From Pseudooceanicola marinus (GTDB lineage Bacteria > Pseudomonadota > Alphaproteobacteria > Rhodobacterales > Rhodobacteraceae), in assembly GCF_002786295.1 (NCBI RefSeq), contig NZ_PGTC01000008.1:1-64000 (forward strand): DNA of 64,000 nt, written 5' to 3'. Below, in pieces: positions 1 to 64,000 of the stretch (its first letter is position 1; every line of letters begins with the position of its first letter). The notes under the pieces are model-generated. The model saw only the letters and a program-made list of their open reading frames with translations. It was not told the DNA's origin and made no database searches. The position numbers and the translations under genes were made by a program.

Positions 1-1
1 G

Positions 2-892
2 CTAGATCTTCAAGCTGATATGTTCAGCGATGGAGATCAGGTCCTGAACGGCCTGGCTCTTGGGCATATGTGTCATCGTGAGCGCGCCCATGGGTATGGG
101 CTCGGGTAGTTCCGGCAGGCCGACACGGTAGATTCCCGCCGGGGCCAGCCGAGCATAGTATAGCGGTTCCGGACAGACAGCGATCACGTCCAGCTCCTCG
201 ACAAGAGAAGAAAGCATCTGCGCCGAGCGGCAGAGGATGGTCTTGTTTCGCAATTTGACACCCTTGCGAGACATCCAGCTGTGGAAGTAGGCATCCGTGG
301 TCGCAGGTGAGGGGTTTAGCACCCACTGCTCGTGGGTGAGCGCCTCCCAGGATTGCGGCTTGGCGAGGTCCTTCTTGCGGGTCACGGCAACCATGTTCAC
401 CGTGCGGAACTGCTGAAAAGTCAGCTCGTTTGGTAACTCCGTCGGCTCGACGATACAGAACGAGACGTCCAGGGACCCGTCGATCAGCCGAGGCAGCGAG
501 GAGGATAGGATACCGATATCCAGCTCCAGCTGCCCGTCGGGATAGCGGCGGCGGAACTGGTTGTAGAGGCGAGAGATTCCCAGCGAGGCAAGGAAAGGCG
601 TTACCGCAATGCGGGCGCGGGGCACGGTCTGCCCGGATATTCGACGCACATCCTCTTCGGCACGGCGCAGCGTGGCCTGCACGAGGCGGGCGTGCTGAAG
701 CAGGCTGCGGCCCGCCTCCGTGAACTCGGTGCCATGCTGCCGCCGGTCCAGCAAGGCGGCCCCCGTGTCCCGTTCAAGCTCCCTGAGCGAGCGGGTCAGC
801 GCGCTCTGGCTGAGGCCGAGGGAATTGGCGGCACTGCGGATGGAGCCATTGTCGGATAGCGCCACTAGGGCGCGCAACTGTGTCAGGCGCAT
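2..892 (-). CDS. LysR family transcriptional regulator
   Basis: A 296-residue protein of normal LysR length. Residues 1-60 form the winged helix-turn-helix (start MRLTQLRALVAL, then SIRSAANSLGLSQSALTRS), and the rest is the periplasmic-binding-like effector domain. It is transcribed away from the M20/TRAP operon that starts 99 bp further on, the usual LysR arrangement for controlling a divergent catabolic operon. I infer that it senses the substrate, or a product, of that operon; the effector cannot be read from sequence. The stop codon lies at the very edge of the window, so the gene is complete. An inverted-repeat cluster at 933-950 in the shared intergenic region is a candidate operator. 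Confidence 0.93.
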   Translation of the reverse strand: MRLTQLRALVALSDNGSIRSAANSLGLSQSALTRSLRELERDTGAALLDRRQHGTEFTEAGRSLLQHARLVQATLRRAEEDVRRISGQTVPRARIAVTPFLASLGISRLYNQFRRRYPDGQLELDIGILSSSLPRLIDGSLDVSFCIVEPTELPNELTFQQFRTVNMVAVTRKKDLAKPQSWEALTHEQWVLNPSPATTDAYFHSWMSRKGVKLRNKTILCRSAQMLSSLVEELDVIAVCPEPLYYARLAPAGIYRVGLPELPEPIPMGALTMTHMPKSQAVQDLISIAEHISLKI

Positions 893-932
893 AGGAGTCT
901 CTTTCTGGTCTGGTCAGGGGAGAAGAGGAGGG

Positions 933-950
933 CAACATAAAGTTGTCAAC
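933..950. promoter_or_regulatory. candidate LysR operator in divergent intergenic region
   Basis: CAAC-ATAAA-GTTG is a 13-bp inverted repeat. Its right arm is reused in GTTG-T-CAAC, giving three alternating half-sites in 18 bp. It sits in an AT-rich pocket between the divergent LysR gene and the M20 gene. On the minus strand the same bases contain a consensus TTGACA (944-949). Dyads of this kind are typical LysR binding sites; the regulator assignment is inferred from position only. Confidence 0.4.
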
Positions 951-991
951 CGCCATAATTTAATGTCTCCCCAGCTTGGGGGCAGGCTGCT

Positions 992-2236
992 TTGAGTGTC
1001 GCCATGAATGACAAACACTACCAAGAGCGCCCCGACGCGGAGCTGATGCGCCAATGGCGCCATGAGCTGCACCAGAACCCCGAGATCGGCTTCGAGCTGC
1101 CTAGAACCTCTGCCATGGTGGCCAAGCTGCTGGAAGGCTGGGGCTACGAGGTGACCAAGGGCCTGGCCGAGACCGGCGTCGTCGGTCGGATGAGCTTCGG
1201 CGATCCTGCCAAGGGTCCGGTGATCGGCATGCGCGCCGACATGGACGCCCTGCCGATCACCGAGGCGACGGGCTTGCCCTATGCCTCGACCACCCCAGGT
1301 GCCATGCATGCCTGCGGGCACGATGGTCACACGGCCATGCTGTTGGGTGGGGCCGAGCTGATGGCGCGGCGCGCTGCCGCCGGCGAGCTGGTCGGCAATG
1401 GCACGGTGGTGCTTATCTTCCAGCCCGCTGAAGAAGTCGGCGGCAGCGATAGCGGCGCCCAGCGGATGATCAAGGAGGGGCTTTTCGAGAAATTCCCCTG
1501 TGACGCCGTCTTCGGTATCCACAACGGGCCCACCGAAGAGGAAGGCCACATGCACTTTCGCCCCGGCGCTTTCATGTGCTCCTCCGACACGGTGACACTG
1601 CGCTTCAAAGGCAGCGCCAGCCATGGGGCAACGCCGCATCTGGCCAGGGATGCGGCACTGGCCATGTCGGCAACGGTGCTGGCCCTGCACAGCATCGTCT
1701 CGCGCAACCTGAACCCGCTGGATACGGGCATCCTGTCCATCGGAAAGCTGTCGTCGGGGACGGTCTTCAACGTCATTCCCGGCGAGGCCGAACTGGTGCT
1801 GGCGGTGCGTGCATTGCGACCCGAAGTGGCCGCCCGCATCCACGAGCGTATCGCCGAGGTGACCCATGCCCAGGCGGCTGCCTATGGCTGTACCGCCGAG
1901 ATCGAAACCGACTACGGCTATCCTTCGGTCTTCAACGATCCGGCGGTGACCAACCTTGCCATCGCAACGGCCAGGCGGCTTTTCGGCGAAGAGGTGGTGG
2001 AGCCCGAGGCCGAGCCGGTCACCGCCAGCGAGGACTTCGCCTTCTACGGCCTCAGCCGTCCGTCGGCCTTCTTCATCCTCGGCAACGGCGTCAGCGGCCA
2101 TCGCGACGGCAAGCCCATCGGGCATGTCTCTGTCCACAACCCCCATTACGACTTCAACGATAAGATCCTTCCCCTCGGTGCCGAGTACTGGGCCGGGCTG
2201 GCGGAGGATGCATTCCAACAAGGAGCTCTCAAATGA
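992..2236 (+). CDS. M20 family metallo-amidohydrolase (N-acyl amino acid / hippurate hydrolase-like)
   Basis: A 414-residue enzyme of the M20D amidohydrolase group, which cleaves N-acyl amino acids, indole-amino acid conjugates or hippurate-like amides in the cytoplasm with a metal centre. The metal-site motif HACGHDGH is at residues 106-113 (Cys108, His110, His113) and the acidic pair QPAEE at 144-148. The dimerisation (lid) domain follows, then a C-terminal SEDFAFY motif. Either the TTG at 992 or the ATG at 1004 could be the start; the purine run at 975-982 is better spaced for the TTG. It overlaps the TRAP binding-protein gene by 4 bp (ATGA), so the transported compound is probably its substrate or a precursor. 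A second M20 paralogue lies at 38343-39512. Confidence 0.93.
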   Translation: MSVAMNDKHYQERPDAELMRQWRHELHQNPEIGFELPRTSAMVAKLLEGWGYEVTKGLAETGVVGRMSFGDPAKGPVIGMRADMDALPITEATGLPYASTTPGAMHACGHDGHTAMLLGGAELMARRAAAGELVGNGTVVLIFQPAEEVGGSDSGAQRMIKEGLFEKFPCDAVFGIHNGPTEEEGHMHFRPGAFMCSSDTVTLRFKGSASHGATPHLARDAALAMSATVLALHSIVSRNLNPLDTGILSIGKLSSGTVFNVIPGEAELVLAVRALRPEVAARIHERIAEVTHAQAAAYGCTAEIETDYGYPSVFNDPAVTNLAIATARRLFGEEVVEPEAEPVTASEDFAFYGLSRPSAFFILGNGVSGHRDGKPIGHVSVHNPHYDFNDKILPLGAEYWAGLAEDAFQQGALK

Positions 2237-3273
2237 ACAGCCTGACCAAACTCTCTCTTGTCGCGGCCCTGGGTCTGACGCTGGCCACCCCCGTCTCTGC
2301 CGAGACCGTGCTGCGCATGTCGAGCTGGGCGCCTTCGACATCGGACCTGGTGACCAAGCTTCTCACTCCCTGGACCGAAGCCGTCTCGGAGGCGACGGAG
2401 GGTCGGGTGACGATCCAGACCATGCCCAATGCGCTCGGGGCCCCGGCGCAGCACTACGAGCTGGCACGCAAGGGCATCGCCGATGTCACCTGGGGCAACC
2501 TGACCTATGAGCCCGACCGCTTCAAATCCGTCTGGTTTGCCGAGCTTCCCCTGTCGGGCGGCAATGGCGAGGCGGCCTCGGCAGCTCTGTGGGAGACCTA
2601 CCAGACCCACCTGAAGGACTTGCCGGTCTTCGATGGCACCCACATGCTGGCGACCGGCCTGCTGGGCGGCGGCTCGATCCACCATTCCTCGAAGGCGCTG
2701 GACGATCCGGAGGACTTCGCCAATGAGAAGATCCGCATGGGCGGCCCGATCCAGAAACGCCTGCTGGAAGAAATGGGCGCGATCCCCGTCGCCGGTCCCG
2801 CCACCAAGGCCTACGAACTGGTCGACGGCGGTGTCATCGACGGCTCGCTGCACCCGCTGGAATCGGTGCTGGGCTTCCACGTGGAGGACAAGCTGACCAA
2901 TCACACCATTGTCGATGAGGGCTTCTACGACGGCTTCTTCTTCGTGGTGATCAACGAGCGCAGCTGGCAGCGCATCTCGGAAGAGGACCGCGCGGCGATC
3001 GAGGAGGTCTCGGGTGAGGTCTTCTCGCGCCAGTGGGGCGCCTTCTTCGACCGCCAGAACGCCGAAGCGCGGGGCGAGCTCGAGGGGATGGGCCATACCT
3101 TCGTCTCCCCTTCGCCGGCGCTGCAGTCGAAAATCAAAGAGGTGCGCGCCACCATGCTTTCCGAATGGGTCACTGACGGGGCGGATTTCGACCTGCCGAA
3201 CGCGCAGGAAGTGGTGGACTTCTACGAAGCCAGCTACGAGGCCAAGCTCAAGGCACTTCAGGAGGGCCAATGA
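2233..3273 (+). CDS. TRAP transporter substrate-binding protein, DctP family
   Basis: A 346-residue periplasmic binding protein that delivers a solute to the downstream DctQM permease, with uptake driven by an ion gradient. A signal peptide covers residues 1-23 (cleavage after TPVSA), followed by the mature start ETVLRMSSWAP typical of DctP. The motif KIRMGG carries the conserved arginine that binds the carboxylate of most TRAP substrates, so an organic acid or N-acyl amino acid is likely. The exact ligand is not predictable. The start overlaps the M20 stop (ATGA) and the stop overlaps the DctQ start (ATGA), implying one translationally coupled operon. Confidence 0.95.
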   Translation: MNSLTKLSLVAALGLTLATPVSAETVLRMSSWAPSTSDLVTKLLTPWTEAVSEATEGRVTIQTMPNALGAPAQHYELARKGIADVTWGNLTYEPDRFKSVWFAELPLSGGNGEAASAALWETYQTHLKDLPVFDGTHMLATGLLGGGSIHHSSKALDDPEDFANEKIRMGGPIQKRLLEEMGAIPVAGPATKAYELVDGGVIDGSLHPLESVLGFHVEDKLTNHTIVDEGFYDGFFFVVINERSWQRISEEDRAAIEEVSGEVFSRQWGAFFDRQNAEARGELEGMGHTFVSPSPALQSKIKEVRATMLSEWVTDGADFDLPNAQEVVDFYEASYEAKLKALQEGQ

Positions 3274-3797
3274 CCTATCCGCTGAAAGGCATTGCAGCGC
3301 GGATCAGGGCTGTGATTACCCTTGGGATGATGGCGGCGCTTGCCGCCATCGTCGCGCTGACCTTCTGCGACGTGCTGGGGCGGCATCTCTTCGGCCACCC
3401 GGTGTTCGGTGCGCATGACATCACTGAGCATCTGATGGCGCTGATCATCTTCCTCGGCTTGCCGTTGATCTCGCTCGAGGGTGGGCATCTGACCGTGGAT
3501 CTCTTCGACCGCTACCTGTTGCGTCGCGCCCTCTGGCCCTGGCATCTGGCGGTCGCGGCCCTCATGGCGGCACTGCTGCTGTTCCTCGCCTGGGTCATGT
3601 GGCAGGCCGCAGCCGAGGCGCGCCAATTCAAGGAGGTCAGTCAGGCGCTGAACATCCCGCGCGACGGCCTCTATGTCTTCTTCTCGATATCTGCCGGGCT
3701 TTCGGCGCTGGCCGTGCTGGTGCAGAGCTGGGAAGCCACTGCCGGCCGCCTGGCCCGTGCTGGCTATACGGGCCAATCAAATGAGGGTGCGCAATGA
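3270..3797 (+). CDS. TRAP transporter small permease, DctQ family
   Basis: A 175-residue protein with four predicted membrane spans (roughly residues 15-37, 52-70, 88-112 and 133-153), as in the small TRAP subunit that partners the large DctM permease. The family region around FCDVLGRHLFGHPVFGAHDITEHL, where helix 1 leads into helix 2, is recognisable. It overlaps both neighbours by 4 bp, so all three TRAP subunits are made from one message. Confidence 0.93.
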   Translation: MTYPLKGIAARIRAVITLGMMAALAAIVALTFCDVLGRHLFGHPVFGAHDITEHLMALIIFLGLPLISLEGGHLTVDLFDRYLLRRALWPWHLAVAALMAALLLFLAWVMWQAAAEARQFKEVSQALNIPRDGLYVFFSISAGLSALAVLVQSWEATAGRLARAGYTGQSNEGAQ

Positions 3798-5083
3798 TCC
3801 TGGGCGTCACTTCCCTGGCCGCGATCCTGATGCTGGCCTTCCTGCGGGTGCCGCTTGGCTTCGCGCTGCTCGGGGTTTCCCTGTCCGGGCTGGCTTGGCT
3901 GGCGGGGCCGCAACTGGCGGGCTCCATGCTGGCCATGACGATTTCCGAAAACGCCTTCTCCTACGATCTGGCCGTGCTGCCCATGTTCGTTCTGATGGGC
4001 AACATCCTGGCCGCCACCGGCATCTCGGATGACCTCTTCCGCGCGGCGAACGCCTGGCTGGGCGCAAGGCGTGGCGGGCTGGCACTGGCCACCATGGTCA
4101 GCTGCGCGGGCTTTGCCTCGGTCTCGGGCTCGTCCTTCGCGACGGCGGCGACCATGTCCAAGGTGGCCTATCCGCCGATGAAGAGCTTCGGCTATTCCGA
4201 CAAGTTGGCTTCGGCAACCATCGCCGCAGGAGGCACCCTGGGCATCCTGATCCCGCCCTCTACCATCCTCATTCTCTACGGCATCCTAACCGAGACCAGT
4301 ATCGGAGACCTCTTCATTGCCGGTATCGGGCCGGGCGTGCTTGGCCTGCTGCTCTATGCGCTGGTCGTGGTAGTGATCAGCCACTTGCGCCCCGAAGAGG
4401 CCCCCCGCGCCGAACCCCAACCGCTGGACGAGAAGCTGCGCGCCTTGTCGGGGGTATGGCCCTTCGCGCTGCTCTTCCTGACCATCATCGGCGGCATTTA
4501 CCTGAAGCTCTTCACCCCGACCGAGGCGGCGGGCATGGGGGCGGGCTTCGCCATCCTGATCGCCATGCTGCTGGGACGCCTCAACCTGAAGATCCTGGGC
4601 GAGGCCTTCCGCGAGACGGTGATGACGACGGTGATGCTTTACGTGGTGCTCTTCGGGGCCATGCTGCTGGCCAAGCTGATTTCCATGTCGGGCATGGGCT
4701 TCGCGGTGCAGGCGCTGGTGACGGAAAGCGGCCTTGGCCCCTACCAGACCCTGCTGGCCATCCTGGGCATCTTCCTGGTGTTGGGCTGCGTAATGGAAAG
4801 CCTGGCGATCATCCTGATCTGCGTGCCGCTGTTCGCGCCGGTGGTGCAGGCCATGGGCATGGACCTGGTGTGGTTCGGCATCCTCGTGGTGGTGGTCACC
4901 GAGATCGGCCTGATCACACCGCCCGTGGGCATGAACGTCTTCGTACTGAACTCCTGCCTGCCGGGTGTCTCAATGCCGACTATCTTCCGCGGGCTGCTGC
5001 CCTTCATCGCCATCGACGTGCTGCGGCTGGGACTGCTGATCACCCTGCCATGGATCGCCTTGGCCCTGGTCAACGCAAGCTGA
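3794..5083 (+). CDS. TRAP transporter large permease, DctM family
   Basis: A 429-residue, very hydrophobic protein of normal DctM length with about 12 spans. Family signatures include SGSSFATAATMSKVAYP near residues 112-128, GTLGILIPPS near 149-158, and the repeated counterpart EIGLITPPVGMNVFVLN near 372-388. It forms the translocation pathway of the system and works with the two genes before it. The DUF3237 gene follows after 10 bp. Confidence 0.95.
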   Translation: MILGVTSLAAILMLAFLRVPLGFALLGVSLSGLAWLAGPQLAGSMLAMTISENAFSYDLAVLPMFVLMGNILAATGISDDLFRAANAWLGARRGGLALATMVSCAGFASVSGSSFATAATMSKVAYPPMKSFGYSDKLASATIAAGGTLGILIPPSTILILYGILTETSIGDLFIAGIGPGVLGLLLYALVVVVISHLRPEEAPRAEPQPLDEKLRALSGVWPFALLFLTIIGGIYLKLFTPTEAAGMGAGFAILIAMLLGRLNLKILGEAFRETVMTTVMLYVVLFGAMLLAKLISMSGMGFAVQALVTESGLGPYQTLLAILGIFLVLGCVMESLAIILICVPLFAPVVQAMGMDLVWFGILVVVVTEIGLITPPVGMNVFVLNSCLPGVSMPTIFRGLLPFIAIDVLRLGLLITLPWIALALVNAS

Positions 5084-5093
5084 GGAACGCGCC

Positions 5094-5561
5094 GTGAACT
5101 TTCCCGCCGGCACCCTGACCCTGCGCCCCTGCTGGACCGCCCATGTCCTGCTGGAGCCGACCCGAGAGCAGGGGCAGGGGCCCCTGGGCACCCGCCTGAT
5201 CGTGCCGATCACCGGGGGCCATTTTGAAGGGACCCTCGATCCCGGCGGCCCTGCGCCGCGCGCCTTCTCGGGGCGCGTCCTGCCGGGTGGTTTCGACCTG
5301 CAACGCTTGCGCGCTGATGGTGCCAAGGAGCTGGAGGCGATCTACCACATGGAGACCGATGACGGCACGGGCATCGAGATCCGCAACCACGCGCTGCTGA
5401 CCTATGATGCCGAGGGCGGCCTAGCCTATTCGCGCTCGCGCATCCACGTGGAAGCGCCCGAGGGGCCCTATGCATGGCTTAACCAAAGAATCTTCGTTGG
5501 TTCGGTTCAGGTGATGCGTCCTCAGGTCGAAGTCCTAATCCGCTCATTCGTCCTAGAGTGA
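5094..5561 (+). CDS. DUF3237 domain-containing protein
   Basis: A 155-residue soluble protein matching DUF3237: the core TRLIVPITGGHFEG, then GTGIEIRNHALLTY and the C-terminal YAWLNQRIFVGSVQV. The fold is probably a small beta barrel; the biochemical role of the family is not known. It starts with GTG preceded by GAGGAA at proper spacing. As last gene of the M20/TRAP operon it is presumably an accessory in metabolism of the imported compound (inference). Immediately downstream the base composition drops and transposon debris begins, so the native end of the operon may lie here or may have been cut off. Confidence 0.85.
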   Translation: MNFPAGTLTLRPCWTAHVLLEPTREQGQGPLGTRLIVPITGGHFEGTLDPGGPAPRAFSGRVLPGGFDLQRLRADGAKELEAIYHMETDDGTGIEIRNHALLTYDAEGGLAYSRSRIHVEAPEGPYAWLNQRIFVGSVQVMRPQVEVLIRSFVLE

Positions 5562-5800
5562 GCGGCATTCATCGCGTCTTTCCAGTCAGTACATGGCTGG
5601 GGGCTAGCTTTCGAAAAGCCCTAGCGCGACTGCCGGTGTGCGTTTCAACAAAGACGGAGCAAGCGGCATGGCGTATGGTCCTAGAGTCAGGTCGCGATAT
5701 TCATGTTTTGTGCTTTTTATGTTCTCGAGCTTTCGCAACAAGATTTCGTCCAGTTTCATGAGGTTACGGTCGGCTTGCACGTCTGAAGGCAATGGAATAG
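5562..5800. other. AT-richer junction sequence, no convincing gene
   Basis: About 240 bp of clearly lower GC than the flanks. A 62-codon minus-strand ORF (5604-5792) has no recognisable family or good ribosome-binding site. The 10-mer GTCCTAGAGT occurs at 5550-5559 and again at 5679-5688, possibly by chance. An in-frame TAG at 5798-5800 directly precedes the readable transposase sequence. I read it as debris at the left boundary of an insertion. Confidence 0.5.
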
Positions 5801-6631
5801 GCCCTGACCGAGGCGCCCGATGGGCAGATCTCGCTGACGGATCCCGATGCCCGGGCCATGGCGACCAGCGCCCGACACAGCGGCATGGTCGGCTACAACG
5901 TCCAGACCGCGGTCGATACCGAGACGCATCTGATCGTGGCGCATGACGTGACCAATCAAAGCTTCGACCGCGACCAGCTGAGCCCGATGGCGGCGGCAGC
6001 CAGGAAGGCTCTTCGGCGCGATGACCTGCACGCCATCGCTGACAAGGGATACTTCAGCGGGTCTCAGATCCTAGCCTGCCATCAGGCTGGGATCACCACA
6101 ACCGTGCCGCGCCCCGAGACATCCGGCAACCGGGGCAAGGGCATGTATGTGAAGGCTGACTTTGCCTATGACCCGGCCCGCGATGCCTATCTCTGCCCGG
6201 CGGGCGAAGAGCTGACCTACCGCTACACGCGTGAGGAGGACGGGCTGCGGGTCGGCCGCTACTGGACCAATGAATGCCAGAGCTGTCCGGTTCGTCACCG
6301 CTGCACCAGTGGCAAGGAACGTCGGATCACCCGCTGGGAGCATGAGCACCTGGTCGATGCGATGCGCAAAAGACTGGGTGGGGAGGCGGATCCGATGACC
6401 CTGCGCCGCTGTACGGTCGAACACCCGTTCGGCACCCTCAAGGCCTGGATGGGGCACACCCATTTCCTGACGCGGAGGCTGAAGAACGTCCGCACCGAAA
6501 TGGCGCTGAATGTCCTAGCCTACAACATCAAGCGGGTGGTCGCGTTGATCGGCATTCGGGGCCTGATGCGGGCCATTGCCGCCCGATCGGGACCTGCCGC
6601 GCCTCAAGCGCAGACGCCAGGCCTTGCCTGA
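5801..6631 (+). pseudogene. IS1182-family transposase, 5'-truncated
   Basis: The readable frame begins right after a TAG at 5798-5800 and matches the C-terminal half of IS1182-type DDE transposases: SLTDPDARAMATS, GYNVQTAVDTETHLIV, ADKGYFSG, the cysteine-rich CQSCPVRHRC, RITRWEHEHL, and VEHPFGTLKAWMG carrying the terminal catalytic Glu. A full-length member is about 450-500 residues; only about 276 remain, so the N-terminal region and probably the first catalytic Asp are missing. The internal Met at 5858 could start a 257-residue product, but it would lack the N-terminal domain and is unlikely to transpose. Confidence 0.85.
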
Positions 6632-6750
6632 AAGGGATCACCACGCCGCCACGCGTGCAAAGAGTGTCGGAGCCCGCTGAAAGCGAGCAGCGCGACCAAC
6701 CAGCAGCCGACTGCCCCTGCCGGCACGTTTCCACACAGCCTCGGCCGAAA
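5801..6750 (+). mobile_element. IS1182-type insertion sequence remnant
   Basis: The left end is missing. The right end is probably within 6728-6750, where TTTCCACACAGCCTCGGCC follows the transposase stop by about 100 bp; this placement rests on resemblance to IS1182-type ends and no matching left terminal repeat is present. The remnant abuts the DUF3237 gene on one side and low-information sequence leading to a truncated ctrA on the other. Confidence 0.55.
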
Positions 6751-7093
6751 GTGCCCGAGGGAGCGGCCTTAGGCAGGTCGCGAGAAGTGTCCGCTCCCTG
6801 CGCTTAGCGGTCATCCAGGCGCACTTGCACGAACGGCAGGCCCCTGCGCTTAGCGGTCGTCCAGGAGTCCTGTCCTGAACGGCAGCTCCCTGCGCGGTCC
6901 AGTCATTCGCTGCGCCTGGTACGAATGAAGGCTTTGGGCGGGAAGCCTCGACCAGCCCACAGGCCTATTGGCGTTCAGCTATAGCGGATTACTGCATTAT
7001 CGCTGCCATTCTTCCAAGGCGCAGCCTAAGAGCACGCGTTTGGCTGAGCCTTCGTTGCAGCGTCTCTGTTAGGCGGAGGCGAAGAGAGCGGTT
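6751..7093. other. non-coding stretch with degenerate repeats
   Basis: No convincing gene. The first 160 bp carry a tandemly recurring sequence (see the repeat entry); the remainder (about 6910-7093) has mixed composition with no frame of recognisable protein. It belongs to the accessory patch between the M20/TRAP operon and ligA. Confidence 0.5.
6796..6909. repeat. degenerate direct repeats
   Basis: CCCTGCGCTTAGCGGTC-A/G-TCCAGG starts at 6796 and again at 6842, each copy followed within 45 bp by GAACGGCAG (6831-6839 and 6877-6885). A third, shorter start CCCTGCGCGGTCCAG lies at 6888. The unit is about 46 bp with a variable middle. No tRNA-like or att-like core could be recognised. Confidence 0.5.
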
Positions 7094-7378
7094 CTAAGTG
7101 TGTATGTGGCCTTTTAGTTGACCGGAGGCCTTGGGTTTCTGCTCGCTCGTAGATCTGGACTGCAAGTACCGCTCAGTCACGTTGAGCCCGCGCAGTAGCC
7201 ATTTCATGCCATCTGCCCATGGTTCGGCACATTGAGGACACGCCGGCGTCGTCGCGTACCTCACATCTGAAATCGTCATCCTGGTGAAGGCGCCACAGGC
7301 CGAGCAAGAGCGGTCGATTGCAAGGTGGTCGAATCTGGTGGGTGGAAACGCGGGGGCGGTCATCAGGGCAGTCGTCAC
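7094..7378 (-). CDS. small hypothetical protein with a two-CxxC zinc-ribbon pattern
   Basis: A 94-residue ORF starting with GTG (an internal ATG at 7363 would give 89 residues). It carries CSAC and CPQC separated by about 23 residues, a spacing compatible with a zinc ribbon or rubredoxin-like knuckle, then a basic, polar C-terminal third. There is no recognisable family and no good Shine-Dalgarno sequence upstream. It sits in the accessory patch between the IS remnant and the ctrA fragment. It may be a genuine cargo gene or chance. Confidence 0.3.
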   Translation of the reverse strand: MTTALMTAPAFPPTRFDHLAIDRSCSACGAFTRMTISDVRYATTPACPQCAEPWADGMKWLLRGLNVTERYLQSRSTSEQKPKASGQLKGHIHT

Positions 7379-7559
7379 AAAGCTGGAGAAGGAGCAAGGA
7401 ACACACTCCTAAGCATAGCGTCCTCCGGTTTCAGGGAACACTATCCTAAGGTCTAAAAATCATGCTCAGAAGCGTTTCAATATTCACTATTTGTTTTCGT
7501 TTTGTCGGGGTCTGGTGTGACCTATAAGATGTTGAAAGAGTTTAGAATTCCGAGCAATC

Positions 7560-7757
7560 CTGAACCATCTCTACGGCGGCATGGATGAGCCGGAGCTGAA
7601 GATCATCGACGTCTTCATCTGCAAGCTGCGCAAGAAGCTGTCGACCGCTACCGAGGGCGACAACTATATCGAAACCGTCTGGGGCCGCGGCTATGTGCTG
7701 CGCGATCCCGAGCCGGAACAGATGGACGAGAAGAGGATCGCGCTCGGCGCCGGCTGA
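7560..7757 (+). pseudogene. ctrA: 3' fragment of ctrA (cell-cycle response regulator), 5' part missing
   Basis: From codon 7560 the frame reads [20 protein letters not shown], then [20 protein letters not shown] and [12 protein letters not shown] to a TGA at 7755-7757. This is the C-terminal end of the winged-helix DNA-binding domain of CtrA, about 65 of roughly 238 residues. The similarity stops at Leu (7560): the preceding codons do not continue as CtrA, and a TGA closes the frame at 7533-7535. The receiver domain with the phospho-acceptor Asp is absent and no start or ribosome-binding site is present, so this is a remnant. CtrA is a two-component master regulator in alphaproteobacteria, controlling motility and gene-transfer agents in Rhodobacterales. 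Whether an intact copy exists elsewhere cannot be seen. Confidence 0.85.
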
Positions 7758-12625
<4,868 letters not shown>

Positions 12626-12756
12626 GGCGCCCCCGTATTCGGAGACGATGCCGCCCGTCCTTCCATCTGGGAGAGACGGCGAACACCCCTGTGCCGGTCT
12701 GACAGAGAACGGGCTAACACCTTGATGTTCCGGTGAAACCCTTTTTGTTCTCAAAT

Positions 12757-12771
12757 GTTCTTAAAAAGTTC
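12757..12771 (+). promoter_or_regulatory. LexA (SOS) box GTTC-N7-GTTC
   Basis: GTTCTTAAAAAGTTC is an exact match to the direct-repeat LexA box established for Rhodobacter and other alphaproteobacteria. Further GTTC half-sites lie at 12747-12750 (six bases before the box) and 12727-12730, and a GAAC at 12795-12798. The box lies 74-88 bp before the start of a 40-residue membrane protein and 132 bp after the recG stop, in an AT-rich island that looks like a promoter. It is predicted to make that small gene damage-inducible. Confidence 0.75.
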
Positions 12772-12844
12772 TTTACGTGGGGCCAGGAATGTGAGAACAA
12801 AGGGGCAACGCAGAGGAATGACACCGATCGCAAGGAGCCAAGAC

Positions 12845-12967
12845 ATGCTGAAAGACTTCATCCAGGTTGCCCGCCGTTCGCCTTCGGCGCTGGTTCAGGA
12901 TCTTTTCGGGGCCGCGGCCCTTGTCGTCCTTCTTCTGGGGTCACTCTATCTGCCGGCTCTGACCTGA
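12845..12967 (+). CDS. 40-residue single-pass membrane protein, probably SOS-regulated
   Basis: The small ORF starts MLKDFIQVARRSPSALVQ and ends in a hydrophobic stretch (about residues 20-38, rich in Leu/Val/Ala, ending LPALT). A basic amphipathic N-terminus followed by one membrane helix predicts an N-in inner-membrane microprotein. AAGGAG lies 8 bp before the ATG at 12845. An alphaproteobacterial LexA box sits upstream and a factor-independent terminator downstream, so it is a complete monocistronic unit. Known parallel: Caulobacter SidA, a 29-residue LexA-controlled inner-membrane cell-division inhibitor. I see no proof of homology; a similar role is an inference from size, topology and regulation. 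Confidence 0.7.
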   Translation: MLKDFIQVARRSPSALVQDLFGAAALVVLLLGSLYLPALT

Positions 12968-13098
12968 GCCGTTTCTGCCTGCAAATCGCGAGGGGCGCGC
13001 CGGATCCCCATCCCACGGGTCGGATCGCCTGTCCGCCCGGCCGGGTCTGCCTCATCCCCCGGTGCGCGTCCCTCAGTCCCAAGCGATCTGCATCCTTG

Positions 13099-13134
13099 CC
13101 GCCGCCGTCCCCGTGACGTGCGGCGGTTTTTTTA
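13099..13134 (+). terminator. Rho-independent terminator
   Basis: CCGCCGC (13099-13105) pairs with GCGGCGG (13120-13126) and is followed by seven T residues. It closes the transcription unit of the 40-residue membrane protein and lies before the convergent MCP gene. Confidence 0.85.
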
Positions 13135-13238
13135 TGTCTGACGCGCTTCGTCCTGCGTTGCCCTTGTCCGGGCTGGGCCATGGCGGTGCCCCGCTGCTGC
13201 GCGGGCCGATCCCGACGGCAGCAAGCGCGCAATGCCTC

Positions 13239-14660
13239 TCAGAACCGATAGGCCAGGCGCAGCCCGCCCCAGTGACGGTTCTTGACGAAGACCGGTGCCG
13301 AGAGGTCCTTCATCAGGACGTAGTCGCCGCCGCCCATGTCGCGCCGGTAGACCTGCATCAGGAAGGGATCCTTGTTGCGTCCGGCCTTCAGCCCGACACG
13401 GTCGTCGAAGATGCGGCGGTTGCGGCAATGGGCCATGTTCCAGACCGGATCATCGGATTGCGGGTGCGAGAACTTGCGGTTGTGGGTGGGCAGGTAGCCG
13501 TTGCGATCCACCGCGGCGCAGAAGGCGACCTTGTCATCCAGCGCCAGCGCCTCTTCCAGGATCTCGGGCAGGAGCAGGTCGGTCAGCCGCGTGAAGCGGG
13601 TGGTGACCTGTTCCGGGCTGCTGTTGGGCACCGGTCGGTAGTCGGTGTCGAAGAGATCGTCGAAACTGATGCGCCCCTCGTCCACGGCCTCTTCGAAGGC
13701 GGCGCCGATGCGGCGCGCACGCGCCTGCACATCGGCGATGAAGGGGCCATCCTCGGTGTCGCCGCCAACCGCGATCGAATCCTGCACCAGCGCCTCGGAC
13801 AGGTTGCGCAGCACCTGCAGGCGATGATGAACATCTTCGACCCCGTCGGCACTGTCCTGGACGCTGTTGAACATGCTCTCGATCCGCGGGGTGTAGTCGC
13901 GCAGTGCCGCGTCCGCCTCCACCGCATCGTCGCGCACCAGCTTCATCCGCGTGACGGAACGGTCCATCGCCTCCTTCACGGCGCCATTCATCTCGGCCAC
14001 CTTGTCGCCGGTATGCGAAAGCTCTCGCGAGGTGGCGGAAACCTGGCCGGTTTCCTGCTGCAGCGTGGTGATCCAGTCCACGAGCCGCTGGATGTTGTCG
14101 CTGATCGTGTCGGCCGTGGCGCCGGTCTGCTGCGACAGCTGGTTGATCGCATCGGCTACAACCGAGAAGCCCTGACCGGCCGTGCCGGCACGGGCGGCCT
14201 CGATCTTGGCGTTGATTGCCAGCATGTTCACCTGGGCGGCGATGTCGGCGATCTGGTCGTTGCTCTGCTGGACGTCCTCCAGCACGCTTTCCACGTCCAG
14301 GGTGCGGGTGGCCAGCGTCAGCACCCAGGTCAGTACCTCGCGCGACTGGCGGCCCGCGACATCGGCCATGCCGAGCGCCTTTTCGAAACTGGCCTGGGTC
14401 TCTTCCAGCTGGGCGCAGGAATCGCGGATCGTGGTCACCATGGCCGCGTTCATCTGCAACACCTGACCTGTGCCCTCGCGCACTGTCTTCAGCTGCCGCA
14501 ACAGCTGTTCGGTCTGCTGGGTCATGTCTTCGAGGAAACCGTCGACATCGACGATCTCCTGCCCGAGCGCCGAGGCGTTGCGGGCCAGCCGGTCGAGGGA
14601 AACACCGGCGGGCCGGGGGGGATCGGCGTCACGGGACGGGAAGGTTGGGTCGTGTTGCAT
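13239..14660 (-). CDS. soluble methyl-accepting chemotaxis-like receptor
   Basis: A 473-residue protein with the MCP signalling hairpin core around IAAQVNMLAINAKIEAARAG and FSVVADAINQLSQQ (roughly residues 138-177), flanked by long coiled-coil helices. No signal peptide or membrane span is visible, so it is a cytoplasmic receptor. The C-terminal third (about residues 330-473) is globular, with NRRIFDDRVGLKAGRNKDPF and a final LRLAYRF, resembling the sensory tail found in short soluble MCP-like proteins. The ligand is unknown. No che gene is nearby. It is convergent with the small SOS-box gene. Confidence 0.85.
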   Translation of the reverse strand: MQHDPTFPSRDADPPRPAGVSLDRLARNASALGQEIVDVDGFLEDMTQQTEQLLRQLKTVREGTGQVLQMNAAMVTTIRDSCAQLEETQASFEKALGMADVAGRQSREVLTWVLTLATRTLDVESVLEDVQQSNDQIADIAAQVNMLAINAKIEAARAGTAGQGFSVVADAINQLSQQTGATADTISDNIQRLVDWITTLQQETGQVSATSRELSHTGDKVAEMNGAVKEAMDRSVTRMKLVRDDAVEADAALRDYTPRIESMFNSVQDSADGVEDVHHRLQVLRNLSEALVQDSIAVGGDTEDGPFIADVQARARRIGAAFEEAVDEGRISFDDLFDTDYRPVPNSSPEQVTTRFTRLTDLLLPEILEEALALDDKVAFCAAVDRNGYLPTHNRKFSHPQSDDPVWNMAHCRNRRIFDDRVGLKAGRNKDPFLMQVYRRDMGGGDYVLMKDLSAPVFVKNRHWGGLRLAYRF

Positions 14661-14717
14661 CTGGGGCCGCTGCTGATTGCGCGACCTCAGACCTAAGGGG
14701 CAAACCCTGCGATGCGG

Positions 14718-15167
14718 TTAAGCGCAGTTGCTGGCTTCGGCCTGTTCCAGGGCTTCGGACAGGGCCTCCAGCGCCAGCAGGATCGAGGCATGGCGGTTCT
14801 TGTACTCGCGCGCGGGCTGCAGCACCTCCAGCCCGTCGAAGGGCGCGTCAGGCACAGGGCCGCCATCCTTCAGCATGGCGCGCAGCTGATCGCGGGCGGT
14901 CAGGATCTCCGCCTTGGTGCGACCGATCACGACGCTGCCCACGACGCTGGCCGAGGCCTGGCCCAGGGCACAGGCGCGTACCTCCTGGCCGTAGCGGGCG
15001 ATCTTGCCGTCTTCGACATCCACGTCCACCGTCACGGTGGAGCCGCAGAGCGGCGCGCGTTTCTTCACCGTGGCATCGGGGTCGGCCAGACGGTCCTGGT
15101 GGGGGATCTCGGCCGCCAGCGCCAGGATGCGCGAGGAATAGAGTTTGATCAGGTCGGTCTCGCTCAT
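14718..15167 (-). CDS. iron-sulfur cluster assembly scaffold protein, NifU/SufU-like
   Basis: A 149-residue scaffold-type protein. The Met at 15167 is preceded by GAAAGGA and gives the family N-terminus MSETDLIKLYSSRIL. The three cysteines expected for cluster binding are in PLCGSTV, RACALGQA and NRHASILLALEAL...NCA; the residue after Cys-Gly is Ser where IscU has Asp. It probably assembles or transfers Fe-S clusters, but no suf or isc genes are in view. Divergent from hisI, with a 102-bp intergenic region. Confidence 0.82.
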   Translation of the reverse strand: MSETDLIKLYSSRILALAAEIPHQDRLADPDATVKKRAPLCGSTVTVDVDVEDGKIARYGQEVRACALGQASASVVGSVVIGRTKAEILTARDQLRAMLKDGGPVPDAPFDGLEVLQPAREYKNRHASILLALEALSEALEQAEASNCA

Positions 15168-15269
15168 GGAGCATCCTTTCCGGCGCGGCACGGCGGCGCT
15201 GGTTCTTCAGGGCGTTTCCCCCTAGATAGGCCGCAACGGCCCCATGGGAAAGGGGCGGAAAGGACACCC

Positions 15270-15629
15270 ATGCGCTTTGACCCGAGCAATCTGAAATTCG
15301 ACAACAAGGGGCTGATCCCCGCCATCGCCCAGCAGGAGGGCACCGGCGAGGTGCTGATGATGGCCTGGATGAACGCGGCGTCTATCGAGAAGACACTGGA
15401 GACCGGCCATGTCACCTACTGGTCACGCTCGCGCCAGAGCTTCTGGGCCAAGGGCGAAAGCTCCGGCCACGTGCAGAAACTGGTGGAACTGCGGGTGGAT
15501 TGCGACCGCGACTGCCTGCTTCTGATCGTCGATCAGACGGGGCCAGCCTGCCATACCAACCGCCGCAACTGTTTCTACACCGCCGTGCGCGACGGCGAGG
15601 AAGTGGTGATCGCCGACCCGATGGTGTGA
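15270..15629 (+). CDS. hisI: phosphoribosyl-AMP cyclohydrolase
   Basis: A 119-residue enzyme for the third step of histidine biosynthesis, opening the adenine ring of PR-AMP. Metal-binding signatures are VDCDRDCLL, then GPACHTNRRNCFY, which supply the three zinc cysteines. The front contains GEVLMMAWMN and TYWSRSRQSFWAKGESSGH. GGAAAGGA precedes the ATG at 15270. It is the single-domain HisI form, with no fused HisE. Other his genes are not in this window. It ends 7 bp from the convergent gluQ stop. Confidence 0.96.
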   Translation: MRFDPSNLKFDNKGLIPAIAQQEGTGEVLMMAWMNAASIEKTLETGHVTYWSRSRQSFWAKGESSGHVQKLVELRVDCDRDCLLLIVDQTGPACHTNRRNCFYTAVRDGEEVVIADPMV

Positions 15630-15636
15630 TCGTGCC

Positions 15637-16518
15637 TCAGCCTGTCGGGGCTGGGGGTAGACCGACCATCTTCATGACCTCCGCCGGCGTCCGGCCGTCC
15701 TCCCGGTAAAGCCGGATGGCGCGGGCGTCGTCGCGTTTCGCCAGCCGCTTGCCGTCCGCGTCGCGGATCAGCCGGTGGTGATGGTACACGGGCGTCGGCA
15801 GGCCCAGCAGGCGGTGCAGCAGAGCGTGGATGGGCGTGGCCTCGAAGAGGTCCGCGCCGCGGACCACCTCCGTCACGCCCTGGGCCGCGTCATCCACCAC
15901 CACCGCCAGGTGATAGGAGGTGCCCATCTCGCGCCGCGCCAGCACCACATCCCCGATCTTGTCGATCATCCTGCGCAGGGCGATCTCCTGCCGGCCGTGT
16001 TCGCCATTGGGGCCGCGACCGGTCTCGGTGAACTGCAGCGCTTCGTGGCGGCAGGCCCGCTCCATCGCGGCGGCCATGTTCAGACGCAGCACGGCCTCGG
16101 GCAGGGGGCCGGTGGGCGGTGTCGCGGGGCGGCAGGTGCCGGGATAGACGATGCCATCGGGGCCGACGACCGGATCGCCCCCTTCCTGCGGGGCGCTGGC
16201 GGCGGCGGCGATGTCGCGGCGGGTGCAGCTGCAGGGATAGAGCAGCCCCATGTCCCACAGCCGCTGCAATGCCGCGCGGTAGGCCGGCATGCGCTCGGAC
16301 TGGCGCATCACCGGTTCGGGCCAGCTGAGGCCCAGCCAGTGCAGATCCTCGTAGATCAGCTCTTCCCACTCGGGCCGCGCGCGGCTCTGGTCGATGTCCT
16401 CGATCCGGAGCAGGAATGTGCCGCCTTCTGCCTGAGCCCGGCGGGCAGCGGTCAGCGCTGAAAAGGCGTGGCCCAGGTGCAGGGGGCCCGTGGGCGAAGG
16501 GGCAAAGCGGGTGATCAT
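15637..16518 (-). CDS. gluQ: glutamyl-Q tRNA(Asp) synthetase
   Basis: A 293-residue GluRS catalytic-core paralogue without an anticodon-binding domain. Such proteins attach glutamate to queuosine in tRNA(Asp). The HIGH-type motif is in FAPSPTGPLHLGHAFSA at the N-terminus; the zinc site is YPCSCTR with a later YPGTCR; the KMSKS-equivalent is KRLAKRDDARAIR near the C-terminus. The length and the missing C-terminal domain favour GluQ over GltX. Confidence 0.93.
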   Translation of the reverse strand: MITRFAPSPTGPLHLGHAFSALTAARRAQAEGGTFLLRIEDIDQSRARPEWEELIYEDLHWLGLSWPEPVMRQSERMPAYRAALQRLWDMGLLYPCSCTRRDIAAAASAPQEGGDPVVGPDGIVYPGTCRPATPPTGPLPEAVLRLNMAAAMERACRHEALQFTETGRGPNGEHGRQEIALRRMIDKIGDVVLARREMGTSYHLAVVVDDAAQGVTEVVRGADLFEATPIHALLHRLLGLPTPVYHHHRLIRDADGKRLAKRDDARAIRLYREDGRTPAEVMKMVGLPPAPTG

Positions 16519-16809
16519 GGCGATCCACCCTAGAAAGCCGGGCGGGCCATCACAAGACGGGGCGTCTCACAATTCCGGGGTTGCTCCATATTGGCACGGG
16601 CGCGGTCGGCGCAAACTGGGGCGGGGCCTCTCCCCTGCGCTGACGTTGACCAGCGCCGACAGTGCCGATGGCAGTACCGTCAAGATGCCCTTCGTCGTCG
16701 AAGGCCGTGTCGGTTTCACCGTCAATGCCACGGCCCTGGGCAAGGCCAGCTTACGGGCGACCTACGGGCACTGAGCCGCCGCAGCCTTGCGCAGGATGCC
16801 GTAAACAGG
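16519..16809 (+). other. intergenic region with a possible gene-tail fragment
   Basis: Reading in the frame that ends at TGA 16772-16774, the segment 16642-16774 gives LTSADSADGSTVKMPFVVEG and RVGFTVNATALGKASLRATY, which has protein-like codon use and ends just before a terminator. No ribosome-binding site, start or family could be identified, and the frame upstream runs antisense into gluQ. It could be the degraded 3' end of a lost gene or a short unrecognised ORF. Confidence 0.3.
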
Positions 16810-16838
16810 AAGGGCGGCCCGATCAGGGCCGCCCTTCT
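16810..16838. terminator. strong bidirectional hairpin
   Basis: AAGGGCGGCCC (16810-16820) and GGGCCGCCCTT (16826-16836) form an 11-bp perfect stem with a five-base loop, lying downstream of the methyltransferase gene on the minus strand and of the fragment at 16642-16774 on the plus strand. T-rich sequence flanks both ends weakly. Confidence 0.75.
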
Positions 16839-16867
16839 TGCGTCGTTTCGATAGAACGGATCTGCCG

Positions 16868-17488
16868 TCAGCGGCGGCGGATCACCATCACGCGCGAGAT
16901 CGTGTCGAGCCCCTCCAGGTGCGGCCCGTCCTCGGAGAACTCCAGCACGGCTTCGGAGCTGTTCACGGTGCGGTCGAGGGTCGTCATATACTCCTCGTCC
17001 TCCAGCGTTTGCTGGTTGTAGCTCAGCGCCAGGCGACCGCCCGAGGGCAGGGCCATGACAATCGCCGGCAGGCAGGAGGCGGGGGCGGCCCCGTGGGAAA
17101 TCGCGCCCACGGCCGTCACCAGGCGATAGCGGGACACCAGGCCCGGGTCGGGGTTTCCGAAGGGCAGGGTCACCAGCTTCTCGTAGACGCCTTTCGCCTC
17201 GGCCATCTTCAGCATGCCTTCGGAGACATCGGCGCCATGCAGGCGCTTGAAGCCGGCATTGGCCAGCTCCTCGCCGGAGATACCGGTGCCGCAGCCGAAG
17301 TCGAGGACCGGAGTGGTCAGGTCGCCTTCCTTGACGCAGGATTTCAGGGCATCGACGAGCCGACCAGGGGTCAGGTAGTTGGCCTTTTCGAGTTCGCTGT
17401 CGTAGCTCTCGGCCCACTGGTCGTAAACGTCGCGTTGCTTTTCGGCGTCATCGACGCCGTAGATTTTATCCAGATAATTTTGAGACAT
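16868..17488 (-). CDS. class I SAM-dependent methyltransferase
   Basis: A 206-residue protein with the Rossmann SAM-binding motif VLDFGCGTGISGEEL around residues 61-75 and ADVSEGMLKMA for the ribose-binding acidic loop. The start Met at 17488 (MSQNYLDKIYGV) is chosen because AGGGGG lies just before it and the family begins with a YDQWAESYD region soon after; the open frame upstream is unsupported. Small-molecule, quinone-like or protein substrates are all possible. Its neighbour trmFO is not tightly coupled, so it gives little help. Confidence 0.8.
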   Translation of the reverse strand: MSQNYLDKIYGVDDAEKQRDVYDQWAESYDSELEKANYLTPGRLVDALKSCVKEGDLTTPVLDFGCGTGISGEELANAGFKRLHGADVSEGMLKMAEAKGVYEKLVTLPFGNPDPGLVSRYRLVTAVGAISHGAAPASCLPAIVMALPSGGRLALSYNQQTLEDEEYMTTLDRTVNSSEAVLEFSEDGPHLEGLDTISRVMVIRRR

Positions 17489-17627
17489 GCCCCCTATATG
17501 GCCCAAGAGGGCGGAAAGTTCCACCCACAGGTCCGGCGCGTCGCGTGCAGGGATGCACAAGTCCGGCAAAAGGGGCTTGGAAATAAGGGCGGGCAGGGCC
17601 TGAATAGGGGCCTTGGGGCCTGTCGTC

Positions 17628-17655
17628 CGACACCCGGCGCGGGCCGGATGTCGGG
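17628..17655 (-). terminator. hairpin downstream of trmFO
   Basis: CCGACACCCGGC (17628-17639) and GCCGGATGTCGG (17644-17655) form a 12-bp stem with one wobble pair and a four-base loop, beginning 6 bp after the trmFO stop. No U-tract follows, so it may be a 3'-end stabiliser or a weak terminator. Confidence 0.5.
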
Positions 17656-17661
17656 AGGGTC

Positions 17662-19044
17662 TTACTCGGCGGGGCTGGCCTCGGCGCCGGTCACGGTCGA
17701 CTGCAGCCAGTCGGTCCAGAGAGATTTCGCGCGGTCGGTGTAGGCCTTGTAGCGGTCCTTGCGGCCACGCCGCCCGCCCTTCAGCCCCTCGACCGGGGGG
17801 AACAGCCCGAAGTTCACGTTCATCGGCTGGAAGGTCTTGGCCTCCGCGCCGCCGGTGATGTGCGTGACCAGCGCGCCCATGGCGGTTTCCGCCGGCACGG
17901 GCGGCAGGGTCTTGCCGGTGATCTCGGCCACCGCGAGGCGCCCGGCCAGCAGGCCCATGGCGGCACTTTCCACATAACCCTCGACGCCGGTGATCTGGCC
18001 CGCGAAACGGATGTTGGGGCGCGAGCGCAGGCGCATCTCGCCGTCCAGCAGGGTGGGCGAGTTGAGGAAGGTATTGCGGTGGATGCCGCCCAGACGTGCG
18101 AAGCTGGCGTTCTCCAGCCCCGGGATCATCCGGAAGACCTCGGTCTGGGCGCCGTACTTCATCTTCGTCTGGAAACCGACGATGTTGTAGAGCGTGCCCA
18201 GCTTGTTGTCGCGGCGCAGCTGCACCACGGCCCAGGCCTTTTCATCCGGCTTGTGGGCATTGGTCAGGCCCACGGGTTTCATCGGCCCGTGCCGCAGGGT
18301 CTCGCGGCCACGCTCGGCCATGACCTCGATCGGCAGGCAGCCGTCGAAGTAGCCGGCGGTTTCGCCCTCGTGGAACTCGGTCTTGTCGGCGGCCAGAAGC
18401 GCGTCGATGAAGGCCTCGTACTGGTCCTTGGTCATCGGGCAGTTGAGGTAGGCCTTTTGCTCTTCCTCGGTTTCGCCCTTGTCGTAGCGCGACTGCATCC
18501 AGGCCGTGTCCATGTCGATGCTGTCCGCATAGACGATGGGGGCGATGGCGTCGAAGAAGGCCAGGCTTTCGGCACCGGTCTCGGCCCGGATCGCCTCGGC
18601 CAGGGCGCCGGAGGTCAGCGGGCCGGTGGCGATGATCCAGTGACCCTCGGCGGGCAGTTCGGAGATCTCGCCTTCCTCCACCGTGACCAGCGGATGGGCG
18701 CGCAGCGTCGCCGTAACCTCTTCGGAGAAGGGATCGCGGTCGACGGCCAGCGCGCCACCAGCGGGCAGGCGATGACGGTCGGCGGTCTGCATGATCAGCC
18801 CGCCCGCGGCGCGCATTTCCCAATGCAGCAGGCCGACGGCGTTCTGTTCGCTGTCGTCGGAGCGGAAAGAGTTGGAGCAGACCATCTCGGCCAGGTTGCC
18901 GGTCCGGTGGGCGAAGGTTTCCACCTGCGGGCGCATCTCGTGGATGACCACGGGGATGCCGGCCTGGGCTGCCTGCCAGGCGGCCTCGGACCCGGCCATG
19001 CCGCCGCCGATGATGTGAAGAACGTCTGAAGGGCTGTGTGTCAT
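17662..19044 (-). CDS. trmFO: methylenetetrahydrofolate-tRNA (uracil-54-C5)-methyltransferase
   Basis: A 460-residue flavoprotein that makes ribothymidine at position 54 of tRNA using folate instead of SAM. The FAD-binding motif [17 protein letters not shown] is at the N-terminus. The family also shows HEMRP near residues 36-40, [17 protein letters not shown] with the conserved cysteine, and the C-terminal [10 protein letters not shown] and NFGLFPP. Length is normal. It is transcribed alone; a hairpin follows its stop. Confidence 0.96.
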
Positions 19045-19492
19045 GGGCGCGATCTAGGCGAAGTGAGGGCGTTTGGCTAGTCCCCGGTTCTTGCGCCACG
19101 CCACCCCAAGGGGAGTTCGGGCAAAGAGAAACAGGGGGCGGAAGGCGGACTTCGGGGCAGGGCCGGTGGCCGGCCGCGTGGCAGTCTTCGGGGGAGTTGC
19201 CAGCGGGTCACCGTGTCCCTGGTCGAATGCCAGAGAGAGCTGGCCTGGAGGGGGGAGACGGTGACCCGAACTCGCGCGTTCGTGCGGCGCGTATCCCGCG
19301 CGCCTTGGGCCCCAAGAGGTAGCGGATGCCCTTGCGGTCGGAAAGTGGCGAATCCGGAACAAGACTGGACGCGATACGGAAACGATCCGCTCTTCGGCGC
19401 CGGATCAGCGCCGATCCGGCGCCAAGGGGCCGTCTTTTCGCCCCGCTTGCGGCGGCAATCGTGCCAACGCGGGGCGCGGGCGGTCGTCGCGG
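19045..19492. other. 448-bp intergenic region with a strong palindrome, no assigned gene
   Basis: No recognised gene or RNA. It contains the perfect inverted repeat GGCGCCGGATC (19396-19406) / GATCCGGCGCC (19413-19423) with a six-base loop, about 70 bp after the enoyl-CoA hydratase stop and therefore possibly its 3' hairpin. A minus-strand open frame (19054-19362) is very basic, Pro/Ala/Arg-rich and lacks a ribosome-binding site; I do not accept it as a gene. The segment 19200-19340 is free of obvious low complexity and might be a dispersed repeat or an RNA. Confidence 0.4.
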
Positions 19493-20281
19493 TCAGTCGC
19501 GGGCCCAGCCGGGGCTGCGCTTCTCCAGGAAGGCCTGAATGCCCTCGTTGGTGTCGCCGTCCAGCATGTTCTCGACCATGGCGGCACCGGTGAAGGCATA
19601 GGCGCTGTCGAGGTCCATCTCCATCTGGCGGTAGAAGGCCGACTTGCCGATGCGGATCGCGGTCGACAGTTTCGCCGCGACCTTCCGGGCCAGGGCCAGC
19701 CCTTCTTCCTCCAGTGCCTCATGCGGCACGGCGCGGTTGATCAGCCCCAGTTCTGCGGCGCGGGCGCAGTCGATCATCTCGCCGGTGGTCAGCATCTCGA
19801 AGGCCTGTTTGCGGGGGATGTTGCGGGACAGGGCCACCATGGGAGTGGAGCAGAAGAGGCCGATGTTCACCCCGTTGACGCCAAAGCGGGTGCCCTCGGC
19901 GGCAATCGCCATGTCGCAGGAGGCGATCAACTGGCAGCCAGCCGCGGTGGCGATCCCGTGGGGCAGGGCAATCACCGGCTGGGGCAGGTCGCGCAGCCCG
20001 GTCATCACCGCGGCGCAGCGGGTAAAGAGGTCGGCGAAATAGGCCGCGCCCGCGTCCTCGGCCTGGCGCCCCGCCTGCATCTCCTTCAGGTCGTGGCCGG
20101 CGCAGAAGGCACGACCGGCGCCCGACAACAGGACGACGCGCGTCTCGCGGTCCTCGCGCAGCGCGGCGATCTCGGCGCTCAGCGCTGCCAGCATCGCATC
20201 GCTCAGCGCGTTCAGCCGGTCCGGCGCATTCAGGGTCAGCCGGGCGATCCCGTCCGTGTCGTGACGTTCCAGAAGTGTCAT
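19493..20281 (-). CDS. enoyl-CoA hydratase/isomerase family protein
   Basis: A 262-residue crotonase-fold enzyme. The start at 20281 is supported by GGAGGAGACAAG immediately upstream, giving MTLLERHDTDGIARLTLN. The CoA-binding/oxyanion segment GRAFCAGHDLKEMQAG is at about residues 58-73, followed by ALPHGIATAAGCQLIASCDM. The hydratase Glu positions are not both obvious, so hydratase, isomerase or another CoA reaction is possible. It is divergent from a PaaI-like thioesterase gene (56 bp between starts), suggesting linked acyl-CoA metabolism. Confidence 0.88.
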   Translation of the reverse strand: MTLLERHDTDGIARLTLNAPDRLNALSDAMLAALSAEIAALREDRETRVVLLSGAGRAFCAGHDLKEMQAGRQAEDAGAAYFADLFTRCAAVMTGLRDLPQPVIALPHGIATAAGCQLIASCDMAIAAEGTRFGVNGVNIGLFCSTPMVALSRNIPRKQAFEMLTTGEMIDCARAAELGLINRAVPHEALEEEGLALARKVAAKLSTAIRIGKSAFYRQMEMDLDSAYAFTGAAMVENMLDGDTNEGIQAFLEKRSPGWARD

Positions 20282-20337
20282 CTTGTCTCCTCCCTCTCCT
20301 GCTGGAACTCTAGGGCGGTTACGCGAGGGAGGAAAGC

Positions 20338-20784
20338 ATGACGCTGGCAATGACGCGGGAGGACCTGATGGCCTTCCTGAAGGAGGCCTTCCCCCAGGTC
20401 TCGGACGACTACATCGTCGACCATGTGGAGGAGAAGCTGATCCGCGTGCGCCTGGTGGTGGATGACCGGCACCTGCGGCCGGGAGGCACGATCTCGGGGC
20501 CGTCGATGTTCTCGCTGGCGGATGTCACGGTCTACCTGGGCGTGCTGTCGATGATCGGGCCGAAGGCGCTGGCGGTGACGACGAACTGTTCGATCGACTT
20601 CATGCGCAAGCCGGCGGCGGGGCAGGACCTGGTGGCCGAGGCGCGGCTGCTGAAACTGGGCCGGGTGCTGGCCGTCGGCGACGTGGTGATGTGGTCGGAT
20701 ACGGGGCCGGAGGCCGCCCGGGCGGGCCGGCTGGCCCCCGTGGCACGGGCCACGCTGACCTATTCCATCCCGCCGGAGCGGTAG
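20338..20784 (+). CDS. PaaI-like hotdog-fold thioesterase
   Basis: A 148-residue single hotdog-domain protein. The typical core RPGGTISGPSMFSLADVTVY covers the active-site helix, with ALAVTTNCSIDFMRKPAAG forming the following strands and GRVLAVGDVVMW the last. Such enzymes hydrolyse aromatic or medium-chain acyl-CoA thioesters. GAGGGAGGAAAGC precedes the ATG. It shares a 56-bp divergent intergenic region with the enoyl-CoA hydratase gene. Confidence 0.9.
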   Translation: MTLAMTREDLMAFLKEAFPQVSDDYIVDHVEEKLIRVRLVVDDRHLRPGGTISGPSMFSLADVTVYLGVLSMIGPKALAVTTNCSIDFMRKPAAGQDLVAEARLLKLGRVLAVGDVVMWSDTGPEAARAGRLAPVARATLTYSIPPER

Positions 20785-20802
20785 CGGGAGGCAATTTTGT
20801 GG

Positions 20803-20850
20803 GGTATTTTAATACCTAAATTTCAAGCCTTTGATATGGCTTGTGAAATT
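20803..20850. promoter_or_regulatory. AT-rich inverted repeats upstream of the rplM promoter
   Basis: Two adjacent dyads: GGTATT-TT-AATACC (20803-20816), and AATTTCAAGCC (20819-20829) with GGCTTG-TG-AAATT (20838-20850; two bases bulged). They lie between the thioesterase stop and the L13 promoter in a markedly AT-rich pocket. They could be a terminator for the thioesterase gene, an UP-element region, or an operator. Confidence 0.4.
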
Positions 20851-20864
20851 GGAGTTTGTGGCGC

Positions 20865-20892
20865 TTGACTGGACCGTTCGCGGCTGTATAAC
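20865..20892 (+). promoter_or_regulatory. sigma-70-type promoter of rplM-rpsI
   Basis: TTGACT (20865-20870), a 16-bp spacer and TATAAC (20887-20892), about 60 bp before the L13 start. It is the closest match to a housekeeping promoter in the window, as expected for ribosomal protein genes. Confidence 0.7.
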
Positions 20893-20906
20893 CCGCCCAT
20901 CACTTC

Positions 20907-20933
20907 GCCCGCGGGTCCTTCGATCTCGCGGGC
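20907..20933 (+). promoter_or_regulatory. leader hairpin before rplM
   Basis: GCCCGCG (20907-20913) and CGCGGGC (20927-20933) form a 7-bp stem with a 13-base loop in the short 5' leader of the L13-S9 message. L13 leaders mediate autoregulation in several bacteria; whether this hairpin does so is inference. Confidence 0.4.
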
Positions 20934-20958
20934 TGCCAATTTCCAAAGGGCACCCGAC

Positions 20959-21420
20959 ATGAAAACCTACTCTGCAACTCCGGCAGATATCGACAAGAAG
21001 TGGATCATCATCGACGCCGAGGGCGTGGTGCTGGGCCGTCTTGCCTCGATCATCGCCATGCGTCTGCGTGGCAAGCACAAGCCGTCCTTCACTCCTCACA
21101 TGGACATGGGCGACAACGTCATCGTGATCAACGCTGACAAGGTCCAGCTGACCGGCAAGAAGCGCGCAGACAAGCGCTACTACTGGCACACCGGCTTCCC
21201 GGGCGGCATCAAGGATCGCACCTACGGCCAGATCCTGGAAGGCGAGCACCCCGAGCGCGTCGTGACCCTGGCGGTCAAGCGCATGCTGCCCGGCAACCGC
21301 CTGTCGCGCCAGCAGATGACCAACCTGCGCGTCTACGCCGGCTCCGAGCACCCGCACGAGGCGCAGTCGCCCGAAGTGGTGGACGTGAAGTCCATGAACT
21401 CCAAGAACACCCGGAGCTGA
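20959..21420 (+). CDS. rplM: 50S ribosomal protein L13
   Basis: A 153-residue large-subunit protein, full length, beginning [20 protein letters not shown]. It shows the family [20 protein letters not shown] and [12 protein letters not shown] motifs. The final [18 protein letters not shown] is typical. It forms a two-gene operon with rpsI, which starts 5 bp later, as in most bacteria. Confidence 0.98.
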
Positions 21421-21425
21421 TAACG

Positions 21426-21914
21426 ATGGCTGATCAAGTGAATTCCCTGGAAGATCTGAAGGACGCCGTCGCCGAAGAGGGTGTGGTGACCGAGATCGAA
21501 ACCCCGCGCGAACCCGTTCGGGACGAGCTGGGCCGCTCCTACGCCACCGGCAAGCGGAAGGACGCCGTCGCACGCGTCTGGATCAAGCCGGGCTCCGGCA
21601 AGGTCGTGGTGAACGGCAAGGAGATGAAAGTCTACTTCGCCCGCCCCGTGCTGCAGCTGATCCTGAACCAGCCGTTCCAGGTTGCCGGTGTGGAAGGCGA
21701 GTTCGACGTCTACGCCACCGTCAAGGGCGGCGGTCTGACCGGCCAGGCCGGTGCGGTCAAGCACGGCATCTCCAAGGCCCTGCAGCTGTACGATCCCTCG
21801 CTGCGTGGCGCCCTGAAGGCCGCCGGCTTCCTGACCCGCGACAGCCGCGTCGTCGAGCGTAAGAAATACGGTAAGCGCAAAGCCCGCCGTTCGTTCCAGT
21901 TCTCCAAGCGTTAA
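21426..21914 (+). CDS. rpsI: 30S ribosomal protein S9
   Basis: A 162-residue small-subunit protein with an acidic N-terminal extension of about 35 residues, common in alphaproteobacteria, before the conserved [19 protein letters not shown]. The basic C-terminal tail ending RRSFQFSKR reaches the P-site tRNA. It is followed by a strong terminator at 21939. Confidence 0.98.
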
Positions 21915-21938
21915 TCGCTTCGGGATCGAGATCGCGAA

Positions 21939-21965
21939 AGGCCGCCCTCCGGGGCGGCCTTTTTG
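21939..21965 (+). terminator. Rho-independent terminator of rplM-rpsI
   Basis: AGGCCGCCC (21939-21947) pairs with GGGCGGCCT (21952-21960), four-base loop, followed by five T residues. Confidence 0.92.
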
Positions 21966-22111
21966 CTTTGGCCCGGGCTTGGCTGTCCTCCGCAACCGGC
22001 TGTGGCGTCCTGCACATCGATTTTACTTGTGCCCCGGGCGGCGGTAGGTTTGAAAACGCCCTGACGCGCCCCGGCTTTTCCCGGGGGCGCAAGTTGCCCG
22101 AAGGTCCTGCC

Positions 22112-22783
22112 ATGTCCCCTGATCCCTCCGCCGGGTCCATCATCGACCCGGTCGCAGCCTATTACGACCTGTCCGATGTCGCGCCGCTGACCCAGGGCAA
22201 GAGCCGGATCGTCTACCAGCACCCGGCCTTCGACAGCTTGTTGATCAAGGTCGTCCGCCCGGGGAGCCGCGACGAGGAGCGGTTCGAGAACGCGCGCCCG
22301 CGCCGCTATTCGGTCTGGCGGTTCGGCGGGATGCGGGTCTGGGCGCGGGAATACGATGAATATATCGCCCTGCTCTGGCGTTCCCGCGAACTGCCCGACT
22401 ACATCTCGCGCTACTTCGGCTTCTGCCAGACCAACTTCGGCCCCGGCATGGTGGTGGAAAAGGTTCTGGGGCCGGACGGCTCCATGGCGCAGACGCTGGA
22501 GAGCCTGCTGAAGGAGGGGCGCCTGGAGGCGGATCACCTGCACCGGCTGGTGGATCGCTTTTTCGATGACCTGATCGCCAGCGATGCGGTGGTCAGCGGG
22601 CTGCACCTTGGCAATATCGTCCTGCGCGAAGGGCCGAACGAGAAGTTCGTGCTGATCGACGGGCTGGGGGATATCGTGCTGATCAAGACAAAGATGTTCT
22701 CGCGCCGGCTGCGCACCCGGTCACTGAACCGTCGGCGCGCAAACTTCCATCAGCAGATAGACCGGAAATTGAACCGGGGCTGA
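22112..22783 (+). CDS. YrbL family protein
   Basis: A 223-residue protein. The ATG at 22112 follows AAGG and gives MSPDPSAGS. The body resembles the YrbL family, which has a protein-kinase-like fold: QGKSRIVYQHPAFDSLLIKV contains a lysine in the position of a phosphate-binding lysine, HLGNIVLR sits where a catalytic-loop Asn would be, and FVLIDGLGD resembles the DFG-equivalent. YrbL is a PhoP-regulated protein of unclear function in enterics. Its role here is unknown. It is convergent with the TetR gene (13 bp between stops). Confidence 0.75.
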   Translation: MSPDPSAGSIIDPVAAYYDLSDVAPLTQGKSRIVYQHPAFDSLLIKVVRPGSRDEERFENARPRRYSVWRFGGMRVWAREYDEYIALLWRSRELPDYISRYFGFCQTNFGPGMVVEKVLGPDGSMAQTLESLLKEGRLEADHLHRLVDRFFDDLIASDAVVSGLHLGNIVLREGPNEKFVLIDGLGDIVLIKTKMFSRRLRTRSLNRRRANFHQQIDRKLNRG

Positions 22784-22796
22784 GGGCGCGCGCGGC

Positions 22797-23417
22797 CTAG
22801 CGGTCGCCCTCGATCAGGCCCAACCCGCGCAGGTAGACGCCGATCCCGGTCTCCAGCAGGTCCTCAGGCGGGAAGGGGCTTTGCCGCCCCGGTGAGTTCC
22901 GCGCGAAGAGTTCCACGACCCCGTGGCTCATCGCCCAGATATGGGCGGTGAACATCGAGGCGGGCGGGCGTTTCTCCGGCGGGATATGCTGCGACAGGTC
23001 ATGGGCGGCCTGTTCCATCACCTCCGAGGCGCGGCGGGCGACGGCGGCCAGTTCCGGCGTGCGGTTCACCGAGATGCCGCTTTCGAACATCGCGATGTAA
23101 TGGCCCGGATACTTGCGCGCGAAGGCCAGGTAGGCGCGGCCCGTGGCCTCAAAGGCCGCCAGGGCCGAGGGCTGGCCCTTCTCGTAGGCGTAGCGGATCA
23201 CGTCGGCGAAGATCTCATAGCCCTGGCGGGCCGCCTCGGCGATCAGGTCCTCGCGGCCCTCGAAATGGCGGTAGACGGCGGCGGGCGTCACGCCGGCCTG
23301 CTTCGCCGCTTCCGACAGGGTGAAGCCGGTCGGGCCCTTCGCCTCGATCAGCGACAGCGCGGCCTCGACCAGCGCCTGGCGCAGGTTGCCGTGGTGATAG
23401 CCGCGTTTCTTAGACAT
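22797..23417 (-). CDS. TetR/AcrR family transcriptional regulator
   Basis: A 206-residue regulator. The Met at 23417 ([20 protein letters not shown]) is the family-like start. The helix-turn-helix is at about residues 31-52 ([21 protein letters not shown]), followed by a ligand-binding domain with a TetR_C-like [12 protein letters not shown]. Its start overlaps the stop of ppk2 by 8 bp, so the two are co-translated. It may regulate this operon or a distant target; no operator is obvious. Confidence 0.9.
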
Positions 23418-24279
23418 CCCAGATCTCGGGGCCTCCGACGATCTGGTCATCGGGCAGGCCGATCGCCTTCGGATCCTTGGAGGCGTAGGGCAGGTGCAGC
23501 AGCACCTGGCGGATGGCCGCCAGCCGCGCGCGGCGCTTGTCGTCCGACCGCACGACGGTCCAGGGCGCGGCATGGCTGTGGCTGCGCCCCAGGTTTTCCA
23601 CGATGGCGGCGGAATAGGCGTCCCAGCGGGCCAGGCCCTTCACGTCGATCTCGCTCAGCTTCCACTGTTTCAGCGGATCCTTCTCGCGATCGAGGAAGCG
23701 GCGCAGCTGTTCGGCCCGGCCGACGTTCAGCCAGAACTTGAAGATATGAATGCCGTCCTCGGCCAGCATCGCCTCGAACTCGTTCACCTGGCTGAAGAAA
23801 TGCTCGCGCTGCGCCGTGGTGCAGAAATCGAAGACATGCTCGACCACGCCACGGTTGTACCAGGACCGGTCGAAGAAGGCGATTTCGCCAGCGGCGGGCA
23901 GGTGCGAGATGTAGCGCTGGAAATACCACTGCCCGCGTTCGGTGTCCGATGGTTTCGGCAGCGCCACGACACGCGCCCCGCGCGGGTTCAGGTACTCGCG
24001 GAACCGCTTGATGGTGCCGCCCTTGCCGGCCGCGTCGCGCCCCTCGAAGACGCAGAGGATGCGCGCACCGCTGTCCTTGGCCCAGGCCTGCATCTTCACC
24101 AGCTCGATCTGCAGCGACTTCAGCTCCTTCTCGTAGGCCTTGCGCGGCATGCGTTCGCTGTAGGGGTAGGAGGGATCCAGGATGTCGTCCTTGTCCCCGC
24201 GCCGGATGGCGTTGCGCACGGGTTCGGGCGCGTCGGTGTCGTAGAAGGCGCTGATCGCCCCGTCGAAGGGAAGCTCCAT
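23410..24279 (-). CDS. ppk2: polyphosphate kinase 2
   Basis: A 289-residue PPK2 enzyme, which moves phosphate between polyphosphate and nucleoside (di)phosphates. Walker A is GRDAAGKGG (residues 80-88) and the Walker B/DRSW motif is [15 protein letters not shown] at about 135-149. The length and a single kinase domain match class I PPK2 (NDP-phosphorylating). AAGGA precedes the ATG at 24279; the frame upstream of it is unsupported. It is the first gene of a two-gene unit with a TetR regulator. Confidence 0.94.
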
Positions 24280-24428
24280 CGGAAAAATCCTTTTCCCTCT
24301 ATATGGCGGGCCGGGCTTCGCGGCGCAATCCGCGCGTTGCGGCAGGGCCGCGCGCGCGGGAGATTGGATCGGGGCGGGGACAGTGTCGGGCTGCGCCCGC
24401 CGCGAAAGGCGACGGCGCGCATCGGGCA

Positions 24429-25394
24429 TCAGACCGGCACGTCGGCGGCCAGCTGGTCGTCGTATTCGGCAAAGCCGATCAGGGTCGGGTCATAGGGCGT
24501 AGTCTGGTAGATCTGATTGATCCAGTTGCCGTAAAGCAGATGCGCATGGCTGCGCCAGCGGTTCAGCGGCTTGCGGGCGGGGTCGTCGCCGGGGAAGTAG
24601 TTCACCGGGGTCAGGATGCCTTCGCCACTTGTCATGTCGCGCTCGTACTCCTGCTTCAGCGTGTCGCTGTCGTATTCGAAGTGGTTGAAGACATAGAGGG
24701 CGCGGTGCTCCGGGTCCTCCACCAGGCAGGGGCCGGTGTCGGCATTGCCCAGCAGGGTGCGCAACCCGCCGCCCGCGGCCCGGATGTCCTCTTCGCGCAT
24801 CTCGGTCCAGCGGCTGACCGGCACGACCAGCCGGTCGGAGAAACCGTTGAGGAAGACCGATGAGGGATCCAGGTTCTCCTGCGGGTAGCAACCGAAGCTC
24901 TTTTCCGGCAGCAGGTGCTTGGGCACGCCGTGGAAGTAGTGGATCATCGCCATGCCGCCCCAGCAGACGCCGAAGGTGGCATGCACATGGCTCTGGGTCC
25001 ACTCGAAGACCCGGGTCAGCTCATCCCAGTAGGTGACCTCCTCGAACTCCAGGTGCTCTATCGGAGCGCCGGTTATGATGAAGCCGTCGAACTTCTCCCC
25101 CGAGGCCTCTATCTCCTCGAAGGTCTGGTAGAAGCTCTCCATGTGCTCGGCCGCGGTGTGCTTGCTGCGGTGCTCCGTCATGCGGACCAGCGACAGCTCG
25201 ATCTGAAGGGGCGTCGATCCGATCAGTCGCGCGAATTGCGTCTCCGTCTGGATCTTCTTCGGCATCAGGTTCAGCAGACCGATCCGCAGGGGCCGGATGT
25301 CCTGGCGGGCCGCCTGATCCTCCGACATGACCATTACGCCTTCTTTCGTCAGAACGTCGAAAGCGGGCAGGTCGTTGGGGATCTTGATGGGCAT
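24429..25394 (-). CDS. metAA: homoserine O-acetyltransferase, MetA family
   Basis: A 321-residue GATase-like acyltransferase that activates homoserine for methionine synthesis. The nucleophile is Cys144 in FGVCWGG, with His238/Glu240 in NHFEYD completing the triad region. In [10 protein letters not shown] the residue aligned with the specificity position (Gly in E. coli MetA, Glu in Bacillus MetA) is Glu113, which points to acetyl-CoA rather than succinyl-CoA as donor. It lies 39 bp after a P-loop ATPase gene on the same strand and is probably co-transcribed with it. No SAM riboswitch fits in that gap. Confidence 0.92.
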
Positions 25395-25433
25395 GCTGGC
25401 TCCTGTGGCTCGGTTGCACGCGGCGGGGGCCGC

Positions 25434-26306
25434 TCAGATATGTTCGCTTTCGCGCCGTTCAAGCGCGTCTGCGATCAAGACTTCGAAATCCTCGGCGCTT
25501 TTGACGGAGGCCACTTCGTCGGCCAGCACGGTCACGCCGCGGCGCGCCATGGCCTCGTAGCGCGGTTGCCGATGGGCCAGGGCACGGGCATATGTCCAGC
25601 GCACGAAGGCGTCCGGGTCGACCTCGTCCTCGGCCTCGCCGGTCTCGCCCCGGTATTCTTCCCAGGCGGCGCGCAGAAACACGGGGTCGTAGTACATGGG
25701 TTTCGGGGCGCGGTCAAAACGGCGGACAAGTTCCTCCGTATGGGCGTCGTCGCCCTTGATCCAGACCATCAGCGCGGTGTCTACGAGAACGTTCAGAAGC
25801 TCGTCCTCGGGGTCCCAGGGGTCCACCACCTCGCAGATCGAGCCGCCGCTGTCGCAGACGAAATTGGGATAGCCGTAGAGGTCGATGGCGCGCCGGGCGA
25901 AGCGGGGCGTGTCCATCAGCGAGTAGATCTCGGCCAGGCGGTGCTGCTCCTGCCGGATCATGTATTCCTCGAAGGGCAGGCCACCCTTGGCCGGGTTGCC
26001 GGGCTTGCCCAGGTAGGCCGACAGCGGCTTCAGGTTGTTGAAGGTGATGTTGGAACCGATGAAGATCGAATCCGTCATCAACAGGTCGCGCAGGAAGGGG
26101 ATCTGCATCGCGTGGCGCTTGGCATTGTCGGCGATGTGTTCGCCCATGTAGCCGGTGCCGATGCGGTAATCGATCGAGAAGTGGAACCAGGTGCCCGCAT
26201 CGCGCAGCAGGTTCGACACATGGGTCTTGCCCAGTCCCGACATGCCGAAAAGAAGAACGCGCTTTTCGGTGGCCTCCAGCCACTCCTGTCCGGATTTGTA
26301 AATCAT
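25434..26306 (-). CDS. P-loop ATPase/kinase of unknown function upstream of metA
   Basis: A 290-residue cytoplasmic protein with a clear Walker A loop, FGMSGLGKTH, at residues 20-29. Other recognisable points are FSIDYRIGTGYMGEHIAD (40-57), DLYGYPNFVCDSGGSICEVV and VDTALMVWIKGDD, which could be the Walker B-like strand. The architecture, a single P-loop domain with no transmembrane or DNA-binding part, resembles small kinases or ATPases that act on metabolites or RNA. I cannot assign a substrate. The 39-bp spacing to metAA suggests a shared message. Confidence 0.7.
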   Translation of the reverse strand: MIYKSGQEWLEATEKRVLLFGMSGLGKTHVSNLLRDAGTWFHFSIDYRIGTGYMGEHIADNAKRHAMQIPFLRDLLMTDSIFIGSNITFNNLKPLSAYLGKPGNPAKGGLPFEEYMIRQEQHRLAEIYSLMDTPRFARRAIDLYGYPNFVCDSGGSICEVVDPWDPEDELLNVLVDTALMVWIKGDDAHTEELVRRFDRAPKPMYYDPVFLRAAWEEYRGETGEAEDEVDPDAFVRWTYARALAHRQPRYEAMARRGVTVLADEVASVKSAEDFEVLIADALERRESEHI

Positions 26307-26466
26307 TTCGCCCCTTTCGCGATCTTCTGCGTCGGCAGTGTCGTCTGGATGTCCGCTCGCCGCCTCCGCCCGCTGGGGAATACGACCTGAAAATCGTTAG
26401 GGGAGAGCGTGGCGCGGGTCAAATCGGAAACGCCGGAAAGGGGCTCGCGCGGGGCGGCTGAACATG

Positions 26467-26498
26467 AAAACGCCCCCGGCCCGACAGAACCGGAGGCG
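26467..26498 (-). terminator. terminator of the first OmpP1/FadL-like gene
   Basis: On the minus strand GCCTCCGG (26497-26490) pairs with CCGGGGGC (26479-26472), and is followed by GTTTT. It lies about 20 bp after the stop at 26520. Confidence 0.7.
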
Positions 26499-26519
26499 TC
26501 GATGCGCGGCAGGGCGCGA

Positions 26520-27650
26520 TCAGAAGGTGTAGGCGACCTTCAGGCCGAAGGCCGTGGCGTCGTTGTCCTCGAACGGGGCCACCGGGTTGCCGCCGGGCGC
26601 GGCGGTTGCGTCGCCGAGCCAGATCTTGCTGACCCCACCGGAGACCTCGAAGGTCTCGGTCACCTTGTAGGACAGGCCGATGGACAGGGAGGTCTTGCCG
26701 GTCGAAGGCGCCAGCGGCGAGACCAGCGTGTCGCCCTCTGCCTCGTAGCCGACCATGATCGACCCGGCCAGTTTCGGCGTGAACCGACGGCCGATACCGA
26801 GGTTGTAGGTGGTGGTATCGCTCAGGTCCACGAGGCCGCCGCCCGAAGCCGCGGTGAAGGCCACCGGCTCGATCTTGAACTCCGAGTGCTTCACGTAGCG
26901 GATCGAGCCCATCAACAGGGTGTCCTGTGCGATGCCCGACTGGAATTCCAGGTTCCACGACGACGGCGTCTTGGTCTTGGTGCTGGTGGTCGCGCCGGGA
27001 TTGATGTTCTCGACCGTATCGAAATCATGCTCGATGGCCGAGTTGTAGGTCAGCGCGACCCGCAGCGCGATGTCGGGGATCTCGTAGGCCACGCCCAGCA
27101 CATAGCCGGTGCTCGTCGTCTCCTCCAGCTCGACATTGTAGCCCGACAGCCCGCCCGGCGGCGGTCCACCATAGGCCGCACCATCCAGCGTGATCTCGCC
27201 GCTGGCCTTCTGGAACCGCAGGCCGCCGAAGACGCTGACGCGATCGGTTGCCTGGTACTTGGCCAGCACGGTCAGGGCATCGACATCCGCCTTGGCGGTG
27301 GTGCCGGCCAGAAGGGCGGGCTGCGTCGGGCCAGCGCTGGTGTAGTCGTAGTAGATGTCCGCGCCGAAGGGCTTGTCGTAGATCATCGCCAGCGACAGCT
27401 GGTCGGTCACGTCCATCTTCAGGGCGAAGCTGGGCAGGGTGAAATCATCGGCCACGTTGCCGGTGTTGTTCCCGGTCGCGTCCGTGCCGGACAGCGACGG
27501 GCTGGCCGAGCCGAAGCTCAGTTCGAAACGGTTGCCTTCGCCAAACAGCACCATCGCGGATTGCGGCGTGCGCTCGATGCCCCCGGCGTAGGCCGAGGTC
27601 GCGGTGGTGGCGGCAAGCAGCGCCAGCAGGGCGCTCGACTTGAATCTCAT
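26520..27650 (-). CDS. OmpP1/FadL family outer membrane protein (copy 1)
   Basis: A 376-residue protein with a signal peptide of 22 residues (cleavage after TSAYA) and a mature start GGIERTPQSAMVLFGEGN typical of the FadL/TodX transport family. The body alternates polar/hydrophobic strands and ends with ATAFGLKVAYTF, an outer-membrane barrel closing strand with terminal Phe. The start at 27650 has GGGAGGAG upstream. Such channels carry hydrophobic compounds across the outer membrane. It is a tandem paralogue of the gene at 27954, with near-identical signal and C-terminal strand patterns. Confidence 0.9.
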   Translation of the reverse strand: MRFKSSALLALLAATTATSAYAGGIERTPQSAMVLFGEGNRFELSFGSASPSLSGTDATGNNTGNVADDFTLPSFALKMDVTDQLSLAMIYDKPFGADIYYDYTSAGPTQPALLAGTTAKADVDALTVLAKYQATDRVSVFGGLRFQKASGEITLDGAAYGGPPPGGLSGYNVELEETTSTGYVLGVAYEIPDIALRVALTYNSAIEHDFDTVENINPGATTSTKTKTPSSWNLEFQSGIAQDTLLMGSIRYVKHSEFKIEPVAFTAASGGGLVDLSDTTTYNLGIGRRFTPKLAGSIMVGYEAEGDTLVSPLAPSTGKTSLSIGLSYKVTETFEVSGGVSKIWLGDATAAPGGNPVAPFEDNDATAFGLKVAYTF

Positions 27651-27668
27651 GGTAAACTCCTCCCGTTT

Positions 27669-27721
27669 GCAGAGCATCCTCTGCCTGAGTCCACTATTCG
27701 CGCCAAGGTGGACCCAATCAA
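27669..27721 (-). promoter_or_regulatory. promoter and leader hairpin of OMP copy 1
   Basis: On the minus strand TTGATT (27721-27716), a 17-bp spacer and AATAGT (27698-27693) form a plausible promoter. The leader then contains GCAGAG-CATC-CTCTGC (27669-27684, plus-strand order), an inverted repeat 2-3 bp before the ribosome-binding site. A similar layout occurs before copy 2. Confidence 0.5.
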
Positions 27722-27910
27722 TCGGCTGTGCCAGATGACGTTGGGGGAAGCTTAGGTAAACTGCGGCTTTTCGAGCTGGCGTGTGGCTCGCTTGCAATAG
27801 GTCCGGTGCGAGGGCGGCGTTTTGCCGCCTCGGGGGCTGCATTACCCTGCAGGGGTTGGGCGGACGGCAACGTCCTTTCCGCAGTGCAGCACCGTTTCAT
27901 TCCGCGCTGC

Positions 27911-27937
27911 GGCGCCCGCCGTTTCCCGGCGGGCGCC
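27911..27937 (-). terminator. strong hairpin downstream of OMP copy 2
   Basis: GGCGCCCGCCG (27911-27921) and CGGCGGGCGCC (27927-27937) form an 11-bp perfect stem with a five-base loop, 16 bp after the copy 2 stop. There is no T-run on the minus-strand side, so termination strength is uncertain. The rest of the 303-bp spacer between the two OMP genes holds the promoter of copy 1 and no gene. Confidence 0.6.
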
Positions 27938-27953
27938 TTGTCGGCCGCTCGGC

Positions 27954-29051
27954 TCAGAAGGTGTAGGCCATCTTCAGACCGATGCCGGTCAGGCTGTTGT
28001 CCTCGAAGCGGCCCACGCTGGTGCCGCTGACGGTGGCGTTGGCATCGCCGTAGAGGCGGTAGGTGATCCCGCCCGAGATCTCCAGCGCCTCGGTCGCCTT
28101 GTAGCTCAGCCCAAGCGATAGCTGCTTGTAGCCGTTGTAGGGCGACAGCGACGACACGTTATCGCTGCCCTCCGGCTCGACGGCATAGGTGACCGAGCCG
28201 GACAGCTTCTGGGTGAACGCCCGGCCAATGCCGATCCGGTAGGTCGTGGTATCGCGCAGGCTGACCAGCTCCCGATCGAAGACCTCGGGCCGCAGCTTGA
28301 ACGCGGAATGTTCCACCCAGCGGGCCGAGGCCATCAGCAGGGTGCGCTGGTTCAGGCCGGTCTGGAACTCCAGGTTGACCGACTGAGGCGTCACGCTCTT
28401 GGTCTGGCTGGTCGGCCCGGCGCCCACTCCGCCGAAGCTCTCGTCGGTGTCGTAGCTGTGCTCCACCTCCGAGTTGTAGGTCAGCGCCAGGCGCAGGGCC
28501 ATCTCCGGGATTTCGTATGCCGCGCCGAGAACATAGCCCGTGCCCCAGTCATCTCCGAAGGACACCTCGTAGGGGGTCGCGGGGAGGAGGATGTCGTAAG
28601 GCGTGCCATCCAGCACGGTCGAGCCGCCGGATTCCTGCACCCGGATCCCGCCGAAGACGCTGACCCTGTCGGTCGCCTGGTATTTCGCCAGGAAGGTGTA
28701 GGCCTTGGTTTCCGCCAGGCCGGCCTGGCCGGACAGGAACGCGCTGTCGCCGTCGTCGTAAACCACGTCGGAGCCGAAGGGCTTGTCGTAGATGAAGGCC
28801 AGCGCGACCTTCTCGCTGACATCCATCTTCAGCGCGAACGAGGGTGAGGTGAAGTCGTTGGCGATATCGCCGGACCCCAGGCTGTCATTCATCTCGCCGG
28901 TCAGTTTCGGCATCACGCGGCCAAAGCTCAGCTCCACCCGGTTGCCGTCCGAGAACAGGATCATGGCCGATTGTGTGGTGCGTTCGATCCCGCCAGCCTG
29001 CGCGGCGGACGCGCCAAGAAGCGCCAGAAGGGCGCCTGTATAGAGTTTCAT
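27954..29051 (-). CDS. OmpP1/FadL family outer membrane protein (copy 2)
   Basis: A 365-residue protein with a signal peptide (MKLYTGALLALLGASAAQA) and mature start GGIERTTQSAMILFSDGN, aligning residue by residue with copy 1. The barrel closes with SLTGIGLKMAYTF. The shared motifs VALAFIYDKPFGSD, AKYQATDRVSVFGGIR and GTGYVLGAAYEIP show the pair arose by tandem duplication. GGGAGGAAAACC precedes the ATG. Each copy has its own promoter and terminator-like hairpin, so they can be expressed independently. Confidence 0.9.
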   Translation of the reverse strand: MKLYTGALLALLGASAAQAGGIERTTQSAMILFSDGNRVELSFGRVMPKLTGEMNDSLGSGDIANDFTSPSFALKMDVSEKVALAFIYDKPFGSDVVYDDGDSAFLSGQAGLAETKAYTFLAKYQATDRVSVFGGIRVQESGGSTVLDGTPYDILLPATPYEVSFGDDWGTGYVLGAAYEIPEMALRLALTYNSEVEHSYDTDESFGGVGAGPTSQTKSVTPQSVNLEFQTGLNQRTLLMASARWVEHSAFKLRPEVFDRELVSLRDTTTYRIGIGRAFTQKLSGSVTYAVEPEGSDNVSSLSPYNGYKQLSLGLSYKATEALEISGGITYRLYGDANATVSGTSVGRFEDNSLTGIGLKMAYTF

Positions 29052-29066
29052 GGTTTTCCTCCCTTG

Positions 29067-29127
29067 GCGGACATTGCTCCCGTGTCCGCTCTTGGGAAAG
29101 ATTATTGCGTGATTATTTCCCTATCAA
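29067..29127 (-). promoter_or_regulatory. promoter and leader hairpin of OMP copy 2
   Basis: On the minus strand TTGATA (29127-29122), a 17-bp spacer and TAATCT (29104-29099). Between promoter and ribosome-binding site lies GCGGACA (29067-29073) / TGTCCGC (29083-29089), a 7-bp stem just upstream of GGGAGG, able to influence translation or mRNA stability. Confidence 0.55.
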
Positions 29128-29415
29128 TTGTCCTGAGCGTAATATGCCATTCAGTTGCAGTTGACGTAGCGGAATGCCGCGCAACCTGTGGCGGCTTTGC
29201 AATATTCGATGGGATCCAGCGGAATTAGATCTGCGCCAATTTCCGAATTGCGGAATGTCGAATGAATTTGGCAAATGGCACGTATTGATGGCAATCGATC
29301 GTTTAACCGAGAATCTCTCATTTGGCGTACATTGGCGTCTGCTTGGCGCAGGCCGTGACACCGGTTAGGCGGCAGTGTTGCGCAGATTGCGCATTGCCGG
29401 TCCCGGATGCGTTTC
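29128..29415. other. AT-richer intergenic sequence, no gene seen
   Basis: Between the promoter of OMP copy 2 and the stop of the DMT transporter. The GC content is visibly lower than the flanks. Short minus-strand frames here lack ribosome-binding sites or family resemblance. It may hold distal regulatory sites for the OMP promoter. Confidence 0.45.
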
Positions 29416-30285
29416 TCAGCGGGCGCGCGTCTCGCCCCGAATGTTGAGGTAATTGCCGGCAAAGATGATCGCGGCCCCGGCCAGCACCCACAGATCGAAG
29501 GGTTCGTTGACGAAGATCGCCCCGAGGATCGCCGCCAGCGGCAGCCGGGTGAAGTCGATGGGCACGACCACGGTTGCCGGGGCGAAGCTGAGCGCGGTGG
29601 TCACGCAGAAATGCGCGAACAGCCCGCAGCATCCCACCAGCACCAGCAGCGGCAGCGTGTCCAGCGTGGGGAAGGCGAAGTCGAGGTCATATCCGCCGCA
29701 GAGGAAACCGAAGACGGTCTGGGTCACCGTCATCCAGAAGATGATCGACAGTGTTGGCACGTCGCGGGTCAGCCGTTTGGTGGTGACCATGGTGATGGCA
29801 AAGGCGATGGCCGCACAGCCCGCCGCGAGGATACCGGGTGACAGGCTTTCGGCGCCGGGTCGGGTGACCACGAGGATGCCGATGAACCCCAGTCCGGCGG
29901 CCAGCACGCGCATCGGCGCCAGGCGTTCGCCCAGCACCAGCGGCGACAGCACCAGCACCCACAGGGGCGAGGTGAACTCCAGCGCGAAGACCTGGGCCAC
30001 GGGGATGACCGCCACGGCGAAGAACCACAGGTTCTGGCCGGTGAAATGGGCAATGTTGCGCCCGATGTGCAGGCCCATGCGCCGCGTGTCGATCAGCCCC
30101 CAGTCCCCGCGCAGGCTGATGACGGCCACCATGATGATGACCCCGGTGACGGAGCGCCAGGTCATGATCTCGAAAGTGTCCAGGCTGCTGCTGAGGGCGC
30201 GCCCGGCAAAGGCCATGGTCAGGAAGCTGGCCACTGCGCCGCTCATCCACAGGACGGCACGCAGGATGTCTTGGCGGGTTGTCAC
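29416..30285 (-). CDS. DMT superfamily (EamA) transporter
   Basis: A 289-residue inner-membrane protein with ten predicted spans as two EamA repeats. I chose the GTG at 30285 because AAGGAG lies seven bases before it, giving MTTRQDILRAVLWM; the ATG 19 codons upstream has no such site. Family features include EIMTWRSVTGVI near helix 2, IPVAQVFALEFTSPLW and the second-repeat FTRLPLAAILGAIFVNEPFD. The transported metabolite is unknown. Confidence 0.88.
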   Translation of the reverse strand: MTTRQDILRAVLWMSGAVASFLTMAFAGRALSSSLDTFEIMTWRSVTGVIIMVAVISLRGDWGLIDTRRMGLHIGRNIAHFTGQNLWFFAVAVIPVAQVFALEFTSPLWVLVLSPLVLGERLAPMRVLAAGLGFIGILVVTRPGAESLSPGILAAGCAAIAFAITMVTTKRLTRDVPTLSIIFWMTVTQTVFGFLCGGYDLDFAFPTLDTLPLLVLVGCCGLFAHFCVTTALSFAPATVVVPIDFTRLPLAAILGAIFVNEPFDLWVLAGAAIIFAGNYLNIRGETRAR

Positions 30286-30372
30286 GGGGGCGCTCCTTGC
30301 ATGGTCAAGGGACCTTTTGGCCGGGATGGGCCGGGGGTGCAAGCCTGTCGCTGCCCCGGCGCCAGGTCGCCG

Positions 30373-31638
30373 TCACATCAGGTCGGGTTGGCGGCCGACG
30401 CGGTTGGCCAGCTTGCCCACGGTCAGCCCCTGCACCACGATGGAGAAGATCACCACGCAATAGGTCGCCGTCAGGATCAGGCCCTTCCATTCGCCCTCGG
30501 GCAGCGACAGCGCCAGGGCGACGGAAATGCCGCCCTTCAGCCCGCCCCAGGTCATAATCTGCACCGTGCCGGGGCCGAAGCTGCGCAAGGGCCGCAGCAG
30601 CAGGATCGGGATCGCCACGGCGCCCAGGCGCGCCACCAGCGCCAGCCCCACGGCTAGGACCGCGGCCAGCAGGAAGTCCTGCTCGAAGGCCACGGCGAAG
30701 ACCTCCAGCCCGATCAGCAGGAAGAGGACGGCGTTCAGGATCTCGTCGATCAGGTGCCAGAAGGTCTCGACATAGTCGCGGGTGCGTTCGGACATGCCGT
30801 GGCGCGCCCCGATGTCACCGATCAGCAGGCCAGCGCAGACCGCCATGATCGGCGCCGAGACATGCAAAGCCACCGACAGCTCATACCCGCCGAAGGCCAG
30901 CGCCAGGGTGATCAGCACCTCCAGCGCCGCGTCGTCGATGTGGCGCATGATGCGGAAGACCAAGTAGCCCAGGCCAAGCCCGATCAGGGCGCCGCCCAGG
31001 GCCTCGCGGGCGAAGAGCTGCGCGGCCGCCGCCACCTGCGACTGCTCTTCGCCCCCGCCCGCGCCATGGCCCGTCGCGCCGAAGGCCAGACCCACCAGGA
31101 CCAGGTAGACGACATAGCCGACCCCGTCGTTGAACAGGCTCTCGCCGGCGATGGTCGTCTCCAGGCTCTTGCGCAGTTCCGCCTCGCGCAGCACGCCCAG
31201 CACGGCCACCGGGTCGGTGGGCGAAATCAGCGCGCCGAAGACCAGCGCGACCAGCAGGGGCATGCCCGTCAGCCAGGCAAAGCCCAGGCCCACGATGACG
31301 GTGGAGACGGCCACCCCCAGCGTCGCCATCAGCAGTACGATCGCCCATTGCTGGCGCAACTCGGACACCTTCACGTGCAGGGCGCCGGCAAACAGCAGCA
31401 GCCCCAGCATCCCCTCCAGCAGCGCATCGGAAAAATCGATGCCCAGCACCATGTCGCGCAGCTGGTCGGCCAGGGCGAAATGCGGCAGCAACTGGTCCAG
31501 GCCCAGCATCGCCAGCGAGGTGACCAGGGCCACCAGCAGGATGCCGATGGAGGACGGCAGGCGCAGGACGAAGTAGTTGACCGTGCCGAAGGCCGCGGCC
31601 AGCACGATCAGGAGAGAGGCGATTTGCAGGATGGTCAT
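30373..31638 (-). CDS. cation:proton antiporter, CPA1/NhaP family
   Basis: A 421-residue membrane protein with about 12 spans. The CPA1 signatures are SPTDPVAVLGVLREAEL and ESLFNDGVGYVVYLVLV with the conserved Asp of the FNDG motif, and GLIIGDIG-type helix GLLIGDIGARHG. It exchanges Na+ or K+ for protons across the inner membrane. No C-terminal regulatory domain is present. The DMT transporter gene follows on the same strand. Confidence 0.92.
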   Translation of the reverse strand: MTILQIASLLIVLAAAFGTVNYFVLRLPSSIGILLVALVTSLAMLGLDQLLPHFALADQLRDMVLGIDFSDALLEGMLGLLLFAGALHVKVSELRQQWAIVLLMATLGVAVSTVIVGLGFAWLTGMPLLVALVFGALISPTDPVAVLGVLREAELRKSLETTIAGESLFNDGVGYVVYLVLVGLAFGATGHGAGGGEEQSQVAAAAQLFAREALGGALIGLGLGYLVFRIMRHIDDAALEVLITLALAFGGYELSVALHVSAPIMAVCAGLLIGDIGARHGMSERTRDYVETFWHLIDEILNAVLFLLIGLEVFAVAFEQDFLLAAVLAVGLALVARLGAVAIPILLLRPLRSFGPGTVQIMTWGGLKGGISVALALSLPEGEWKGLILTATYCVVIFSIVVQGLTVGKLANRVGRQPDLM

Positions 31639-31695
31639 GGGAGGGGTCCGCGAATAGGAGGATGCCCCGGGCCTAGCACGCGGGTGGGGACAAGG

Positions 31696-32409
31696 CTATT
31701 GCGCGTCGCTGTCGCGGCGCCAGATCTGCACCGTCACCGGCAGGTGGTCCGACGCGATGCGCGCAGGCTGGGCGCGATGGGCCGTCACCGGCCCGGCCAT
31801 TAATCCGCCGCCGATGCCGAAGCGGTCCAGCGGTGCCACGGCGCGTGGCGCCGGGTAGGAAGGTGGCGAAGGCAGCAGGTCCACCATGCCCAGTTCCGCG
31901 TCCAGGTCCGCCGCTGATCCCCAGGCGTTGAAGTCGCCGGCGATCAGCACGGGCATCGGCGCGCGATCCTCCAGCGCCCGGCGCAGCGCGGCGCATTGCA
32001 TGCGGCGCGACCGGGCCACCAGGCCCAGGTGGGTGCCGATCACCCGCAGCGGGCCCAGGGCCGTGTCGAATTCGGCCAGGATGGCGCCGCGCGGCTCCAG
32101 CCCCGGCAGGTCCATGCGGTCCGTTGCCGTGAGGCGGATCCCCTCGGGGCGGTAGAGCATGGCGTTGCCGTGCCAGCCCAGCGACTGCGCCGTGCCAAAG
32201 GGCACGATCTGCCAGCCTTCGGCGCGGATCATGTCATGGGGCAGGGCGGCGGGCCGCGGCGGCAAGCGCTTGTCGGCCTCCTGCAGCACGACGATCTGCG
32301 CCTCGGTGTCCTCGATCACCTCCAGGACCCGCCGGGGGTTGCGCCGAAGATCCAGTCCGACACATTTCTGCAGGTTGTAGGTTGCGATCCGAAGCGTCAG
32401 GTCTTTCAT
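31696..32409 (-). CDS. endonuclease/exonuclease/phosphatase family protein
   Basis: A 237-residue EEP-fold protein. Catalytic motifs in order: ATYNLQKCVG (Asn), VVLQEAD (metal-binding Glu), GTHLGLVAR (His), AGDFNAWG (Asp/Asn) and IASDHLPV (Asp/His). All active-site positions are present. No signal peptide is seen. The substrate could be nucleic acid, a phospholipid head or a sugar phosphate. It is divergent from a YjdF-like gene with only 38 bp between starts. Confidence 0.85.
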   Translation of the reverse strand: MKDLTLRIATYNLQKCVGLDLRRNPRRVLEVIEDTEAQIVVLQEADKRLPPRPAALPHDMIRAEGWQIVPFGTAQSLGWHGNAMLYRPEGIRLTATDRMDLPGLEPRGAILAEFDTALGPLRVIGTHLGLVARSRRMQCAALRRALEDRAPMPVLIAGDFNAWGSAADLDAELGMVDLLPSPPSYPAPRAVAPLDRFGIGGGLMAGPVTAHRAQPARIASDHLPVTVQIWRRDSDAQ

Positions 32410-32447
32410 GAGTCATGATGTGACATCCCCCCGGCGGAGCTTCCAGC

Positions 32448-33113
32448 ATGTTTTCCGAACAATCCCTCGTGACGCGGCTGATCTGGATTTCGCTGCTCTT
32501 TTCGATAGCGGAATCCCTGGTGCTGGGGCGCTGGTCCCTGGCCTTCATCGCCGCCGCGACCCTGGGGCTGTCGATGACGCCGCTTTACGTCGCGCGCTGG
32601 ATGCACGTGCGCGTCCCGCCCAGCTTCATGGCGGCGGTGGTGCTGTTCGTGTGGGGCACGATCTTCCTCGGGGAAGTCTTTGATTTCTATAACCGTTACT
32701 GGTGGTGGGACATCGTGATGCACGGCGGCTCGGCCATCGGCTTCGGCCTGATCGGCACGGTTCTGGTGCTGATCATGTTCCAGGGCGACCGCTACGCCGC
32801 GCCGCCCATTGCCATCGCCTTCTTCGCCTATTGCTTCGCCGTGTCGATCGGCGCCAGCTGGGAGGTGTTCGAGTTCTCCATGGACCAGCTTTTCGGCACC
32901 AACATGCAGAAATCCGGGCTTAGGGACACCATGGGCGATCTGATCGTCGACCACGTCGGTGCGATCCTTGGCGCCTCGGCAGGCTTTGCCTACCTCAAGG
33001 GGCAGGAACGCGGCGGGCTGACGCGGATGATCGACGATTTCGTCAAGAGGAACCCGCGCTTCTTCAAGAAACTGAAGGACTGGCAGCACAAGCACGACGA
33101 CACACAGGGCTAG
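32448..33113 (+). CDS. YjdF-like inner membrane protein (DUF2238 type)
   Basis: A 221-residue protein with about six spans and a soluble basic C-terminal tail. The conserved family segment is FLGEVFDFYNRYWWWDIVMH, then SIGASWEVFEFSMDQLF and RDTMGDLIVDHVGAILGA, polar residues placed inside membrane helices that suggest a functional site. GGAG precedes the ATG. The function of the family is not established. The C-terminal 40 residues are rich in Lys/Arg and probably cytoplasmic. Confidence 0.78.
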   Translation: MFSEQSLVTRLIWISLLFSIAESLVLGRWSLAFIAAATLGLSMTPLYVARWMHVRVPPSFMAAVVLFVWGTIFLGEVFDFYNRYWWWDIVMHGGSAIGFGLIGTVLVLIMFQGDRYAAPPIAIAFFAYCFAVSIGASWEVFEFSMDQLFGTNMQKSGLRDTMGDLIVDHVGAILGASAGFAYLKGQERGGLTRMIDDFVKRNPRFFKKLKDWQHKHDDTQG

Positions 33114-33237
33114 GCCGGGGCGGCTTTACCCTGAACCGAGGGGCGCGCGCGAGGTCCGGGGCATCGGCGTGCCTCATGGACCACTGCCGGGAACCCGGTG
33201 ATCCGGGCTGCGGCGACCAGTCTCGGCTCGTCCGGCG

Positions 33238-34665
33238 TCAGGTCCCGCAGAAGGTCGCCTCGACCTCTTCGCCCGGCGCCGCGGGCTGTGCCAGATCGGC
33301 GTTCTCGCCCGACAGGGTGAAAGGCGTCTGAAGGACCTGGGTCAGCCGGTGGAACGGCGCCATGTCGCCGATCTGGGCTGCGGCCAGGGCCTCCTCGACG
33401 CGGTGGTTGCGGGGGATGACGGCCGGATTGGTCGCCTGCATCCGCTCCTGCGGCAGGCTTTCGCTGGTGATCCGTGCCTCCCACTCCCGGCGCCAGGCGG
33501 CAAAGCCCGCGCCATCGTCGAACAGGCGTTCGGCCAGGGCCACGTCCAGCGACAGGGCGCGGAAGCTGTTGGTGAAATCCGCCCCCTGGTTCTGCAACAG
33601 CGCCAGCCAGGCTTCGATCAGCGAGCGATCCGCCTCACGCGCGTCGGCCAGGCCCAGCTTCTGCCCGAAGCGCCGCAGGGTCGCCGCGTCGATCAGCGCG
33701 GGCATGGCATGCACGGCCTGGGTGTAGGTCTCCACCATCGCTTCGGCGTCCTCTTCCAGAAGCAGCAGGGCCGAGGCCAGCTGCGCCATGTTCCAGGGCA
33801 GGACATGGCGCTGGCTGTCGTAGGCATAGCGCCCCTGCCGGTCGATGGAGGAGAAGACGGTCTGCGGGTGGTAGGCCTCCATGAAGGCACAGGGGCCGTA
33901 GTCGATGGTTTCGCCCGAAATCGTCGTGTTGTCGGTGTTCATCACCCCATGGATGAACCCCAGCGACAGCCACTGCGCCACCAGTTCGGCCTGCCGGGCG
34001 ATGACGCCCTTCAAGAAGGCCAGGGGGCTGTCGGCCTCAGGATCGTGGCGGGCGATGGCATGGTCCAGCAGGACCCGCATGCGCGCGCCGTCACGGCGGC
34101 CGGCGAAGAACTCGAAATGGCCGACGCGCAGGTGCGAGCTGGCCACCCGGGTCAGCACGGCGCCGGGCAGGGCGGTTTCACGGTGGACCGTATCGCCCGT
34201 GGCCACGGCAGCCAGCGACCGGGTGGTGGGCACGCCAAGGGCCGCCATGGCCTCGCTGACGATGTATTCGCGCAGCACCGGCCCCATGGGGGCCAGCCCG
34301 TCGCCGCCCCGGGAAAAGGCCGTACGCCCCGATCCCTTCAGTTGCAGGTCCCGGCGCTGGCCCTGGGTATCCACCACCTCGCCGATCAGCAGGGCGCGCC
34401 CGTCACCCAGCTGGGGCGAGAAGCCGCCGAACTGGTGCCCGGCGTAGGCCTGGGCGATGGGCTCGGCGCCTTCGGGCAGGGCATTGCCGGAAAAGCACTG
34501 CGCCAGCTCCGTCTCGGTCGGGGTGCCGCCCATGCCCAGTTCCGCCGCCAGGGGCGTGTTGAAGGCCAGCAGCTCCGGCGCGGGGGCCGGGCGCGGTTCC
34601 TGGCGCAGGAAGAACCCCTCGGGCAGGGCGGCGAAGGAATTGTCGAAGGGGAAGGTGATGCTCAT
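33238..34665 (-). CDS. selO: protein adenylyltransferase SelO (YdiU)
   Basis: A 475-residue pseudokinase-fold enzyme that transfers AMP from ATP to protein hydroxyls. Family landmarks are YAGHQFGGFSPQLGDGRALLI, DLQLKGSGRTAFSRGGDGLA, LDHAIARH, GVMNTDNTTISGETIDYGPC and the C-terminal FCGT. The last cysteine near the end is the position that is selenocysteine in animals. Full length. It is convergent with the YjdF-like gene; the 124 bp between them hold nothing recognised. Confidence 0.94.
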   Translation of the reverse strand: MSITFPFDNSFAALPEGFFLRQEPRPAPAPELLAFNTPLAAELGMGGTPTETELAQCFSGNALPEGAEPIAQAYAGHQFGGFSPQLGDGRALLIGEVVDTQGQRRDLQLKGSGRTAFSRGGDGLAPMGPVLREYIVSEAMAALGVPTTRSLAAVATGDTVHRETALPGAVLTRVASSHLRVGHFEFFAGRRDGARMRVLLDHAIARHDPEADSPLAFLKGVIARQAELVAQWLSLGFIHGVMNTDNTTISGETIDYGPCAFMEAYHPQTVFSSIDRQGRYAYDSQRHVLPWNMAQLASALLLLEEDAEAMVETYTQAVHAMPALIDAATLRRFGQKLGLADAREADRSLIEAWLALLQNQGADFTNSFRALSLDVALAERLFDDGAGFAAWRREWEARITSESLPQERMQATNPAVIPRNHRVEEALAAAQIGDMAPFHRLTQVLQTPFTLSGENADLAQPAAPGEEVEATFCGT

Positions 34666-34747
34666 GAGGGAAAGCTAGGTCTTCGCTGTGCCTTTTGCCA
34701 GCCCGCCCGACCAAACCCGCCCGACAAAACCCGGGCGACGCAGGCGA

Positions 34748-35194
34748 TCAGAAGGCGCGGGAGAAGCTCAGCGCGCCCTCGGTGGTGCGATAGCCCGCGG
34801 CGCGCGCCAGCCGCGCCAGGGCGTGGTCGGGGCCGGGCACCTGCAGGCGCAGGCGCCGCAGCCCGGCGGCCGAGAGGGCGCGGGGCAGGGTCGACAGCAG
34901 TTCGCCGCCGATGCCGCGCCCGCGGATCGCGGGACGCACCCAGATCTCGTCCAGCTCCGCCGACAGACCGCCGGCCACCAACGACCAGCCGAAGCTGATC
35001 GCGGCATAGCCGATGGGCGCCCGCGCCGGGCCGGCGATATAGATCGCCCCGTACGGCGCGCCCTCCAGGATCGGCGTCATCGCCTCGCGCAGTGCCCATT
35101 CCTCGCTCTGCAGGCCCAGTTCCGTATGGCAGGCCCGCAGCATCGGCAGCAGCCGCGTCTCGTCGCCCTCACGGGCCAGATGCAGAACCGTCAC
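34748..35194 (-). CDS. GNAT family N-acetyltransferase
   Basis: A 148-residue acetyltransferase. The GTG at 35194 overlaps the nucleoside hydrolase stop (GTGA), giving MTVLHLAREGDETRLL; coupling and family length favour this start. The acetyl-CoA binding motif A is ELDEIWVRPAIRGRGIGGEL, near residues 85-104. The target amine is unknown. Confidence 0.83.
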   Translation of the reverse strand: MTVLHLAREGDETRLLPMLRACHTELGLQSEEWALREAMTPILEGAPYGAIYIAGPARAPIGYAAISFGWSLVAGGLSAELDEIWVRPAIRGRGIGGELLSTLPRALSAAGLRRLRLQVPGPDHALARLARAAGYRTTEGALSFSRAF

Positions 35195-36135
35195 AGACGC
35201 GCCAGCCTTTCGGTCAGCAGATCGAAGAACCCTTGCGCGTCGACGTCGCCGATGAACAGCGCATTGGCCGTCCGGTCGGTGACCCGCCACCAGTCGGCGA
35301 CGGTCATGCCCAGGGTCAACTCGGACTGGGTCTCGATCTCGACATTGATGTGGCGCCCGGAGAACAGATCGGGCTTCAGCAGGTAGGCGATGACGCAGGG
35401 GTCATGCAGCGGCCCGCCGTCGGAGCCGTATTTTTCGGTATCGAAGCGTTCGAAGAAATCGATCATCTCGGCCACGCCGATGCCCACCTTGCTGCCCAGC
35501 TCGCGGATCGCCTCGATCCGGGGCGGGGTGCAGAGCACCTTGTGGGTCACGTCCAGCGGCATGACGACGATCGGAACGCCGGATTTGAACACGATGTCCG
35601 AGGCTTCGGGGTCGACCCAGATGTTGAATTCCGCGGCCGGGGTGATGTTGCCCACCTCGAAGTAGGCACCGCCCATCAGGACGATTTCCTGCACCCTCTC
35701 GACGATGTCGGGGGCCTTCTTGAAGGCGGTGGCGATGTTGGTGAGCGGACCCATGGGGCAGAGGGTGACGGAGCCTGCGGGTTCGGTGCGCAGGGTGTCG
35801 ATGATGAAATCGACGCCGTGTTTGTCCTGCAGGGGCATGACGGGTTCGGGCAGCGGCGGTTCCGGACCGTCGAGGCCGGTCTTGCCGTGCACATGCTCGG
35901 CGGTATGCAGCGGCCGCTTGATCGGCGCGTCGCAGCCGGCATAGACCAGGACGTCGGGGCGGTCGGCCAGTTCGCAGACCTTGCGGGCGTTCACGCCGGT
36001 CAGCGACAGCGGCACGTTGCCGGCCACGGCGGTGATTCCCAGCAGCTCGATCTCTTCCGGGCTGGCCAGGGCCAGCAGGATGGCCACGGCATCGTCCTGC
36101 CCGGGATCCGTGTCGATGATGATCTTGCGCGCCAT
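35191..36135 (-). CDS. nucleoside hydrolase (inosine-uridine preferring type)
   Basis: A 314-residue enzyme hydrolysing the N-glycosidic bond of ribonucleosides. The Ca2+-binding N-terminal motif is IIIDTDPGQDDAVAILLA. Also visible are CPMGPLTNIATA, IVLMGGAYFEVGNITPAAEF with Asn residues of the ribose pocket, and LHDPCVIAYLL with the catalytic-site His/Asp. AAGGAAAGACAC precedes the ATG at 36135. The GNAT gene starts inside its stop codon. Confidence 0.93.
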   Translation of the reverse strand: MARKIIIDTDPGQDDAVAILLALASPEEIELLGITAVAGNVPLSLTGVNARKVCELADRPDVLVYAGCDAPIKRPLHTAEHVHGKTGLDGPEPPLPEPVMPLQDKHGVDFIIDTLRTEPAGSVTLCPMGPLTNIATAFKKAPDIVERVQEIVLMGGAYFEVGNITPAAEFNIWVDPEASDIVFKSGVPIVVMPLDVTHKVLCTPPRIEAIRELGSKVGIGVAEMIDFFERFDTEKYGSDGGPLHDPCVIAYLLKPDLFSGRHINVEIETQSELTLGMTVADWWRVTDRTANALFIGDVDAQGFFDLLTERLARL

Positions 36136-36334
36136 GTGTCTTTCCTTGCTCGTCCTCGTCTCGCGCGGACCATGTGGCCGTGCGGCGGAATTGTCCATGG
36201 CATGTACGATGGGCCGGCGGAAATCCCTCTGGCCGGGTCAGGGACTGCGGTGAGGCTGGGCGATATGCGCCTTCAGCGGGCCGCGGCAAAGGGGGGCTGG
36301 CCCAACGGAGGTCCGCCGCGCCAGCCCAGGGTAA

Positions 36335-37342
36335 TCAGCCGTCGAAATCGACTTCCTCGATCAGGCGCAGAGCGTCGGGGCGCAGGTGAGCCAGCTCGAT
36401 CAGCGGCACGTCATCGGGGGTGAAGCTGCCCCAGCTTGCCACCAGCTCGGAGGCCTCGATGCCCGGCACGATCGGATATTCGTAGTTCTTCTCGGCATAG
36501 ATCTGCTGCGCCTCGGGGGAAACGAGGAATTCCATGAAGGTCAGCGCATTGTCGCGGTTGGGCGCGGATTGCGTCATGGCGATGCCAGAGACGTTCACAT
36601 GGGCGCCACCCTCCTCGAAGTGCGGGAAGATGATGCGCACGGAGTTGGCCCACTCCTGCTGCTCGGGGTCCTCCAGCATCTTGCCCATGTAGTAGGTGTT
36701 GCCCAGCGAGATGTCGCATTCCCCGGCCCAGATCGCCCGCACCTGGGCGCGGTCGTTGCCCTGCGGCTTGCGTGCAAGGTTGCTCTTCACGCCTTCCAGC
36801 CAGGTCTTGGTGGCTTCTTCGCCGTGATGGGCCAGGTAGGCCGAGACCAGGGCGACGTTGTAGGCATGGGTGCCGGAACGGGTGCAAATGCGGTCGGTCC
36901 ACTTGGGGTCGGCCAGATCCTCGTAGCTTTCCAGCTCGCCGTCGGCCACGCGCTCCTTGCTGGCATAGACGACGCGGGCACGGGTGGTCACGCCCCACCA
37001 GTGGCCGTCGGGGTCGTGCAGGGCGGTCGGGATCGCCTCGCGCAGGACCTCGCTGTCGACGGCCTGGGTGACGCCGGCGTCGACGATGGCCGACAGGCGC
37101 GCGATGTCCACGGTCAGCACCAGGTCGGCGGGAGAGCGCATGCCCTCGGCCTTCAGTCGTTCCACCATGCCCTGTTCCAGGTAGGCGATGTTGACGTCGA
37201 TCCCGGTTTCCTCGGTGAAGGCCTCGGCCAGGGGGGCGATCAGCTCGGGCTGACGATAGGAATAGATGTTCAGCTCGTCCGCCATGGCTGGCACGGTCAG
37301 GGCGGCAAGGGTTGCGAGGGTGGTGGTGGAACGCAGGAACAT
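36335..37342 (-). CDS. Fe(3+) ABC transporter periplasmic binding protein
   Basis: A 335-residue class II binding protein of the FbpA/FutA type. A signal peptide (cleavage after VPAMA) is followed by DELNIYSYRQPELIAPL. The twin tyrosines in GNTYYMGKM match the iron ligands of this family. It would bind ferric iron in the periplasm. The permease and ATPase genes usually next to it are absent: neighbours are mazG upstream and a nucleoside hydrolase downstream, so it must use components encoded elsewhere. Confidence 0.9.
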   Translation of the reverse strand: MFLRSTTTLATLAALTVPAMADELNIYSYRQPELIAPLAEAFTEETGIDVNIAYLEQGMVERLKAEGMRSPADLVLTVDIARLSAIVDAGVTQAVDSEVLREAIPTALHDPDGHWWGVTTRARVVYASKERVADGELESYEDLADPKWTDRICTRSGTHAYNVALVSAYLAHHGEEATKTWLEGVKSNLARKPQGNDRAQVRAIWAGECDISLGNTYYMGKMLEDPEQQEWANSVRIIFPHFEEGGAHVNVSGIAMTQSAPNRDNALTFMEFLVSPEAQQIYAEKNYEYPIVPGIEASELVASWGSFTPDDVPLIELAHLRPDALRLIEEVDFDG

Positions 37343-37378
37343 GGGCTTCTCCGGGTCGCATACTGTTGACTGTGCCCG

Positions 37379-37408
37379 GTTATGGCGAAGGTCCTAGCTG
37401 CCGGTCAA
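37379..37408 (-). promoter_or_regulatory. candidate promoter of the iron-binding protein gene
   Basis: On the minus strand TTGACC (37408-37403), an 18-bp spacer and CATAAC (37384-37379). No convincing iron-responsive box could be read by eye. Confidence 0.4.
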
Positions 37409-37442
37409 TACCCGATTAAAAGAATAGGGTTTTCGATCGGGT

Positions 37443-38279
37443 TCACTCTGCCGCCTTCGCTGCCTTCTCTGCGGCCTTGGCGGCGTCCCACAGGGCGTCC
37501 ATTTCTGCCAGGTCACTGTCCGCCGGGCTGCGGCCCTGGGCAGTCAATGCGTCCTCAATGGCGTTGAAGCGGCGGGTGAACTTGGCGTTGGCGGCGCGCA
37601 GGGCCTCTTCGGGATCGACACCCAGGTGGCGGCCCAGGTTGGCCAAGATGAACATCAGGTCGCCGTATTCCTCGACCACCTCTGCCTGTGTCAGCTCGTC
37701 TCGGGCCTCGACCAGCTCGGCGGCCTCCTCGGCGATCTTGTCGACAACCTCGCCGGTCTGCGGCCAGTCGAAGCCAACACGCGCGGCGCGCTTTTGCAGC
37801 TTCACCGCGCGCATCAGGGCGGGCAGCCCCATGGCCACGCCGTCCAGCACGCGGGTTTCCTTCTTGGCAGCGCGCTCGGCGGCCTTGATCTTCTCCCAGT
37901 CGACGGTCTGCTGCGCCGCCGACTTGTCGCGGCTCTCATCCCCGAAGATATGGGGATGGCGGAAGATCATCTTCTGCGCCACGGTCTCCGCCACACGGTC
38001 GAAATCGAACAGCCCTTCTTCCTCGGCCATCTGCCCGTGGAAGACCACCTGCAGCAACAGATCGCCCAGCTCTCCCTCCAGCTCATCCCAGGCGCCGCGC
38101 TGGATCGCATCGTCGACCTCGTAGGCTTCCTCGATGGTGTAGGGCGCGATGGAGGCGAAAGTCTGCTCGATGTCCCAGGGGCACCCCGCGTCGGGGTCGC
38201 GCAGGCGGCGCATGATCTCGCGCAGGCGGGGCAGCCCTGCCGGAACGTCATGGATGGGATCGCGGGCTTGATCGGCCAT
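37443..38279 (-). CDS. mazG: nucleoside triphosphate pyrophosphohydrolase MazG
   Basis: A 278-residue protein with two MazG all-alpha domains, hydrolysing (d)NTPs to monophosphates and pyrophosphate. The N-terminal domain shows CPWDIEQTFASIAPYTIEEA and the ELGDLLLQVVFH helix with metal-binding acidic residues; the C-terminal one shows EEAAELVEA and EEYGDLMFILANLGRH. The start Met at 38279 (MADQARDPIHDVP) has GAGG upstream. The long open frame beyond it is antisense to the neighbouring hydrolase. Divergent from the M20 gene at 38343. Confidence 0.95.
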   Translation of the reverse strand: MADQARDPIHDVPAGLPRLREIMRRLRDPDAGCPWDIEQTFASIAPYTIEEAYEVDDAIQRGAWDELEGELGDLLLQVVFHGQMAEEEGLFDFDRVAETVAQKMIFRHPHIFGDESRDKSAAQQTVDWEKIKAAERAAKKETRVLDGVAMGLPALMRAVKLQKRAARVGFDWPQTGEVVDKIAEEAAELVEARDELTQAEVVEEYGDLMFILANLGRHLGVDPEEALRAANAKFTRRFNAIEDALTAQGRSPADSDLAEMDALWDAAKAAEKAAKAAE

Positions 38280-38342
38280 TGCAGCGCCTCGTGCTTTGGG
38301 ATTTCCTGCAACCTGACGAGTGAACCCCAAGGAGTCCAGACC

Positions 38343-39512
38343 ATGCCCGTGGTCAATCGCATCGCCGGTCTCGCCGAGGAAATGGAAGGCTGGCGCAAGC
38401 ATCTGCATACCATCCCCGAGATCGGGTTCGACTGTTTCCAGACCGCCGCCTACGTGGCCGGCAAGCTGCGCGAGTTCGGCGTGGACGAGATCCATGAAGG
38501 CATCGCGAAGACCGGCATTGTGGCAATCATCGAGGGGCGGCAGGCCGGGCCCACCATCGGGCTGCGGGCCGACATGGACGCCCTGCCGATGCAGGAGGAA
38601 ACGGGGCTGGAGCATGCCTCGACCCACGAGGGCGCCATGCACGCCTGCGGTCACGACGGCCATACCACCATGCTGCTGGGCGCGGCGAAATACCTGGCGG
38701 AGACGCGCAACTTCGCGGGCCGTGTCGCGCTGATCTTCCAGCCGGCGGAAGAGGACGGCGGCGGCGGCGGACGCATGGTCGAGGCGGGCGTCATGGACCG
38801 CTTCGAGATCGCCGAGGTCTATGCGCTGCACAACGCCCCCGGCGAACCGCTGGGCCGGTTCCGCACCGCCCCCGGCGCGATGATGGCCGCCGTTGACACG
38901 CTCCATATCCATATCACCGGCGTCGGAGGCCACGCGGCGAAACCCCATGTGACCCGCGATCCCATCGCTGCCGCCGTGGGCATCTACACCGCCATCCAGA
39001 CCGTCCTGTCGCGCAACCACGATCCGTTGCAGGACCTGGTCGTCTCGATCACCCAGATCCACACCGGCTCGGCCGAGAACGTGATCCCCGAAAAGGCCTA
39101 TATCAACGGCACCGTGCGCACCTACGACCCCGTCGTGCAGGACATGGTCGAGGAACGCCTGAGGGAGATCGTGGCGGGGCAGGCGGCGGCCTATGGCGTC
39201 GAGGCGGAGCTGATCTACGAACGCTGGTATCCGGCCACGATCAACACGCCGGAAAAGGCCGAGTTCGCCGCCCGCGTGGCCCGCGACGTGGCCGGGGCGG
39301 AGGCCGTCGTGGTCAATGATGAGCGCCAGATGGGGGCCGAGGATTTCTCCTTCATGCTGAACGCCCGCCCCGGCGCCTACCTGTTCCTGGGCCAGGGCGA
39401 CACCGCCCCGGTCCATCACCCGAAGTTCGATTTCAACGACGCGATCGCGCCGGTGGGGGCCAGTTTTTTTGCCCGCACCGTGGAGACCGCGCTGCCCCTG
39501 AAGGAGGCATGA
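38343..39512 (+). CDS. M20 family metallo-amidohydrolase (second paralogue)
   Basis: A 389-residue M20D enzyme. HACGHDGH is at residues 100-107 (Cys102, His104, His107), QPAEEDGGGGG supplies the acidic pair, and GAEDFSFML lies near the C-terminus. AAGGAG sits nine bases before the ATG; the open frame further upstream is antisense to mazG. The agmatinase-family gene begins 1 bp after its stop. A nitrogen-compound pathway hydrolysing an N-acyl or amidine substrate is likely, but not specified by sequence. Confidence 0.93.
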   Translation: MPVVNRIAGLAEEMEGWRKHLHTIPEIGFDCFQTAAYVAGKLREFGVDEIHEGIAKTGIVAIIEGRQAGPTIGLRADMDALPMQEETGLEHASTHEGAMHACGHDGHTTMLLGAAKYLAETRNFAGRVALIFQPAEEDGGGGGRMVEAGVMDRFEIAEVYALHNAPGEPLGRFRTAPGAMMAAVDTLHIHITGVGGHAAKPHVTRDPIAAAVGIYTAIQTVLSRNHDPLQDLVVSITQIHTGSAENVIPEKAYINGTVRTYDPVVQDMVEERLREIVAGQAAAYGVEAELIYERWYPATINTPEKAEFAARVARDVAGAEAVVVNDERQMGAEDFSFMLNARPGAYLFLGQGDTAPVHHPKFDFNDAIAPVGASFFARTVETALPLKEA

Positions 39513-39513
39513 C

Positions 39514-40482
39514 ATGGCCCTCGAAGATGCAAAGACCCAGGTGGATCAGGCTTTTACCCGCGAAACCTCACGCGGATTGAGCTATGAGAACGCCTTCGGC
39601 GGGGCGACCAGCTTCCTGCGGCGGCGCTATACCAAGGACCTGTCGGGCTTCGATCTGGCGGTGACCGGCGTACCCTTCGACCAGGCAGTGACCAACCGCA
39701 CCGGCACGCGCCTTGGGCCCCGCGCCATCCGCGAGGCTTCGACCCTGCAACCCTACGACCCGCCCTATGGCTGGGGCTTCGACCCGCTGGGCGAGTTCGC
39801 CATCGCCGACTACGGCGACCTGGCCTTCGACTACGCCAAGGTGGCGGAGTTTCCTGAAACCCTGACCGACCACATCCGCGGGATCCTGGCCCAGGGGGCG
39901 GGGTCGGTGACGTTGGGGGGCGATCACTACATCTCCTTCCCGATCCTGAAGGCCTATGCGGAGAAATACGGGCCGCTGTCGCTGATCCATTTCGATGCGC
40001 ATAGCGATACCTGGCGCGATGACGACATGGATCGGATCGACCACGGCACGATGTTCTACAAGGCGATCAAGCTGGGGCTGATCGACCCCGCGCGCTCGGT
40101 CCAGGTGGGGATCCGCACGGTGAACGAGGACGGGGCGTTTGGGATGAACATCATCGACGCGCCGGAGGTGCACGAGATCGGGCCGAAAGCCGTCGCCGCC
40201 CGGGTGAGCGAGATCGTGGGCGATTACCCCGCCTACCTCAGCTTCGACATTGACTGCCTCGACCCGGCCTTTGCGCCCGGCACCGGCACCCCGGTCTGGG
40301 GTGGGCTGACCTCTGCCCAGGCGGCGGCGATCCTGCGCGGCATCGCGGGCGTCAACCTGATGGGCGGCGATATCGTCGAGGTCTCGCCCCCCTTCGACAC
40401 CACCGGCGCCACGGCGATTGCCGGCGCCCATGTGGCGATGGAGCTGATCGCCCTCTGGTGCTGGAACCGGCGTCAGGGTTGA
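39514..40482 (+). CDS. speB: agmatinase/arginase family ureohydrolase
   Basis: A 322-residue binuclear manganese enzyme. Metal ligands are in GGDHYISF, IHFDAHSDTW and SFDIDCLDPAFAPGTGTP, which form the full ureohydrolase set. The pattern around DPAFAPGTGTPVWGGLT is that of agmatinase-type enzymes, but guanidinobutyrase or a related guanidine hydrolase cannot be excluded. It is coupled to the preceding M20 hydrolase gene (1-bp gap). Confidence 0.87.
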   Translation: MALEDAKTQVDQAFTRETSRGLSYENAFGGATSFLRRRYTKDLSGFDLAVTGVPFDQAVTNRTGTRLGPRAIREASTLQPYDPPYGWGFDPLGEFAIADYGDLAFDYAKVAEFPETLTDHIRGILAQGAGSVTLGGDHYISFPILKAYAEKYGPLSLIHFDAHSDTWRDDDMDRIDHGTMFYKAIKLGLIDPARSVQVGIRTVNEDGAFGMNIIDAPEVHEIGPKAVAARVSEIVGDYPAYLSFDIDCLDPAFAPGTGTPVWGGLTSAQAAAILRGIAGVNLMGGDIVEVSPPFDTTGATAIAGAHVAMELIALWCWNRRQG

Positions 40483-40489
40483 GGGCGGG

Positions 40490-40558
40490 CAGGGGGGCTC
40501 TGCCCCCTCTTGAGCCGGGGGCTCAATTCACCCCGGGATATTTCTGGCAATGAGAAGA
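40490..40558 (+). repeat. REP-like palindromic repeat, copy 1
   Basis: Right after the agmatinase-family stop. GGGGGGC-TCT-GCCCCC, then GAGCC-GGGG-GGCTC, then CACCCCGGGATATTTCTGGC leading to AATGAGAAG. It matches copies 2 and 3 in inverse orientation: a G-rich hairpin, a second hairpin, the conserved CCCCGG-TATTT-GGCAA block. Probably a dispersed 3'-end element. Confidence 0.75.
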
Positions 40559-40619
40559 GAGGGGCGCGGCACGTCAAAGCCCTGGCGGCGCCCCGGCTGC
40601 AAAGTAGATCGCCCCCGGG

Positions 40620-40644
40620 GGGCCGCACGGGCGGCCCTTTCTTT
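40620..40644 (+). terminator. Rho-independent terminator after the agmatinase-family gene
   Basis: GGGCCGC (40620-40626), ACGG loop, GCGGCCC (40631-40637), then TTTCTTT. It serves the M20-agmatinase unit. Confidence 0.85.
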
Positions 40645-40710
40645 ATCCGATTGCCGAAAATACTCCGGGGGGAGTCAGTCTCCGGCTGACGGGGGGCTGG
40701 CCCCCCTCTG
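40645..40710 (-). repeat. REP-like palindromic repeat, copy 2 (inverted)
   Basis: Read on the minus strand: GGGGGGCCAGCCCCCC, then AGCCGGAGACTGACT, CCCCCCGGAGTATTTTCGGC and AATCGG. This is the same order as copy 1, so the two copies face each other across the terminator at 40620. Its minus-strand bases also supply the last codons and stop of the small secreted protein gene. Confidence 0.75.
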
Positions 40711-40953
40711 CGGTGCCGCGGCACGCGACGACAGGCAAGAGGGGCCGACCTCGCGCCACATGGGCACGTTCAGCGACATCTGACATTGCGCAAGGTAGCT
40801 GCGGCCATCGACGCTGAGGCAGATCACCTCGCCCAACTCGACCCGGTCGCCCTGGCGGTCGGTGCAATAGCACTCGATCGCCTTCAGGGGTGGCATCGGG
40901 GCCTCCTGCGCCGTGGCGGGCAGGGCCGCAAGGATCAGGGCATAACGCAGCAT
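40675..40953 (-). CDS. small secreted cysteine-containing protein
   Basis: A 92-residue protein with a signal peptide (MLRYALILAALPATAQ) and mature start EAPMPPLKAIECYCTDRQGD. Four cysteines (CYC, ICLS, QCQM, SCLS) could form two periplasmic disulfides. No known family. The final dozen residues (about APQRGASPPSAGD) are encoded by REP copy 2, so the original C-terminus probably ended near PSCLSSRAA. Start at 40953; only 62 bp separate it from prfA, in divergent orientation. Confidence 0.65.
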   Translation of the reverse strand: MLRYALILAALPATAQEAPMPPLKAIECYCTDRQGDRVELGEVICLSVDGRSYLAQCQMSLNVPMWREVGPSCLSSRAAAPQRGASPPSAGD

Positions 40954-41015
40954 GGCCTAGTCTAGCACGGGGCAAGGCTTGACCAAAGCCGCGCTTTAGG
41001 GGACAGCTTCGCCCC

Positions 41016-42065
41016 ATGATTTCCGAAGACAGGCTGGCCCGTATCATCGGGCGATACGAATACATCGAGGCGCAAATGGCCGAGGGCGGGGGCGACTTCG
41101 CCGCGCTGGCCCGCGAATACGCCGAGCTGAAGCCGGTGGTGGAGGCCGTGCGCGCCTACCAGGCCCTCGAACAGGAGCTGGCCGAGGCGGAGGCGATGCT
41201 CTCGGATCCCGAGATGCGCGCCCTGGCCGAGGAGGAACTGCCCGGACTGCGCCAGCGCCTGCCGGAGATGGAGCAATCCCTGCGCATCGCCCTGCTGCCG
41301 CGCGACGCCGCCGACGCCCGGCCCGCCATGATCGAGATCCGCCCCGGCACGGGCGGTGACGAGGCCGCGCTCTTTGCCGGGGACCTGCTGCGCATGTACC
41401 AGCGCTATGCCGAGGCTAAGGGCTGGCGCTTCGAGATTGTCGAACAGCAGCTGACCGAGCTTGGCGGCATCAAAGAGCTGACGGCGGCTGTGCGCGGCGA
41501 CGGTGTCTTCGCCCGGCTGAAGTTTGAAAGCGGCGTGCACCGGGTGCAGCGCGTGCCCACGACCGAAAGCGGCGGGCGCATCCACACCTCCGCCGCCACC
41601 GTGGCCGTGCTGCCCGAGGCGGAGGAGGTCGACATCCGCATCGACCCGAACGACATCCGCATCGACACCATGCGCGCCTCGGGCGCCGGCGGGCAGCACG
41701 TGAACACCACGGATTCGGCCGTGCGCATCACCCATTTGCCCACGGGGATCGTCGTGACTTCCTCGGAGAAATCCCAGCACCAGAACCGCGCCATCGCCAT
41801 GCAGGTTCTGCGCAACCGGCTGTTTGACCTGAAGCGCCAGCAGGCCGCTGATGAACGCGCCGCCGACCGCAAGGCCCAGGTCGGCAGCGGCGACCGCAGC
41901 GAGCGCATCCGCACCTACAATTTCCCCCAGGGCCGGATGACGGATCACCGCATCAACCTGACCCTCTACAAGCTGGAGCAGATCCTGCAGGGTGACCTGG
42001 ACGAGGTGATCGACGCGCTGATCGCCGATCACCAGGCGCGGCTGCTGGCGGAGGATGACGCATGA
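41016..42065 (+). CDS. prfA: peptide chain release factor 1
   Basis: A 349-residue class I release factor terminating at UAA and UAG. The peptidyl-hydrolase loop is [20 protein letters not shown] with the GGQ motif whose glutamine is methylated by PrmC. The N-terminal region and [19 protein letters not shown] are typical. RF1 rather than RF2 follows from the partner prmC, which overlaps it by 4 bp, and from the lack of the RF2 programmed frameshift. Confidence 0.97.
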
Positions 42066-42901
42066 CCGAGACACGCCTGGCCCTGGCGCAGGCGGTGGCT
42101 GACCTGCGCGCCGCCGGTATCGACGATCCGGCCCGCGACGCCCGCTGGCTGCTGGCCCATGTCCTGGGAATGACGCCGGATCGGCTGTCGATCGACATGC
42201 CCGCCGATCTGGGCGGCGCCGAGCCTGCCTTTGGCGAGGCCATCGCCCGCCGCGCCGCGCGCGAGCCCGTCAGCCACATCACCGGCAGGCGGTTCTTCTG
42301 GGGCCAGCTCTTCCATGTTACGCCCGACGTGCTGGACCCGCGCCCCGAGACCGAGGAACTGGTGGCCGAAGGTCTGTCCGGCCCCTTCACCCGCGTTCTG
42401 GACCTGGGCACCGGCTCGGGCTGCATCCTGCTGAGCCTGCTGGCGGAACGCGAGGCGGCGACGGGCCTGGGCGTCGACCTGTCCCCCGAGGCGCTGGCGG
42501 TGGCCGAGCGCAACCGCACCGAGCTGGAGCTGGAAGAGCAGGCCGAACTGGCGGTGTCGGACTGGTTTGCAGGTGTCGAGGGGCGTTTCGATCTGATCGT
42601 CTCGAACCCGCCTTATATCACCGAGGCGGAGATGGCCGAACTGGCACCGGAAGTGCGGCGCGAACCGGCCATGGCGCTGACCCCGGGCGGCGACGGGCTG
42701 TCGGCCTACAGACTCATCGCGGCCGGCGCGGTGGCTCACCTGTCTCCCGGCGGGCGGCTGGCGGTGGAGATCGGCTGGCGGCAGGGCGAAGACGTGGTCG
42801 AAATTTTTCGCGCCGCCGGCCTTGAAGAGATCGGCATTCGCACCGATCTTGATGGCAGGGACAGGGTCGTCAGGGCCCGGGCGCCACATAGCCCGGTCTA
42901 A
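42062..42901 (+). CDS. prmC: release factor glutamine methyltransferase
   Basis: A 279-residue SAM-dependent N5-glutamine methyltransferase modifying the GGQ motif of release factors. SAM binding: [16 protein letters not shown]. The catalytic motif is [11 protein letters not shown]. The N-terminal helical substrate-binding domain is normal. Translationally coupled to prfA. A 213-bp gap follows, with no recognised feature beyond the ribosome-binding region of the DUF4167 gene. Confidence 0.96.
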
Positions 42902-43114
42902 AGTCGCACAATCTGCGTAAAACTGTCACTTCCCCCTTGTCTTCATCATCCCGGCATGGTTAGTCGGGACCATCCGGGCCTGAGGCCGCGTCGTTTTTCC
43001 AACCGCGCCCCCCGGATGCCAAGCCAGAGAGAAGCCGCTCGCAAAGATCCGACGCAGGATGCGCCGAGACAGCGCAGCGGCACCTAGACAGAACAAGGCT
43101 GGACAGCTGACCTT

Positions 43115-43900
43115 ATGAGATCTTCGAAATCACGTTCGCGCAGCAAGTCGCGCAACCGTTCCGTCGGCAATATCGTCAACCGAGTCTTCGACTCCTCGGG
43201 GCCGGAGGGCAAGGTGCGCGGCACGCCGCAGCAGATCATCGACAAGTACAACCAGCTGGCGCGGGACGCTCAACTGGCCGGTGATCGGGTGGCGACCGAG
43301 AACTTTCAGCAGCATGCGGAACACTACCTGCGAATGCTGGGCGAAGCCCAGAAAGAGCAGGACAGCCGCCGCGAGCAGCAGGAACAGGAAAACCGTCAGC
43401 GCCAGGCCGAACGGGACCGCGAACGCGCCGCCCGCCAGGACCAGCGCGATAGCGGTGGCGACGATGGCAAGGGCGACGGAAAATCCGACGACCGCGGCCG
43501 CAAGGGGCAGGACAACCGCGCCGACGACGGCCTGAAGAGCCAGGACGACGGCAAGCCGCAGGACGGCAAGAGCCAGGACAAGCCGCAGGCGCAGCCCGAG
43601 GCCGCCGAGGGCGACAAGCCCGAGAAGAAGCCGCGCAGCTCGCGGTCGCGCAGCCGCAAGGGCGGTTCGGGCGATGACAACGTCGAGGCCGCGCCGAAAC
43701 CGTCCCGTGGGCGCACCGCCAAGTCCGGCAATTCCGATGACATCATCGAGATGAGTGGCGACGACAGCTCCATGCTGGTCGAAACCCCCGAGGATGCCGG
43801 TACCAAGCCCGCCCCGCGCAAGCGCAGCCCCAAGAAGCCGGCCGCCGATGCCCAGGTCGAGACGCCGAACGAAGAGGGGTCCGCCGCCGTCGAAGGCTGA
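43115..43900 (+). CDS. DUF4167 domain-containing protein
   Basis: A 261-residue protein, strongly basic at the N-terminus (RSSKSRSRSKSRNRS) and then containing the DUF4167 core: GPEGKVRGTPQQIIDKYNQL, then NFQQHAEHYLRMLGE. From residue 90 on it is disordered: Gln/Glu/Arg-rich, then Asp/Lys/Gly-rich, then Ser/Arg-rich. Position after prfA-prmC is conserved in alphaproteobacteria. An RNA- or ribosome-binding role would fit the composition but is inference. A terminator follows. Confidence 0.85.
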   Translation: MRSSKSRSRSKSRNRSVGNIVNRVFDSSGPEGKVRGTPQQIIDKYNQLARDAQLAGDRVATENFQQHAEHYLRMLGEAQKEQDSRREQQEQENRQRQAERDRERAARQDQRDSGGDDGKGDGKSDDRGRKGQDNRADDGLKSQDDGKPQDGKSQDKPQAQPEAAEGDKPEKKPRSSRSRSRKGGSGDDNVEAAPKPSRGRTAKSGNSDDIIEMSGDDSSMLVETPEDAGTKPAPRKRSPKKPAADAQVETPNEEGSAAVEG

Positions 43901-43925
43901 GCGACCCAAGACTGACAGACACGAA

Positions 43926-43956
43926 AAGGGCGGCTCCCAAGGGGCCGCCCTTTGTC
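43926..43956 (+). terminator. terminator of the DUF4167 gene
   Basis: AAGGGCGGC, then an eight-base loop, then GCCGCCCTT and a short T-rich end. It sits between convergent genes and could act in both directions. Confidence 0.8.
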
Positions 43957-43982
43957 GTGGGGTCGGGGCAGCGCGCCGGCGC

Positions 43983-44046
43983 GGCCCGTTCCATCTTCTC
44001 TTTGCCGAAAAGATACCGGGGCGCGCGGGGGCTCGCCCCGCCGGTC
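43983..44046 (-). repeat. REP-like palindromic repeat, copy 3
   Basis: Read on the minus strand: GGCGGGGCGAGCCCCCGCGC, then GCCCCGGTATCTTTTCGGCA and AAGAGAAG. The block CCCCGG-TAT-TTTT-CGGCAA is shared with copies 1 and 2. It lies between the DUF4167 terminator and the rsmA stop, again at the 3' ends of genes. Confidence 0.7.
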
Positions 44047-44054
44047 ACCACCGC

Positions 44055-44897
44055 TCAGCCGGCGGCGACGTTCCGGGCCAGGGCGCAAAACTGCTCCAGC
44101 GTCACGGTCTCTGCCCGGTCGGTGGGCTTGATGCCCGAGGCCAGCAGGCGGTCCTCGATGTCCGGCGCCAGCCCCTTCAGGGCCGCGCGCAGCATCTTGC
44201 GGCGCTGGTTGAAGGCCTTGGCGACCACACGCTCCAGCACCTTGGGATCGGCGGGATAGCGGGGTTCGGGCAGGGCGGTCACATGGACCACGGCCGAGGA
44301 CACCTTGGGCGGCGGGGTGAAGGCCTCGGGCGGCAGCGAAAGCGCGATGCGCGCCTCGGCCCGCCACGAGACCAGCAGCGCCAGCCGGCCATAGGCCTTG
44401 GACCCGGGTTGCGCCACGATCCGTTCCGCCACCTCGCGCTGGAACATCAGGGTCAGGCTCTCCCAGAAGGGCGGCCATTCGGGCGGGGTCAGCCAGCGAA
44501 CCAGCAGTTCGGTGCCCACGTTGTAGGGCAGGTTGGACGCCACGCGGATCGGTGGCGTCAGATGCGCCAGCGGGTCGATCTCCAGGGCGTCGCCCTCGAT
44601 CACCTGTAGGCGGCCCGGGTATTGCGCCCCGATCTCGGCCAGGGCGGGCAGGCAACGGGCGTCCTTCTCGATCGCCAGCACCTTGCGCGCGCCCTCGGCC
44701 AGCAGGCCGCGGGTCAGGCCGCCGGGGCCTGGGCCGACCTCCAGAACGTCGCAGCCCTCAAGATCCCCGGCCTGGCGGGCGATCTTGGCGGTCAGGTTCA
44801 GATCCAGAAGAAAGTTCTGGCCCAGCGACTTCTTCGCCGCCAGGCCATGGGTCGCGATCACCTCGCGCAGGGGCGGAAGCCCGTCGATGGCAGCCAT
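44055..44897 (-). CDS. rsmA: 16S rRNA (adenine-1518/1519-N6)-dimethyltransferase
   Basis: A 280-residue KsgA-type enzyme that dimethylates two adenines near the 3' end of 16S rRNA. SAM motif [16 protein letters not shown]. Catalytic [11 protein letters not shown] corresponds to the NLPY motif. The N-terminal [11 protein letters not shown] is the family signature. The start lies 3 bp after the surA stop; pdxA, often between the two, is missing. Confidence 0.96.
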
Positions 44898-44900
44898 TGC

Positions 44901-46169
44901 TTACTCGACGATGCGCGCTTCGGAGCGCAGCTGAGCCAGGTAGCCCTCGGCGTAGGAGCCCAGGCGGGCGTTCTGCAGCTGGGTGCGCACGGCGTTGCGG
45001 TCGATCTCGTCCTCGTCCGGGACGCCTTCCGGGGTCCGGCTGCAAAGCATGAGGAAGACCAGGGCCTGGCCGTTGTTGCGGGTCAGCGCGGTGGAGACCT
45101 CGTTGTCATCGAGCTTCGCCAGCTCCATGCCGATGTCCTGCGGGATCTCCGAGGGGGCGAGGGTCACACGCTCCAGCACGTCTTCGGGCTGGCCCTTGGC
45201 CACGCCGTAGAGGTCGTCACAGGTGTCGATCTCCGCGCGGATCTTCGCGGCGGTGGACAGGGCGTCCTCGGACCGGCCACCGGCGATGTAGTAGCTGGCG
45301 TATTCGATTTCCGAGTACTCCTGACGGGAGGCGCTGGCCTCCTGGATGGCGCGCAGCTGGAACAGGGCCAGTGCGCCGTCGATTTCGATCGGCTGGGTGA
45401 CCTGTCCGGGGCTGAGGGCCATGATCTGCGGCCGCAGGGCGGGCGGCAGGTTGGAGGCGCTCATCCAGTTGACGCGGCCGCCCTGGTCCCGGCTGGGCGC
45501 GGCGGAATACTGACGCGCGGCCTGGGCGAAGGCGTCGACGGTGGTGATCTGGGAAATCTGGTCGGCGATCTGCGCCGCCTGCTGCGGATTGCGGGCGGTC
45601 GGCACGAAGATCTCGGAGATCAGCACCTGCACGCCGCTTTCCTGGCCGCGGGTGGCAATGGCGCGGTCGATCTCCTCCTCGGTCACCGATACGCGGCTGG
45701 CGAAGCGGCCGCGCACGACCTGGCGCCAGACCACGTTGGAGGCGACGAAATCCCGGAAGGTCTGCTGCGACACGCCCTCGCCCGACAGGGCCTGAATGAA
45801 CTGCGGCAGCTCCATGTTGGCGCGGCCGGCGAATTCGGTCATGCCGGCCTCGACCTCCTCCGCGTCGGCGGTCAGCCCGAAACGGTCGGCGGCGCCGGCC
45901 TTCAGGCGGTCCTCGATCAGCTGTTCGCGGGCCAGGTCCCGCGGGTTGCCCGGCGCGTTGAACACCTGCAGCATCCGCGCCCGCTGGTCCAGCTCGTAGC
46001 CGGTGATGACCTTGTCGTTGACGCGGATCACCGGGCCGAAGCTCTGCGCCTGGCCGGGCAGCGCCTGGCCCAGGGTCAGGGCGAGGCCCAGCACCGCGGG
46101 ACGCGCCAGGGCGCGGACCTGCGAAAGGGCCTTGCGGAGATGCGGGCGGGTCTGTGCGGATCTGATCAT
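44901..46169 (-). CDS. surA: SurA-like periplasmic chaperone/peptidyl-prolyl isomerase
   Basis: A 422-residue protein with an N-terminal signal region (about residues 24-42, ending GQAQS) and mature start FGPVIRVNDKVITGYELDQR, the SurA N-domain. One PPIC (parvulin) domain follows (about residues 180-285, with GGRVNWMSASNLPPALRPQI). It escorts outer-membrane proteins, in keeping with the neighbouring lptD. GAGG precedes the ATG. A 167-bp gap separates it from lptD, enough for a promoter. Confidence 0.9.
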   Translation of the reverse strand: MIRSAQTRPHLRKALSQVRALARPAVLGLALTLGQALPGQAQSFGPVIRVNDKVITGYELDQRARMLQVFNAPGNPRDLAREQLIEDRLKAGAADRFGLTADAEEVEAGMTEFAGRANMELPQFIQALSGEGVSQQTFRDFVASNVVWRQVVRGRFASRVSVTEEEIDRAIATRGQESGVQVLISEIFVPTARNPQQAAQIADQISQITTVDAFAQAARQYSAAPSRDQGGRVNWMSASNLPPALRPQIMALSPGQVTQPIEIDGALALFQLRAIQEASASRQEYSEIEYASYYIAGGRSEDALSTAAKIRAEIDTCDDLYGVAKGQPEDVLERVTLAPSEIPQDIGMELAKLDDNEVSTALTRNNGQALVFLMLCSRTPEGVPDEDEIDRNAVRTQLQNARLGSYAEGYLAQLRSEARIVE

Positions 46170-46336
46170 TGCCTCAAGTCTCTTTCTGCCCTGGCCGGGC
46201 CATCTGCCGGGACCGGCCGGGGCGCCTGCCGTGGCTGCGCTGGCCGTCTTGCCCTATCTATATCGTTTTCGCGTCTCGTCTCAATCGCTTCCTGCCCTGG
46301 ACGTGCCGTTCTTCGCCTGCGTCCCTATCCGGCGGC

Positions 46337-48517
46337 CTAGCTGCAGGATTTCGCCTGGGCGCTGCCGCCCGAGGAGGCGGAGAAGCCGCGCAGGCCGATG
46401 GTGAAGCTGAAGTCGGTGGAGGGCGACAGCACGGTGGAGGAGGCGAAGCTGCGGGACATGGCGACCGAGACATCGACGCATTCGTTCGACCAGGTCACGC
46501 CCAGCCCGGCTTCGGCCAGGCGGTCGTCGGCCACGTCGTAGCGGAAGTTGGCAGAGGTCAGCCAGCTGTCGCTCCAGCGGTAGTCGCCGTCGAGCACCCA
46601 TTCGGAGATCACGTTGGGCCGGTCTTCGGCCAGGTCGTTGCCCAGCCAGACATAGGCGGCGGCGATGGCGGCGCGGTCATTTTCCCAGGCGGCGCGGGCC
46701 TCGGCCTTGGACGGGTCGAGCGCGTCGGAGAAGAGCCCGCGGGCCGCCAGGGACCAACCGTCCGGGCCCGCGAGCTGCCCGGCCACCAGCAGGTCCGAGA
46801 CCTCCCCGGTGAGACCGGAGGTGCTCGAGAAGGCCGGGTCGGGGTTTTCCTGCACCACCTGGCCCAGCACCAACCGACCCTGCCAGCCGGAGGGATCGTA
46901 ATGGGCCCAGGAGATGCCGTAGGCGCCGCGCCAGCCCCGTTCGCGCCGATCCGGCGCGGTGAAACGGGTCAGGCCCAGCAGGTTGCCCTCGTCGAATTCC
47001 AGCCGGGTGCTTTCGTCGTTGGCCACCTCCAGGTCGTGGCCACCGGACCAGGCGATCTGGGCGACCGGCTCGATCACCTGTGTCGCCCCGGCGGCGGTCG
47101 ACCGCGCCATGGGCCAGCGCAGGGTCAGCGCCGTGGTCGGGGTCACGCCGGTCTGGTAGGAGGGCAGGGTCACGTCCTGGACGGTGTGGAAGGCGTCCGC
47201 GGCGACGCCGGTCATCACCTCGGCACGGATCCCGGCGGGCAAGGTGAACCAGCGCCGCCAGTCGGCGCTGACGGTCAGCCGGGTGACATCGCGCCCATCG
47301 ACCACGCTGTCGGCATCGGGTCCGTCGGTGTCATCGCGGGAATAGCGGACATGGCTGTGCGCCTCGGTGCGCAGCCGCAGCTCGCCCCCGGTGCGGTCGG
47401 GAAAGACGCGGCGTTCATAGCTGGCGTCGCCGATGATCGAGGGCAGGGTGGAATTGTCCTCGTCCTCGCGCAGCGAATAGTAATGCGTCAGCGCCACCGA
47501 GGCCCATTCGTCGCGCCGCGCCCGTTCCACCGCCAGCCGGCTGTCCAGGCGGTCCTTGTCGGAATAGTTGTAGTCGTTGAGGTAGGCGTCATCCGCCACC
47601 GCCTCGATATCGAAGCTGAGGACGAAATCCTGCGGCAGGTCAAACCGCCCGGCGGCCTCGATATAGCCGCGCGCGTCCTCGTCGGTCATCAAGTCGTCGC
47701 TGGACAGCGCCCCGGACACCCCGATGGCGCCGGTGCGGAAGGCCTGGCGATAACGGAATTCCAGCGTCTTGGTGTTCTGCGACACGTAGGGCGTCAGCAG
47801 CAGATCGCGCTGGTCGTCGATGGCCCAGAAGTAGGGCAGTTTCAGCCCGGTCCCCAGCAGGGAGTTGCGCCGGATCGATGGGATCAGAAAGCCCGTGGCG
47901 CGGGTCTGGCTGGGATCGGGCATGCGCAGGTGCGGCAGGTAGAGCAGGGGCACGCCCATCACCTCGAACCGCGCCTCGTCGAAATAGAGCTGGCCCTCCG
48001 CCTCGTCGTGGGTCACCCGCTTGGCGCGGATCTGCCACAGCGGCGGCTTGCCGGTCTCGCAGACCTGGCAGGAGGACACGGTGGCCTTGTAGAGCGAGTT
48101 GTAGCGATCCTCGCTGCGCGTCAGCTGCGCGGCGGCCAGTTGCACCTGGCTGGACAGCATCATGCGCGCGCCGGAGAGAAGCCCGTTGCGCAGCTCGGCG
48201 TCCAGTTCGGCGGCGTCGGCCAGGATCAGCGTGTCGCCCCCTTCCTCGGTGATGCGGATCGGCCCCTCGATCTTCAAGGTGCCCTCGGCCTGGTCGAAGC
48301 TGATGCGCGTGGCGGTCAGGCGGGTACGCCCCTGAAGCGCCTCGACATTGCCTTCGGCCACGATGCGGTCATTGCCCGCAAGGTAGACCTGGTCGGCGAT
48401 CAGCATCGCCGGATCAGCCGCCAGGGCCGGGCGCGGCAGTGTGGTCAGGGCCGCAAGGGCCAGCGCCAAGGCGGCGGCACGGGGCGCGTGGCGCAGGCGG
48501 GCAAAGGGGGCGGCCAT
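46337..48517 (-). CDS. lptD: LPS-assembly protein LptD
   Basis: A 726-residue outer-membrane protein with a signal peptide (cleavage after RPALA) and an N-terminal OstA-like beta-jellyroll (AGNDRIVAEGNVEALQGRTR) that receives LPS from LptA. The rest is a beta barrel with PLLYLPHLRMPDPSQTRATG and a cysteine pair SSCQVCETG for inter-domain disulfides, matched by cysteines near the C-terminus. lptG ends at the base before its start region and lptF precedes it. Confidence 0.95.
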   Translation of the reverse strand: MAAPFARLRHAPRAAALALALAALTTLPRPALAADPAMLIADQVYLAGNDRIVAEGNVEALQGRTRLTATRISFDQAEGTLKIEGPIRITEEGGDTLILADAAELDAELRNGLLSGARMMLSSQVQLAAAQLTRSEDRYNSLYKATVSSCQVCETGKPPLWQIRAKRVTHDEAEGQLYFDEARFEVMGVPLLYLPHLRMPDPSQTRATGFLIPSIRRNSLLGTGLKLPYFWAIDDQRDLLLTPYVSQNTKTLEFRYRQAFRTGAIGVSGALSSDDLMTDEDARGYIEAAGRFDLPQDFVLSFDIEAVADDAYLNDYNYSDKDRLDSRLAVERARRDEWASVALTHYYSLREDEDNSTLPSIIGDASYERRVFPDRTGGELRLRTEAHSHVRYSRDDTDGPDADSVVDGRDVTRLTVSADWRRWFTLPAGIRAEVMTGVAADAFHTVQDVTLPSYQTGVTPTTALTLRWPMARSTAAGATQVIEPVAQIAWSGGHDLEVANDESTRLEFDEGNLLGLTRFTAPDRRERGWRGAYGISWAHYDPSGWQGRLVLGQVVQENPDPAFSSTSGLTGEVSDLLVAGQLAGPDGWSLAARGLFSDALDPSKAEARAAWENDRAAIAAAYVWLGNDLAEDRPNVISEWVLDGDYRWSDSWLTSANFRYDVADDRLAEAGLGVTWSNECVDVSVAMSRSFASSTVLSPSTDFSFTIGLRGFSASSGGSAQAKSCS

Positions 48518-49633
48518 CTATCCGTCCTCCATCTGTAGCAAGAGCCCCGTGGACAGCAGCAGCGCCGCCACCGGGGGCGCCCAGGCGGCCAGGAGGACGG
48601 GGATCTGCCCGTTCTCGCCCAGCACCTGCGCGAAGTTGCGAATGTAGTAAAGGGTGAAGCCCAGCAGGATGGCGATCAGCACCGATTGCCCGGTCTTGCC
48701 AAAGCGCGCGGGACGCATGGTGAAGGCCGCCGACACCACGACCAGCGCCAGCAGGAACAGCGGCCGGGCCAGTTCCATGTTGAACCACACCGCGTGACGC
48801 CGGGCGGAGAACCCGGCCTGTTCAAGTTGCGCGATATAGGAGGGAAGCTCCCACACCGGGATCGCCGACGGGTCGCCGAAACTGTCGCGGATGCGCTCCT
48901 CGGTCAGGGTCGAGGGCAGGGAGTAGTGGCCGTGGGTTTCGGCCTCCGCCTCGGGGTTGATGCCGTTGGCGAGGGGCCAGATCTTCACGTTGTCCAGCTC
49001 CCAGGCGCCCTGCACCAGTTGCGCATGTCCGGCCTCAATACGGCGCAGCGGCCCGCCTTCCTCGCCATTGGGGCCAAGCGGCGCGTAGGAGATCATGGTG
49101 ACGTCGTAAAGCTCGGTCGCCTGCGGGTTGGACCGTGCGGCGCGGATCACCGTCTGCCCCTCGTCACCGCCCTGGCGCAGCCAGAGCCCCTCGGCAGAGA
49201 CCGACAGCGTGTCGCGCCCGCCGGAACGGTAGCCCTCTGAGACGTCGTTGTAGCGTTTCGAGGTGGAGGCGACGATCGGGTTGAACATGGCCACCGCCAC
49301 GATGCCGATCACCAGCGCCACGCCCAGGGGCGCCAGCAGGGTCTTCAGCGCCGAGCGTCCGGCGGCGCGGGCCACCACCAGTTCCGAGGACCGCGACAGG
49401 CTGATGAACAGCGCCACCGTCGCCAGGATCATGATCAGCGGCAGGATTTCATAGAGGCCGCGCGGCGCGTTCAGCAGCACCAGGCCGAGGACCTGGCCCA
49501 GGTTCACGTCGTAGCTGGACATCCGCCGCACCTGTTCCGCCAGGTCGATCATCGACGACAGCAGGAAGAAGATGCCGAAAACCATGGCAAAGCTGCGGGC
49601 GAAGCGGCGGGCGAAATAGGCGTGCAGGATCAT
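48518..49633 (-). CDS. lptG: LPS export ABC permease LptG
   Basis: A 371-residue permease with six spans and a large periplasmic beta-jellyroll. The Met at 49633 (MILHAYFARRFARSFAMVFG) overlaps the lptF stop by 4 bp. It forms the LptB2FG complex with LptF; lptB is not in this window. The jellyroll covers about residues 130-260. The final helices contain AAFTMRPARFGKTGQSVLIA. Confidence 0.94.
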   Translation of the reverse strand: MILHAYFARRFARSFAMVFGIFFLLSSMIDLAEQVRRMSSYDVNLGQVLGLVLLNAPRGLYEILPLIMILATVALFISLSRSSELVVARAAGRSALKTLLAPLGVALVIGIVAVAMFNPIVASTSKRYNDVSEGYRSGGRDTLSVSAEGLWLRQGGDEGQTVIRAARSNPQATELYDVTMISYAPLGPNGEEGGPLRRIEAGHAQLVQGAWELDNVKIWPLANGINPEAEAETHGHYSLPSTLTEERIRDSFGDPSAIPVWELPSYIAQLEQAGFSARRHAVWFNMELARPLFLLALVVVSAAFTMRPARFGKTGQSVLIAILLGFTLYYIRNFAQVLGENGQIPVLLAAWAPPVAALLLSTGLLLQMEDG

Positions 49634-50793
49634 GCGGCGGCCCCCAGCCCGGTGTCGCCCCGTGGGCGGCGCGGACGGCGGGCACGGCCAGCCCACCACA
49701 GCAGCAGGATGGAGATCACCATCCCCGTGGCCGAGGGCAGATAGAGCAGCGGCCAGAGCGTGCCGTCCCGGCGCACGGTGTCGGTCACGTTGCCCTCGAC
49801 GAATTTCACCACCACCAGCAGCAGGATCGCGAAGATGATCTGCCGCCAGACTCCGAAGCGGGAGAAACTGCCGATCTGCAGCGCCGAGAAGCCGATCAGC
49901 GCCGCGACCAGGCACAGCAGGGCCTGGGCGATGCGGTCGTTGCCCTCCTCAATGGCGCGGCCCGGGGTGGACCTGGTGCGCAGCGCCGCCTCTTCCGGGG
50001 TCAGCAGCAGCTCGAAGGTCGACAGGTCGCGCAGCCCGTAGCGCACCGCGCCCGAGGTGTCGATCAGCGCGCCGAGGTTGTAGGCGAAGTCCTGGAAGTG
50101 GGTGGTGTAGAGGCGATTGGTGGCCAGGGTCAGGCTTTGCGCCAGCCCGTCGATCATCACCAGCTTCGGGTCGGCCGGCAGCTCCGGGTCCTCGTTGGCG
50201 TTGACCAGGTAGGCACGGGCGGCGGAGAAGGTCTGCACCTCCTCGCTGTCGCGGCGATCGGACAGGAAGACATCGTGCAGCGTGCCGTCGGCGTCGATCG
50301 CGCGGATGTAGAAGGTGATGCCCGCCGCCGGATGCAGGAAGGTGCCCTCGGTCAGCATCCGCGCGGTGACGTTCTGCGAAATCTCCTGGTCGCGCCGCTC
50401 GATTTCCGCATGACTCATCGGCACCAGCAGATGGGTCAGCATCGACATCATCAGCGCGGTGATGAGGCCGAACCACAGCACCGGGCGCGCCAGGCGCCAG
50501 GGCGAGAACCCGGTGGCCTGCATCACCACCAGTTCGGATTCGGAGCTGAGCCGGTTGGTCACGTAGACGGCGGCGGCAAAGACGGCCATCGGCAGGATCT
50601 GCCGGATCACGTTGGGCAGGGTCAGCGCGGTGTATTCCAGGAAGACGGCGGCGGATTGCCCGTCCGCGATCAGCTGATCGAACAGGCGCACGGCCGAGTT
50701 GATCCAGTAGATCGCCACCAGGACCAGGGCGAAGAACCCGAAGAGCATCATCAGCTGCGACAGGATATATCTGTCGAATCGCGCCACGCGCAC
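49630..50793 (-). CDS. lptF: LPS export ABC permease LptF
   Basis: A 387-residue inner-membrane subunit of the LPS extractor. It begins MRVARFDRYILSQLMMLFGF and has the paired N- and C-terminal helix bundles around a periplasmic domain. The segment SSESELVVMQATGFSPWRLA is the cytoplasmic coupling loop contacting LptB. First gene of the lptF-lptG-lptD run; divergent from pepA with 284 bp between. Confidence 0.94.
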   Translation of the reverse strand: MRVARFDRYILSQLMMLFGFFALVLVAIYWINSAVRLFDQLIADGQSAAVFLEYTALTLPNVIRQILPMAVFAAAVYVTNRLSSESELVVMQATGFSPWRLARPVLWFGLITALMMSMLTHLLVPMSHAEIERRDQEISQNVTARMLTEGTFLHPAAGITFYIRAIDADGTLHDVFLSDRRDSEEVQTFSAARAYLVNANEDPELPADPKLVMIDGLAQSLTLATNRLYTTHFQDFAYNLGALIDTSGAVRYGLRDLSTFELLLTPEEAALRTRSTPGRAIEEGNDRIAQALLCLVAALIGFSALQIGSFSRFGVWRQIIFAILLLVVVKFVEGNVTDTVRRDGTLWPLLYLPSATGMVISILLLWWAGRARRPRRPRGDTGLGAAA

Positions 50794-51077
50794 CCCCCAA
50801 GGCGGCCGCGTCTCGTCGGCCCTTCGTTCTTTGATCTATTCGGTCCGCCGCAGCGGACACAGGCAGCCGCGGCTCGCCCCCCGGCGCCCCGCGTGGAGGA
50901 AAGTCTAGCGGGTTTCCCGGGCCGGGAAAACTGCATTCTGGTCATTGCGGCAATGGCAGGCTAGCTTCGCCGCAAAGCCGGGTGGCGGGGGCGCCGGGCG
51001 GGCCGGGACGCGGCCCGTGCCCCGGTGGCGTCCCCCCATAGACCCGGCAGCTCACCTGATCCGGAAGGAAGACACCC
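50794..51077. other. divergent lptF/pepA intergenic region
   Basis: 284 bp without a gene. It contains the pepA ribosome-binding site GGAAGGAAG before its GTG and a GC-rich middle. No RNA or clear sigma-70 promoter could be assigned. Confidence 0.4.
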
Positions 51078-52547
51078 GTGACTGATCCCGTTGCCCTGAC
51101 ATTCGCCGAAACCGATCTCGCTGACCTTGCTACGCGCCCGGGCCGCATTGCCCTGGTGATCGAACCCGAGGGCAAGATGACGGCGCCGGTGCGGCGGGTG
51201 AACAAGCTGACGCGCGGCGCCATTTCCCGACTGACCGAGGCCGAGAGCTGGGCCGACCGCAAATCGGGTGAGGTGATCACCCTGGCCTGGCCTCAGGGCC
51301 TCGCCGCCGAGGCGCTGGACGTGATGATCCTGCCGAAGAAACCGGAGGCGGCGCTGGCGCGATGCACCGGCGCCAAGCTGGGCAAGCTACTGGGTAAAGC
51401 AGGGATGCTGGTGCTGGCGGGCAACCTGAAGGCGCCCGAAGACCTGGCACTGGGCCTGAGCCTGCGCGCCTACGACTACGACGCGCAGAAGACCACCAAG
51501 GCCGATCCCAAGGGCGCCGTCACGATGATGTGCGCCGCGCCGCTGCCGGAGGCGGGCGCGGTGGATGCGCTTGCCCAGGGCGTCTTCTTCACCCGCGACC
51601 TGGTCAATGCGCCGGCGAACGTGCTGACGACGCCGGCCTTCGCCGATCAACTGGTTGAGCTGCACGCCTTGGGCCTTGAGATCGAGGTGCTGGAAGAACC
51701 GGCCCTGCGTGAGTTGGGCATGGGCGCGCTGCTCGCCGTGGGTGAGGCCTCGGTCACGCCGTCCAAGGTGGTGGTGATGCAGTGGAAAGGGGGGGCAAAG
51801 GGTGCCGCCCCGCTGGCGCTGGTCGGCAAGGGCGTGGTCTTCGACACCGGCGGCATCAGCCTGAAGCCCGTGGGCGGCATGGAAGACATGACCATGGACA
51901 TGGGCGGCGCGGGCACCGTCGCCGGCGTAATGAAGACCCTGGCCCTGCGCCAGGCCAAGGCCAATGTCGTGGGCCTCGTGGGGCTGGTCGAAAACATGCC
52001 CGCGGGCAACGCCTATCGCCCCGGTGACGTGCTGACGACGATGAAGGGCGATACGGTCGAGGTGATCTCCACCGATGCCGAGGGACGCCTCGTCCTGGCC
52101 GACGTGATGTGGTACGCGCAGGACCGTTTCAAACCGGCGGGGATGATCGATCTGGCCACGCTGACCGGGGCTGCGATCATCGCCCTGGGTCACGAGATGA
52201 CGGCGGTCTATGCCAACGAGGACGATTTCTGCGGCCAGTTCCTGAAGGCGGCGGGCACCGAGGGCGAAGGTGCCTGGCGGATGCCACTGGCCCAGGGCTA
52301 CGACGATCAGCTGAAAAGCCGCATCGCCGATATGAAGAACCTCGGTGGGCGTCCTGCGGGCTCGGTCACCGCGGCGCAGTTCCTGAAACGCTTCGTGAAG
52401 GACGAAACCCCCTGGATCCATCTCGACATCGCCGGCACCGCCTCGATCAAGGCGGGCACCGATCTGGCCCCCGCCGGGGCCACGGGCTGGGGTGTTCTGG
52501 CACTGAACCGGCTGGTCGCCGATGCCTTTGAACGCGGGGAGGACTGA
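51078..52547 (+). CDS. pepA: leucyl aminopeptidase (M17)
   Basis: A 489-residue M17 enzyme removing N-terminal residues with two metal ions. Active-site regions: VGKGVVFDTGGISLKPVGGM, MDMGGAGTVAGVM and STDAEGRLVLADVM (metal-binding Asp/Glu and catalytic Arg). GTG start with GGAAGGAAG upstream. PepA also binds DNA in some bacteria. holC starts 4 bp after its stop. Confidence 0.95.
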   Translation: MTDPVALTFAETDLADLATRPGRIALVIEPEGKMTAPVRRVNKLTRGAISRLTEAESWADRKSGEVITLAWPQGLAAEALDVMILPKKPEAALARCTGAKLGKLLGKAGMLVLAGNLKAPEDLALGLSLRAYDYDAQKTTKADPKGAVTMMCAAPLPEAGAVDALAQGVFFTRDLVNAPANVLTTPAFADQLVELHALGLEIEVLEEPALRELGMGALLAVGEASVTPSKVVVMQWKGGAKGAAPLALVGKGVVFDTGGISLKPVGGMEDMTMDMGGAGTVAGVMKTLALRQAKANVVGLVGLVENMPAGNAYRPGDVLTTMKGDTVEVISTDAEGRLVLADVMWYAQDRFKPAGMIDLATLTGAAIIALGHEMTAVYANEDDFCGQFLKAAGTEGEGAWRMPLAQGYDDQLKSRIADMKNLGGRPAGSVTAAQFLKRFVKDETPWIHLDIAGTASIKAGTDLAPAGATGWGVLALNRLVADAFERGED

Positions 52548-52551
52548 GCCC

Positions 52552-53016
52552 TTGGGCGAGGTCTATTTCTACCACCTGACCCGCTCCACCGTGGACGGGG
52601 CGCTGCAGAACCTGCTGCCGCGCGCGCTGGCCGCCGGCTGGCGCGTCGCTGTGCGCGGGCAGGATGCCGACCGGCTGAACTGGCTGGACCAGAAGCTGTG
52701 GCTGGGGCCCGAAGAGGGCTTCCTGCCCCATGGCCAGGACAAGGATCCCCATGCGGAGCTGCAACCCGTCCTGCTGACCCTTGGCCAGCCCGCCAATGCG
52801 CCCGATTGCCTGATGACCATCGACGGCGCCGGGTTGGAGCCCGAGGAGGTGACCAGCGTGAAACGGGCCTGCATCCTCTTCGACGGCCACGACGACCCGG
52901 CGGTGCAGCAGGCCCGCGTGCAGTGGAAGGCCCTGACCGGCGCGGGCTGCGCCGCCGTCTACTGGTCCGAGGAATCCGGCCGCTGGGAAAAGAAGGCGGA
53001 AAGCGCGGGGAGATAG
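52552..53016 (+). CDS. holC: DNA polymerase III subunit chi
   Basis: A 154-residue clamp-loader accessory protein that links the loader to SSB. TTG start at 52552, preceded by GGGAGG, giving MGEVYFYHLTRSTVDGA; a Met further upstream lies in the pepA frame overlap and has no ribosome-binding site. Body: LAAGWRVAVRGQDADRLNWL, FLPHG and ILFDGHDD typical of HolC. Conserved partner of pepA in proteobacteria. Confidence 0.92.
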   Translation: MGEVYFYHLTRSTVDGALQNLLPRALAAGWRVAVRGQDADRLNWLDQKLWLGPEEGFLPHGQDKDPHAELQPVLLTLGQPANAPDCLMTIDGAGLEPEEVTSVKRACILFDGHDDPAVQQARVQWKALTGAGCAAVYWSEESGRWEKKAESAGR

Positions 53017-53038
53017 GGCCGCCTTCAACCCCGGCCTT

Positions 53039-53064
53039 AATACTTAGCTGAATGGGTAAGTATT
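53039..53064. promoter_or_regulatory. palindromic operator before the arsR-type gene
   Basis: AATACTTA (53039-53046), ten-base spacer, TAAGTATT (53057-53064): a perfect 8-bp dyad in a GC-rich background, 39 bp before the start of an ArsR-family gene. It is the expected type of site for autoregulation by the dimeric winged helix. Confidence 0.7.
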
Positions 53065-53103
53065 TGCTTGCGTGCTGCGCGTGGCCCGTTTTAGGGTGCC
53101 TGT

Positions 53104-53463
53104 ATGACTGCAAACCTGGATGGGCTGTTCGCGGCCCTGGCCGATCCCACCCGGCGGGCGGTGGTGGAACGACTGATGACCGGCCCGGCGCCGGTCTCGG
53201 ACCTGCACGCCCCGCATGACATGGCGCTTCCAACCTTCCTGAAGCATCTGGGCAGGCTGGAGGCGGCTGGACTTGTCCGATCGCGCAAGATCGGCCGTGT
53301 CCGCATTGTCGAGATCGAGGCCGAGGGGCTGGCGGGGGCCGAAGACTGGCTGCGCCGAACCCAAGCCCTTTGGCAGGGCCGGCTGGACCGGCTGGCGGCC
53401 CTGGCCGCGACACAAGAGGAAGACGAGAATGACGGACTACCGGACGGTGCAACTGGAACGTGA
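53104..53463 (+). CDS. ArsR family transcriptional regulator
   Basis: A 119-residue winged-helix regulator (MTANLDGLFAALADPTRRAV) with recognition helix LPTFLKHLGRLEAAGLVRS. No metal-binding cysteines are seen, so it belongs to the non-metal class commonly paired with SRPBCC proteins. It overlaps the next gene by 35 bp. A perfect palindrome lies upstream. Confidence 0.9.
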   Translation: MTANLDGLFAALADPTRRAVVERLMTGPAPVSDLHAPHDMALPTFLKHLGRLEAAGLVRSRKIGRVRIVEIEAEGLAGAEDWLRRTQALWQGRLDRLAALAATQEEDENDGLPDGATGT

Positions 53464-53872
53464 CATGCCCTGCGACCCGGCACGGCTGTTTGCCCTGATG
53501 ACGGACCCGCGCCACCGCGCGGCCTGGATCGCCCCGGACGACAGCAGCGAGGTGGTGCTGGAATACTGCGATTGCCGCACCGGCGGGCGCGAAGAAACGC
53601 GCTCTGGCCCGAAGGAGGCCCCGGACTACACCACCACAGGACATTTTCACCTGGTCACCCCGGACTTCCTGTCGATGACAGAGGTGCTGACGATTGGCGG
53701 CGAGATCCTGTCGGTGTCGCTTTGCGGCCAGGAAATCGCGGCCCTTGGCATCGGCAGCCGCCTGACGGTGACCTTGCAGGTCACGAGCCTGGCCGGGCCA
53801 GAGTTGTTCGACGATTACGCCGGGGGCTGGTCTGCCGCGCTGGACAGCCTGGCGGCCCTGGCTGCCGCCTGA
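53429..53872 (+). CDS. SRPBCC (AHSA1/START-like) domain protein
   Basis: A 147-residue helix-grip protein (MTDYRTVQLERDMPCDPARL, then MTDPRHRAAWIAPDD, ending YAGGWSAALDSLAALAAA) with the C-terminal GGW found in this family. It probably binds a hydrophobic ligand. The ATG at 53429 is inside the arsR-type gene's 3' end and follows GAGGAAGA. The pair forms the common ArsR-AHSA1 module. Confidence 0.88.
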   Translation: MTDYRTVQLERDMPCDPARLFALMTDPRHRAAWIAPDDSSEVVLEYCDCRTGGREETRSGPKEAPDYTTTGHFHLVTPDFLSMTEVLTIGGEILSVSLCGQEIAALGIGSRLTVTLQVTSLAGPELFDDYAGGWSAALDSLAALAAA

Positions 53873-53876
53873 GGGC

Positions 53877-53918
53877 AAAAAGAAATCGGCGCGCCGGACC
53901 TCGAGGGGCGGCGCGCCG
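53877..53918 (-). terminator. terminator of hflX
   Basis: CGGCGCGCCG occurs at 53887-53896 and 53909-53918, and is self-complementary, giving a strong hairpin. On the minus strand it is followed by ATTTCTTTTT. Confidence 0.85.
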
Positions 53919-53927
53919 TCAAGGGAC

Positions 53928-55202
53928 TCAAAGCGCCCAGAACCGTTCCGCCTGGCGCGCGGTCCACAGCAGGTCCAGTTCCACCCCGTCCTCGGTCTGA
54001 CGTTCCGCCTGCACGATGCCTTCCTTGAAGGCCCAGGCGCGGCGCTTGCCGTCGGAGTAGGGCAGGACCACCGTCTCGCGCCGGCGCTCGGCGTCCAGCG
54101 CGCGGGTGACCTCGGTCAGCATCGCGTCGAGGCCCGCGCCGGTGATGGCGGAGATCGGCAGGATCTTGGGATCGCGGTCGGCCGCCGTCAGCAGCCGCGC
54201 CTCTTCCTCCTGCGGCAGCAGGTCGATCTTGTTCCAGACCTCCAGCACCGGCACGTCCTCGCTGAGGCCAAGGTCGGTCAGGATGTCCTCGACATCGGCC
54301 TTCTGTTCGCGGGTCTCGGGGTGCGAGATGTCGCGCACGTGCAGCACCAGGTCCGCTTCCAGCACCTCTTCCAGCGTGGCGCGGAAGGCCGCGACCAGCT
54401 GCGTGGGCAGGTCCGAGATGAAGCCCACGGTGTCCGAAAGGATCACCTCGGCCCCGGTTTCCAGCTTCACCCGGCGCATGGTCGGGTCCAGCGTGGCAAA
54501 GAGCATGTCCTTGGCCAGCACGTCGGCCCCGGTCAGCCGGTTGAACAGCGTGGATTTACCGGCGTTGGTGTAGCCCACCAGGGCGACGATCGGGAAGGGC
54601 ACCTTGGCGCGCGAGGCGCGGTGCAGCTCACGCGTTTTCACCACCTTCTCCAGCTGGCGACGCAGGCGCACCATCTGGTCGTCGATGGCGCGGCGGTCCG
54701 CCTCGATCTGGGTTTCGCCGGGACCGCCGACGAAGCCAAGGCCGCCACGCTGCCGTTCCAGGTGGGTCCAGGCACGCACCAGGCGGGTCCGCTGGTAGCC
54801 AAGCGCCGCCAGTTCCACCTGCAGCACGCCTTCGCGGGTGCGGGCGCGGTCCGAGAAGATCTCCAGGATCAGCCCGGTGCGGTCCAGGATCTTCACGTCC
54901 CAGGCCTTTTCCAGGTTGCGCTGCTGCTTCGGCGACACGGGGCCGTCGATCAGCACCAGCTCCGCCTCGGCAGCCGCCAGCGTCGCCTTCAGCTCTTCGA
55001 CCTTGCCGGATCCGAAAAGGGTTTTGGGTTGGGGCGTTGCGATCCGCACCAGCTGTTCGCCCACCACGTCGAGTCCGGGCAGAGCATGGGCGAGGCTCAC
55101 GGCCTCCGCCAATGCGTAAAGGGGCGCATGACGCGCCTCTTCTCCCTTGAACTCGGGATGGATCACGAAGGCGCGGGTCGGCGCCGTCTCATGTCCGATC
55201 AA
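53928..55202 (-). CDS. hflX: GTPase HflX
   Basis: A 424-residue ribosome-associated GTPase. N-terminal HflX domain, the glycine-rich linker [17 protein letters not shown], then G1 [20 protein letters not shown]3 [12 protein letters not shown] and G4 EVWNKIDLL. It starts with TTG at 55202 inside the hfq stop (TTGA), so translation depends on hfq; the nearest in-frame ATG would remove conserved residues. It splits stalled ribosomes in other bacteria. Confidence 0.95.
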
Positions 55203-55438
55203 TTGTCGCCGTCGCCTTCATAAAGGGAAATGGGCTGCGAGGGCATGATGGTCGAGATCGCATGCTTGTAAACCAGCTGTGCCTGGCCATCGCGGCGCAG
55301 CAGCACGCAGAAATTGTCAAACCAGGTGATCACGCCCTGAAGTTTCACGCCGTTGATCAGGAAAATCGTTACCGGAACCTTGGTTTTCCGAACGTGGTTC
55401 AGGAATGCGTCCTGAAGGTTCTGTCTATCGGAAGCCAT
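55199..55438 (-). CDS. hfq: RNA chaperone Hfq
   Basis: A 79-residue Sm-like protein that pairs small RNAs with targets. Sm1: [20 protein letters not shown]; Sm2: [16 protein letters not shown] with the KH signature. The Met at 55438 gives [18 protein letters not shown]. Operon order is trkA, trkH, hfq, hflX on the minus strand; 135 bp separate hfq from trkH. Confidence 0.97.
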
Positions 55439-55573
55439 TCTTGTTACGCCTTTTTTTCGTTTATTATTTGCCGTTCGCGGCTCTTGCAGAATTAACGCAT
55501 CGAGTATGGGGGCCATACGGGGAAGTTTCCACCCCCGATCTTTGGGTTTTCAATGCCCGAACGCGCGATTGCG

Positions 55574-57127
55574 TCAGTCCCGCCACAGGTCCGGGTTGAA
55601 AAGCGCCAGAATGGCCAGCAATTCCAGCCGCCCCATGATCATCACCGCACAAAGCGTCAGCTTGGCGGCGGTCGACAACTCCAGCAGGGCCACTGGTTCG
55701 GCGCCGCCCGTCACCGTCAGCTGCCCGGCATTGGCCAGGGCCGCGACCGACAGCACCGTGGCCTCCTCGAAGTTGATTCCGAAGAGCGCCAGCAGGGTCA
55801 TCGAACTGGCCAGGACGATGGCGAAGAGCATGAAGAAGACCCAGGCCTGGAAGGCGCCGTGGCGGCGGATGCGGCGCCCGGTAATGCCGCTGCCCGAGAC
55901 CGAGGAGGGGTGCACCAGCCGGTCCAACTCGCGTCGGCCCTGGAGGTAGAGCGTGTAGACCCGCAGGAGTTTGACGCCCCCTGCGGTCGTGGCCACGCCG
56001 CCACCAATCATCGACAGCCCCATCAGGACCATGCCGGGAGTCGTAAGCCCCGACCAGTCCTGCGCGGTCTGCCACTGCTGGCTTTCCCATCCGGTCGTCG
56101 TCAGGAAGGACAGCACGGTGAAGACAGCGCCCCAGAGCGCGCCGAAGCCCAGTCCCAGATCATCGGCGGCCTGGACGTCGAAGGCCCCGATCCAGTGACG
56201 CAGGAACAGCAGTAGCGGCACCACGGCGACCAGCGACAGGCCGACGCGGAACTCCGGGTCCTTGTGCAGTCCGATGCGGGCCGTGACCGTGTCCGAGGAA
56301 AACGCCACGCGCGACAGGGCGAAGAGCAGGAAGAGCGCGATGAAAACCTCGCCCAGCACGCCCGAGCCCGAGTGCGACGGTCCGCCCACAGGGCTGATGC
56401 CCGAAGTCGACATTGTGGCCATGGCATGCATCAGCGCGACCAGCGGCCGGTCGCCCGCTATCAGCAGCAGCACGCAAAGCGCGAAGGTCAGCCCGATGTA
56501 GATCGGCCCCAGCTGGATCGCACCGCGGACCACCCGGCGCATGACGCCGGCGCGCTGGAAACGGGCCATGCGGGTCGTCGTCTCGTCGCGGCCGGCGGCG
56601 GTGATCTCGAACCCGCCCAGCGACAGCGGCGCCATCACGGCGGCGGCGCAGACCCAGATCATGAAACCGCCCATCCAGGCCACTTGGGCCCGCCACAGGT
56701 GCAGCGGCGCGTTCAGCCGGCGCGGATCGTCGAAGAAGGTCATGCCGGTGGTGGTGAAGGAGGACACCATCTCCACGTAGGCGTTGATGAAATGGGTGTT
56801 GGGCAGGCTCTCGGCAAAGGGCACGGCCAGCAGCAGCGGCAGCACCAGGAAAGCCGCAAAAAGCGACAGGAGTGCCAGCAGATCGGCGCGTCCCGTCGTT
56901 TCTTCGGCGCGCGCGCCGCGCGCCAGGCCGATCATCACCGCCACTGAGGTGCCCAGAAGCGAGGTGTAGAAGAAGTGCCGCGCGGTCGAGAAATCCTCGA
57001 CCCCCAGGGCCAGGGCCGCCGGCACCAGCATCGACAGCGACAGCAGCGCGAACAGGACAAGGAACAGCGGCTGCCCCTCCAGGAGGGGGCGCAGCCCGCG
57101 GGCATCGGACGGGGAGGCGGCGCGCAC
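55574..57127 (-). CDS. trkH: Trk potassium uptake membrane subunit TrkH
   Basis: A 517-residue potassium channel subunit with four repeated pore loops, for example SSFTTTGMTFFDDPRRLN and ATMSTSGISPVGG. GTG start at 57127, 9 bp after the trkA stop. It works with TrkA, the NAD-binding gate encoded just before it. Confidence 0.94.
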   Translation of the reverse strand: MRAASPSDARGLRPLLEGQPLFLVLFALLSLSMLVPAALALGVEDFSTARHFFYTSLLGTSVAVMIGLARGARAEETTGRADLLALLSLFAAFLVLPLLLAVPFAESLPNTHFINAYVEMVSSFTTTGMTFFDDPRRLNAPLHLWRAQVAWMGGFMIWVCAAAVMAPLSLGGFEITAAGRDETTTRMARFQRAGVMRRVVRGAIQLGPIYIGLTFALCVLLLIAGDRPLVALMHAMATMSTSGISPVGGPSHSGSGVLGEVFIALFLLFALSRVAFSSDTVTARIGLHKDPEFRVGLSLVAVVPLLLFLRHWIGAFDVQAADDLGLGFGALWGAVFTVLSFLTTTGWESQQWQTAQDWSGLTTPGMVLMGLSMIGGGVATTAGGVKLLRVYTLYLQGRRELDRLVHPSSVSGSGITGRRIRRHGAFQAWVFFMLFAIVLASSMTLLALFGINFEEATVLSVAALANAGQLTVTGGAEPVALLELSTAAKLTLCAVMIMGRLELLAILALFNPDLWRD

Positions 57128-57136
57128 CGGCCCGTC

Positions 57137-58513
57137 CTAGAAGTAGTCGATGGAGACCTGCAGCAGGCGCTCCACCTCCGGCACGTCCGCCGACAGGGCG
57201 AAGAGGACGATGGTGTCGCCCTCGTCGATCACCAGGTCGGCCTGCGGGCGCACGACCTTTTCGCCCTTCAGCACGGCACCGACCAGCACGCCTTCGGGGA
57301 AGGCGATGTCGCGGATAGGCTTGCCGGACATGGGCGACGTCGACAGCACCTCCGCCTCGATCACCTCGGCCTCGGCGTCGCCGATGGAATAGACCCCGCG
57401 CACGCGCCCGTGGCGGATGTGGCGCAGGATCGAACTGACGGTGGTGGCGCGCGGGTTGATGTAGGCGTCGATGCCCAGGGGACCCATCAGCGGCACCAGC
57501 GTGGGGTCGTTGATCAGGGCGATGGCCATCGGGCAGCCCAGGTTCTTGGCCCGCACGGCGGCCAGCATGTTGGTCTTGTCGTCATCGGTGATGCACAGCA
57601 CCGCGTCGGCGCGGGCGATACCGGCCTCGGCCAGCAACGCGCTGTCGAGCCCGTCGCCGTTCAGCACGATGGTCCGTTCCAGCACGTCGGCAGCCCGTTC
57701 GGCCACCTTGCGGCTTTTCTCGATCACCTTGGCGCGGATGCGGCGGCTCTGGCTCTCCAGCCGCTTGGCGACCGTCTGGCCGACGTTGCCGCCGCCCAGG
57801 ATCACCACGCGATCCTGCTGCTTGTTCGACTTGCCGAAGACCTCAAGGCAGCGCGACACGTCCTCGGAATGGACGCAGACATAGCATTCGTCGGCGGGGA
57901 AGATCTGGTCGTCGGCCTCGGGCGCGAAGAGGCGCCCGTCGCGGCGGACGCCCACGACCACGGCGCGCAGGGTCGAGAAGAGATCGGTGAGCTGGCGCAG
58001 AGGCGTGTTCACGACGGGGCAATCGCCGTCGATCTGGATCCCCAGGAGCTGTGCGCGACCACCGAGGAACTGCTCCACGTCGAAGGCCGCGGGCGCCGCC
58101 AGCCGCTGCAATGCGGCCTCTGCCACCTCCAGCTCCGGCGAGATCACCACGTCGATCGGCATGTGGTCGCGGCGGTAGAGGTCGGAATAGATGGCGTCGA
58201 GGTAGCTGCGCGCCCGCAGGCGGGCGATCTTGCGCGGCACCGAAAAGACCGAATGCGCCACCTGGCAGGTGACCATGTTCACCTCGTCCGAGAAGGTGGC
58301 GGCGATGATCATGTCGGCGTCGCGCGCACCGGCCTGGTCCAGGATGTCGGGGTAGGAGGCAAAGCCCGCAATCCCCCGCACGTCCAGCGTATCCGTCGCG
58401 CGCCGCACCAGGTCGGGGTTGTTGTCGACGACGGTCACGTCGTTGTTTTCACCGGAAAGATGCCGCGCGATCTGCCAGCCGACCTGGCCCGCACCGCAGA
58501 TGATGACTTTCAT
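57137..58513 (-). CDS. trkA: Trk system potassium transporter TrkA
   Basis: A 458-residue cytoplasmic regulator with two RCK units: MKVIICGAGQVGWQIARHL at the N-terminus and VVILGGGNVGQTVAKRL near residue 225, each a Rossmann NAD(H)-binding fold followed by a TrkA_C domain. Gates TrkH. In many alphaproteobacteria ntrBC/ntrYX precede trkA; here a penicillin-acylase-type gene does. Confidence 0.95.
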   Translation of the reverse strand: MKVIICGAGQVGWQIARHLSGENNDVTVVDNNPDLVRRATDTLDVRGIAGFASYPDILDQAGARDADMIIAATFSDEVNMVTCQVAHSVFSVPRKIARLRARSYLDAIYSDLYRRDHMPIDVVISPELEVAEAALQRLAAPAAFDVEQFLGGRAQLLGIQIDGDCPVVNTPLRQLTDLFSTLRAVVVGVRRDGRLFAPEADDQIFPADECYVCVHSEDVSRCLEVFGKSNKQQDRVVILGGGNVGQTVAKRLESQSRRIRAKVIEKSRKVAERAADVLERTIVLNGDGLDSALLAEAGIARADAVLCITDDDKTNMLAAVRAKNLGCPMAIALINDPTLVPLMGPLGIDAYINPRATTVSSILRHIRHGRVRGVYSIGDAEAEVIEAEVLSTSPMSGKPIRDIAFPEGVLVGAVLKGEKVVRPQADLVIDEGDTIVLFALSADVPEVERLLQVSIDYF

Positions 58514-58564
58514 GGGTCCCGATCCCGTCTTGTCGCTCGTGTCGCCGAACGTCCGTTCTGAATG

Positions 58565-58579
58565 ACCTGCATGGCAGGT
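58565..58579. promoter_or_regulatory. perfect dyad upstream of trkA
   Basis: ACCTGC-ATG-GCAGGT, a 15-bp perfect palindrome about 52 bp upstream of the trkA start (minus strand). Possible operator; protein unknown. The remaining 128 bp up to the acylase stop show no gene. Confidence 0.35.
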
Positions 58580-58707
58580 TGCCCGAAAAGGGTCAATTCA
58601 ATTCCCCCGACGCGGCGGGCGGGCGCGGCGGCGGGTCCAATGGATGGCCTGTGATGGGTCGGAAACAGGCGCAGGGCAGGGCGCTGGACGGCCAGTCGGG
58701 CGGGCGG

Positions 58708-61203
58708 CTAGCGCGCCGGGCGCAGGCGGGTGACACCCACGGCGGCGGCGCGCGCCAGGGCCTCGTCCAGTGACATGGGGATGTATTCCCCGCGCCGCCA
58801 GCGTTCGCCCAGGTCGTCGTAGTGGCGCGACAGGAAATGCCCCGACTGTCCCGTGGCGGTGATGAAGACCGAACTGTCGGGATCGGCGAAATCATAGACC
58901 CCGCGGTAGCCCGCGCCATGCACGTTCAGGAAGGGGTTCGGCCCGGTGCCCTTGGTCAGCCCGCGCATCAGCGTGTTGTCCCCGCCCGAGGTGCTTTGAC
59001 GAATGTTGACGAAATGGCGCAGCACCGGCACCTCGCCCAGCACCGGGTGGTCGTGGGTGGCCTGGTGCAGGTCGCCCCAGCGGAGGCTTTCCAGGTTGTT
59101 GCCGTAGCGTTCCGAGATCTCCAGCAGGGCCGCATCCAGCGCCTGGCGCGAGACGTCGGCGCAGGTCTCTGTCACCGTGGATTGCAGGACATCGCACCAA
59201 CGCGCCGCACCGTCGATGTCGCGGAAGACCCGTTCGATGAAGACCGGATCGACATGGGTGAAATCATCGGCCACCGGCCCCAGTTCATCGCGGATCAGCT
59301 TCTCCTGCAGGGTACGCAGCCAGGTGGCGTAAAGCAGCGGTTCGGGCAGATGTTCGTTCATCTCGCCGTTCCAGTTGGCCAGCAGAGTGAGGGCATCCTG
59401 GCGCAGCCGTTCCGGCGTGCCTTCGGGTGCCGCGTCACCGGTGAACCACAGGTCGCGGCCGATCAGCGGCAGCAGCGACCGGGCGGTGAAGGACACCGTA
59501 TCCAGCTGCGCCTCGATGAAGCTGTCGCGGGTGTGCACCTGGCGCGTCTGCATCAGGCGCTGCCAGCGATGGATGCGCTGCGTGTCGCCCCAGTCGAAAC
59601 TGACGTGCTCGGGGAAGGGGCGGTCGACGAACTTGTTGTTGGTATTGCCCAGCAGGCCCCCTTCGGGGTCAATGAACTCGGGGTTGTCCTCATAGGGCAG
59701 CAGCCCCTGCCAGCGGTTTTCCGGCTTCCAGCCCAGCGACGGCAGGCGGCCCTGGCTGTCGTGGCGGATATCGCGGGCGGGCATGGCGCCGATGGTCTTG
59801 AACCCGATCCCCGCGGCATCGGCCAGCGTCAGGTTCTGCGACGGAGCGACATGATAGCGCCCGGCGTCGATCGCTTCCTCGACATTGCGGGCATACATCA
59901 GCTCGACCCCGGCGGTGACCGTGGTGTCATCGGGCGACAGCGCCGTCCAGGCGACGGAGGCGACGTGGCCCGATGGCGTGACCGAGGCCAGCTTGTAGTG
60001 GCTGCCGGGCATGACGGGGCCGTTTTCCGTCCAGCGCAGGGTCAGGGTGACGGGCGCCGCGTCCTTCACGTTGATGATCGACTGTCGGGTGCGGAAGGGC
60101 GCCCAGCCGTCTGGCGTGCGGTATTCCTCCGGGTTTTCGGGGTTCACCTCTTCCATGTAGACGTCGAGATCGTCGAGGTAGGAGGAGGTCAGCCCCCAGC
60201 CCAGGAAATGCGACCGTCCCGACAGGATCGAGGGCAGGCCGGGGATGGTGGCGCCGATAACGCCGCCCTGTTGCAGCTCCATCCGCGCGAGATACCAGAT
60301 CGCCGGCGCGGTGAAGCCCAGGTGCGGGTCATTGGCCAGCAGCGTGCCGCCGGTGGCCGACCGCGCGGGCGCGGCGGCAAAGGCGTTGGAGGCGCCGGCC
60401 ATGTCGCGGGCCGGGAAGGGCGAGAGGCCGGTTTCCGGCAGGCCCTGGGCGGTCATCCCGGGCGCGGGGGCCTCCAGCGCGGCGAAGCGGGTCAGGCTGC
60501 CCTCGGGCATCAGCGAGGCATAGTCGGGCGCGGCGATCGCGGGCCCCGGCGCATCGGGCAGGATGTCGGCCAGCATGTCGGCGTCGGGCAGCGCCAGGGA
60601 GACGCGGGCGCGTTCCACCTCGCTGTCCAGCGCGCCCGACAGCTGCACGGCCATCAGCTTGCCGATGGCGATGGAATCGGCGGGCTGCCAGGGGGCCACG
60701 GGGGCGTTGAACAGGAACATCTCCGGCGCGCCGCGGCCTAGGGCATCCTCGTTGATCTCGGTCAGCCGGGCGTTGACGCCTGCCGCATAGGCGGTCAGGG
60801 CGGCACGGGTGCGTGCGTCCTGGTCGGGGACCGACTCGATCGCCAACCGGTAGAGGTCGAAGCGGCGCATGATGCGGTCGACGGGCAGGGTGCGCGCGCC
60901 GAAGACCTCCGACAGACGGCCCTGCACGGTACGGCGCAGGGTCATCATCTGCCACAGCCGGTCCTGTGCATGGGCGTACCCCAGGCCGAAGAAGACATCC
61001 TCGTCGCTTTGCCCGAAGATATGCGGCACGTCCGCCGTGTCGCGCACGATCTCCAGCGGCGCGGACAGCCCCTCGACGGTCAGCGTCTTGTCGTATTCCG
61101 GCAGAGACCGCGCGGCGAGATAGTAGATCCCCGCGATGGCCACGACGGAGAGAAAGACGAGGCCTCCGGCCAGGCGGAGCAGCCAGCGGAACAGGAGTGT
61201 CAT
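58708..61203 (-). CDS. penicillin acylase family protein (Ntn hydrolase)
   Basis: An 831-residue exported precursor. An N-terminal membrane anchor or signal (residues 5-28) is followed by the alpha-chain-like region (GLGYAHAQDRLWQMMTLRRT). The likely autocleavage site with nucleophile Ser is in AGASNAFAAAP (Ser272), followed by GGTLLANDPHLGF and TSSYLDDLDVYMEEVN of the beta chain. Members hydrolyse amides such as acyl-homoserine lactones, penicillins or N-acyl amino acids; the substrate is unknown. It is transcribed alone. Confidence 0.93.
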   Translation of the reverse strand: MTLLFRWLLRLAGGLVFLSVVAIAGIYYLAARSLPEYDKTLTVEGLSAPLEIVRDTADVPHIFGQSDEDVFFGLGYAHAQDRLWQMMTLRRTVQGRLSEVFGARTLPVDRIMRRFDLYRLAIESVPDQDARTRAALTAYAAGVNARLTEINEDALGRGAPEMFLFNAPVAPWQPADSIAIGKLMAVQLSGALDSEVERARVSLALPDADMLADILPDAPGPAIAAPDYASLMPEGSLTRFAALEAPAPGMTAQGLPETGLSPFPARDMAGASNAFAAAPARSATGGTLLANDPHLGFTAPAIWYLARMELQQGGVIGATIPGLPSILSGRSHFLGWGLTSSYLDDLDVYMEEVNPENPEEYRTPDGWAPFRTRQSIINVKDAAPVTLTLRWTENGPVMPGSHYKLASVTPSGHVASVAWTALSPDDTTVTAGVELMYARNVEEAIDAGRYHVAPSQNLTLADAAGIGFKTIGAMPARDIRHDSQGRLPSLGWKPENRWQGLLPYEDNPEFIDPEGGLLGNTNNKFVDRPFPEHVSFDWGDTQRIHRWQRLMQTRQVHTRDSFIEAQLDTVSFTARSLLPLIGRDLWFTGDAAPEGTPERLRQDALTLLANWNGEMNEHLPEPLLYATWLRTLQEKLIRDELGPVADDFTHVDPVFIERVFRDIDGAARWCDVLQSTVTETCADVSRQALDAALLEISERYGNNLESLRWGDLHQATHDHPVLGEVPVLRHFVNIRQSTSGGDNTLMRGLTKGTGPNPFLNVHGAGYRGVYDFADPDSSVFITATGQSGHFLSRHYDDLGERWRRGEYIPMSLDEALARAAAVGVTRLRPAR

Positions 61204-61367
61204 GCGATCTTCAGCCCTTATGTCCTTGTCCCGTCCCGAAAACCGGTCCGGTCTGCGGCCTGCCTCGGCCCTTGCCTTCCGGCAGGCAGCCGGACAGTGT
61301 GGCGTCAGATGAGAACAGACCTGCCGGGGGATGACCCGGCGGGGGCACCAATACAGGGGAATGAGCC

Positions 61368-62240
61368 ATGGTGAAAGTCGCCTTTCTGGGATTGGGCGTG
61401 ATGGGCTATCCGATGGCGGGCCACCTGGCCGCCAAGGGCCATGACGTCACCGTCTACAACCGCACCACCGCCAAGGCGGAGGCCTGGGTGGCCGAACATG
61501 GCGGCGCCTTCGGGGCGACGCCCGCCGAGGCCGCGACGGGCGCCGAGATCGTCTTCACCTGCGTCGGCAACGACGATGACCTGCGCGCCGTCTGCGCGGG
61601 CGAGGATGGCGCCTTTGCAGGCATGGAGAAGGGCGCGGTGCTGGTCGATCACACCACGGTCTCGGCCAAGGTCACGGCCGAGCTTTACACCCTGGCCGCC
61701 GATAAGGGCCTGGGCTTCGTCGATGCGCCCATTTCCGGCGGGCAGGCGGGGGCCGAGAACGGCGCCCTGTCGGTGATGTGCGGCGGCGATACGGAGGTCT
61801 TCGAGCGGGTTGCGCCGGTGATCGACGCCTATGCCAAGATCTGCCGCCTGATGGGGCCCTCGGGCGCCGGACAGATGACCAAGATGTGCAACCAGATCGC
61901 CATTGCCGGACTGGTGCAGGGCCTCAGCGAGGCGCTGCATTTCTCCGAGAAGGCCGGGCTGGACGGCGAGAAGGTGGTCGAGGTTATCAGCCAGGGCGCG
62001 GCCGGATCCTGGCAGATGGCCAACCGCTACAAGACCATGCTGGCGGATGAATTCGAGCACGGCTTTGCCGTCGACTGGATGCGCAAGGACCTGGGGATCT
62101 GCCTGTCGACGGGTGACGAGATCGGCGCGCCGCTGCCCGTCACGGCCCTGGTCGATCAGTTCTACAAGGACGTGCAGGCCATGGGCGGTGGTCGGTGGGA
62201 TACCTCCAGCCTCATCAAGCGGCTGAAGGCCTTCGAATAA
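61368..62240 (+). CDS. NAD(P)-dependent 3-hydroxyacid (hydroxyisobutyrate/tartronate semialdehyde type) dehydrogenase
   Basis: A 290-residue beta-hydroxyacid dehydrogenase. NAD(P) motif VAFLGLGVMGYPMAGHL; substrate motif DAPISGGQAGAENG; catalytic lysine in GAGQMTKMCNQI. It ends with DTSSLIKRLKAFE. Substrate could be 3-hydroxyisobutyrate, tartronate semialdehyde or a related short acid. A terminator follows 20 bp after its stop. Confidence 0.9.
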   Translation: MVKVAFLGLGVMGYPMAGHLAAKGHDVTVYNRTTAKAEAWVAEHGGAFGATPAEAATGAEIVFTCVGNDDDLRAVCAGEDGAFAGMEKGAVLVDHTTVSAKVTAELYTLAADKGLGFVDAPISGGQAGAENGALSVMCGGDTEVFERVAPVIDAYAKICRLMGPSGAGQMTKMCNQIAIAGLVQGLSEALHFSEKAGLDGEKVVEVISQGAAGSWQMANRYKTMLADEFEHGFAVDWMRKDLGICLSTGDEIGAPLPVTALVDQFYKDVQAMGGGRWDTSSLIKRLKAFE

Positions 62241-62258
62241 GCCTTTGTCCGTAAATGA

Positions 62259-62285
62259 AAAAGGGGCGTTCTTCGCCCCTTTTCT
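62259..62285. terminator. bidirectional terminator between convergent genes
   Basis: AAAAGGGGCG-TTCTT-CGCCCCTTTT: perfect stem with A-run and T-run on either side, between the dehydrogenase (plus) and SMR gene (minus). Confidence 0.92.
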
Positions 62286-62303
62286 GTCCGCTGAACAGGC
62301 CGC

Positions 62304-62636
62304 TCAGTGCGGTGAGGCGTTGGAGAAGACCTGGATCACCACGATGCCCGCGCCGATCAGCAACATGCCGAGAACCGCCGCCAGGTCGAGCTTCTGCCCG
62401 AAGACGACGAAGCCGATCAGCGCGATGAAGACGATCCCCATGCCCGACCACAGCGCATAGACCACGCCCACGGGCATGTGGCGCAGGGTCAGCGACAGGA
62501 AGTAGAAGCTGGCGCCATAGGCCACGACCGTGATGATCGCGGGCACCAGCCGGGTGAACTGCTGGCTGGCGTGCAGGGCCGAGGTGCCGATGGTTTCCAG
62601 CGCCACGGCGATGATGAGAGTGAGGTAGGCGGGCAA
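62304..62636 (-). CDS. small multidrug resistance (SMR) efflux protein, EmrE-like
   Basis: A 110-residue protein with four spans. Glu14 in LIIAVALETIGTSAL matches the essential Glu14 of EmrE, and the ending resembles EmrE rather than SugE/Gdx. It exchanges protons for cationic compounds across the inner membrane, as an antiparallel dimer. The YitT gene lies 42 bp upstream on the same strand. Confidence 0.92.
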   Translation of the reverse strand: MPAYLTLIIAVALETIGTSALHASQQFTRLVPAIITVVAYGASFYFLSLTLRHMPVGVVYALWSGMGIVFIALIGFVVFGQKLDLAAVLGMLLIGAGIVVIQVFSNASPH

Positions 62637-62678
62637 GGGCGTTGTCCTGGATTGGGGCGAGGCGGGCCAGCTGGCCCG

Positions 62679-63326
62679 TCAGGTGGCGACGTACCAGTCC
62701 TTGCGGTGGTTGATCGCGATGACGAAGTTCACCACCACGGCCCCCAGCAGGGACCAGAGGAAGGCACCGCCCTGCAGCACGAAGAAGGCGACGGTGAACA
62801 GGCACAGGTCGAAGGTCAGCTGGGTCCAGCCAGCGCGGAAGCCGGTCTTGTCCTGCAGGTAGAGCCCAAGGATACCGATCCCGCCCAGCGAGGCACCGTG
62901 CCGGAAGAGCGCCAGCAGGCCCGAGCCGGTGACGAAGCCGAAGAGGATGGCGCCGACCCAGGGCGTCAGCTCGGCGAAGAGGATCTCGGTGCCGAGGAAC
63001 TTCGACAGCAGCGACAGCATGGCCACCGCGATGAAGGTCTTGATGGTGAACCGCAGGCCCATGCGCGAATAGCCCAGCCAGTAGAAGGGCAGGTTGACCA
63101 CGAAGAAGACGGGGCCGAAGCTCCACCCGGTGATGTAGGAGATCAGCACGGCAAGGCCGGCGGTCTGGCCCGTCACCAGCCCGAGATGGGTCAGGATGAC
63201 GATGCCGAAGCCGCACATCGTGGTGCCGTAGATCAGCCCCTGCGTATCTTCCAGAAGCGTGTGATTGCCCTTGCGCACAGCCACCTGGGCCTCGGCCTCG
63301 GTCGCGGTTTCCGTTCCGTTGCTCAT
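62679..63326 (-). CDS. YitT family membrane protein
   Basis: A 215-residue protein with about five or six spans (GLIYGTTMCGFGIVILTHLG, then VLISYITGWSFGPVFFVVNL, then AILFGFVTGSGLLALFRHGA) and a basic tail ending HRKDWYVAT. It lacks the soluble C-terminal domain found in the longer Bacillus YitT proteins. Function unknown; possibly a transporter. Tandem paralogue of the next gene. Confidence 0.85.
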   Translation of the reverse strand: MSNGTETATEAEAQVAVRKGNHTLLEDTQGLIYGTTMCGFGIVILTHLGLVTGQTAGLAVLISYITGWSFGPVFFVVNLPFYWLGYSRMGLRFTIKTFIAVAMLSLLSKFLGTEILFAELTPWVGAILFGFVTGSGLLALFRHGASLGGIGILGLYLQDKTGFRAGWTQLTFDLCLFTVAFFVLQGGAFLWSLLGAVVVNFVIAINHRKDWYVAT

Positions 63327-63431
63327 GCAGATCTCCCCGTCGTCCCCTCCCGTGGGGCGCCTGTCGTCCCGTCCGTCCTAGTCCGGGGTCGGAGGCCTGT
63401 CCAGAGCCTGTCCGGCCCGCAGGCGGACGGG

Positions 63432-64000
63432 TCAGTCCGCGATGTAGCGGTCGCGGCGGTGGTTGAATGCGATGACGGTGTTGAGGATGACCGCCCCGAA
63501 AAGCGAGTAAAGCACGGTGCGCGTGTCGAAGAGGAAATAGGCCACCGCGAAAAGCACCGCGTCGACGATCAGCTGCACGTAGCCCGCGCGGAACCCGGTG
63601 CGATCCTGCACCATCAGCGCGATCACCCCCAGGCCGCCCAGTGACCCCTTGTGGCGAAAGACGCCCAGCAGGCCATAGCCCGTCAGCACCCCGAAGATCG
63701 CCGTGCCCAGGATCGGATTCAGGTACTCGAACTGCAGTCCCAGGGGGATGTAGTCCGCCAGGAGCGACAGCGCGGTGACGCAGAAGAAGCTTTTCAGCGT
63801 GAACTCGGCGCCGAGGCGTTTCCAGGCGAAGGCGTAGAACGGCAGGTTCACCAGGAAGAAGACCGTGCCGAAACTCCACCCCGTGACATAGGCGATGATC
63901 AGGGCCAGCCCCGCGGTCTGACCGGTGATGAAGCCCAGCGAGGAGATGAAGACGATCCCCGTGGCCGTGGTCAGAAGCGCGATGGCAAAGCCCTGCGCGT
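63432..64000 (-). CDS. YitT family membrane protein, 5' end beyond window
   Basis: The reading frame runs past position 64000. The visible part starts QGFAIALLTTATGIVFISSL, continues ITGQTAGLALIIAYVTGWSF, and ends HRRDRYIAD. It matches the neighbouring YitT paralogue throughout, so the internal Met at 63851 is not the true start. About 190 codons are present; roughly 15-25 N-terminal residues are missing. Confidence 0.85.
   Translation of the reverse strand, partial: AQGFAIALLTTATGIVFISSLGFITGQTAGLALIIAYVTGWSFGTVFFLVNLPFYAFAWKRLGAEFTLKSFFCVTALSLLADYIPLGLQFEYLNPILGTAIFGVLTGYGLLGVFRHKGSLGGLGVIALMVQDRTGFRAGYVQLIVDAVLFAVAYFLFDTRTVLYSLFGAVILNTVIAFNHRRDRYIAD

What the first reader, a model, noticed from the sequence alone, without database searches (positions are those of the whole stretch)
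12757..12967. LexA-box-controlled 40-residue membrane protein beside recG: candidate SOS microprotein
Seen: an exact GTTC-N7-GTTC box with extra half-sites, then a Shine-Dalgarno, a 40-codon ORF with one membrane helix and basic N-terminus, then a clean terminator. Known: GTTC-N7-GTTC is the LexA box in Rhodobacter and other alphaproteobacteria, and Caulobacter has an SOS-induced inner-membrane division inhibitor of 29 residues, SidA. Inference: this is a damage-induced microprotein, perhaps acting on the divisome.
Basis: partly seen in the sequence, partly recalled or inferred. Interest (0 to 1): 0.75.

Follow-up and report, generated by a model that had tools for sequence, protein, structure and literature searches.

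The report
Damage-switched membrane microprotein next to recG
Right after the DNA-repair gene recG, most members of a large bacterial family carry a tiny, uncatalogued membrane protein behind a strictly conserved switch of the DNA-damage type, which makes it a good candidate for the signal that pauses these cells while DNA is repaired.

Summary
The 40-codon ORF (12845-12967) is a genuine gene: its profile hits 347 of 394 genomes of the window's family, pN < pS in 940 of 946 pairs, and it matches nothing in Pfam or NCBIfam. The box alone is weak evidence (94 exact copies in the genome, 51 for the reversed control), but its conservation is not. In 54 of 54 genomes taken from the best protein hits, an exact GTTC-N7-GTTC lies upstream; reversed control 0 of 54. 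It is part of a rigid promoter: GTTC-N6-GTTC-N7-GTTC, 23 bases holding the -35, then GAAC-N7-CAAC over the probable -10. That 63-bp pattern occurs in 132 of 248 family genomes, control 0. The same box stands before recA and lexA in 20 of 20 genomes each, so LexA is the likely repressor. The protein is a predicted helix with near-invariant residues along one face, suggesting docking on a partner. SulA is absent in 20 of 20 genomes. Best reading: a family-wide SOS microprotein that probably arrests division as SidA does. Damage induction, LexA binding and target are unproven.

The parts
12747..12750 (+). upstream GTTC half-site (GTTC-N6-GTTC with the main box)
   Evidence: 52 of 54 loci; 98% per base in 53 loci
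12757..12771 (+). LexA box 1, GTTCTTAAAAAGTTC, abutting the -35
   Evidence: exact in 54 of 54 loci, reversed control 0 of 54; same box type at recA 20/20 and lexA 20/20
12772..12777 (+). putative -35 (TTTACG; relatives TTTACA, TTGACN, TTGCCN)
   Evidence: conserved block in 53 loci; variants read; the assignment is inference
12792..12800 (+). TGAGAACAA, region of the putative -10
   Evidence: 87-100% per base in 53 loci after a poorly conserved spacer; exact -10 register uncertain, inference
12795..12809 (-). LexA box 2, GAAC-N7-CAAC (read GTTG-N7-GTTC on the - strand), over the putative -10
   Evidence: 53 of 54 loci; 38 bases from box 1 in 50 of 53 (second half allowed as C/G/TAAC); exact GAAC-N7-GAAC 36-38 bases after box 1 in G098, G051, G022, G474 and G104
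12832..12837 (+). Shine-Dalgarno AAGGAG, 7 bases before ATG
   Evidence: G-rich peak at -11 to -9 in 53 loci
12845..12967 (+). 40-aa single-helix membrane microprotein gene
   Evidence: 347 of 394 family genomes; pN<pS in 940 of 946 pairs; predicted helices 2-11 and 13-39, mean pLDDT 86.7
13102..13133 (+). intrinsic terminator (stem CCGCCG/CGGCGG and T7)
   Evidence: a run of 5 or more T within 250 bases downstream in 52 of 53 loci, against 3 of 53 in a 250-base control stretch upstream
10535..12625 (+). recG, the constant upstream neighbour
   Evidence: RecG by NCBIfam equivalog NF008164, 1097 bits against a cut-off of 785; found upstream in 30 of 30 protein-found loci and 78 of 80 promoter-found loci

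Best explanation
The unit is a monocistronic SOS gene. Inferred from the operator layout: LexA dimers sit on box 1, abutting the -35, and on box 2, over the probable -10, and hold the promoter shut. DNA damage makes RecA trigger LexA self-cleavage (recalled pathway) and the promoter opens. A 40-residue protein is made and inserts with its N-terminal amphipathic part inside and its C-terminus outside (inferred from the mostly basic N-terminal part and the uncharged rest). The conserved face D19-G22-L26-L30-L34-P37 docks onto a membrane partner, most likely the septal wall synthase FtsW/FtsI, and pauses division until repair is done. Shown here: a coding gene, a predicted hydrophobic helix, a conserved two-box promoter, a shared LexA-type box. 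Inferred: LexA binding, induction, membrane insertion and topology, target. My odds: LexA-controlled SOS gene 0.9; division arrest through the divisome 0.45.
For: Profile hits in 347 of 394 family genomes. Box 1 in 54 of 54 loci with reversed control 0 of 54. Rigid 63-bp pattern in 132 of 248 genomes, once each, control 0. A promoter pattern scanned over named genomes: of the 80 loci listed, recG upstream in 78 and the ORF at profile E<0.01 in 77. Exact LexA-type box at recA and lexA, 20 of 20 each; LexA present in the same 20 of 20. Coding constraint. Near-invariant residues spaced along one helix face in 121 unique sequences. No SulA in 20 of 20. Two known SOS division inhibitors with one membrane helix act on FtsW: SidA (PMC4211646, passages) and YneA (PMC13396833, passages).
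Against: No expression, binding or phenotype data. In the window's genome and most relatives the second half of box 2 is CAAC, not GAAC (exact GAAC-N7-GAAC in the 300 upstream bases in only 2 of 54), so it may be a weak site or serve another purpose. GTTC-N6-GTTC is not a canonical LexA spacing, so another regulator could share the promoter. The helix-face periodicity is only suggestive (shuffle fraction 0.06 for residues 19-37, 0.013 for 3-37, 0.12 for 3-18; the shuffles used a coarser angle grid, which favours the observed value a little), and L36 (91%) lies off that face. Net charge of the first 18 residues is positive in 44 of 53, not all. Four genomes (G205, G077, G038, G075) keep LexA but showed no box within 700 bases after recG.
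Confidence: 0.5

Rival explanations
1. An SOS-induced membrane-depolarising peptide like TisB or DinQ: it lowers the proton gradient and pushes cells into dormancy rather than blocking division.
For: Similar size, one hydrophobic helix, LexA-type control. DinQ is described as a toxic single-transmembrane inner-membrane peptide among SOS-regulated genes (PMC3567139, abstract start in the listing).
Against: Near-invariant residues spaced along one helix face. The stretch from box 2 to the ATG is short, variable in length and poorly conserved apart from the ribosome site, with no sign of a conserved antisense-controlled leader (no direct antisense test was made). The gene is nearly universal in its family at one place beside recG.
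Confidence: 0.13
2. An SOS-induced regulator of another membrane protein (for example a sensor kinase such as CckA, a protease or a transporter), changing signalling or gene transfer agent release rather than septation.
For: A conserved helix face; SOS and CtrA/GTA control are discussed as linked in this family (PMC6473078, passages).
Against: No linkage to such genes was seen; the constant neighbour is recG.
Confidence: 0.27
3. The promoter belongs to another regulator that reads GTTC repeats about 10 bases apart, so the gene is not part of the SOS response.
For: GTTC-N6-GTTC in 52 of 54 loci, sometimes twice, is not the usual spacing.
Against: Box 1 has the exact LexA spacing in 54 of 54 and the same box type marks recA and lexA. 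Five divergent relatives carry exact GAAC-N7-GAAC in the place of box 2.
Confidence: 0.07
4. The conserved element is only a small RNA or a chance reading frame.
For: The ORF is very short.
Against: pN<pS in 940 of 946 pairs, a signal lost in the other two frames; near-invariant residues in 121 sequences.
Confidence: 0.02

Closest known systems
SidA (Caulobacter crescentus, 29 aa)
   Same: Tiny inner-membrane protein under LexA in an alphaproteobacterium (PMC4211646, passages); Caulobacter LexA consensus is the same box GTTC-N7-GTTC (PMC12700426, passages).
   Different: 40 aa rather than 29; beside recG within its own family; sequence relation and FtsW contact not tested.
YneA / SosA (Firmicutes)
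   Same: SOS-induced single-helix division inhibitors; YneA reaches FtsW through its membrane helix, and SosA and SidA are predicted there to meet FtsW too, with low model confidence (PMC13396833, passages).
   Different: YneA also needs an outside LysM domain; here only about three residues follow the conserved proline P37.
TisB / DinQ (E. coli)
   Same: SOS-linked single-helix peptides of similar size (DinQ: PMC3567139, abstract start; TisB: title and abstract start of PMC11575346, the rest recalled).
   Different: Those genes are paired with antisense RNAs (agrA/agrB for dinQ; TisB recalled); no conserved leader of that kind was seen here.
SulA (E. coli)
   Same: Fills the role of SOS division inhibitor.
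   Different: FtsZ inhibitor of another fold; Pfam SulA found in 0 of 20 family genomes.

Membership tests
LexA (SOS) regulon of alphaproteobacteria | GTTC-N7-GTTC box in the promoter, conserved in relatives | tested here: met
   54 of 54 loci, reversed control 0 of 54; positive controls recA and lexA 20/20 each (no reversed control run there; in one lexA locus, L115, the nearest box lies 217 bases upstream of the profile match)
LexA (SOS) regulon of alphaproteobacteria | LexA present in the same genomes | tested here: met
   20 of 20
LexA (SOS) regulon of alphaproteobacteria | induction by DNA damage, dependent on RecA and LexA | not testable with these tools
   no expression data held
SidA-type SOS division inhibitor | very short single-helix inner-membrane protein | tested here: met
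   39-42 aa in 53 of 53 parsed loci; hydrophobic segment from about residue 20; predicted helix 13-39; membrane location itself is inferred
SidA-type SOS division inhibitor | sequence homology to SidA | not tested
   SidA sequence not obtained
SidA-type SOS division inhibitor | binds FtsW/FtsI/FtsN and blocks division | not testable with these tools
   needs experiment
SulA (PF03846) | Pfam SulA domain | tested here: not met
   the window protein and the 22 A1 members hit no Pfam family; SulA elsewhere in 0 of 20 genomes, E. coli control positive
Type I toxin peptide (TisB/DinQ type) | antisense RNA and structured leader | tested here: inconclusive
   leader short, variable and poorly conserved; no direct antisense test

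The most novel reading that the evidence does not exclude
This is the unrecognised core SOS checkpoint protein of the whole Rhodobacteraceae family: a 40-residue helix, unrelated to SulA and perhaps to SidA, that stops septation by docking a D-G-L-L-L-P face onto the septal synthase, under a two-operator LexA promoter whose half-sites and spacings are kept exactly in 132 of 247 sampled genera.
Probability: 0.38. Interest if true: 0.78.

Novelty: new member of a known kind. Interest (0 to 1): 0.66.

Why it matters
Rhodobacteraceae are abundant marine and soil bacteria and include model photosynthetic species (recalled). The searches made here listed no described SOS division inhibitor for them (most subscription papers are not held). 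A gene with profile hits in 346 of 393 sampled genera behind an unusually rigid damage-type promoter would fill that gap. It would also add a test of the idea that SOS membrane microproteins converge on FtsW (PMC13396833, passages). The gene is missing from Pfam and NCBIfam, so it is easily overlooked in annotation and expression studies.

Tried and rejected
Chance box: counts alone do not exclude it, conservation does. Longer ORF from ATG 12755 (70 aa): rejected because the distance from box 1 to the ATG is not kept in frame across relatives (70 to 110). Wider spread: a class-wide draw of 385 genomes gave 10 with hits at E<=0.01, five in the own family and five weak ones elsewhere (E 0.001-0.008) inside long reading frames. 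Downstream of recG in other families I looked at 27 loci, the best-scoring of the 189 genomes matched: 26 had no exact box within 500 bases, and the one that did (L189) leads to an unrelated gene. Mobile origin: one protein query gave no match in phage or plasmid records; PHROGs hits of the 22 members only at E 0.04 or worse. Loss of LexA as the reason for loss of the gene: of 21 genomes tested (20 without a profile hit and G306 with a weak one), 4 lacked LexA (G050 and G080 at 97% completeness, G218 and G054 at 74-76%); recG was not found in G050, G080 and G218 either, and 17 had a LexA match (weak in G029), so inconclusive. Literature: no paper holds LexA, Rhodobacterales, SOS, recG and hypothetical together; no title or abstract start listed names this gene, but full texts were not read and supplements were not available. 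PMC6473078 does not mention recG in its main text. PMC11580390 and PMC4344238 (passages) were irrelevant.

Dropped or limited rows: L064, L068, L072, L076, L080 (second loci of genomes already counted); L086 for protein and profile work (match too near the contig start for my frame) though it is counted in the 54. The 54 loci are the best-scoring ones, not a random draw. In one search minus-strand loci were not turned; correct this.

Full report
What is there. The window holds ligA, then recG (10535-12625; RecG and LigA by NCBIfam equivalog models), then the unit in question, then a terminator and a gene on the other strand. The unit is: GTTC at 12747, box 1 GTTCTTAAAAAGTTC at 12757-12771, a -35-like TTTACG at 12772, TGAGAACAA at 12792-12800, box 2 GAACAAAGGGGCAAC at 12795-12809, AAGGAG at 12832, and the 40-codon ORF 12845-12967. 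A stem with seven T follows at 13102-13133.

Is it more than chance? One exact box is not: the window has 2 against 1.36 expected, and the genome has 94 against 51 for the pattern read backwards. Conservation decides. A search with the single protein found matches at E<=1 in 104 of 194 relatives, ten of them in other families and probably chance. A profile of 22 relatives (A1) found 347 of 394 genomes of the same family at E<=0.05, 346 of 393 by genus. A class-wide draw of 385 genomes gave credible hits only in the same family. The profile misses divergent copies. I took 30 family genomes: 19 of the 47 without a hit and 11 with weak hits; recG was found in 25. Of these 25, 19 have an exact GTTC-N7-GTTC or GAAC-N7-GAAC within 700 bases after recG (9 of the 14 that had no profile hit), and a twentieth (G306) has the N6 pair and GAAC-N7-CAAC. 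By eye, 19 of the 25 printed a short ORF with a hydrophobic stretch; no chance control was run for this step. Five (G205, G077, G029, G038, G075) show no box.

It is a coding gene. Over 44 ungapped relatives, pN was below pS in 940 of 946 pairs (means 0.345 and 0.657); read in the other two frames, pN and pS were 0.426 and 0.424, and 0.474 and 0.292. Length is 39-42 residues in 53 of 53 parsed loci; a few of the promoter-found members are shorter, down to 31.

The promoter. I used 54 loci from 54 genomes, the best-scoring protein hits, not chosen by the box. All 54 have exact GTTC-N7-GTTC in the 300 bases upstream, 53 have GAAC-N7-CAAC, 52 have GTTC-N6-GTTC, and the reversed control has 0. Outside the ORF and those 300 bases the same loci hold no exact same-strand box in 144,348 bases. 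In 53 aligned loci the conserved block runs from 13 bases before box 1 to about 53 after its start, with a poorly conserved gap at +20 to +31. Box 2 starts 38 bases after box 1 in 50 of 53. The distance from box 1 to the ATG is loose (70 to 110), so the rigid part is a DNA element. The whole 63-bp pattern, with exact spacing and CAAC or GAAC at the end, occurs in 132 of 248 family genomes, once in each, with zero control matches. In named genomes a 22-base promoter pattern found 118 stretches before the scan stopped at its limit; 80 were given as loci. Of these 80, recG stands upstream in 78 and the ORF scores E<0.01 in 77. The exceptions are a Muribaculaceae bin with neither (probably a chance match), a Paracoccus with E 0.048, and loci cut at an end. 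Genera include Ruegeria, Roseovarius, Sulfitobacter, Rhodobacter, Rhodovulum, Paracoccus, Salipiger and Thioclava.

Why LexA. In 20 family genomes LexA is present in 20, and an exact GAAC-N7-GAAC stands upstream of recA in 20 and of lexA in 20, including the window's genome. The same consensus is published for Caulobacter LexA (PMC12700426, passages). Five divergent relatives have an exact GAAC-N7-GAAC in the place of box 2, though only 2 of the 54 main loci have one. Box 1 ends where the -35 begins; box 2 covers the probable -10. The -35 reading rests on variants TTTAC, TTGAC and TTGCC. The -10 register is uncertain. A title in the reference list of PMC8407463 says that most R. sphaeroides promoters lack a crucial polymerase recognition feature; that this is the -7 T is recalled.

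The protein. The first 18 residues are net basic in 44 of 53 members, and no K, R, D or E follows residue 22 in any of the 53. A hydrophobic run follows, usually from about residue 20. AlphaFold2 gives helices 2-11 and 13-39, mean pLDDT 86.7. In 121 unique sequences D19, G22 and L34 are invariant, P37 99%, L26 98%, L30 91%. Their spacing 3-4-4-4-3 puts them on one face; L36 (91%) is off it. The periodicity test is suggestive only (0.06 for residues 19-37, 0.013 for 3-37). Such a face points to a partner protein. No family in Pfam or NCBIfam matches.

What it does. The constant facts are an SOS-type promoter, a tiny predicted membrane protein, and no SulA in 20 of 20 genomes. SidA of Caulobacter blocks division through FtsW (PMC4211646, passages), and YneA reaches FtsW by its membrane helix (PMC13396833, passages). 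By analogy the most likely role is a damage-induced division brake. I give 0.9 to LexA control and 0.45 to the division role. Rivals are a regulator of another membrane protein, a depolarising peptide, and a different regulator of the promoter.

Results against. LexA is kept but no box was seen downstream of recG in G205, G077, G038 and G075. Most box 2 copies are imperfect. Nothing here measures expression, binding or phenotype. SidA itself was not compared. The members were chosen by similarity or promoter match, which inflates conservation somewhat.

Noticed in passing
window 5085-5099 (-): The only other exact GTTC-N7-GTTC in the window (GTTCACGGCGCGTTC). Its GC-rich spacer and a TGA/GTG junction around it suggest a chance match.
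   Followed up: partly
L095-L114, upstream of recA: In 20 of 20 genomes a TGTTC half-site lies within 45 bases upstream of the exact LexA box of recA (read), so extra half-sites may be a wider habit of this family.
   Followed up: no
L115-L134, upstream of lexA: 18 of 20 lexA promoters read TTGACACAAAA shortly before the LexA box, often with TAGAAC as a possible -10 inside the box: operator and promoter overlap as in the microprotein gene.
   Followed up: partly
window 10535-10538: ligA and recG overlap by four bases (ATGA), a likely translational coupling.
   Followed up: no
window 13239-14660 (-): A 473-residue protein on the opposite strand, convergent with the microprotein gene, that resembles methyl-accepting chemotaxis proteins (NCBIfam hits below their cut-offs). 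In 42 of 54 loci the longest downstream frame is on the opposite strand.
   Followed up: partly
L043, L058, L060, L071 and others: Some relatives have a further GTTC half-site 10 bases upstream, giving GTTC-N6-GTTC-N6-GTTC-N7-GTTC. A 10-base array with A-tracts could bend the DNA or bind a second factor.
   Followed up: no
L189 (about 48 bases after recG): An exact GAAC-N7-GAAC after recG in another family, leading to an unrelated larger gene.
   Followed up: partly
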